This document shows, one piece after another, positions 1-33,952 of a stretch of 33,952 nucleotides of DNA; within the stretch, counting starts at the first letter, position 1; every line of letters begins with the position of its first letter. A program made the position numbers and the translations under genes. The stretch is taken from contig JAFPBK010000004.1 of the NCBI GenBank assembly GCA_017424105.1, positions 1-33,952 of the forward strand, in the 5' to 3' direction. Below the pieces are notes generated by a model that was not told where the DNA came from, ran no database searches, and worked only from the letters and a program-made list of their open reading frames with translations. The stretch is from Kiritimatiellia bacterium. Its GTDB lineage: Bacteria; Verrucomicrobiota; Kiritimatiellia; RFP12; UBA3636.

Positions 1-2465
1 AATCTTTAATTTGGGTTTCTGTTCCTACTGTCCTAAGTGGAAAAGTTGGTATCATTAAAAGCTTTTACGGATTAAATGAGGGTAGTGTAAATACTGCTAA
101 TACACCTGCAGCTGTTTGGTCTGCAGCAGATTATGTTGCGGTATGGCATATGAATGAGGTGTCAGATGATGGCGCATCTGTATTTGATGCTACAGGTAAT
201 GGTTTTACCGCAACAGCAAAAACCTCATATGCAAATCCAACCCTTTCAACCGATGTGGCAATGTTTGGTAATGCTGTTAAAGGCACTACAGGTGGAGGCT
301 TATTCCTCCCACAAGGAGCTTTCTCTTGCTACAACACAGAGGAAGATAGAATGCAGGATCACTACTCTGTAGAGGGATGGATTAACCGTAATGGCAGTGG
401 TAGCAATAATATTATCTTTTCAAGCGGTTTGTTGTGGGAATCTGGAGCTCAAATTGGTCTTCAAGGCTACCTTTATGGTAATAATCACCACAATGCTAAG
501 AATGATATTATCCCAAAAAATGGTTGGGTTTTTATTGGTGCTACATGGGCAAGTGAAGGCAATGCAGCATATCTGTATTGCGGTTCAGAAGATTACGAAA
601 ATGGGGAAGGTGTTTTCTTGTTTAAAGGATTAAATAGAACCGATATAAGCACAGATTTTACTTCTTTCTCCATTAACTCTTATGCTTCTAACAATAATGG
701 TGGTGAAGCATTTGGTGGCTATATGGATGAGCTACGCGTACGCCGCGTAGCAAGCTCTCAAGATTGGGCTGATGCAGTATATGCCTCAGGAAAGGAAAAT
801 TCAACATTTTTAGAGAGCAGCTTTGTTGCTACACTTAATACAGGTATTGAAGGCTTCCCAGGAAAGGTAGAAGCATTAACAACTACAACAGTAACAATTA
901 TTGGCTCTTTCCTTACATCAAATCCTGAAGAATGTACAGTAACATATACTCTAAAAATGGGTGATGAGGTTGTGGCTTCAGAAGTATCTTTAGGTACTCT
1001 AAATGAGAGCGGACTTGCTTATGTTGTGCTTGATGACCTTTTACCAGGAACAACATATGATTTTATCTTTAATGTAAAATATAACGATGTTGATGCATAT
1101 AGCTTAGGTGGATTTACAACAGAATCACTTTCAAAACCTGTTATCTCAAATGTAGGTGATAATACAGCTACAGCAAAGCTTACTGCAAATATTGTTGGTG
1201 AAAACTATGCAGCAGGCACATGTGAGGCAGTTTTTTCTACACTAGGTTTCGGTGAGGATATTGTAACTCCATTATCTTATGTTGACGGAGAGTGGGTGGC
1301 AGCACCAACAACACTTGAAGAGGATATGGATTATGCTGTTCGTTTTGTATTTAAGCCAGTAGGAATGCCAGTAGTAGAAACTCCATTCTCAGACCCAATA
1401 ACAACAACTGGTTTAGCAACTATTTCTCCATCTCTGTTTGGAATGCGCATGGAGTTGACAGTGTCTGGTTATGATGGCACAGAAACATTAACAAATTTCC
1501 CTGTACTTGTTCGCATTCCTTCTTCTGTAGCATCAACAGTTAAAGATGTTAAAGAGATTAGATTTATTTGGGAGAATAATCTGCTTCTTGCATATGATTT
1601 AGAGATTTGGAATCCAGAGGGCGAATCATTGATTTGGGTATCTGTTCCTTGTATTTCAGGTCAAGATACATCATTTATGATGGGATGGAATTTACGTCCA
1701 GGATTTAAGCAGCGCAGTGCTCATGCAGCAAAACGTGTTTGGCAGAAAGCTAATTATGTTGGTGTATGGCATTTCGGAACTCAGAATGAAGATGGTTCAT
1801 TCTCAGACGCAAGTGGTAATAATGCAACAGCAATTCCTCTTACAAGCAAAGTAAATCCTGGTACAATCGAAACAGAAGGTACTTCTGCAAATGGAACTCC
1901 TTGGCATTTTGTAAAGGGTGGTGTAAGAGTTAGTGCTACAGATACAGCAGATTGGTTATTTGCAGAAACAGGTTACACAACAGAAGCATGGCTAATCCCT
2001 TCTGGTGATTTCAATCGTATGTTCCTATATTCAAACAGCAATAATGGTGGTAATGCATTGGCACTTGGTAAAAGCTCTGTTTATGTAATGAATAACAATT
2101 ATGAAAATACACAATGGAGCGCCGAAGTCAGAAATCAACAAATCTGGCGTTTTACAACAACTTCATGGCGTTACAGTGGCGCTCCTGAAGGATCAGCAAC
2201 AATCTTTTATGAAAATGCAAAACCATTAGCATCTTGGTCATATAAGAATGCTGTTTCTTTCACTGATAATGGTATGGGATTGACTAGTGGTACAGAAGGA
2301 AATGGCGTACTCAATTATCCAGTAGATGAGCTACGCGTACGCAGAGGAATGAGCTCAGTAGATTGGGTACAGGCTAACTATGATACACAAAAAGTTGGCT
2401 CTGATTTCTTGAGCTTAGGTGAGGTAGTAAAAATACCATTTGGCACAACAATTATCGTAAGATAA
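1..2465 (+). CDS. Modular secreted protein (DUF2341, LamG and fibronectin-like domains), 5' partial
   Basis: The frame is already open from base 3, so the gene is cut by the left edge and the ATG at 150 is internal. Residues before that ATG (SLIWVSVP..., then YVAVWHMNE) match a later stretch of the same protein (SLIWVSVP..., YVGVWHFG). The order is therefore: end of a DUF2341 domain (3-110), LamG/concanavalin-like domain (about 135-800), two fibronectin-III-like beta domains (about 830-1410), a second DUF2341 (about 1430-1740) and a second LamG (about 1760-2420). Both LamG domains end in DELRVRR. Such proteins are typically secreted or surface-exposed and thought to bind glycans. The signal peptide would lie outside the window. 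The C-terminus is a short hydrophobic strand with no recognisable sorting motif. Ligand unknown. Confidence 0.85.
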   Translation, partial: SLIWVSVPTVLSGKVGIIKSFYGLNEGSVNTANTPAAVWSAADYVAVWHMNEVSDDGASVFDATGNGFTATAKTSYANPTLSTDVAMFGNAVKGTTGGGLFLPQGAFSCYNTEEDRMQDHYSVEGWINRNGSGSNNIIFSSGLLWESGAQIGLQGYLYGNNHHNAKNDIIPKNGWVFIGATWASEGNAAYLYCGSEDYENGEGVFLFKGLNRTDISTDFTSFSINSYASNNNGGEAFGGYMDELRVRRVASSQDWADAVYASGKENSTFLESSFVATLNTGIEGFPGKVEALTTTTVTIIGSFLTSNPEECTVTYTLKMGDEVVASEVSLGTLNESGLAYVVLDDLLPGTTYDFIFNVKYNDVDAYSLGGFTTESLSKPVISNVGDNTATAKLTANIVGENYAAGTCEAVFSTLGFGEDIVTPLSYVDGEWVAAPTTLEEDMDYAVRFVFKPVGMPVVETPFSDPITTTGLATISPSLFGMRMELTVSGYDGTETLTNFPVLVRIPSSVASTVKDVKEIRFIWENNLLLAYDLEIWNPEGESLIWVSVPCISGQDTSFMMGWNLRPGFKQRSAHAAKRVWQKANYVGVWHFGTQNEDGSFSDASGNNATAIPLTSKVNPGTIETEGTSANGTPWHFVKGGVRVSATDTADWLFAETGYTTEAWLIPSGDFNRMFLYSNSNNGGNALALGKSSVYVMNNNYENTQWSAEVRNQQIWRFTTTSWRYSGAPEGSATIFYENAKPLASWSYKNAVSFTDNGMGLTSGTEGNGVLNYPVDELRVRRGMSSVDWVQANYDTQKVGSDFLSLGEVVKIPFGTTIIVR

Positions 2466-2505
2466 TGAAGATTTGCTAAATTCTACTGTTGTTTTTAGGT
2501 TAATA

Positions 2506-2550
2506 AGGGTAAAATCTAAAAAATAATGATTTTTGGACTAAAATTAGCCT
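2506..2550 (+). other. AT-rich stem-loop downstream of the modular surface protein
   Basis: TCTAAAAA (2515-2522) can pair with TTTTTGGA (2530-2537) around a 7-nt loop, with AGG (2506-2508) and CCT (2548-2550) able to close the base. There is no T-tract, so it is not a convincing intrinsic terminator. The left arm AGGGTAAAATCTAAAAAA is almost identical to the left arm of the long hairpin at 21181. The remaining bases up to lysA hold only the promoter described next. Confidence 0.35.
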
Positions 2551-2557
2551 ATCTATA

Positions 2558-2586
2558 TTGAATATTGATATAAAAAATGGTATAAT
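2558..2586 (+). promoter_or_regulatory. Putative sigma-70 promoter of lysA
   Basis: TTGAAT (2558-2563), 17-nt spacer, TATAAT (2581-2586), with TGG directly before the -10 (extended -10). Expected initiation is near 2593-2594, one or two bases before the lysA ATG at 2595. There is no Shine-Dalgarno sequence, so the transcript may be leaderless. Confidence 0.6.
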
Positions 2587-2594
2587 TATATACT

Positions 2595-3857
2595 ATGAAT
2601 TTTAAAAATATACCATTTACACAAGAAATAATTTCTAATTTGGAGAAGGTTACACCAACTCCTTTCCATATTTATGATGAGGCAGGAATAGTTGATAATG
2701 TTGTTGCTTTTAAAAAGGCATTTCAATGGAATCCTGGCTTCCGTAACTATTTTGCAGTTAAAGCTGCACCAAATCCATCTCTTTTAAAGCTACTTGCTGG
2801 CTATGGTTTTGGTGCCGATTGTAGCTCTATGGCAGAACTTCTTCTCGCAGAGAAGGTGGGTCTACGTGGTGAACAGATTATGTTTACTTCAAATGATACC
2901 CCAGCAGAGGAATTTAGAAAAGCATTTGAGCTAGGTGCTATCATCAATTTGGATGATATCAGCCACATTGATTTTGTTGAGAAGGCTTGTGGTGCATTGC
3001 CAGAGCTAGTATGCTGTCGCTTCAATCCAGGTGAGGCTAAGAGTGGTAATACAATTATCGGAAATCCTCTTGAAGCAAAGTACGGCTTTACACGTGACCA
3101 AATGTTTGAAGGTTATAAGCGCCTTAAAGAAAAAGGTGTTAAGCGCTTTGGTATTCACACAATGGTTGCATCTAATGAGCTTAATCCAGAATATTTTGTA
3201 GAGACATCTCGCATTATGTTCCGCTTGACTGCTGAGCTTTCAAAGGCTTTAGATATCAAGTTTGACTTTGTTAATTTGGGTGGTGGTATTGGTATCCCAT
3301 ATCGCCCAGAACAGTCAAAGGTTGATTTGGATGCAGTAGGTGAGGGTGTTCGCAAGGCTTGTGAAGAGTGCTTTGCAGCAGCTGGTCTTGAAATCCCACG
3401 CGTAGTAATGGAATGTGGTCGTATGATTACAGGTCCTTATGGTTATCTTGTTTCTCGCGTACTTCACATCAAGAAGACTTATAAGACATACGCAGGCCTT
3501 GATGCTTGTATGGCAAATCTAATGCGCCCAGCATTGTATGGAGCATATCACCATATTTCTGTGATGGGTAAAGAAAATGCTCCTTGCGATACAATGTATG
3601 ATGTTACAGGTTCTCTTTGCGAAAATAATGATAAATTTGCTGTAGATCGTATGCTCCCAGAGTTAACTCCAGGCGATGTAGTTGTTATCCATGATGCAGG
3701 TGCTCATGGTCATGCTATGGGCTTCAATTATAATGGCAAGCTTCGCTCTGCAGAATGGCTTCTACGTAAGGATGGCACAGCTGTTCTTATCAGACGTCCA
3801 GAAACTTTAGATGATTTGTTTGCAACAATAAATTGGGAAGCTTGTAATTCTATTTAG
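2595..3857 (+). CDS. lysA: Diaminopimelate decarboxylase
   Basis: PLP-dependent fold-III decarboxylase that converts meso-diaminopimelate to L-lysine, the last step of lysine synthesis. The PLP lysine is K56 in YFAVKAAPNP. The phosphate-binding glycine loop is GGGIGIPY, followed by MECGRMITGPYG, and the conserved active-site Cys-Glu pair is GSLCE (C342-E343). The C-terminal beta domain ends with the IRRPET region. The 420-aa length is normal. The ATG start lacks an upstream Shine-Dalgarno but sits directly after a good promoter. Related fold-III enzymes (ornithine/arginine or carboxynorspermidine decarboxylases) are possible, but the motif spacing favours LysA. It is probably the first gene of a co-directional cluster running to 8696. 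Confidence 0.88.
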   Translation: MNFKNIPFTQEIISNLEKVTPTPFHIYDEAGIVDNVVAFKKAFQWNPGFRNYFAVKAAPNPSLLKLLAGYGFGADCSSMAELLLAEKVGLRGEQIMFTSNDTPAEEFRKAFELGAIINLDDISHIDFVEKACGALPELVCCRFNPGEAKSGNTIIGNPLEAKYGFTRDQMFEGYKRLKEKGVKRFGIHTMVASNELNPEYFVETSRIMFRLTAELSKALDIKFDFVNLGGGIGIPYRPEQSKVDLDAVGEGVRKACEECFAAAGLEIPRVVMECGRMITGPYGYLVSRVLHIKKTYKTYAGLDACMANLMRPALYGAYHHISVMGKENAPCDTMYDVTGSLCENNDKFAVDRMLPELTPGDVVVIHDAGAHGHAMGFNYNGKLRSAEWLLRKDGTAVLIRRPETLDDLFATINWEACNSI

Positions 3858-3919
3858 GTCCGTTTGAGAACATATAAATAATCAACGATTGAATATATTG
3901 ATAAGTTAGGTGAAATAAA

Positions 3920-4168
3920 ATGAAGTGTCCTTATTGCGGTAGTAAAAGTAAATGGAGAATGCATAGACCTACTTGGATGAAAGTAACTCCAGGTCAGATG
4001 GATAATATTCGTTGCTCTAATTGTGGCCACGAATTTACCCGTTGGTTGGCTGTGTTTTCTTTAAAAAACAGCTTAGTAAAAAAACTTATCGCTATTTGGC
4101 ACTTTATTCTATTTTTTATAACAATCATTCTAATTGCTTTCATCGTTGTATTGTTAATTCATAACTAA
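3920..4168 (+). CDS. Small zinc-ribbon membrane protein
   Basis: 82-aa protein of unknown function. A four-cysteine zinc ribbon (C3-x2-C6 and C32-x2-C35) is followed by a single hydrophobic segment at about residues 60-80, suggesting a cytoplasmic metal-binding head anchored in the inner membrane. The start has an AGGTGA Shine-Dalgarno just upstream. It lies 62 bp after lysA and 27 bp before the hisI-like gene. The gene after that one also encodes a zinc ribbon followed by a membrane segment, so the two may be related in role. No substrate or partner can be named. Confidence 0.7.
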   Translation: MKCPYCGSKSKWRMHRPTWMKVTPGQMDNIRCSNCGHEFTRWLAVFSLKNSLVKKLIAIWHFILFFITIILIAFIVVLLIHN

Positions 4169-4195
4169 TTTTTGTAATTTGTTTTAAGGCGAGAT

Positions 4196-4609
4196 ATGTC
4201 AAAGGAAGAGGGTAAAAAGCTAGATTTAGATTTTACAAAGCTATCTTCAATAGCTTCCTCTGGATGTATTCCAGTTGCAGTTCAAAATATTGATACAAGG
4301 GAGCTGATTCTTCTAGCATATACAAATGAGTATGCGATGAAGCAAGCCTTTGAAAAGCGTAGATTGATTTTGTGGAGCACATCTCGTCAGCAATTATGGG
4401 AAAAGGGCGCTACTTCTGGGCACTATTTTGAGCTTTTGGAGGCGTACGTAAATTGTGAACAAAATTCTCTTTTGTATTTGGTTCGCCCATATCCACAGGA
4501 TAAGCATTTCGGAATTTGCCACACCTCAAATTCAGAAGGTGCAGCACGAAATTGCTTCTACCGTAAAATAGACTTTGATAGCCAGGAATTGACTAATGTC
4601 AACCCTTAA
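4196..4609 (+). CDS. hisI: Phosphoribosyl-AMP cyclohydrolase-like protein (HisI family)
   Basis: HisI opens the purine ring of phosphoribosyl-AMP in step three of histidine synthesis. The family signatures are clear: VAVQNIDTRELILLAY, LWSTSRQQLWEKGATSGH, and the Zn cysteines C87, C108 (ICHT) and C120 (NCFYR). The usual Mg-binding DxDxD stretch (DCDGD type) is NCEQN here (residues 86-90), so all three metal-ligand aspartates are replaced (N86, E88, N90) while the zinc cysteine between them is kept. There is a short insertion between the last two cysteines. No other his gene is in the window, so true cyclohydrolase activity is likely but not certain. Start: ATG with AAGGCGAG upstream. It overlaps the next gene by 14 bp. 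Confidence 0.8.
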   Translation: MSKEEGKKLDLDFTKLSSIASSGCIPVAVQNIDTRELILLAYTNEYAMKQAFEKRRLILWSTSRQQLWEKGATSGHYFELLEAYVNCEQNSLLYLVRPYPQDKHFGICHTSNSEGAARNCFYRKIDFDSQELTNVNP

Positions 4610-5339
4610 ACAACAAAAACAGTATTTTAATCAATTGGATGGGAAGAAATGTGCTTGTCCATATTGTCATACCCATTTTGTTTGGCCACCAGAGCAATTA
4701 TGCTGTCCTAGTTGCAAACGCACAATTCGTCCCCCTGTAGGCTACACAACAAATACACCAGAGAATAAAGAGGTTCTTATGAAGCGTATAGAACGTGAGC
4801 ATGAAAAAAAAATAAGAGAGCTTGGACCACGTCGCGCTTTCAAACCAAACAAAAATCCAATGTTTTTTGGTATAATTATTTTTATATTTGTTGCTTTAGG
4901 TGCAGGACTTGTTTCTCAAGCACAGCGTGCAAATCCACCTAAGGGTCAACCAAGCAGAGAAGAGATGACAATCCAAGATTTGCAGGTTCTGGCTCAGGCT
5001 CTTAACCATTATAAAATTGATGTAGGTAATTTCCCTTTGGCGAATAGAGATGGTGGTTTAACAGCACTGGTAACAGTTCCTCAAGATGCTCAAAATTGGA
5101 ATGGCCCATATATCAGTGGTCTTCATACAGATGGATGGGGTCGTCCATACTTTTATGAGCTTGTTGATGATGTGCCTCGTCTTTTGAGTATAGGCGAGGA
5201 TAAGCGCATAGATACAGAGGATGATTTAGAGGTTGATGTTATTGCTGTTGGCCCTCATCCAGATTTTAAGCCTTTTGACGCAGAGACAAATAATAGAAAA
5301 ATCCCTACAAGCAGAATTCGCGTAAATATTGCTAATTAG
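4596..5339 (+). CDS. Zinc-ribbon, transmembrane, type II secretion G-like (T2SSG) domain protein
   Basis: 247 aa with an unusual layout. The cytoplasmic N-terminus holds a cysteine-rich zinc ribbon (C21-x2-C24, C37-x2-C40, plus C19 and C36). A charged linker and one membrane helix (about 90-107) follow, then an exported domain at about 125-212 resembling the C-terminal part of the major pseudopilin GspG (LAQALNHYKIDVGNFP, GLTALV, NWNGPYI, DGWGRPYFYEL, SIGEDKRIDTEDD, the last resembling the calcium-binding loop). The prepilin peptidase site (G-F-T-L-x-E at the N-terminus) is absent, so it should not be processed or polymerised like a pilin. It starts inside the hisI-like gene and is followed 13 bp later by folC. 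Function unknown; a membrane-anchored envelope sensor or scaffold is only a guess. Confidence 0.75.
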   Translation: MSTLKQQKQYFNQLDGKKCACPYCHTHFVWPPEQLCCPSCKRTIRPPVGYTTNTPENKEVLMKRIEREHEKKIRELGPRRAFKPNKNPMFFGIIIFIFVALGAGLVSQAQRANPPKGQPSREEMTIQDLQVLAQALNHYKIDVGNFPLANRDGGLTALVTVPQDAQNWNGPYISGLHTDGWGRPYFYELVDDVPRLLSIGEDKRIDTEDDLEVDVIAVGPHPDFKPFDAETNNRKIPTSRIRVNIAN

Positions 5340-5352
5340 GAAGAGTACAAAT

Positions 5353-6645
5353 ATGAATAGTGCATTGGAAAAATTGTACTCAAAGCGAACCTTTGGTATT
5401 AAGCCTGGACTTATTGTTATCAGTAAGCTTATGGAGGAGCTTGGAAATCCTCAGGAAAAGCTTCGCTCCATCCATGTTGCAGGAACAAATGGAAAGGGCT
5501 CTGTCACAGCAATGCTTATGAGCTCTTTGCGTGAGCTTGGTCTAAAGGTAGGTGTTTATACTTCGCCACATCTTGTGCGAGTTAATGAGCGCTTCTCTAT
5601 CAATGGAGAAGAAATTTCTGATTCTGAGTTTTTCTCCCTCTTAGATCGCGTTGAACAAGCTTCTCAAATTTTAAAGCAACGTGATGGGCTGGATGTTACA
5701 TTTTTTGAATATACAACAGCTGTCGCATTTTTGTGGTTCGTAGAGAAAAATGTAGATATCGCAATCATAGAAGTAGGTATGGGTGGCAGACTTGATGCTA
5801 CTAATATTTTACCTGTTCCACTGGTGACAATTATTACGCGTATAGGACTTGATCACACGGCATACTTAGGCGATACAATTGAACAAATTGCATCAGAGAA
5901 GGCTGGTATAATTAAGCAAGGCACATCACTTGTTGTTGGTGCTAATCCAGATGAAGCACTTGCTGTGTTTGCGCGCGTTGCTCGAGAGAAATTTGTGCCT
6001 ATGCGTTATGCGATTGATGAGATTTCGGTGACTCGACAAAAGGGAGCGAATTTCAGTGAGCAAAAGCTTTCTGTAGAAAGCCAATCTTGCGCATACGGAA
6101 CAATAAAGCTAAAGCTTCCTGCAAGCTATCAGCTGGAAAATTTGGCAATTGTTGTTTCTGCGTTGGAGGCATTGCAAGAGCGTTTGGGAGTTACATTCCC
6201 TGCAAAGGTTTTGAAGTCAGGTCTTGAAAAGGCAGAGTGGCGCGGTAGATTTTGCATGCTGGCGAATGATATACTTGTTGATGGAGCACATAATCCGGAT
6301 GGTGCCACTGCTTTGGTTGAAGCATTGCAGACAGTTGCTGGTAAAAAAACTCGCTTTGTATTTGTTACAGGTATGTGTGGAGATAAGGCAACAGATTGTT
6401 TTATGAAAACAATTGCTCCAATTTGCCAGGCAATGTATCTTACACCAATAAATAACCCTAGGAGCGCTGATCTTGGATTGTTACGCCAGCAAGCACTTGC
6501 AAGTGGAATTAGAAATGTGGTAGAGTGTAGTTCTATGTTAGAAGCAATAACCTCTGCACGTAAAGAAGAAACTATTCAACCAATTGTGCTATGTGGTTCG
6601 CTATTCCTTGTTGGTGAAGCATACGAGCAGCGAGAGAATTTTTAA
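5353..6645 (+). CDS. folC: Folylpolyglutamate synthase / dihydrofolate synthase
   Basis: Mur-ligase-family ATP enzyme that adds glutamate to dihydropteroate or folates. The P-loop is GTNGKGS (residues 44-50), with YTSPHLVRVNERF, EVGMGGRLDATN, a TRIGLDHTAYLGDTIEQIA region with SEKAGIIK, and the C-terminal-domain opening DGAHNPDGA. At 430 aa the length is typical. I chose ATG 5353, preceded by AGGAAGAG, over the in-frame TTG at 5329, which lacks a ribosome site and lies inside the upstream gene. Whether it is mono- or bifunctional cannot be told from sequence alone. Confidence 0.92.
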   Translation: MNSALEKLYSKRTFGIKPGLIVISKLMEELGNPQEKLRSIHVAGTNGKGSVTAMLMSSLRELGLKVGVYTSPHLVRVNERFSINGEEISDSEFFSLLDRVEQASQILKQRDGLDVTFFEYTTAVAFLWFVEKNVDIAIIEVGMGGRLDATNILPVPLVTIITRIGLDHTAYLGDTIEQIASEKAGIIKQGTSLVVGANPDEALAVFARVAREKFVPMRYAIDEISVTRQKGANFSEQKLSVESQSCAYGTIKLKLPASYQLENLAIVVSALEALQERLGVTFPAKVLKSGLEKAEWRGRFCMLANDILVDGAHNPDGATALVEALQTVAGKKTRFVFVTGMCGDKATDCFMKTIAPICQAMYLTPINNPRSADLGLLRQQALASGIRNVVECSSMLEAITSARKEETIQPIVLCGSLFLVGEAYEQRENF

Positions 6646-6674
6646 ATGATTATCTAAACATTAAGGAGATAGAT

Positions 6675-7991
6675 ATGGAAAAAAAGAAAAGTTATGGCTT
6701 AATTGCACTTTTACCATTTTTGGTGTTTCTTGTATTTTATTTAGGATTGTCAATTTACAAGAATGATTTTTATTCAGTGCCAATGCCAATAGCATTTATT
6801 GTGGCATCTGCAACAGCATTTATGCTTGAGTGGAAGACAAAGCTGAATGATAAAGTTGAGGTGTTTGCAAAGGGCATGGGTGATAGCAATATCATGATTA
6901 TGTGCTTAGTATTTATTCTTGCTGGTGCATTTGCAACATTGGCAAAGGAAATGGGTGCTGTTGATGCTGCTGTAAGAATTGCTCAGCATTTGATTCCTGC
7001 AAAAATGATGCTTTGTGGTGTATTTATTGTTTCTTGCTTTATCTCATTAGCGATTGGTACAAGCTGTGGAACAATTGCAACAATTACACCGATTGCGCTA
7101 GGTCTTGCTCAGGCAATTGGCTTACCTATTGAATTAATGATAGGTGCTGTTGTTGGTGGTTCAATGTTTGGCGATAATATGTCAATGATTTCAGATACAA
7201 CCATCGCAGCAACTCGCACACAAGGTGTTGCAATGCACGATAAATTTATCACAAATTTGCGCATTGCATTGCCAGCAGCGATTGTAGCTATTGTGCTTTA
7301 TTTCTTCTTAGGTAAGGCTTCAAATGTAAGTAATATGCAAGAAATTCAAGCAATTACAAGTACTGATATATGCTTAGTTCTTCCATACATTTTTGTTTTG
7401 ATTTTTGCATTGGTTGGTTTCAATGTTATGCCGGTTTTGTTCTGTGGCATAGTCATGACATCTGTAATAGGAATTCTATGCAAGAAATTTGATTTCTTTA
7501 CATCATTAGGTGCGATGGGAAGTGGTTCTCTAGGTATGTCAGAGACATTGATTGTTGCATTATTAGCAGGTGGTCTGTTAGGGCTAATCCGCTATTATGG
7601 CGGTATTGATTACTTGCTCCAAAAGGTAAATAATTTCATTAGAGGAACAAAAGGCTGTGAGGTTGGAGTTGCAGGTATTGTTTCTGCTATCAATTTGATT
7701 ACAGCAAATAATACAGTTGCTATTGTTATTGCTGGTCCTGTTGCTCGCGAACTTTCAGAGAAATACAATTGCAATGCAAAGCGCATTGCCAGTGTTCTTG
7801 ATGTTGCAAGCTGCATTATTCAAGGTCTAATCCCTTATGGTGCACAAATTCTAATTGCAATAGGTGTGGCAAAGACTCAGAATTTTGATATTTCTGCATT
7901 AGCAGTAATCAAGACAATGTACTATCAAATGCTTATGATTGTTGCATTGGTTGCATTTATTCTTATCCCTTCTAAAAAAAATAAGGCTTAA
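6675..7991 (+). CDS. nhaC: NhaC-family Na+/H+ antiporter
   Basis: 438-aa polytopic inner-membrane protein with about 11-12 hydrophobic segments. The central region (GTSCGTIATITPIALGLA, then GGSMFGDNMSMISDTTIAA) is the hallmark of the NhaC branch of the ion transporter superfamily, which exchanges cytoplasmic Na+ for H+ or carries organic substrates by the same fold. A second inverted half contains VSAINLITANNTVAIVIAGP. AAGGAG precedes the ATG. It lies 29 bp after folC and 33 bp before the SGNH hydrolase, so it is probably cotranscribed. Substrate assignment rests on family only; relatives include malate/lactate antiporters. Confidence 0.82.
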   Translation: MEKKKSYGLIALLPFLVFLVFYLGLSIYKNDFYSVPMPIAFIVASATAFMLEWKTKLNDKVEVFAKGMGDSNIMIMCLVFILAGAFATLAKEMGAVDAAVRIAQHLIPAKMMLCGVFIVSCFISLAIGTSCGTIATITPIALGLAQAIGLPIELMIGAVVGGSMFGDNMSMISDTTIAATRTQGVAMHDKFITNLRIALPAAIVAIVLYFFLGKASNVSNMQEIQAITSTDICLVLPYIFVLIFALVGFNVMPVLFCGIVMTSVIGILCKKFDFFTSLGAMGSGSLGMSETLIVALLAGGLLGLIRYYGGIDYLLQKVNNFIRGTKGCEVGVAGIVSAINLITANNTVAIVIAGPVARELSEKYNCNAKRIASVLDVASCIIQGLIPYGAQILIAIGVAKTQNFDISALAVIKTMYYQMLMIVALVAFILIPSKKNKA

Positions 7992-8024
7992 TAAAAAGTA
8001 ATTATTAAAGTAAAGGAACTAATT

Positions 8025-8696
8025 ATGAAAAAGACAATTCTATTTTTGGTTTGTGCACTTTTTGCACAGTTTATCTCATTCGCTGAGGAAGCACCAGCAG
8101 CTGCTGAGCCATTTATTGTTGCATGTATAGGCGACAGTATTACAGCAGGAGGATATCCTAAAGATCTTCAGGCTGCACTGGGCGATGGCTGGAAGGTATT
8201 AAATTTTGGTGTGAATTCTCGCACTGCTCAGGTAGATGGAAAAGAGTTTAATGGTAAGGGTGAGCTTGGATATGTAAAGACTCTTGTTTATGAGAATTCT
8301 TTAAAGTCAAAGGCAAATGCTGTTATTATTATGATTGGTACAAATGATAGTAAGACTGTAAATTGCGTTGGCCGTGAGGAGATTTTTAAGCGTGACTTTG
8401 CTGCTCTTGTAGATAAGTATATCGCAATGGAATCAAAGCCAATAGTAATTGTTGCTCTTTCTCCATTTGCAAAATCTTCTGGTTGGACAATCAGTGAGGA
8501 GCGCATTCGCACTGTTATCAATCCTGCCCAGCGTGAGGTTGCAGAGCAGCGTGGATTAGCAATAGTTGATACACATAAGCTTTTTGAGGAAAATGCAGCT
8601 AAAATTCTTTCTGGCGATGGTATTCATCCAAATGGAGAAGGTCGCAAGCTTTTGGCAGAAATTTTTGCAGCAAAGCTAAAGGAATTACGTAAGTAA
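8025..8696 (+). CDS. Secreted SGNH/GDSL-family hydrolase
   Basis: 223 aa with a clear signal peptide (residues 1-20, cleavage probably after FISFA). Catalytic blocks are all present: block I GDSIT (nucleophile S38), an asparagine in block II (FGVNSRT), GTND (105-108) and block V DGIHPNG (D198, H201). These enzymes are periplasmic or extracellular esterases, often acetylxylan, carbohydrate or lysophospholipid esterases; the substrate cannot be read from sequence. A GKAAAGGA-like Shine-Dalgarno (AAAGGA) precedes the ATG. It is the last gene of the lysA-led cluster, followed by a structured intergenic region. Confidence 0.85.
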   Translation: MKKTILFLVCALFAQFISFAEEAPAAAEPFIVACIGDSITAGGYPKDLQAALGDGWKVLNFGVNSRTAQVDGKEFNGKGELGYVKTLVYENSLKSKANAVIIMIGTNDSKTVNCVGREEIFKRDFAALVDKYIAMESKPIVIVALSPFAKSSGWTISEERIRTVINPAQREVAEQRGLAIVDTHKLFEENAAKILSGDGIHPNGEGRKLLAEIFAAKLKELRK

Positions 8697-8734
8697 GAAC
8701 CCTGTATTCGCATTAAATATTGATATTATTACAG

Positions 8735-8822
8735 TCTGCGTTTGCAGATATTGTCGTTATCAACGGCAAAACACCCATTGCTTTTTAGCGTAAGAGCATA
8801 CTTACGATAACAAATATTGTAT
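8735..8822 (+). other. Structured intergenic region between SGNH hydrolase and infA
   Basis: Three hairpins follow one another: TCTGC/GCAGA with loop GTTT (8735-8748); TTGTCGTT/AACGGCAA with loop ATC (8751-8769, one G-U pair); and CGTAAG/CTTACG with loop AGCATA (8789-8806). In addition ATATTGTCGTTATC can pair imperfectly with the later GATAACAAATAT. It lies upstream of the infA promoter, so it is not the infA leader. It could be the 3' end of the upstream transcript or a degenerate repeat. No T-tract follows any stem. Confidence 0.35.
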
Positions 8823-8843
8823 TTTGCGATTATAAAAAAGTGC

Positions 8844-8872
8844 TTGGTGTTTTTTATGCTAAATGATATAAT
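8844..8872 (+). promoter_or_regulatory. Putative sigma-70 promoter of infA
   Basis: TTGGTG (8844-8849), 17-nt spacer, TATAAT (8867-8872), preceded by TGA as an extended -10. Expected transcription start near 8879, giving a leader of roughly 35-40 nt to the infA ATG. Confidence 0.6.
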
Positions 8873-8915
8873 ATAAGCGATTTTTCAAAAAACAGATAAG
8901 GAGCTATTGGTTTTT

Positions 8916-9155
8916 ATGGCAAAAGATGATTCAATTGAAGTTACTGGTACAGTTGTAAAGGTTCTTCCTGCAACAATGTATAGAGTTCGCTTAGATAATG
9001 GGCATGAGGTTTTAGCTCATATCTCAGGCAAGATGCGTAAGTTCTTTATTAAGATTACTACTGGTGATGTTGTAACCCTAGAGATGTCTCCATATGATTT
9101 GGAGAAGGGACGCATTATTTATCGTCACAAATCCCCAACACCTCCAGCACAATAA
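8916..9155 (+). CDS. infA: Translation initiation factor IF-1
   Basis: Single OB-fold protein that occupies the ribosomal A site during initiation together with IF-2 and IF-3. The core is classical: [51 protein letters not shown]. From ATG 8916 it is 79 aa, about seven residues longer than usual because of a proline-rich tail (KSPTPPAQ). The ATG is preferred to the in-frame TTG at 8907 because AAGGAG (8898-8903) is too close to that TTG. It has its own promoter and terminator, so it is monocistronic. Confidence 0.95.
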
Positions 9156-9163
9156 TTTAATGA

Positions 9164-9190
9164 GAGCGTGCAACTTTGCACGCTCTTTTT
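9164..9190 (+). terminator. Intrinsic terminator after infA
   Basis: Perfect 10-bp stem GAGCGTGCAA (9164-9173) with TTGCACGCTC (9176-9185), followed at once by TTTTT. Confidence 0.92.
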
Positions 9191-9227
9191 AGTTTTATGG
9201 CTTTTAAAAGAAAAAAGGTAGAATATT

Positions 9228-10028
9228 ATGAAATCTGTGTTAATTACAGGCGGTTCAAGCGGAATTGGTGAGGCTGTCGCTTATAAACTTTCTTCTACAG
9301 GTGTTGAGCAATTGTTTATTTGTGGAACAAATGTGGAGCGACTTCAGGCAGTACAAGAAAAATGCCTTTCTCTTGGTGCTAAGGCTGTATCTGTTAAGCA
9401 GTTAGATGTAACAAATCGCACAGCTGTGGCAGAGTGGATTATAGCTTGTAATGCTGAAAAGCCATTGGATTTGGTTTATGCAAATGCTGGTGTGGCAACA
9501 GGTGAAGAGTATGTAAACAGCAATGTATTTCGTACATTTGATATAAATGTTGGTGGCGTTATAAATACAGTTCTTCCTGCAATTGAGTGCTTTTTAGCAC
9601 GTGAAAAGGCAGACCCTGCCACAGGCTTTAAGGGACAAATCGCCATCACAGCATCTATGGCTGGCTATCATGGACTTCCACAATGCCCATCCTACAGTGC
9701 CACAAAGGCTTGCGTAAAAGCATGGGGTTCCGGTTTGCGCGGAATGCTTGCTAGAAATGATATTGGTGTAAGTGTAATTTGTCCGGGCTTTGTTCGCTCT
9801 CGAATAACAGATGTAAATACCTGCCCAATGCCATTTTTTATGGAAGCTGATAAAGCAGCAGACAAAATTTATCGTGGACTAAAGCGCAATAAAGGAATTA
9901 TTGCTTTCCCATGGCAAATGCGCTTTGTATGCTGGTTTATGGGTACATTGCCAGAGTGGCTAAGTGGATGGATTTACAATGTTTTGCCTGAGAAGAATGA
10001 TACAACAAAGGCATTAAATAATCTATAA
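9228..10028 (+). CDS. Short-chain dehydrogenase/reductase (SDR)
   Basis: 266-aa classical SDR with a Rossmann fold that uses NAD(H) or NADP(H). Cofactor motif TGGSSGIG (residues 7-14), NAG (86-88), and catalytic S143, Y156 and K160 (YSATK) are all present. The C-terminal third contains hydrophobic stretches around WQMRFVCWFMGTLPEW, as in DltE-like SDRs, suggesting membrane association. ATG preceded by AAAGGTAG. It stands alone between the infA terminator and the mreB promoter. Substrate unknown. Confidence 0.88.
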   Translation: MKSVLITGGSSGIGEAVAYKLSSTGVEQLFICGTNVERLQAVQEKCLSLGAKAVSVKQLDVTNRTAVAEWIIACNAEKPLDLVYANAGVATGEEYVNSNVFRTFDINVGGVINTVLPAIECFLAREKADPATGFKGQIAITASMAGYHGLPQCPSYSATKACVKAWGSGLRGMLARNDIGVSVICPGFVRSRITDVNTCPMPFFMEADKAADKIYRGLKRNKGIIAFPWQMRFVCWFMGTLPEWLSGWIYNVLPEKNDTTKALNNL

Positions 10029-10093
10029 AAAGAAAATTATAGCAATTTATACAATTTTAATGACTTAAAATAGGTTTTTTTTGTTAATTCTCC

Positions 10094-10123
10094 TTGCTTG
10101 TTTTTTATAATAAATGTTAAAAT
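10094..10123 (+). promoter_or_regulatory. Putative promoter of the mre operon
   Basis: TTGCTT (10094-10099), 18-nt spacer, TAAAAT (10118-10123), with TGT as an extended -10. Leader of about 55 nt to mreB. Moderate match only. Confidence 0.45.
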
Positions 10124-10174
10124 GTTTTTCGTTGTAAGGAATAGATTTGATAACAAACTAAATTCAAGGCATAG

Positions 10175-11203
<1,029 letters not shown>

Positions 11204-11311
11204 TAAGTTTACTGATAATATTACATCATTCTATTGTATTTCTTAATCATTTTTGTATAACGCTGCACTCAGCCCTTGTTTAGATTTTATATCGCTAACA
11301 AAGGTTAAGTA

Positions 11312-12214
11312 GTGAAAAAACAAAGATTTATAGTGATTGGATTGATCGCAATATGCATTGCGTGTCTTTGCTTTTATCTAGTCACTATCATTTTTAGAGC
11401 AATAAATAAAGTATCTGCTAAAGAGCTTCTTGCCCCATATGAAAGGGTAACAAATTCTTTGGCGCACGATGCTACAGATGATAAGAAGCAAAGGCTTAGT
11501 ATTGAAGCACATGCTGCAATGCTGGAAAAGCTTCAGCGTGAAAATGCTGAGCTTCGCCGTCAACTAGGAATTGCTCAAACCTATAAACAGTTGATTTCCG
11601 CACAGGTTATATCTCGTGGTGGAGATGGCTGGTGGAAGGTTATTCGTCTAGATAGAGGAAGTAAGCATGGCATTAAAGTAGATGCCACTGTTGTTGCTGT
11701 ACCTAGTTATCTGGATGATTTGGAATTTAGAGGCTGGGCAGAATCTAATAAATTACATATAGCATTAGTTGGACGTGTTATTGCAACAACTGCAAATACT
11801 TCCGATGTGCTTCTGCTTACAGATCCTAATAGTAGGGTTGCATGCCGTCTTCGCGAAGAAAATTCTACAGCTCGTGGAATCCTTTGTGGTAATGGTGTTC
11901 AAACAACCTCTCCTACCTTAGACTTTTTAAGCGTGGTAGAACCACTAAGTCTTGATTATATTTCAAAAAAGCAAACGCCAGAACCTGGTATGCTTATTGA
12001 AACAAGCGGCTTAGGTGGTGTATTCCCTGCGCGCATTCCTGTCGGCAAAATTATTGCTGTTGAGGAGGCGCCATCTAATTTATATTTGAGTGCAAAAATT
12101 GCACCATTTGTGGACTTTGCTACACTAGAGCATGTGATGATTATAGCTTCTGCAAAAGCAGCTCATGCAGCAGTTGGTCCACCAGAAAGGGTGGAGCCGA
12201 CAAATGAGGAATAA
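11312..12214 (+). CDS. mreC: Rod shape-determining protein MreC
   Basis: Inner-membrane protein with a periplasmic scaffold domain that links MreB to PBP2 and RodA. One N-terminal membrane helix (about 7-29), then a coiled coil rich in Glu, Leu and Arg (about 60-87, LEKLQRENAELRRQLG), then the double beta-barrel domain with DRGSKHGIK, LLTDPNSRVACR and ARIPVGKIIAVEE. The start is GTG with AAGG seven bases upstream. 300 aa. It follows mreB after 108 bp and overlaps mreD by 11 bp. Confidence 0.93.
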   Translation: MKKQRFIVIGLIAICIACLCFYLVTIIFRAINKVSAKELLAPYERVTNSLAHDATDDKKQRLSIEAHAAMLEKLQRENAELRRQLGIAQTYKQLISAQVISRGGDGWWKVIRLDRGSKHGIKVDATVVAVPSYLDDLEFRGWAESNKLHIALVGRVIATTANTSDVLLLTDPNSRVACRLREENSTARGILCGNGVQTTSPTLDFLSVVEPLSLDYISKKQTPEPGMLIETSGLGGVFPARIPVGKIIAVEEAPSNLYLSAKIAPFVDFATLEHVMIIASAKAAHAAVGPPERVEPTNEE

Positions 12215-12728
12215 TTATCGCATTGTACTAAGCATTATCGTTTCTTTCGTGCTTACAGCATATCTTCAAGATAGGTTGCCTCCTCTCTTTGCCTATATGA
12301 TTAAAATACCATTCGTATTGGCTGCATTTGTCTATTTTATGTTTAGGCATAATCTGCTAATGGGTATTATTGCAGGTGTATTTTGTTCTATATTGGGCGA
12401 TGGTCTTTCTGAAAGTTCAGGAATTGCTTATCTCGTTTCATGTACATGCGCATTATTCGCAAATCAATATCTTTTTAAAAAGCAGCTTCCTGAAAATTCA
12501 ATTTCATGCGGTTTAATTGCTTTGCCAATTAGTGCATTGGTATTGATAATTCAATATGCCTCATTGGCTATTTTTACCGATTTTATTCCGTCAGTTGGGT
12601 TTGCTTTAATAAAACTTTTGATAACAGCGTTGTTAACTTGTATTGCTACAATAGTTTTATCAGAGATTTTTTATCGATTTGAATTAATTGTTGGTAATAA
12701 AGAGGTGGTAGATGAAGAATTTGGTTGA
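12204..12728 (+). CDS. mreD: Rod shape-determining protein MreD
   Basis: 174-aa protein with five or six hydrophobic segments, fitting the small membrane component of the elongasome. Family similarity is weak at residue level, as usual for MreD; the call rests on membrane topology and position between mreC and the PBP2 gene. I chose ATG 12204 because AGGGTGGAG lies seven bases upstream, rather than the ATG at 12165, which lacks a site and lies deeper inside mreC. It overlaps mreC by 11 bp and mrdA by 17 bp, consistent with translational coupling. Confidence 0.88.
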   Translation: MRNNYRIVLSIIVSFVLTAYLQDRLPPLFAYMIKIPFVLAAFVYFMFRHNLLMGIIAGVFCSILGDGLSESSGIAYLVSCTCALFANQYLFKKQLPENSISCGLIALPISALVLIIQYASLAIFTDFIPSVGFALIKLLITALLTCIATIVLSEIFYRFELIVGNKEVVDEEFG

Positions 12729-14880
12729 GAAAGAAGCTGCTGCCTCAAGAATTCGCCTTTGTATAATGGGCGTTATATTACTATTAGGTGTAATTTATTT
12801 GCTATCTTGCTTATATGATATTCAAGTAGAGCAAACTCGTGCATTTGAATCTGCCCAAGAATTTCATAGTTTGCGTCGTGTACGTTTACCTGCAACACGT
12901 GGTAAAATTCTAGATAGAAATGGCATTGTACTAGCCGATAACAAACCTTCATATTGTGTTTCTATCTATTTGGAGGAAATGCGCCAAAAGGGTGCATGGA
13001 CTAATACTATCAATTATGTTGCTGAACGTATGAATGAAATCTCCAAAATAGTTGGTGTTCCTTGTGAGGTGGATAAAGATGGAATTTGGGCACATATTCG
13101 TAGACGCAGAGCAATTCCTCTTGTTGCATTTAGAGGATTAGATGATGTTGCTGTTGCTCGTCTTAGCGAGAATGCTCAGCACATGCGTGGAGTAGATATT
13201 TCTGTTCAAGCTGAGCGTGTTTATCCTTACGGAGATTTTGCTTGTCACATTATTGGATATGTAGGAAAAGGAAAGCCTGATAATTTGGAGCAAGAGCTAA
13301 ATCCTGATGGATTAGAGGATTTTGATGCAGAAAGCCTTGAATATGATTTTCTATTGCCAGACTTTGTCGGTAAAGATGGTGTAGAAAAATCTTGCAATAC
13401 CGCACTTGCAGGCGTAGGTGGTGGTGAATTAATCCGTATCAATGCAGTTGGTTATCGCCATGAGTCATATTTAGGAAAGCAACCTGAGTTAGGCAAGGAT
13501 GTTACACTTACAATTGATTTGCGCTTGCAAAAGATTGCAGAACAAGCTTTGGAAGGAGTACGTGGCAGTATAATTGTTATGGATTGTGAGACAGGCGAAA
13601 TCCTTGTCGCTGCAAGTGCTCCAAGATATGATTTATCAAAATTTGTGCCGACTCTTTCAGGAAGCTATTGGAGAGAGTTACTTAATGATCCAATGCGTCC
13701 GCTTTATGGTCGTGCATGTAGTGGTATTTATGCACCAGGAAGTATCTTTAAGCCATTGGTTGCTTTGTCAGCACTTCGTGAGGGTGTGATTGATGAGCAA
13801 ACTCATTTCTTCTGCAGTGGAAGAGTGGATATTGGTGGCAGAGTCTTCAGATGTGCTCGTAGATCTGGTCATGGCGATATCAATTTACGTCAGGCAATTT
13901 GTGGCTCTTGTAATCCATTCTTTATTTATGCAGGTACAAAACTTAATTATGAGCCACATATCTACCAAGATGCATTTGACGTAGGCTTTGGTCAAGCTCC
14001 TCAATTAGAAATACCTTGCTCAAAGGGTGTGCTCCCTTCTTCCGAATGGAAGCGTAAGCGCGAGCGTGATCGCTGGCGTGAAGGTGATACAGCGAATATC
14101 TCAATGGGACAAGGCTATCTTTCAGTGAGCCCATTACAGGTTGCTGTCTATACAGCTGCGCTTGCTAACGGCGGAAAGGTTTTGCGCCCTCGTTTGGTTC
14201 TTCCAGAAAGCGGGAAAATAGAGGAGAGTGAGGTACTTCGTCAAATGAATTGGCGCAGTCAGGATTTGAGACTCGTTCATTTAGGTATGTGGGATGTAGT
14301 CAATAGTGGTTGGGGGACAGGCCGCCGTGCATTGCAAGAAGGTGTATCACTAGCTGCAAAGACTGGTACTGCAGAATATATGGATAAGGGCGAAAAGAAG
14401 AAGAATGCCTGGATGATTGGATTTGCTCCATTTAATAAACCTAAATATGCAATTGTTACAATGCAAGAGGATTCTGATGCTGGAGGTCTTTCTGCAGCAG
14501 CTTTGATGAAGCAAATGACTCAAGCCATTTTCTTGCCTGAAACAGTTAATGCAAATATTGAAGAAATTTCAGACGAATCAGAAAATATTGTTGAAATAAA
14601 TGAGGTTGTTCCAGTTGATGCAAATATTAACTTGGAGCTACATCCTGAGCAATTATCAATTGAACCAATTTTAATTACAGAAGAGTCTATCGGTGTGCAG
14701 ACAAATTCTTTGGATGAAGTAAATAATACAGAGCTTACATCGGAAGAACTAGACGATATTTATATGGCACCGGAAATTTATAATCAATCTGACGATGTAG
14801 GTCAACCTAATGCATTGCACCTATTGATGCCTCATGGATTTATTCCTCCAACACAAAATACAAATGAGGAGGGACATTAG
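12712..14880 (+). CDS. mrdA: Penicillin-binding protein 2 (elongasome transpeptidase)
   Basis: Class B PBP that cross-links new peptidoglycan with RodA. One N-terminal membrane helix (about 16-36), then the dimerisation domain (LPATRGKILDRNG) and a transpeptidase domain with SxxK at S344 (GSIFKP), SxN at 399-401 (SCN) and KTG at 550-552. After about residue 605, where PBP2 proteins usually end, there is an acidic extension of roughly 115 residues rich in E, D, N and I, with no recognisable fold. The gene begins 17 bp inside mreD and ends 2 bp before rodA. Confidence 0.95.
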   Translation: MKNLVEKEAAASRIRLCIMGVILLLGVIYLLSCLYDIQVEQTRAFESAQEFHSLRRVRLPATRGKILDRNGIVLADNKPSYCVSIYLEEMRQKGAWTNTINYVAERMNEISKIVGVPCEVDKDGIWAHIRRRRAIPLVAFRGLDDVAVARLSENAQHMRGVDISVQAERVYPYGDFACHIIGYVGKGKPDNLEQELNPDGLEDFDAESLEYDFLLPDFVGKDGVEKSCNTALAGVGGGELIRINAVGYRHESYLGKQPELGKDVTLTIDLRLQKIAEQALEGVRGSIIVMDCETGEILVAASAPRYDLSKFVPTLSGSYWRELLNDPMRPLYGRACSGIYAPGSIFKPLVALSALREGVIDEQTHFFCSGRVDIGGRVFRCARRSGHGDINLRQAICGSCNPFFIYAGTKLNYEPHIYQDAFDVGFGQAPQLEIPCSKGVLPSSEWKRKRERDRWREGDTANISMGQGYLSVSPLQVAVYTAALANGGKVLRPRLVLPESGKIEESEVLRQMNWRSQDLRLVHLGMWDVVNSGWGTGRRALQEGVSLAAKTGTAEYMDKGEKKKNAWMIGFAPFNKPKYAIVTMQEDSDAGGLSAAALMKQMTQAIFLPETVNANIEEISDESENIVEINEVVPVDANINLELHPEQLSIEPILITEESIGVQTNSLDEVNNTELTSEELDDIYMAPEIYNQSDDVGQPNALHLLMPHGFIPPTQNTNEEGH

Positions 14881-14882
14881 TT

Positions 14883-16088
14883 ATGGTTTTATCTAAATAT
14901 AAGAAAAGTGCAGTTGATACAAAATTTAAATTCAGCTTCCCACGCTTTAATTGGGTGCTAATGCTTTGTATGACATTGCTATTAACAGTTGGTGTATTTT
15001 TTGTTAAGAGTGCAACAAATATGCGTACAGATAGTGTTCACTATTTGTATGTTGAAATGCTTGTAAAGTGGATACCTCTCGGATTGATTGCGCACTTTGC
15101 AATTGCTCTGTTTGATTATAGAAAACTTTCAGAGCGAGCATGGCTATTATATGCATTAGGTATATTCTTGCTATTACTTGTTTTGATTCCGGGTATTGGT
15201 ACAGCGCGATTGGGTGCTCGCCGCTGGATTTTTGGTTTGTTCCAGCCTTCAGAATTTATGAAGTTATGTATAATGCCAGCAGCAGCACTGTTGCTTGGAA
15301 AATATACAGGAATTAAGGATCGCTATCGCTTTGCGGCAACACTAATCCTCTTTGCAATTCCTATGGGTTTGATTGCAATTCAACCAGATCTAGGCAGTTC
15401 TATTGTGTTTGCTCCTGTATGCTTGGCTATGCTATTTGTTTCGGGCTGTTCCCCACGTCTGCTTCTCACTTTAGTTCTTATCGGTTTAATTTTTGTAACA
15501 TTATTCCTCGCAGTAATTCTTGTGCCAGATAGAATGCCAGAGGAAAAACGTGCAAAGATTGAGCAAGTAACTGATAATTTTATTTTCCCGCACTGGAAAA
15601 AACGTGTGAGAGTTTTTGTAAATCCAGACCACGACCCACTGGGTGCTGGCTGGAATAAAAAGCAATCAGAGATTGCCGTTGGTAGCGGTGGAAAATATGG
15701 AAAAGGCTACCTCAATGGCACTCAAAATATTCTTGGATTTTTACCAAGATCTGTTTCTTCAACTGACTTTATTTTCTCTGTAATAGCAGAAGAAATGGGT
15801 TTTATGGGAAGCTGTGTCTTGTTAATTCTTTTCGGTGGCGTGCTTGGAAGCATTGTCGTAACCGGTATCTTTTGCGGAGACGCTGCAGGCAGATTGATTT
15901 GTGCCGGCGTTGCTGCATTATTTTTTGCACATATATTTGTCAATATAGCTATGACAATAGGTAAGATGCCTATTACAGGTATCCCATTGCCTTTTATCAG
16001 CTATGGAGGCACTTTTACAATATCAACAATGGCACTTTTGGGGTTAATCCAAAGTGTTGCCATACATAGTAAATCTTCTCAAATATGA
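14883..16088 (+). CDS. rodA: Peptidoglycan glycosyltransferase RodA
   Basis: SEDS-family polymerase that makes the glycan strands of the side wall with PBP2. About ten membrane helices. Family motifs include GARRWIFG with QPSEFMK, QPDLGSS, the large periplasmic loop with AVGSGGKYGKGYLNGTQ and FLPRSVSSTDFIFSVIAEEMGF, and the final GIPLPFISYGGT. 401 aa is typical. RodA is preferred to FtsW because of the neighbours mreBCD-mrdA. It starts two bases after the mrdA stop. Confidence 0.95.
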   Translation: MVLSKYKKSAVDTKFKFSFPRFNWVLMLCMTLLLTVGVFFVKSATNMRTDSVHYLYVEMLVKWIPLGLIAHFAIALFDYRKLSERAWLLYALGIFLLLLVLIPGIGTARLGARRWIFGLFQPSEFMKLCIMPAAALLLGKYTGIKDRYRFAATLILFAIPMGLIAIQPDLGSSIVFAPVCLAMLFVSGCSPRLLLTLVLIGLIFVTLFLAVILVPDRMPEEKRAKIEQVTDNFIFPHWKKRVRVFVNPDHDPLGAGWNKKQSEIAVGSGGKYGKGYLNGTQNILGFLPRSVSSTDFIFSVIAEEMGFMGSCVLLILFGGVLGSIVVTGIFCGDAAGRLICAGVAALFFAHIFVNIAMTIGKMPITGIPLPFISYGGTFTISTMALLGLIQSVAIHSKSSQI

Positions 16089-16116
16089 GGGGATAAATTA
16101 TAGAAAGAGGATTCAA

Positions 16117-17736
16117 ATGTTTGGAAGAAATTTTTTCAAATTTAAATGGATTACAAGAGCAAGCAATCACTTGAAACGAGAAATTGTCGTTAATTGTGAG
16201 AAGTTAGAAACTCGCGTTGCCGTTTTAGAAAATGGCAAGCTTGAGGAATATCAGGTAGAGCATCCAATGGATGAGCGCTTTGTTGGCTCAATCTTTAAGG
16301 GTCGTATTCAAAACCTGGAGAATGATTTGCAGGCAGCATTCGTAAATATCGGTATGCGCAAAAATGCATTTCTTCACTATTGGGATATGAATCCTGATGA
16401 TGATTCTCTTCTTGATGAAGAGGAGATGAGTGAGCTACGTCATAAGCCAAGAAATAAGCGCTTCACAAATGAAGAAATTGCTGCTCGTTATCCAATTGGC
16501 TCTGTTATTACAGTACAGGTTTCAAAAGGTGCAATCGGTACAAAAGGACCTCGCATTACTGCAAGTCTTTCTATTCCTGGTCGTTATCTCGTACTTATGC
16601 CAAATAGCACACTGCGTGGTGTATCTCGTAAGATTGGCGATGCTCATGAGCGTGAGCGCCTAAAGAAGATTTTGACACGTATGCAGAAATATATCCCAGA
16701 GGACTGCGGTCTAATCGTACGTACAGCAGGTATGGGTGTATCTAAGAGTGCATTTATTCGCGACCTACGTGTGGTGCTAGCTAGCTATTCAGATATGAAG
16801 GCAGCAATTGCTGAACAGCCTGCACCTTGCTGTGTATATGAGGAGCCAGATTTGATTATGCGTGTCATCCGTGATTGGATGACAGAGGATGTTGATCGCA
16901 TTGTCATTGATAATCCTGAGGTATATGAGCGCGTCCGCAAGGAAGCAGCAAAGATTTCTCGTCGTGCACGTAATTTAATTACACTTTACGAGGGTCACTA
17001 CCCAATCTTTGACCACTATGGAATAGAGAAGCAGATTGAGGATGCTTTCCACCGCAAGATACCTCTGCCATCAGGTGCATACTTGATTATTGACGAAACA
17101 GAGGCTTTGATTTCTGTTGACGTTAATACAGGCCGTCATAAGGGTAAGGGCTCTCAGGAGGAAGCAATTCTTGAGGTAAATCTTGAAGCAGTAGAGGAGG
17201 TCGCTCGCCAGCTGCGTCTACGCAACATTGGTGGTTTGGTTGTGCTTGACCTGATTGATATGAAGTCACGCAAGCATCAGCAGCAAGTATATCGAGCATT
17301 TAAGAATGCACTACGCCGCGATAAGGCACGCACAAATGTAATGCAAATCTCTGAGCTAGGCTTGCTTGAGATGACCCGCCAACGCTTTGATGCAAGTATC
17401 CAGTCACAGATGAATCTTGACTGTCCATACTGCCATGGTCGTGGTATTATTAAGTCACCATTACAGCTAAGTATTGATGTACAGCGCCGTCTTCGCTCTT
17501 TAGTAAGTCTATTTAAGGCAGAGCGCCGTGAGATTGATATTCAGGTTTGCATACATCCATCTGTGTTAGAGCGTATTCGCACTGAGGACAGCGAATTGAT
17601 TCGTGAGCTTCAGGATAGCTACAAGGGCCGTCTGTCATTTAAGGCAGATCCTATGCGCCAGGCAGAGAGTTTTGCAATCATTGATGTAAAATCATCTCAA
17701 ATCCTATTTAGCACTGGAGATCAAAAACCAATCTAA
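16117..17736 (+). CDS. rng: Ribonuclease G/E family endoribonuclease
   Basis: 539-aa single-strand-specific endoribonuclease, acting in rRNA maturation and mRNA decay. Order: S1 RNA-binding domain (about 38-150) with a charged insertion DDDSLLDEEEMSELRHK; 5'-sensor/RNase H-like region; DNase I-like catalytic domain with Mg-binding D335 (SVDVNTG) and D378 (VVLDLID), spaced 43 residues as in E. coli RNase E; zinc-link CPYC (C436, C439). The long RNase E tail for degradosome assembly is absent, so RNase G is the better name. Start ATG 16117 has AAAGAGG upstream; an in-frame TTG at 16054 lies within rodA and is rejected. Last gene of the mre operon, the classic mre-rng linkage. Confidence 0.94.
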   Translation: MFGRNFFKFKWITRASNHLKREIVVNCEKLETRVAVLENGKLEEYQVEHPMDERFVGSIFKGRIQNLENDLQAAFVNIGMRKNAFLHYWDMNPDDDSLLDEEEMSELRHKPRNKRFTNEEIAARYPIGSVITVQVSKGAIGTKGPRITASLSIPGRYLVLMPNSTLRGVSRKIGDAHERERLKKILTRMQKYIPEDCGLIVRTAGMGVSKSAFIRDLRVVLASYSDMKAAIAEQPAPCCVYEEPDLIMRVIRDWMTEDVDRIVIDNPEVYERVRKEAAKISRRARNLITLYEGHYPIFDHYGIEKQIEDAFHRKIPLPSGAYLIIDETEALISVDVNTGRHKGKGSQEEAILEVNLEAVEEVARQLRLRNIGGLVVLDLIDMKSRKHQQQVYRAFKNALRRDKARTNVMQISELGLLEMTRQRFDASIQSQMNLDCPYCHGRGIIKSPLQLSIDVQRRLRSLVSLFKAERREIDIQVCIHPSVLERIRTEDSELIRELQDSYKGRLSFKADPMRQAESFAIIDVKSSQILFSTGDQKPI

Positions 17737-17738
17737 TA

Positions 17739-17912
17739 CCTTAAAAACATCGAAGCGGTTGGCATTTCTTAAATTTGCCTTCACCTTAAAAGCATCGGAG
17801 CGGTGGGCATTTTTTAAATTTGCCTTCACCTTAAAAACATCGGAGCGGTGGGCATTTCTTATATTTGCCTTTACCTTAAAAACATCGGAGCAGTGGGCTT
17901 TAGCCCACTTTC
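17739..17912 (+). repeat. 45-bp tandem repeat (four units) ending in a hairpin
   Basis: Unit starts are 17739, 17784, 17829 and 17874, an exact 45-bp period. Each unit begins CCTTAAAAACATCGGAGCGG and continues GTGGGCATTTCTTAAATTTG then CCTTCA. Within units 1-3 GGTGGGCA can pair with TGCC..CACC (two-base bulge). The fourth unit breaks off at GTGGGC and closes with TTTA and GCCCAC, giving a 7-bp stem (17892-17898 with 17903-17909). It starts two bases after the rng stop and may end transcription of the mre operon, although the following T-tract is weak. A two-unit copy lies at 24283. The rest of the stretch to 18083 contains only the promoter and leader of the next gene. Confidence 0.9.
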
Positions 17913-17945
17913 TCCCAAAAATTAGATATAAAAATACCGATTTTC

Positions 17946-17974
17946 TTGTAAATCATAATATATTATGGTAAAAT
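17946..17974 (+). promoter_or_regulatory. Putative promoter of the amino-acid ABC operon
   Basis: TTGTAA (17946-17951), 17-nt spacer, TAAAAT (17969-17974), with TGG as an extended -10. It is flanked by the inverted repeat CTTGTA/TACAAG (17945-17950 and 17974-17979), which could be an operator or chance. The leader to 18084 is about 100 nt and AT-rich; I see no riboswitch in it. Confidence 0.55.
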
Positions 17975-18083
17975 ACAAGAACCTTTTTAAGAAAATTAGT
18001 GCGATTTTTTAATATCAAAGTTTAAAAAACAAAATACAAATTAAAATTGTCTTAATAAAAGACATAGCATAGAGGAAAAAATT

Positions 18084-18848
18084 ATGAAAAAATATGCATC
18101 ACTAGCAATCGCAGCATTAGCAATGGGTATGTTTGTTTGCTCAATGGGCTGCGCAAAGAATGACGAAGCAACAGTAAAGACACTTCGCATGGTTACAGAG
18201 GCTACTTTCCCTCCATACGAGTATCGTGAGGCAGGTGAAATCGTTGGTATTGACGTTGATATCGTAACAGAAGCAGCTCGCCGCATTGGTTATACTGTTT
18301 CTATCGAGGATATGGCTTTTAACTCAGTTATCGCAGCTGTTCAGTCTGGTAAGGCAGATATCGCTGCTTCTGGTATCACAGTTACAGAAGAGCGTAAGAA
18401 GAATGTTAACTTCACTATCCCATATGTTACAGCAAAGCAGGTTATCCTTGTTCCTGTTGATTCTCCAATCCAATCTGCAGATGACCTAAAGGATAAGCGC
18501 ATAGGTGTTCAGCAGAGCACAACAGGTGATATCTATGTAACAGAGAATATTGGTGCTCCTCAGCGCTTTGAAAATTCAGCAATCCTTGTTGCAACTCTAG
18601 TTGCTGGCAAGCTTGATGCTGGTGTGCTAGATGATGCTCCTGCTAGCGAGTATGTAAAGAGCAATCCTCAGCTTCACATCCTAAAGGAAGCTCTAACTTT
18701 CGAGGATTATGCTTTTGCTATCAGCAAGAAGAATCCAGAGCTACTAGCAAAATTCAATGCAGCTATGGAAGAAATGAAGGCAGATGGTACTATGGCAAAG
18801 ATCTTTGCTAAGTATGAAGAGAAGAAGGAAGCTGCTCCAGCAGAATAA
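18084..18848 (+). CDS. Amino-acid ABC transporter substrate-binding lipoprotein
   Basis: 254 aa, family 3 periplasmic binding protein (HisJ/GlnH/ArtJ type) that captures a polar amino acid for the importer encoded downstream. Lipoprotein signal peptide with acylated C23 (CSMGC). Family motifs: MVTEATFPPYEYRE, GIDVDIV, ADIAASGITVTEERKK, the KRIGVQ..TTGD loop and DAGVLDDAPA. The Ala/Glu-rich tail is probably disordered. ATG preceded by AGAGGA. It is a paralogue of the binding domain of the next gene, sharing the string VTEATFPPYEYRE. Ligand cannot be assigned. Confidence 0.9.
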   Translation: MKKYASLAIAALAMGMFVCSMGCAKNDEATVKTLRMVTEATFPPYEYREAGEIVGIDVDIVTEAARRIGYTVSIEDMAFNSVIAAVQSGKADIAASGITVTEERKKNVNFTIPYVTAKQVILVPVDSPIQSADDLKDKRIGVQQSTTGDIYVTENIGAPQRFENSAILVATLVAGKLDAGVLDDAPASEYVKSNPQLHILKEALTFEDYAFAISKKNPELLAKFNAAMEEMKADGTMAKIFAKYEEKKEAAPAE

Positions 18849-18911
18849 AATTCAATCTAAATGTAGCTAGATATTTTAATCTACTAAAATTTAGATAGGT
18901 ATAATATATCA

Positions 18912-20384
18912 ATGAATATAAAAAAGCTTTTAATTAAATTATTAGCTTGTGCTCTTGTTGCTACTTGCGGATTCGCTAACGCACAAGAGCCTGCTCGTAA
19001 GGTTATTCGTATGGTTACAGAAGCAACCTTCCCTCCATACGAATATCGCGAGAATGGAAGAATCGTAGGCATCGATCCAGATATTGTTCGTGAGATCGCA
19101 CAACGAAATGGCTATGAGCTAGTAATTGAGGATATGCAATTTGGTTCTCTGCTTGCTGCTGTTCAAACAGCTAAAGCAGATGTTGCTGCTGCAGGTATAA
19201 CTGTAACAGAGGACCGAAAAAAGGCAGTAGCATTTACCGATACATATATAGAGGCAGGTCTGGTTGTAGTTGTCCCTAAAGATTCTCCAATTAAAACTAT
19301 TGAAGATTTAGCAGACAAGCGTATTGGCGTACAGTTAGGTACAACAGGCGATACACACGTAACAGAAAATAAAATTGGTCGCCCAGAGCGTTATGATAGC
19401 AGTGCTTTAGTTTGTGCCGCTATTAAATCAGGTTCCCTTGACGCAGGTGTAATAGATATCGCCCCAGCAAAGGAATTCGTAAAGCGCAATAAGGATCTGG
19501 TAATAATTGATACACCTCTGACATTTGAGGAATATGCTTTTGCAATCAATCAAAATCGCCAAGATTTGCTAGATATGTTTAACAAAACTCTTGCAGATAT
19601 GAAGGAAGAGGGATTGATTAAGCATATTGCAAAGAACCACATGGGTAAAGTTTCCTCAGCACCAGTTGTTGAGCAAGTAGCTGAAGAGTCTGGTTTTTGG
19701 GAAGATTTTAAGGATGATCTTAAAACTAATTTTGTAGATGATCATCGCTATAGATATTTGCTAGATGGTTTCTTTACTACAATTCAGGTTTCTGCTGGTG
19801 CCGTTGTTCTAGGTATTTTAATTGGTTTCTTGGTTGCTGTTATTCGTAGTGCAGCAGATCAGACTGGTAAACTAAAACTTGCAAATGCAATCTGTAAGCT
19901 ATACCTGACAGTTATCCGTGGTACTCCTGTTGTTGTTCAGCTATTGATTATCTATTTCGTTATCTTCGGCTCAGTAGATATTAGCAAGGTTTTGATTGCA
20001 GTTATTGCGTTCGGTTTGAATTCTGGTGCATATGTTGCAGAAATCATTCGTTCAGGTATCATGTCTATTGATAAGGGTCAGCTAGAGGCTGGTAGAAGCC
20101 TTGGCTTGTCTTATCCAAAGACAATGGTGCTGATTATTCTTCCTCAAGCTTTCAAGAATGTTCTTCCTGCTTTGGGTAACGAGTTTATCGTTCTTTTGAA
20201 GGAAACAAGTATTTCTGGCTATATCGCTCTTGAGGACTTAACAAAGGGTGGCGATATTATTCGTGGTCAAACCTATAATGCATTTGTACCTTTGATGGCA
20301 GTGGCAATTATTTACTTAATTGTTGTTGTATTCCTATCAAAGATGCTTGCATTATTAGAGAAACGCTTGAAGAGAAACGAATAA
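18912..20384 (+). CDS. Amino-acid ABC transporter binding protein-permease fusion
   Basis: 490 aa. A signal peptide (about 1-24, cleaved near FANA) is followed by a family 3 binding domain (about 30-235: MVTEATFPPYEYRE, ADVAAAGITVTEDRKK, KRIGVQLGTTGD) and then a HisM/GlnP-type permease domain (about 268-485) with roughly five membrane helices and the EAA loop (EAGRSLGLSYPKTMVLIILP) that contacts the ATPase. One subunit thus combines capture and translocation; two copies should form the channel. The ribosome site is weak. It lies 63 bp after the free binding lipoprotein and 30 bp before the ATPase. Confidence 0.9.
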   Translation: MNIKKLLIKLLACALVATCGFANAQEPARKVIRMVTEATFPPYEYRENGRIVGIDPDIVREIAQRNGYELVIEDMQFGSLLAAVQTAKADVAAAGITVTEDRKKAVAFTDTYIEAGLVVVVPKDSPIKTIEDLADKRIGVQLGTTGDTHVTENKIGRPERYDSSALVCAAIKSGSLDAGVIDIAPAKEFVKRNKDLVIIDTPLTFEEYAFAINQNRQDLLDMFNKTLADMKEEGLIKHIAKNHMGKVSSAPVVEQVAEESGFWEDFKDDLKTNFVDDHRYRYLLDGFFTTIQVSAGAVVLGILIGFLVAVIRSAADQTGKLKLANAICKLYLTVIRGTPVVVQLLIIYFVIFGSVDISKVLIAVIAFGLNSGAYVAEIIRSGIMSIDKGQLEAGRSLGLSYPKTMVLIILPQAFKNVLPALGNEFIVLLKETSISGYIALEDLTKGGDIIRGQTYNAFVPLMAVAIIYLIVVVFLSKMLALLEKRLKRNE

Positions 20385-20414
20385 TTTTGAAATAGAATTT
20401 TCGGAAATATTATT

Positions 20415-21161
20415 ATGGAAGATAATCCTGTAATTTTTGAAGTAAAAAACTTGGTAAAAAAATATGCCAAGGTAAATGCTGTTGATGGTGCTTCTGCAGC
20501 AATTAAAAAGGGAGAGGCTGTCTTTATTGTTGGACCTTCTGGTTCAGGTAAAAGTACATTCCTCCGTTGCTTAAATAAGCTAGAGCATCCAACTTCTGGT
20601 GAAATTTTGTTCCACGGAAAAAGAGTGCCTGATAATCCACGCGCAGAAAATCATTTTCGTGAGAATGTAGGAATGGTGTTCCAGCATTTTAATCTTTTCC
20701 CACATTTGACAATTAAGGAAAATATTACACTTGCTCCAATCCAAACAAAACGTCTTACAAAGGCAGAAGCAAGCAAGGTCGCTGATGAGTTGCTGGCACG
20801 TATTGGTTTGGCAGATAAGGCTGATGCATATCCATTACAGCTTTCTGGTGGACAAAAGCAGCGCGTTGCAATCATTCGTGCATTAGCAATGAAGCCAGAG
20901 GTAATTCTTTTTGACGAACCTACAAGTGCACTTGACCCAGAGATGGTTGGTGAGGTGCTTTCTTTAATGAATGACCTTGCTAAAGAGGGCATGACAATGA
21001 TTGTGGTTACCCACGAGATTGGCTTTGCTTGTGAGGTTGCAGATAGAATTATCTTTATGGATAATGGTAAAATCATCGAGGAGGGACCTCCTGTTGAGAT
21101 TACAAAGAATTCGCAAAACCCACGTGTTCGCGATTTCTTCCAAAAAATCTTAAATGTTTAA
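20415..21161 (+). CDS. Polar amino-acid ABC transporter ATPase (GlnQ/HisP type)
   Basis: 248 aa, cytoplasmic nucleotide-binding subunit. Walker [10 protein letters not shown] (40-48), Q-loop [10 protein letters not shown], signature LSGGQ (143-147), Walker B ILFDE (164-168) with D-loop SALDPE, and the switch histidine in VVTHEIGFA. The QHFNLFPH and [13 protein letters not shown] strings are typical of the polar amino-acid subfamily. It completes the importer with the preceding two genes. Members called glnQ, artP or hisP cannot be separated by sequence. Confidence 0.93.
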
Positions 21162-21180
21162 TTCGTAAAATTAAAATGAC

Positions 21181-21229
21181 AGGGTAAAATTTAAAAAAGA
21201 TAAACAATATCTGATTTAAGTTTTACCCT
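21181..21229 (+). other. Long near-perfect stem-loop between the ABC ATPase and LRR genes
   Basis: Bases 21181-21202 and 21208-21229 pair over 22 positions with two mismatches and one G-U, around the loop AACAA. The outer arm is AGGGTAAAA/TTTTACCCT and the tip is AGATA/TATCT. There is no T-tract. It ends 21 bp before the ATG of the LRR gene, so it may be a terminator-like mRNA end or an element in the LRR leader. The left arm resembles the sequence at 2506-2523. Confidence 0.65.
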
Positions 21230-21250
21230 CATTAACATAAGGACGAACAA

Positions 21251-22549
21251 ATGAACAGAAAAGAATTATTTATTTCATTACTAGCTTTGTCTTGTGTGCA
21301 AACTTTATTTGCAGGATGGACTGTAGAGGAATATAATCAAAATGGCTTAACCCATAAAATTACAGATGGTAATTGGGAAATTGGCGTAACAAAGCATTCA
21401 GATGATAATTGGTCTTTAGGTAAATTTCAAGGTTCTTCATATATTGCAGGCTCAGGTATTTTAGATTTTCGCACACTAGAAGCAGATTGCGGTGTTGTTC
21501 TTAAAAAATTCAATAATGGAGCAATGGAGAATACAGATACACTCACCCATGTTTATTTGCCAGATTCTGTTGAGACATTAGTTGGAAATACATTTCAGTT
21601 GTCAGATGCATTGGAGTTCGTGGATTTTGGTAATGGAATAACAGAAATTTGTACAAGTGTATGTGCTAATTGCAAAGTTTTAAAGAAGGTTATTCTTCCA
21701 AAAAATCTAAAGAAAATACATACAAGTGCATTTGATGGTTGTAGTGAATTAGTGTTAACACCAGCTGATATTCCTCAATCAGTTACATCTATTGGATACA
21801 GAGCTTTCAAAAATTGTAAAAAATTTACAGGAGACCTTGTTCTTCCTAACTTTACAGATCCTATGGGAAAAGATGGATATCAGTTTGAAGGAACATCTAT
21901 TACATCGTTCTCTGCACCAAATCTAAACCTAATACCAATTGGTATATTTTGTAATAATGGAAGTATTGTGTCTGCTACATTTTCTGCTGCAATTACAAAT
22001 ATAGGCGGATATGCTTTTCAGAGTGCTTCAAGTCTTGAAAAAATATATCCTACAGAATTTCCTCTAGTAGAAAGTATTGGGCATTCAGCTTTCCGTGGTT
22101 GTAAAAAGCTAGATGTATCTATGGATTTCTCAAAGTCAAAGTTGACTTTTGTGCCAACCTATGCGTTAGTAGATCTTGTAAAAGTAAGATCTATAAAGTT
22201 ACCTAAAACATTAGTCCGACTTGATTCTGAATCACTGGCATATTGTAATGTTGGTCGAGCAATTTGGTTTATGGGACCACCTCCAACAACTATTGGGACT
22301 AGTGCTCTTTATTCTAGTTACGGTGCCACATGGCTTCTGATAGCAGGTTGCGAATTTTCTGACAAATGGGAAGAGTCAGCAAATGTAATTCCACTTGAAG
22401 AAGGTGATGCAGCTAAAGCTCTCAAGCTGGCTGGTGATCTTGGTATAACGGGTGTTAAGCCAATAGGTAAGTGGACATATCAAACTAATGGAGCTACTCA
22501 TTGGGTTATGAAAGAACTTCCAAAGGCAACTGTTATTTTAGTTTACTAA
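21251..22549 (+). CDS. BspA-type leucine-rich repeat secreted protein
   Basis: 432 aa with a signal peptide (about 1-21, ending TLFAG). Repeats of the LRR_5 (Treponema/BspA) type run from about residue 90 to 350, for example LTHVYLPDSVETL, LEFVDFGNGITEI, LKKVILPKNLKKI and SAFDGCSELV. Such proteins are surface or secreted and often mediate adhesion; the partner here is unknown. The C-terminus after the repeats (KWTYQTNGATHWVMKELP) ends in a short hydrophobic strand with no known anchor. AAGGA lies a few bases before the ATG. It has its own downstream terminator. Confidence 0.85.
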   Translation: MNRKELFISLLALSCVQTLFAGWTVEEYNQNGLTHKITDGNWEIGVTKHSDDNWSLGKFQGSSYIAGSGILDFRTLEADCGVVLKKFNNGAMENTDTLTHVYLPDSVETLVGNTFQLSDALEFVDFGNGITEICTSVCANCKVLKKVILPKNLKKIHTSAFDGCSELVLTPADIPQSVTSIGYRAFKNCKKFTGDLVLPNFTDPMGKDGYQFEGTSITSFSAPNLNLIPIGIFCNNGSIVSATFSAAITNIGGYAFQSASSLEKIYPTEFPLVESIGHSAFRGCKKLDVSMDFSKSKLTFVPTYALVDLVKVRSIKLPKTLVRLDSESLAYCNVGRAIWFMGPPPTTIGTSALYSSYGATWLLIAGCEFSDKWEESANVIPLEEGDAAKALKLAGDLGITGVKPIGKWTYQTNGATHWVMKELPKATVILVY

Positions 22550-22578
22550 AGTTCCATTTTTCTAATAATATTTTTTGA

Positions 22579-22605
22579 GCGCCCACATTTGTTGGGCGCA
22601 TTTTT
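22579..22605 (+). terminator. Intrinsic terminator after the LRR gene
   Basis: GCGCCCA (22579-22585) pairs with TGGGCGC (22593-22599) around a 7-nt loop; A and then TTTTT follow. TTTTTT also precedes the stem on the left, which read on the other strand gives an A-tract only. Confidence 0.85.
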
Positions 22606-22669
22606 CTATAATAAAATTTGTTTATTGTTTTAGTTCCAAGAATTGCAATATCTTAAAAATAGGAGTCAT

Positions 22670-24280
22670 ATGAAAAACCAAAATGCAAATTATTTAGATG
22701 CTGTAGAAACAGTTATTACTCCAGAAATGTCAATTAAAATTGAATCAAATGAGTGTTGGTGGGGTATAGCAACAACTAGCGGTTCAGAGGCTCCAATTAC
22801 AGAACACAGTGAAGGGTTCTCACGTGATTTGCGTATCGAGAATTATTCAAATCAAGCAGTACCTCTTCTTGTTTCAAATCAGGGTCGTTATATTTGGAGT
22901 GATAAAGCATTCATGTGTAGTGTAAAAAATGGAGAATTTGTTTTTGAAGCAGATTCTACAGTATACATTGCATCAGCAGGAACAACTTTACGTGATGCAT
23001 TCTTGGCAGCATCAAAGAAGCATTTTCCACCAAGTGGCAAACTGCCAGATTTAGCTTTAATTGCAAACCCACAGTGGAATACATGGATTGAACTCACCTA
23101 CAACCAAAATCAAAAGGATATTCTTGCATATGCAAAAGCAATCGGAGAGAATGGCTTCCCTGAGGGTGGAGTAATAATGATTGATGACACCTGGCAATAT
23201 GGTTATGGCATTTGGGAGTTTGATCCACGAAAATTCTCCGATCCAAAATTACTTTGTGATGAGCTTCATAATTTAGGATTTAAAATAATGCTTTGGGTTT
23301 GCCCATTTGTTTCAATGGATTCTCCTGGATATCGAGAAATGGCATTTGGTATGAAAGATGCAGGAGTTGCATGTGAGAAGGGTGGATTGATTTGTGATGC
23401 AGAAGGGGAGCCTGTTGCAGCAAAATGGTGGAATGGAAAATCTGCATCTATAGATTTTTCTCACCCTCTTGGTGCAGCATGGTTTGCACGCCAGCTTGCA
23501 ACACTCCAAGAAAAATTTGGAGTTGATGGATGGAAGTTTGATGCAGGTGACACAGAGTCATATAAGGCACATTGGGTTACAAAAGGAGAATGCACTCCTT
23601 CAGAGATGTCAGAGGCATATGCAAAAATTGGTTTGGAATTTCCTCTTAATGAATATCGTGCTTGCTTCAAGATGGGCGGCCAGCCAATAGTTCAGCGTCT
23701 ATGTGATAAAGGACATAGCTGGTATGATTTATCACGATTGATTCCTGATATGGTAAATTGTGGACTTTTAGGTCATCCATTTGTTTGCCCGGATATGATT
23801 GGTGGCGGCAACTGGGTTGTATTTACAGAAGCTGCACAAATACCTTTTGATCCAGAGCTATTTGTTCGCTCTGCTCAAGTACATGCTTTAAGTCCAATGA
23901 TGCAATTTTCTGCGGCACCATGGCGTGTGCTAGATACAAAGCATCTTGATGCTGTTCGTTCCGCAGCATGGATTCGCATGAAATACGCACAACGTTTTGT
24001 GGAATTAGCAAAGGAATGTGCATGCACTGGCGAGCCTATGCTCCGTAATATGGAATATAATTGTCCTGGTAAGGGTTGGGAAACAATTAAGGACCAATTT
24101 ATGATGGGAGATTTTCTTGTTGTTGCTCCTCAAATAGAAAAAGGAGCAACAGAGCGCAAGGTTGTTTTACCAGAAGGAATGTGGCGAGCAGATGACTCAT
24201 CAATTTATGAGGGTCCTTGCGAAATAATTGTTTCCACACCTCTTGAGCGAATCCCTCATTTTGAGCGCATAAACTCCTAA
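22670..24280 (+). CDS. Glycoside hydrolase family 31 glycosidase
   Basis: 536-aa retaining alpha-glycosidase, (beta/alpha)8 barrel. Seen: IDDTWQYGYGIWEFDPRKF and FKIMLWVCPFVS in the barrel, then GVDGWKFDAGD with the likely nucleophile D291; D346 (DKGHSW) is a candidate acid/base by spacing; PDMIGGG at 374-380; and the GH31 C-terminal beta region (LVVAPQIEKGATERKVVLPEGMW). The FDAGD form of the nucleophile loop resembles the MYORG / bacterial alpha-galactosidase branch rather than classic alpha-glucosidases, so alpha-galactoside is a possible substrate (inference). No signal peptide, so probably cytoplasmic. ATG 22670 has AGGAG five bases upstream; the TTG at 22643 is rejected. Confidence 0.85.
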   Translation: MKNQNANYLDAVETVITPEMSIKIESNECWWGIATTSGSEAPITEHSEGFSRDLRIENYSNQAVPLLVSNQGRYIWSDKAFMCSVKNGEFVFEADSTVYIASAGTTLRDAFLAASKKHFPPSGKLPDLALIANPQWNTWIELTYNQNQKDILAYAKAIGENGFPEGGVIMIDDTWQYGYGIWEFDPRKFSDPKLLCDELHNLGFKIMLWVCPFVSMDSPGYREMAFGMKDAGVACEKGGLICDAEGEPVAAKWWNGKSASIDFSHPLGAAWFARQLATLQEKFGVDGWKFDAGDTESYKAHWVTKGECTPSEMSEAYAKIGLEFPLNEYRACFKMGGQPIVQRLCDKGHSWYDLSRLIPDMVNCGLLGHPFVCPDMIGGGNWVVFTEAAQIPFDPELFVRSAQVHALSPMMQFSAAPWRVLDTKHLDAVRSAAWIRMKYAQRFVELAKECACTGEPMLRNMEYNCPGKGWETIKDQFMMGDFLVVAPQIEKGATERKVVLPEGMWRADDSSIYEGPCEIIVSTPLERIPHFERINS

Positions 24281-24282
24281 TG

Positions 24283-24364
24283 CCTCATAAGCATCAAAGC
24301 GGTGGGCATTCCTTTATTTTGCCTTTACCTTAATCTACATCGGAGCGGTGGGCTTTAGCCCACC
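24283..24364 (+). repeat. Second copy of the 45-bp repeat (two units) ending in the same hairpin
   Basis: Units start at 24283 and 24328, again exactly 45 bp apart. The second unit is cut at GGTGGGC and closed by TTTA and GCCCACC, a perfect 7-bp stem (24347-24353 with 24358-24364). It begins two bases after the GH31 stop and ends 25 bp before the end of the convergent glnS gene, so it could stop transcription from one or both sides. Compared with the 17739 locus, the stem arms stay complementary although the ends of the stem differ. Confidence 0.88.
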
Positions 24365-24389
24365 TCCCCGAAAAAGAAAAGAAAAGAAC

Positions 24390-26123
24390 TTACTGCTTCT
24401 TTGACCAAGAATCGCGTAGTGTTGCGATTCTATTAAATATTGGAGCACCCTGCTTTGACTCAATCGCGTCAGCGCAGAAGTATCCCATGCGCTCAAACTG
24501 AATCTGAGCACCAGGTGCTAGCTCTGCAACTGCTGGCTCAGCAAGCACAGTTGCATTTACCAAAGAATCAGGATTTAGGAATTCCAAGAAATCCTTCTCT
24601 GCGTCTGCCAGTGGATCTTCCACAGTAAATAGGCGATCATATAGGCGAACAGGTAGCTCTACTGCATGCTTTGCAGATACCCAGTGAATTGTGCCACGTA
24701 CTACGCGACCATCTGGGCTTGTACCACCACGTGACTCAAGATCCATTGTGCCATGAATTTCAAGTAGCTTGCCATTCTCATCCTCAACAATATGTGTGCA
24801 AGTAAATAGGCAAGCATAACGTAGGCGTACCTCTCTGCCAATTGCAAGACGATAGAATTTCTTTGGAGGGTCCTTCATGAAGTCAGCACGCTCAACCCAT
24901 AGCTCTTTGCTAAATGGAATTTGACGCTCACCAGCTGCTAGATCCTCAGGATTGTTAATACCAGTAAAGAATTCTTCCTCGTTCTCAGGATAGTTATCAA
25001 TTACTAGCTTTACAGGATCAAATACACCTAAGTAGCGAGAAGCTGTCTTATTCAACTCTTCACGTACTGCTTGCTCTAGAATTGACATATCTGTGTTACT
25101 GATGTACTTTGTTACACCAATACCTTCGCAGAACTTGCGAATTGCAGCAGCAGGATAACCACGACGGCGCATACCGCAAATTGTTGGCATACGTGGGTCA
25201 TCCCAACCATTAACGCGTTTCTCCTGTACAAGCTGTAGAAGCTTGCGCTTAGACATTACAGTGTATGTCAAGTTTAGACGAGAAAATTCGCGCTGCTGAG
25301 GGCGAATCTTTACTCCGCCACGCTCTACAAGCATACCAAATTCTTCAAGACGATCAATTACCCAATCATAAAGTGGACGATGTACCTCAAATTCAAGTGT
25401 ACACATTGAGTGTGTTACACCCTCAAGAGCATCTTCAATTGGATGAGCAAAGTCATACATTGGATAAATGCACCACTTATTGCCTGCATGATAATGCTCT
25501 ACATGGATAATGCGATAAAGCACTGGGTCACGGAAATGGATATTAGGTGATGCCATATCAATCTTTGCACGTAAGCACATCTCACCGTCAGCAAATTCAC
25601 CTGCCTTCATTCTACGGAATAGGTCAAGATTTTCCTCAACTGTTGCATTACGAGTTGGGCTCTCTTTACCAGGCTCTGTTGGGATGCCACGATATGATTT
25701 CCATTCCTCTTGTGAAAGCTTGCAAACATAAGCATGACCAGAAACGATTAACTTCTCAGCTATCTCGTACATTGTGTCAAACAAATCTGCTGCACTGTAG
25801 AAATGCTCGCCCCAATCAAAACCTAACCAATGAATATCATTTTTGATGTTCTCTGCATATTCATCAGATTCCTTAGATGGGTTAGTATCGTCCATACGTA
25901 AATGGCACTCACCACCAAAATGCTTTGCCATACCAAAATCAACACAAATTGCCTTTGCATGACCAATGTGGATATAGCCATTAGGCTCAGGAGGGAAGCG
26001 AGTAACTACCTTGCCACCAGTTCTACCTGCCTCAACATCGGCTGTAATCCATTGCTGTAGAAAATGGCCTTGATTTTCATTGTTTGCTTCCTGAGATTTA
26101 TTTGCTAATTCGTTTATATCCAT
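24390..26123 (-). CDS. glnS: Glutaminyl-tRNA synthetase
   Basis: 577-aa class I aminoacyl-tRNA synthetase that charges tRNA-Gln directly. Catalytic motifs: RFPPEPNGYIHIGHAKAI (HIGH at 52-55) and the KMSKS-like VMSKRKL. YDFAHPIEDALEGVTHSMC is a hallmark of GlnRS (discriminating it from GluRS), and the anticodon-binding beta-barrel domains make up the C-terminal third. AAGGAAAGAG lies before the ATG. It is convergent with the GH31 gene and divergent from rph. A tRNA-Gln(UUG) gene is also in this window at 29904. Confidence 0.96.
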   Translation of the reverse strand: MDINELANKSQEANNENQGHFLQQWITADVEAGRTGGKVVTRFPPEPNGYIHIGHAKAICVDFGMAKHFGGECHLRMDDTNPSKESDEYAENIKNDIHWLGFDWGEHFYSAADLFDTMYEIAEKLIVSGHAYVCKLSQEEWKSYRGIPTEPGKESPTRNATVEENLDLFRRMKAGEFADGEMCLRAKIDMASPNIHFRDPVLYRIIHVEHYHAGNKWCIYPMYDFAHPIEDALEGVTHSMCTLEFEVHRPLYDWVIDRLEEFGMLVERGGVKIRPQQREFSRLNLTYTVMSKRKLLQLVQEKRVNGWDDPRMPTICGMRRRGYPAAAIRKFCEGIGVTKYISNTDMSILEQAVREELNKTASRYLGVFDPVKLVIDNYPENEEEFFTGINNPEDLAAGERQIPFSKELWVERADFMKDPPKKFYRLAIGREVRLRYACLFTCTHIVEDENGKLLEIHGTMDLESRGGTSPDGRVVRGTIHWVSAKHAVELPVRLYDRLFTVEDPLADAEKDFLEFLNPDSLVNATVLAEPAVAELAPGAQIQFERMGYFCADAIESKQGAPIFNRIATLRDSWSKKQ

Positions 26124-26159
26124 AAGTAAAACTCTTTCCTTAAAAAATTATCATCGGCA

Positions 26160-26188
26160 ATTTTACCATTCTTAGCGTTCTCATTCAA
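26160..26188 (-). promoter_or_regulatory. Putative promoter of glnS
   Basis: Read on the minus strand: TTGAAT (26188-26183), 17-nt spacer, TAAAAT (26165-26160), with TGG as an extended -10. Start expected near 26153, leaving a leader of about 30 nt. Between this and the rph promoter (26189-26313) I see only AT-rich sequence. Confidence 0.6.
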
Positions 26189-26313
26189 GAGTAAGAATAC
26201 ATATTTTGCCTCAGTTTGTAAAAAAAATATATGCTAAAGCATATCTTTTCTATTAAATTCTCTTTTTAAAATTAAAAGTGCGTCAAAAATATAGTTGATT
26301 TTTAAAATAAGCC

Positions 26314-26343
26314 TTTACTGAATTAAAGGTTTAGTGGTAATAT
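26314..26343 (+). promoter_or_regulatory. Putative promoter of the RNase PH gene
   Basis: TTTACT (26314-26319), 18-nt spacer, TAATAT (26338-26343), with TGG as an extended -10. Expected start near 26350, which argues for the ATG at 26397 over the GTG at 26355. Confidence 0.5.
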
Positions 26344-26396
26344 ATTAGTAATTTGTGTCAAAGGTTTTACCTACTAAAAATATATTTGAGGCTTTT

Positions 26397-27428
26397 ATGG
26401 AATCAGTAGAGAAAAAAGCAGTTGCAATTTTTACCGCAGTCCCTAAACAACACAATTGCGCACAAGCAATTGCCGCAGCAGCAGGCAGAGAAGATTTAGT
26501 TGCGGAATTAGCTAGTGCAGGAGGTGGCCGTGCAGAGGCTGGACTTTGCGGAGCTCTTTATGCAGCAATGGCTGTTGTGAGTGAATGCGATAGACAAGCT
26601 CTTAAACGTGATTTTGAGCAGCTCGCTGGTGCCGTAGGTTGCCGCGACATCAAATCACAAGTTAAGCTGCCTTGTGTAGAGGCTGTACGCATTGCCGGAA
26701 GCCTAGTAGACAAATATCGCACACGTGATATGTCAAAAGACCTACGCAAAGTAACTATTGAGCGTAATTTTACAAAGTATGCTGCTGGCTCTGTTGTTAT
26801 TCGTCAAGGCGATACTTGGGTGTTGTGTACAGCTTCTGTAGAAGAAAAGGTGCCTCCTTTCCTTCGTGATAGTGGACAAGGTTGGGTAACAGCAGAATAT
26901 AGCATGCTTCCAAGTAGCACATTGCAGCGCAAAGATCGTGAAATTAAAAAAGGTAAACCTGATGCTCGTAGCTCAGAGATTGGCCGATTGATCGGTCGCG
27001 CATTGCGTGCTGCTGTTGATATGAAGAAGTTAGGTGAACGCACAATTACAATTGATTGTGATGTCCTTCAAGCAGATGGCGGTACACGCTGTGCATCTAT
27101 CACAGGTGGTATGGTTGCACTCGCTGATGCAATTGATAAGCTAATTGCAGACGGAAAACTTACAGAGAACCCAATTTGCAATTTTGTTTCTGCTATTAGC
27201 GTTGGTATTTGTAATGGCATTCCAGCACTTGATTTAGATTATATTCACGATTCAACAGCAGATGTAGATTTAAATGTTGTTATGACAGCAGATGGACGTT
27301 TTGTTGAGTTGCAGGGTACTGCTGAACACGAGCCATTTACAGATGAGCAGTTAAATGCTCTTAAAGCATTGGCTGTAAAGGGCAATGCCGAGCTAGCTCG
27401 TCTACAACAGGAATGCCGTAAAAATTAG
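26397..27428 (+). CDS. rph: RNase PH with N-terminal C_GCAxxG_C_C-like domain
   Basis: 343 aa. Residues from about 110 form RNase PH, a phosphate-dependent 3'-5' exoribonuclease that trims tRNA 3' ends: [82 protein letters not shown]. The usual N-terminal RxDGR motif is degenerate (YRTRDMSKD). In front is an extra domain of about 105 residues whose cysteine pattern (NCAQAI C21, [14 protein letters not shown]51, VGCRDI C82, LPCVEA C93) matches the putative redox C_GCAxxG_C_C family. ATG 26397 has TGAGG five bases upstream; GTG 26355 has none. The fusion is in frame with no sign of a break. Role of the extra domain unknown. Confidence 0.9.
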
Positions 27429-27496
27429 TGAACAGCAAATGTCGTGCGGATATTTCTGCATACTGCTTAATAATAAATTAAAGTTTATCAACAAAT

Positions 27497-28837
27497 ATGG
27501 GATTACAAAAGCTACGTAATAGGTTAGGGGAGTTCTGGTGGGCTTCGCTTATCTTCTTTATTGCATTACGTTTTGGTGATGCAATAAATGCTATTACTGG
27601 GTTATATGTAGTCCCAAAATTTGTTTCTCAGGATGAGCTTGGTGCTGTACTTCCTATCCTCAATTTCACTACATTTCTGAGCTTGCCTCTTTCTATTTTT
27701 ATTACAGGTTATACAAAACTTCTTAATATTTGTTCTGTAAACAATGAGTGGGGTAAGGTCAAGCGCATGTATCTTGATGTGCTGCGCTATTCTGTTGTTT
27801 TTGTATTGCTTAGCATACTTTTAGTATTAGTCTTTCATAAGCTAGTTTTTGAGCGACTCCGTATTCAAAATGGCATGCTTGGTGTAGTTATTGTTGTTGC
27901 AGGAATATTAGGTGCTTTTGCACCTTTATTTACTAATACACTTCAGGGGTTAAAGAAGTTTCGCGAACTTTCTCTAGTAAATATTATTTCTGCACCAATA
28001 AGGCTTATTGTTATTCTGATAACAATGCCAATACGTCCTTTAACAGGATTCTTTGTTGCTCATGGTTCGGTTCCGTTTGCACAAATTGTTGCTTCAACAA
28101 TTGCTATACGAAAGACGGTTTTTTCTCGCGATGTTTTGCAAGAACCATATCTTGATGATAAAACAAAGCGTTGGTTTATTCGTTACCTTTTATTGAATGC
28201 AATTTATGTATTTCCTATGATAATTGGAAATTGTGTTGAGACGATGGTAATACGTCAGCGTCTTGCAGCAATAGATTCGGCTGCCTATTATATGCTTTCC
28301 AGAATAGCCGAAATAGGTGGTTATTTGGGATTAACTTTAATGGTTGTTATATTCCCATTTGCTTCAGAACAGCATGAAAAGAAGAAAGATAGTGATTTGT
28401 TGCTTTTGCGTGTGATAGGAGCTTCTGCTATATTTTCTTTATTATTTGCAATATTCTGCTATTTTACTAAGGATTTAGTTTTTTCTATTTTGCCAGCTGG
28501 AGAAGAGTACTTGGGATATACAAAAGAGTATATGCTTTTGATATTTAATTTTTCTGCTTTGGCAATATGGTATTGCTTTGTAAATAATGAGATTGCTGCT
28601 GAAAGATTTTCGTTTTTACGATATCATCTTCCACTTCAAGCAATATTTATTGCATTGATTTTTGGATTGACGGGTTACGGATATTTTTATGGCTATTTGC
28701 CAAATTCATGGGTAGATTCTATACGCGATATAAATGCATGTCGCTTAGATTTTCTTTTGACCCTAATTGCTATTATTAATTTATTGCGTTTGTTATTTGC
28801 TGCTGGGCATATTTGTGCCCGCCGCAAATTCCGCTAG
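27497..28837 (+). CDS. Flippase-like polytopic membrane protein (MATE / polysaccharide-export type)
   Basis: 446 aa with about 12-14 hydrophobic segments across the full length. The N-terminal pattern (FIALRFGDAINAITGLYVVPKFVSQDELGAVLPILNF, in two halves) and the internal duplication resemble the MATE/Wzx-like oligosaccharide flippase superfamily, which moves lipid-linked sugars or drugs across the inner membrane. No residue motif fixes the substrate, and no glycosyltransferase genes are beside it. The basic tail ARRKFR is likely cytoplasmic. ATG start has no strong Shine-Dalgarno. Might also be an uncharacterised MOP-superfamily member. Confidence 0.7.
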   Translation: MGLQKLRNRLGEFWWASLIFFIALRFGDAINAITGLYVVPKFVSQDELGAVLPILNFTTFLSLPLSIFITGYTKLLNICSVNNEWGKVKRMYLDVLRYSVVFVLLSILLVLVFHKLVFERLRIQNGMLGVVIVVAGILGAFAPLFTNTLQGLKKFRELSLVNIISAPIRLIVILITMPIRPLTGFFVAHGSVPFAQIVASTIAIRKTVFSRDVLQEPYLDDKTKRWFIRYLLLNAIYVFPMIIGNCVETMVIRQRLAAIDSAAYYMLSRIAEIGGYLGLTLMVVIFPFASEQHEKKKDSDLLLLRVIGASAIFSLLFAIFCYFTKDLVFSILPAGEEYLGYTKEYMLLIFNFSALAIWYCFVNNEIAAERFSFLRYHLPLQAIFIALIFGLTGYGYFYGYLPNSWVDSIRDINACRLDFLLTLIAIINLLRLLFAAGHICARRKFR

Positions 28838-28857
28838 ACCTTATCGTGATCGTAGTT

Positions 28858-28915
28858 GGCGGCTTCAGCCGTCCTTTGCTTCAGCCGTCTTTTGCTTCAG
28901 CCGTCTTCTTTTTTT
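28858..28915 (+). terminator. Hairpin plus 16-bp tandem repeat and T-tract after the flippase gene
   Basis: GGCGGC (28858-28863) pairs with GCCGTC (28868-28873, one G-U) around TTCA. The right half, GCTTCAGCCGTCCTTT, is repeated three times at a 16-bp period (28862, 28878, 28894), and the third copy runs into TTTTTTT (28909-28915). Only the first copy has the pairing GGCGGC arm next to it. Likely intrinsic terminator whose 3' side has been duplicated. Confidence 0.65.
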
Positions 28916-29017
28916 ATTTCCCCGTTAATTTTCTTGACTTTATTCGCGTAAAATGGCAAATTTATGGGCTTTAACAAACCAATGTGCCCTAAAATTTAAT
29001 ACAAAGGACAACCCTTT

Positions 29018-29947
29018 ATGGCTAGAACCGCTACAGTAAATGCACCAGGTAAAATAAACCTAACCTTGGAAATCCTCTCTAAACGTGAGGATGGATATCA
29101 TGATTTGCGTAGCGTGCTTCTTCCAATATCATTATATGAAACAGTTACTGTAACAGAGCGTGATGATGGTCAAATTACTCTTGAGACAGTAGGAGAGGGC
29201 GTAGATACATCAGAGCTTGGTAATTGCCCACCAGAAAAGAATCTTGCTGTAAAAGCAGCATGGTTGATGAAGGATATCAGTGGCACAAGCAAGGGCTGCC
29301 ACATTCACATAACCAAGCGCGTACCAATTGGTGCAGGTATGGCAGGTGGCAGTGCAGATGCAGCAGGTACAATGGAGGCACTGCGTGCACTTTGGCTTCC
29401 AGATGTTGATCGTAAGCAGTTAGTGGAACCATCCGCAATGTTAGGTTCTGATATTCCTGGTTTATTGTACGGCGGAGCAATCCTTATGGAGGGTCGCGGA
29501 GAGATAGTTACTCCTATTTTTGATGAAGGAGAAAAGGCTGCTGGATGCTTTTGGTTAGTAATCGCTTTTCCTGGAGTTGCAATTTCTACAAAAAAAGTTT
29601 ACGAAAATTGCATTCCGTGCTTGACTGACAGGTCTAAAATATGCGATAATGCAATCTATTCCGTACGCAAAGGTGATGTACGGGCGGCATGTCGATATAT
29701 TTTCAACGGTTTACAAGATACCGTGTTTAACCAATACCCAGAAACGAAGCGCTTTTACACGGCGCTTGGCAATGGGGGGGCTTTATCCCAAATGCTTTCG
29801 GGCAGCGGGTCAGCAGTCTTTGGTTTAGCAGAAAGTAAGGAGCATGCGCTCGAAATACAGAGCCAGCTTCCGGAAGGGACTTGGAGCAAAGTCGTTCAGA
29901 CATTGCCCGATAGTGTAATGGCAGCACATGGGCCTTTGACGCCCTGA
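29018..29947 (+). CDS. ispE: 4-diphosphocytidyl-2-C-methyl-D-erythritol kinase
   Basis: GHMP kinase of the MEP isoprenoid pathway, phosphorylating CDP-methylerythritol. Motifs: APGKINLTLEI (K12), KREDGYHDLRSV, ATP loop PIGAGMAGGSADAAG (103-117), LGSDIPGLLYGG (D145), and SGSGSAVFGL near the C-terminus. AAGGACAA precedes the ATG. 309 aa. The natural end of IspE would be near KVVQTL, but the frame continues 44 nt into the tRNA-Gln gene, so residues 296-309 and the stop codon are encoded by tRNA sequence. The last 200 bases are richer in G and C than the rest and contain a run of seven G (29774-29780). Confidence 0.93.
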   Translation: MARTATVNAPGKINLTLEILSKREDGYHDLRSVLLPISLYETVTVTERDDGQITLETVGEGVDTSELGNCPPEKNLAVKAAWLMKDISGTSKGCHIHITKRVPIGAGMAGGSADAAGTMEALRALWLPDVDRKQLVEPSAMLGSDIPGLLYGGAILMEGRGEIVTPIFDEGEKAAGCFWLVIAFPGVAISTKKVYENCIPCLTDRSKICDNAIYSVRKGDVRAACRYIFNGLQDTVFNQYPETKRFYTALGNGGALSQMLSGSGSAVFGLAESKEHALEIQSQLPEGTWSKVVQTLPDSVMAAHGPLTP

Positions 29948-29977
29948 GTTATGGTTCGAATCCATATCGGGCAACCA
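29904..29977 (+). tRNA. tRNA-Gln (anticodon UUG)
   Basis: Full cloverleaf, 74 nt with encoded CCA. Acceptor TGCCCGA/TCGGGCA with discriminator A; D-stem GTGT/GCAC with loop AATGGCA; anticodon stem TGGGC/GCCCT (position 27-43 is a U-U mismatch) with loop CTTTGAC, anticodon TTG at 29936-29938; T-stem TATGG/CCATA with loop TTCGAAT. Its first 44 bases overlap the 3' end of the ispE reading frame on the same strand. It reads CAA and is served by the GlnRS encoded at 24390-26123. Confidence 0.95.
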
Positions 29978-30075
29978 TTTTTCCTCTAAACGAGGATAGG
30001 TTGCAAAAACAAGTCTCACATCTAAAAACTTTTTGTTACATTAATCAAAAATATCGTAAGAAGTGAGAGCTGACC

Positions 30076-31002
30076 GTGAAAATATTTTCCGGAAATTCAA
30101 ATAGAAAGCTAGCAGGAAGCATCGCATCTTATCTAGGCATTGAGCTAGGTGCAGCAGATGTTGTTTCTTTCCCAGATGGTGAGTCCTTTGTTAAAATCAA
30201 CGAGTGTGTTCGTGGCGAGGATTGCTATGCAGTACAATCAGTTTGCGGCAAACCAAATGAAATGCTAATGGAGCTTTTGATTATGATTGATGCTCTACGT
30301 CGCGCTTCAGCTGCCAGAATTACTGCTGTACTACCAATATATGGATATGCACGTCAGGACCGTAAGGATCAGCCACGCGTACCAATCACAGCAAAATTAG
30401 TTGCAAATCTATTAACAGCAGCAGGCGCAGACCGCGTGTTAACAATGGATCTTCATGCAGCTCAAATCGTAGGATACTTTGATATCCCAGTAGATCACCT
30501 ACACGCATTCCCTGTGATTGTAAAGTATCTTAAGGATAAAAATTTAAAGAATCCTGTAATTGTTGCTCCTGATACAGGCAGTGTTAAGAATGCTTACTCA
30601 TATTCAAGAATGTTCGGCTGTGGCCTTGCAATCGTTGCTAAGCAGCGTAAAGGTGCAGATGAGGTTGAGGCATTCTCTCTAGTTGGCGATGTTAATGGTT
30701 GCGATGTAATTATGATCGACGATTTAACCAGCACATGCGGTACACTATGCGCAGCTGCAAATCTTGTAAAGAAGCATGGTGCTAATAATGTTTATGCCGC
30801 AGTAACACATGGCCTGCTAAATGACCAAGGCCGTGAGCGTCTAAGCAACTCTTCAATTTCTGAATTGATCGTAACTGATACTGTTCCTCAAAATCACGCT
30901 CCAGAGCTTCCTATCACTGTACTATCAGTAGCAGATTTGTTTGGTGAAGCAATTAGACGTATAAATGAAGACAGTTCAATAGGAACCATGTTTTCAATGT
31001 AA
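30076..31002 (+). CDS. prs: Ribose-phosphate pyrophosphokinase (PRPP synthetase)
   Basis: 308 aa. Makes PRPP from ribose-5-phosphate and ATP for purine, pyrimidine, NAD and histidine synthesis. Motifs: FSGNSN and FPDGESFVKI at the N-terminus, YGYARQDRKDQPR (ATP/catalytic flexible region), TMDLHAAQIVGYFDIPVDHL, the PDTGSVKNA loop, and the PRPP-binding segment VIMIDDLTSTCGT, where most family members have DDMIDTAGT, a modest variation. GTG start at 30076 with GTGAGAG upstream. It follows the tRNA-Gln by 98 bp. Confidence 0.94.
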   Translation: MKIFSGNSNRKLAGSIASYLGIELGAADVVSFPDGESFVKINECVRGEDCYAVQSVCGKPNEMLMELLIMIDALRRASAARITAVLPIYGYARQDRKDQPRVPITAKLVANLLTAAGADRVLTMDLHAAQIVGYFDIPVDHLHAFPVIVKYLKDKNLKNPVIVAPDTGSVKNAYSYSRMFGCGLAIVAKQRKGADEVEAFSLVGDVNGCDVIMIDDLTSTCGTLCAAANLVKKHGANNVYAAVTHGLLNDQGRERLSNSSISELIVTDTVPQNHAPELPITVLSVADLFGEAIRRINEDSSIGTMFSM

Positions 31003-31079
31003 TGAATTTTTCGCTTAGCTGCAACAGGTCGGCAAGCGATGAGCATTGTATAGAAAAATATAATAACAGTAAATAAATA

Positions 31080-31100
31080 CCCCGAAGTCGGGGCTAGGAG
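31080..31100 (+). promoter_or_regulatory. Hairpin next to the rplY ribosome-binding site
   Basis: CCCCG (31080-31084) pairs with CGGGG (31089-31093) around AAGT. AGGAG (31096-31100), the rplY Shine-Dalgarno, begins two bases after the stem. The placement suggests translational or autogenous control of L25, but this is inference. Confidence 0.45.
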
Positions 31101-31109
31101 AAAATAAAA

Positions 31110-31403
31110 ATGGCAGATGAAATCACAGTGAATGCAGAGCTTCGTACAGAGAGTGGCTCTACAGCTGCACGCCGATTGCGCCGTTCTGGCATGATTCCGG
31201 CTGTGCTTGCCAGCACTAATGGAGAAGCAACACTTCTCAAGTTGAACGCTCATGACTTTGGGCGCGCACTAATCAAACATACCATGCAGGATGTTGTAGC
31301 AATCAGCTTCGATGGTAAAGTTGTTAAGGCAGTTATGCGCGAAGTACAGCGCGATAGCCTAACCGGCGCTATCACACACGTCGATTTTGGCGAGCTTGCA
31401 TAG
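31110..31403 (+). CDS. rplY: 50S ribosomal protein L25
   Basis: 97 aa, matching the short form of L25 that contains only the 5S-rRNA-binding domain and lacks the C-terminal CTC/TL5 domain. Motifs: ELRTESGSTAARRLRRSGMIPAV and REVQRDSLTGAITHVDF. AGGAG sits nine bases before the ATG. The order prs-rplY-pth is common in bacteria and supports the call. Confidence 0.93.
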   Translation: MADEITVNAELRTESGSTAARRLRRSGMIPAVLASTNGEATLLKLNAHDFGRALIKHTMQDVVAISFDGKVVKAVMREVQRDSLTGAITHVDFGELA

Positions 31404-31433
31404 GTTTAAGGAGAATCTTAAGTTCGGGTATTG

Positions 31434-31459
31434 TTTCACATAGGCTAATCGCTGTGAAA
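31434..31459 (+). other. Stem-loop upstream of pth
   Basis: TTTCACA (31434-31440) pairs perfectly with TGTGAAA (31453-31459), 12-nt loop, ending eight bases before the pth ATG. It overlaps the region where a ribosome site would lie, and pth has no clear Shine-Dalgarno. Could affect translation; may be chance. Confidence 0.35.
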
Positions 31460-31467
31460 AGAGCAAA

Positions 31468-32088
31468 ATGAAGGTAATTGCAGGTCTAGGAAATCCAGGA
31501 AATGAATATGTGCAGACGCCACACAATGCTGGCTTCGACGCAATTGATTTTCTTTGCAATTCCACAGGATGCTCCCTAAACAAGGAAAAACGCTTCAAAG
31601 CAGAAGTTGGTAAAACAACAATCGGCACAGAGCAAGTTCTACTTGTAAAACCACAGACATTCATGAACCTAAGTGGAGAAGCTCTTTCAGCAATTTTAAA
31701 CTACTACAAACTAAAGGCAACAGACCTAATCGTTCTTTGTGATGATGTAAATCTTCCACCAGCTCGCCTTAGATTGCGTGCAGAAGGAAGCCATGGCGGC
31801 CACAACGGGCTACGCTCAATAATTGAGCAGCTGGGAGCAGCCAATTTTACAAGAGTTCGCATTGGAGTAGGGCGAGGAGAACACCAAAATGGTGAGCTAA
31901 TCGGGCATGTCTTAGGAAAGTACTCCAAGGAGCGAGCTGAGCTAATGGCAGAGGCTTGTCAAAGAGCCGCAAAGGCCGCAGCACGTGTAGTAGAAGCAGG
32001 TATCACTACCGCTATGAATGAGTTTAACGCAGCACCAGTTCAAAAACAAGATTCAGAAGCAAAAGAAATTTCAAAAATTAAGGAATAA
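31468..32088 (+). CDS. pth: Peptidyl-tRNA hydrolase
   Basis: 206 aa. Releases tRNA from stalled peptidyl-tRNA. Motifs: AGLGNPGNEY, TPHNAGF with catalytic H19, KPQTFMNLSGE, VLCDDVNLPPARLRLR, GSHGGHNGLRSI, and VRIGVGRGE. The C-terminus carries a charged Lys/Glu extension after FNAAP. It ends four bases before rpsF, so translation of the two may be coupled. Confidence 0.96.
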   Translation: MKVIAGLGNPGNEYVQTPHNAGFDAIDFLCNSTGCSLNKEKRFKAEVGKTTIGTEQVLLVKPQTFMNLSGEALSAILNYYKLKATDLIVLCDDVNLPPARLRLRAEGSHGGHNGLRSIIEQLGAANFTRVRIGVGRGEHQNGELIGHVLGKYSKERAELMAEACQRAAKAAARVVEAGITTAMNEFNAAPVQKQDSEAKEISKIKE

Positions 32089-32092
32089 AATT

Positions 32093-32479
32093 ATGCCAAG
32101 AAATTATGAAGCACTGCTAATCTTCGCAGGTAATGTAAATGAAGATTCATTGGACAAGGCTATCGAGCGCGCTAATGGTGACATTGAGAAGCTTGGTGGT
32201 AAAATTGAATCAGTTGAGAACCTAGGACGCAAGCAGTTCGCACGCGTTATGGGTAAGTGCGAGAGCGGCGTTTATGTTAAGACACGCTTCGCTATCGAAC
32301 CAGATCAGATTTCTGCAATCCATGCACGTTTTGCTTTGAATGACGAGTGCTTCCGCATTCAGATTATTCTTCGCAACGAGCGCATTGAGGCTGCAAAGAA
32401 GGTTGACGATGCACGCCGTGCAGCTTACAAAGCTAAGGTAGCAGAGGCAGCTGCAGCAGCTGAGGCTCAGGCAGAGTAG
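32093..32479 (+). CDS. rpsF: 30S ribosomal protein S6
   Basis: 128 aa. Starts MPRNYEALLIFAG, with GRKQFARVMGKCESGVYV in the core and the strand FALNDECFRIQIILRNE. ATG 32093 is preceded by AAGGA; an in-frame upstream start at 32018 lies within pth and is rejected. S6 binds S18 in the platform of the small subunit; both genes are here. A poly-Ala/Glu tail follows the core fold. Confidence 0.95.
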   Translation: MPRNYEALLIFAGNVNEDSLDKAIERANGDIEKLGGKIESVENLGRKQFARVMGKCESGVYVKTRFAIEPDQISAIHARFALNDECFRIQIILRNERIEAAKKVDDARRAAYKAKVAEAAAAAEAQAE

Positions 32480-32543
32480 GCATAAGCTAGCCAAACCTGT
32501 GTTGATGCCAATTTAAGTACAGAACCCAAAGGAGAATGTTAAT

Positions 32544-33008
32544 ATGCCCAGCTTTAATAAAGTAATATTAATGGGAAATCTCACAAGAGACCCAGAGTTG
32601 CGTCGTACACCTACAGGATCGGTCGTATGCGATATTCGCCTTGCTGTAAGCGAAACCTTTCGTGATAAAGCGGGAGAGCGCGTAGAGCGCACTGTATTTA
32701 TTGATGTTTCAACCTGGGGCCAGCAGGCTGAGTCTTGTGGTAAATATCTTCGTAAAGGTATGCCAGTCTTTATTGACGGTCGCCTCCAATACGATGAATG
32801 GAAAACACCACAGGGCGAGTCTAGGAGCAAGATTCGTGTAGTCGCATCACGTGTTCAATTCATGTCGCCAATCGTGAACGGTGGCACTGCTGTAACAAAT
32901 CAGCAGAACCGCATGTCCTCCGATCAAATTCTTCCTCCTCCAGAGGTAGATAGCTATCAGGCACATGAACCTATGATGCCAGATGATATGGAAGATGTTC
33001 CTTTTTAA
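32544..33008 (+). CDS. ssb: Single-stranded DNA-binding protein
   Basis: 154 aa. OB-fold core FNKVILMGNLTRDPELR, FRDKAGERVERTVFIDVSTWG, GKYLRKGMPVFIDGRLQYDEW. A short linker leads to the acidic C-terminal tip DDMEDVPF, which recruits replication and repair partners. GGAGAA precedes the ATG. It sits between rpsF and rpsR, the common bacterial order. Confidence 0.96.
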   Translation: MPSFNKVILMGNLTRDPELRRTPTGSVVCDIRLAVSETFRDKAGERVERTVFIDVSTWGQQAESCGKYLRKGMPVFIDGRLQYDEWKTPQGESRSKIRVVASRVQFMSPIVNGGTAVTNQQNRMSSDQILPPPEVDSYQAHEPMMPDDMEDVPF

Positions 33009-33047
33009 GTTTAATTTAATAATCAAAGAAAAAAGTTAGGAGAAGCT

Positions 33048-33278
33048 ATGCCAATCCGTAAAGATTCAAAAACCCGTAGACCTGAGACACCAATTCGCAA
33101 GAAGACTCCAAATGGAGATATTCAGGTTATCGATATTAACGATGTAGAGTTCCTTCGTAGTTTTGTAAGCGAGCAGGGAAAGATACTTCCACAGCGCCTA
33201 ACCGGCTTGACAAGCGCACAGCAGCGCAAGGTTAAGCAGGGTGTACGTCGTGCACGTAGCATGGGCTTAATGATGTAA
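33048..33278 (+). CDS. rpsR: 30S ribosomal protein S18
   Basis: 76 aa. Typical C-terminal core: DINDVEFLRSFVSEQGKILP, RLTGLTSAQQRKVKQGVRRAR. No CxxC zinc pair. Basic N-terminus. TAGGAG precedes the ATG. Binds S6 in the ribosome. Confidence 0.95.
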   Translation: MPIRKDSKTRRPETPIRKKTPNGDIQVIDINDVEFLRSFVSEQGKILPQRLTGLTSAQQRKVKQGVRRARSMGLMM

Positions 33279-33305
33279 TAACAGTAAAAGAAAGAGAGAA
33301 AAACA

Positions 33306-33761
33306 ATGTCAGTAGAACTCCTTCTTATTAAGGATGTTGCAGATCTAGGTAACCAGGGTGATACCGTAACAGTTGCTAATGGATATGCACGTAACTATCT
33401 TATTCCTCAGGGCTATGCAGAGCCTCTAACAGCAGCAGCAAGCCGCCGCATCGCAAAGCTAAAGGCAGAGCGTGAGGCACGCGTTCAGGCAGCTCTAGCA
33501 GCAGCTAAGACTGTTGCAGCTAAGCTAAAGGACGTTGCTGTTACAATTACAGCTAAGACAACAGATGGCGAAGCTCTATATGGTTCTGTAAACGCAGCAC
33601 AGATCGTTGCAGCTCTTAAGGAGCAGAACATTGATGGCGTTGAAGAGACAATGGTTGCTCTAGAGGACGTTATCAAGTCTGTTGGCGCTTACGATGTAGT
33701 AATCAAGGTATGCGCTGAAGTTTCTGAGACAATCAAGGTTTGGGTTGTTGCTGAAGCTTAA
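33306..33761 (+). CDS. rplI: 50S ribosomal protein L9
   Basis: 151 aa. N-terminal 23S-binding domain (VELLLIKDVADLGNQGDTV, VANGYARNYLIPQGYA), a long connecting helix rich in Ala/Lys, and a C-terminal domain containing TTDGEALYGSVNAAQIV. Last gene of the rpsF-ssb-rpsR-rplI operon, followed by a strong terminator. Confidence 0.96.
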   Translation: MSVELLLIKDVADLGNQGDTVTVANGYARNYLIPQGYAEPLTAAASRRIAKLKAEREARVQAALAAAKTVAAKLKDVAVTITAKTTDGEALYGSVNAAQIVAALKEQNIDGVEETMVALEDVIKSVGAYDVVIKVCAEVSETIKVWVVAEA

Positions 33762-33790
33762 TTAGACGCAAGTCTTCAAAAACAAAAAAA

Positions 33791-33818
33791 GGCACTCGCA
33801 AGAGTGTCTTTTTTTTTT
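33791..33818 (+). terminator. Intrinsic terminator after rplI
   Basis: GGCACTC (33791-33797) pairs with GAGTGTC (33802-33808, one G-U) around GCAA, followed by ten T. An A-tract precedes it. Confidence 0.93.
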
Positions 33819-33820
33819 AT

Positions 33821-33952
33821 GTATGACGGGCATGTCATAGTTCTATGGTGAAAGTCCAACGGGGGGTAGTTACCGACCAACCCAATAGCGACTCCCAAGG
33901 TTTATGTTGTGAGGCATAGGCGAGAAGAAGGGATAGCGAAATCGTAGCCTAA
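33821..33952 (+). mobile_element. Probable 5' end of a group II intron, cut by the right edge
   Basis: Sequence after the terminator looks like domain I of a bacterial group II intron rather than protein code: a 5' hairpin TATGAC/GTCATA right at GTATG (close to the GUGYG boundary), then TTCTATGGTGAAAGTCCAAC, GTTACCGACCAACCC, AATAGCGACTCCCAAGG and GGATAGCGAAATC, all in the style of intron domain I. The reverse transcriptase/maturase and 3' end would lie beyond the window. The call is by resemblance only; the boundary at 33821 is tentative. Confidence 0.6.

Follow-up and report, generated by a model that had tools for sequence, protein, structure and literature searches.

The window analysed here, a stretch of 33,952 nucleotides from a Kiritimatiellia bacterium, carries an ispE gene whose reading frame continues into a tRNA-Gln gene on the same strand. 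The features of the locus are as follows:

29018 to 29947, forward strand: ispE coding sequence, 309 codons and a TGA stop, the last 44 nt lying within the tRNA gene
29621 to 29650, forward strand: candidate intragenic sigma70-like promoter in codons 202-211, with TTGACT at 29621-29626 and GATAAT at 29645-29650
29882 to 29902, forward strand: final beta strand of the IspE fold as modelled by AlphaFold2 (codons 289-295), lying at a near-constant distance from the tRNA among relatives
29904 to 29944, forward strand: C-terminal tail that the tRNA sequence adds to IspE, about 14 residues long (PDSVMAAHGPLTP) and predicted to be disordered
29904 to 29977, forward strand: tRNA-Gln(UUG) with an encoded CCA (ARAGORN, Rfam tRNA)
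29945 to 29947, forward strand: TGA stop of ispE, on the 3' side of the tRNA anticodon arm
30076 to 31002, forward strand: prs, the downstream neighbour

The product of the first gene is identified as IspE (CDP-ME kinase) by NCBIfam TIGR00154 (190 bits against a cut-off of 138.7), and it also matches the GHMP kinase domains PF00288 and PF08544 and solved IspE structures. ARAGORN places a tRNA-Gln(ttg) at 29904-29977 on the strand of ispE, the Rfam tRNA family matches 29904-29974 with 61.1 bits, and the gene shows a cloverleaf, the anticodon UUG and a CCA end. It is the sole tRNA-Gln detected in the source genome (79% complete, 141 contigs), and it probably shares a transcript with prs. The original prediction that ispE runs 44 nt into this tRNA, stops within its anticodon arm and takes codons 296-309 wholly from tRNA sequence is borne out to the base by the open reading frame and the ARAGORN and Rfam coordinates; codon 295 straddles the boundary, with T before it and TG after it. 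The same-strand open frame that enters tRNA-Gln at ispE is over 880 nt long; when up to 1 kb upstream was read where the contig permits, no long open frame on the same strand ran into any of the 30 other tRNAs of the source genome, the longest being 253 nt. ARAGORN also reports a tRNA-Val with anticodon AAC in this genome (L189), which is unusual for a bacterium.

The upstream neighbourhood has some features of its own. The open reading frame at 26355-27428 has an RNase PH fold at residues 130-342. Its N-terminal extension, about 125 residues long, matches no Pfam family above the cut-off and may reflect a fusion or a wrong start. The open reading frame at 27497-28837 (446 aa), upstream of ispE, resembles a multi-pass membrane protein and has no Pfam match at 0.001. 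Between this gene and ispE, at 28858-28910, lie three near-identical copies of GCTTCAGCCGTC(C/T)TTT, the first of which has a terminator-like hairpin, GGCGGC-TTCA-GCCGTC.

An overlap of 10 to 122 nt between ispE and tRNA-Gln occurs in 60 of the 63 Kiritimatiellia genomes that have the two genes side by side, these being related genomes, mostly metagenome assemblies, so that the counts are not independent events; the other three have gaps of 3, 59 and 104 nt. All 16 ispE loci read in the source family (f1) overlap the tRNA, one (L007) by 80 nt and 15 by 44 nt, counting L009, for which the ARAGORN start is shifted by one and 45 is printed. The 44-nt overlap is also found in f2, f5 and part of f6, together with one 122-nt case; among the other families of the class it measures 44 or 50 nt, and 15 nt in one. 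The f3 family uses a different frame, in which a TAA or TAG within the D arm ends ispE 15 nt into the tRNA (10 nt in one genome). In f4, a single genus, the frame traverses the entire tRNA in 14 of 14 genomes, and its stop lies 77 to 104 nt past the first base of the tRNA. The pattern was seen again in a scan of named genomes, where the group is Kiritimatiellia, and the junction of L141, read by hand, overlaps by 15 nt. In eight genomes of the class tRNA-Gln is separated from ispE (G020, G023, G032, G043, G047, G051, G055 and G057), and it lies beside ispE at none of the 25 loci read in the rest of the phylum. Most of the 59 relatives in the order searched have one close copy of this tRNA-Gln; second matches, at about 73% identity, are tRNA-Gln(CUG) where read. 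In the phylum search, many genomes of families f7 to f13 of Kiritimatiellia have no ispE match or one weaker than 1e-13, which suggests loss of the pathway or a very divergent enzyme.

Since the source is a draft metagenome assembly, a frameshift in the annotation or assembly could in principle have erased the true ispE stop. The same junction, however, occurs in dozens of independent assemblies from several named projects, and this reading, which we consider scarcely conceivable, is refuted by the relatives. The comparison of junctions, which had been proposed as a search for relatives with an earlier stop and an indel here, showed instead that the genus's two sister species and 13 more genomes of the family overlap too, so that neither chance nor an assembly indel accounts for the overlap. 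A recent loss of the stop, or a sequencing indel, is ruled out by the class-wide occurrence of the junction. Of the two origins first suggested for the tail, loss of an earlier stop is not recent in this lineage, as the overlap runs through the class, and insertion of the tRNA is unsupported, as the order ispE-tRNA-Gln(UUG)-prs is present, with a spacer, in loci of Nitrospinota, Nitrospirota and Acidobacteriota. Short overlaps of ispE and tRNA are seen outside the class as well (L262 and L275 of the Acidobacteriota and Nitrospirota survey).

Where the protein itself ends was examined with an AlphaFold2 model built from 35 sequences, in which IspE has a mean pLDDT of 92.1, the final strand comprises residues 289-295, and the tail block 301-309 has a mean pLDDT of 47. 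The fold is thereby predicted to end at the tRNA boundary (residue 295) and the tail to be disordered, in agreement with the earlier suggestion of an end near VVQTL. In frame-B relatives the distance between a conserved Trp and the tRNA hardly varies, and there is no room for an ispE stop ahead of the tRNA. In the genomes G023, G032, G043 and G055, where tRNA-Gln lies elsewhere, IspE ends at or shortly after the final strand, and the tail is missing from all eight genomes with tRNA-Gln elsewhere. Synonymous conservation in the last eight ispE codons, computed per genome pair, is 1.48 times that expected in f1 and 1.24 times in f4.

The strong sequence conservation of LPDGVMAAHGPL might be taken to mean that IspE of this class makes functional use of its tRNA-encoded tail, as might the base at position -1 of the tRNA, which is T or C in 50 of the 50 frame-B junctions counted and therefore makes codon 295 a Leu codon. 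A tail translated from a conserved tRNA is nonetheless expected to be conserved itself, and the tail is not only predicted to be disordered but varies past the tRNA in the read-through genus (f4), has another sequence (CPVV) in f3 and is missing when the tRNA lies elsewhere. A functional role in the protein is thus a weak candidate that disappears with linkage, and we regard it as very improbable. The tail is best seen as a passive, tolerated by-product of a lost spacer, because it is absent when the tRNA is elsewhere and because the stop is whichever tRNA triplet lies in frame.

A search for a separate tRNA promoter inside ispE, one of the checks originally proposed, yielded a conserved sigma70-like candidate. 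A plain consensus scan, which alone gives no more sites than are found in shuffles, picks out TTGACT-N18-GATAAT at 29621-29650, with TG before the second hexamer and 10 of 12 consensus matches. The site has both hexamers at the 17-18 nt spacing of an intragenic sigma70-type promoter and in sense orientation inside the gene, and it sits in a variable loop of IspE about 250 nt upstream of the tRNA. Judged from its position, transcription would start near 29657, about 245 nt upstream of the tRNA; a leader of 245 nt is long for a tRNA and counts against a nested promoter.

In a DNA alignment of 12 family members, TTGAC, TG and the -10-like hexamer are kept where the protein varies, and synonymous identity in the region of the element is 1.4 to 1.8 times the expectation. 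Scored with an approximate E. coli matrix, the homologous site outranks every other sigma70-like sequence of the gene in 55 of 61 linked genomes, in none of 8 decoupled genomes and in none of 20 genomes from outside the class (Fisher 3.6e-7 at a score of 9 or more). Shuffling of synonymous codons rarely yields such a site: the combined p, over 32 genera with the worst genome of each, is about 1e-15, an upper bound on the strength of the result since the genomes are related and not independent events. The -35 columns read T57 T61 G60 A61 C60 of 61, in genes of 38 to 74% G+C, and in G010, G008 and G045 TTGACA lies one base off the usual codon frame and encodes different amino acids, which points to conservation of the DNA and not of an LT dipeptide. 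Six linked genomes have another best site, four of which retain TTGAC. Among five decoupled tRNA-Gln genes, three have a strong promoter-like site 17-29 nt upstream, one has a site at 76 nt and one has none.

Some further observations concern the same part of the gene. In f4 ispE loci (L136, L135, G021 and G044) the loop is enlarged just upstream of the element, and in G021 it reaches a length of over 100 residues with a high content of P, S and E. At 29750-29770 in ispE there is an inverted repeat, AGCGCTTTT-N-GGCGCT, with third codon positions that are unusually conserved in the family. A sigma54 site near 29750, considered by eye, was rejected on account of its wrong spacing.

The promoter-like element also recurs in other phyla. 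Among loci with tRNA-Gln linked to ispE, the best promoter-like site falls in the same IspE loop in 20 of 23 from Acidobacteriota and 21 of 23 from Nitrospirota, these being drawn from the best-scoring 30 loci per phylum and not at random, and likewise in the Nitrospinota loci read. Codon-shuffle tests are significant in each of these three groups, with combined p values of 3e-20, 3e-16 and 2.5e-5. The element is absent from all six unlinked Nitrospirota loci that are uncut by a contig end. The tie of the element to tRNA-Gln is not absolute, because three Acidobacteriota loci without tRNA-Gln retain it: L257 and L267, which have tRNA-Phe downstream, and L280, which has only prs. Two further exceptions, L276 and L292, are cut off by the end of their contigs.

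Which gene the element serves can be addressed from these same loci. The tRNA is usually followed by prs, and in E. coli a prs promoter lies inside ychB/ispE, a gene that has a strong internal site of its own (TTGATG-18-TAGAAT, codon 222). It could therefore be proposed that the target of the internal promoter is prs with the operon below it, and not the tRNA, and the retention of the element with prs alone in L280 would fit such a role. On the other hand, the element is kept in L029, L030, L059 and L049, where prs was not found downstream, and it is absent from three of the unlinked Nitrospirota loci that keep ispE and prs adjacent without tRNA-Gln (L305, L306 and L311). We consider this proposal unlikely. 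As the element is kept without prs downstream and lost once the tRNA moves, it most likely serves tRNA-Gln, perhaps together with prs.

Taken together, we think it likely, from the pattern of sequence conservation, that loss of a spacer brought the start of the tRNA up to the final codon of the IspE fold, that the resulting tail is tolerated, and that the tRNA is made mainly from a nested sigma70-type promoter in ispE. tRNA-Gln(UUG) would be an old downstream neighbour of ispE; once the spacer had been lost in Kiritimatiellia, the frame would have to end inside or beyond the tRNA, and its stop would be whichever tRNA triplet lies in frame, shifting as the tRNA sequence changes. Two transcripts would then be expected. 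A short one from the nested promoter, without the ispE start codon, would supply tRNA-Gln and probably prs, and its tRNA part, not being translated as IspE, could fold and be cut freely by RNase P. A long one from upstream of ispE would be translated into the tRNA to make IspE, and where RNase P acted first that copy would become a non-stop mRNA. Promoter activity, start site and processing, as well as the supply of most tRNA by the short transcript, are what we infer from the conserved element.

The point made originally, that RNase P cutting at 29903/29904 would remove the ispE stop, holds by the logic of the tRNA position. The source genome has a tmRNA gene (C38:1182-1532, tag ADEQFALAA), and tmRNA-family matches were obtained in 11 of 11 genomes searched, eight of them over the cut-off. 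It is possible that cleavage of the long ispE mRNA creates a non-stop mRNA, and tmRNA tagging could follow since tmRNA exists. A regulatory version would have tmRNA tag IspE for destruction, with a race between ribosome and RNase P setting the output, and there is precedent in the arfA mRNA of E. coli, where RNase III cleavage yields a non-stop mRNA for tmRNA (PMC3989581). The variable position of the stop (10, 15, 44, 50 and 77-122 nt) nevertheless speaks against a tuned device, the overlap is lost in three linked genomes and, with linkage, in eight, and the nested promoter-like element would be a separate source of tRNA. Such a coupling therefore seems to us improbable, and the suggestion that tRNA-Gln output depends on ispE translation is likewise disfavoured, because the conserved element would probably allow the tRNA to be transcribed separately, a situation near to the one originally named as refuting the idea. 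A broader proposal would have the tRNA-Gln promoter in the IspE loop predate the split of several phyla and shape the protein there (Leu-Thr...Asn), with the tRNA also terminating ispE translation in Kiritimatiellia and RNase P cutting and trans-translation limiting IspE per transcript; in this full form we find it improbable too.

Thus, an essential tRNA supplies the stop codon of a protein gene and is, by present evidence, driven by a promoter kept within that gene. The nested promoter-like element is kept over great evolutionary distance, and the linked and unlinked genomes form a natural experiment on how a promoter constrains a protein. The locus also offers a test bed for RNase P cutting of a translated messenger. 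In practice, annotation rules that bar overlap of coding sequences with tRNAs will mis-trim IspE across a whole class.

Searches of open-access papers yielded no account of ispE with tRNA-Gln and prs, of an overlap between ispE and tRNA-Gln or of such a promoter, although one may exist, and a general literature search for bacterial tRNA-CDS overlaps returned mitochondria and phages only. Three known systems nevertheless bear comparison. As with arfA, a cut within the coding frame would leave tmRNA a non-stop mRNA to act on; arfA, however, has a dedicated hairpin and a hydrophobic tail for control, whereas in ispE it is RNase P that would cut, and control is not indicated. The arrangement in E. 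coli is alike in that a promoter within ispE would transcribe the downstream gene or genes, but there is no tRNA between ispE and prs in E. coli and the site, at codon 222, is not at this loop position, while the element described here tracks tRNA-Gln and recurs across phyla. Compact mitochondrial genomes contain same-strand overlaps of tRNA and protein genes, and there too the protein gene lacks its own stop ahead of the tRNA and tRNA processing would cut the messenger. In Kiritimatiellia, by contrast, the overlap is found in bacterial genomes of free-living size, the frame takes in at least 14 codons of tRNA sequence, and the arrangement is retained class-wide.
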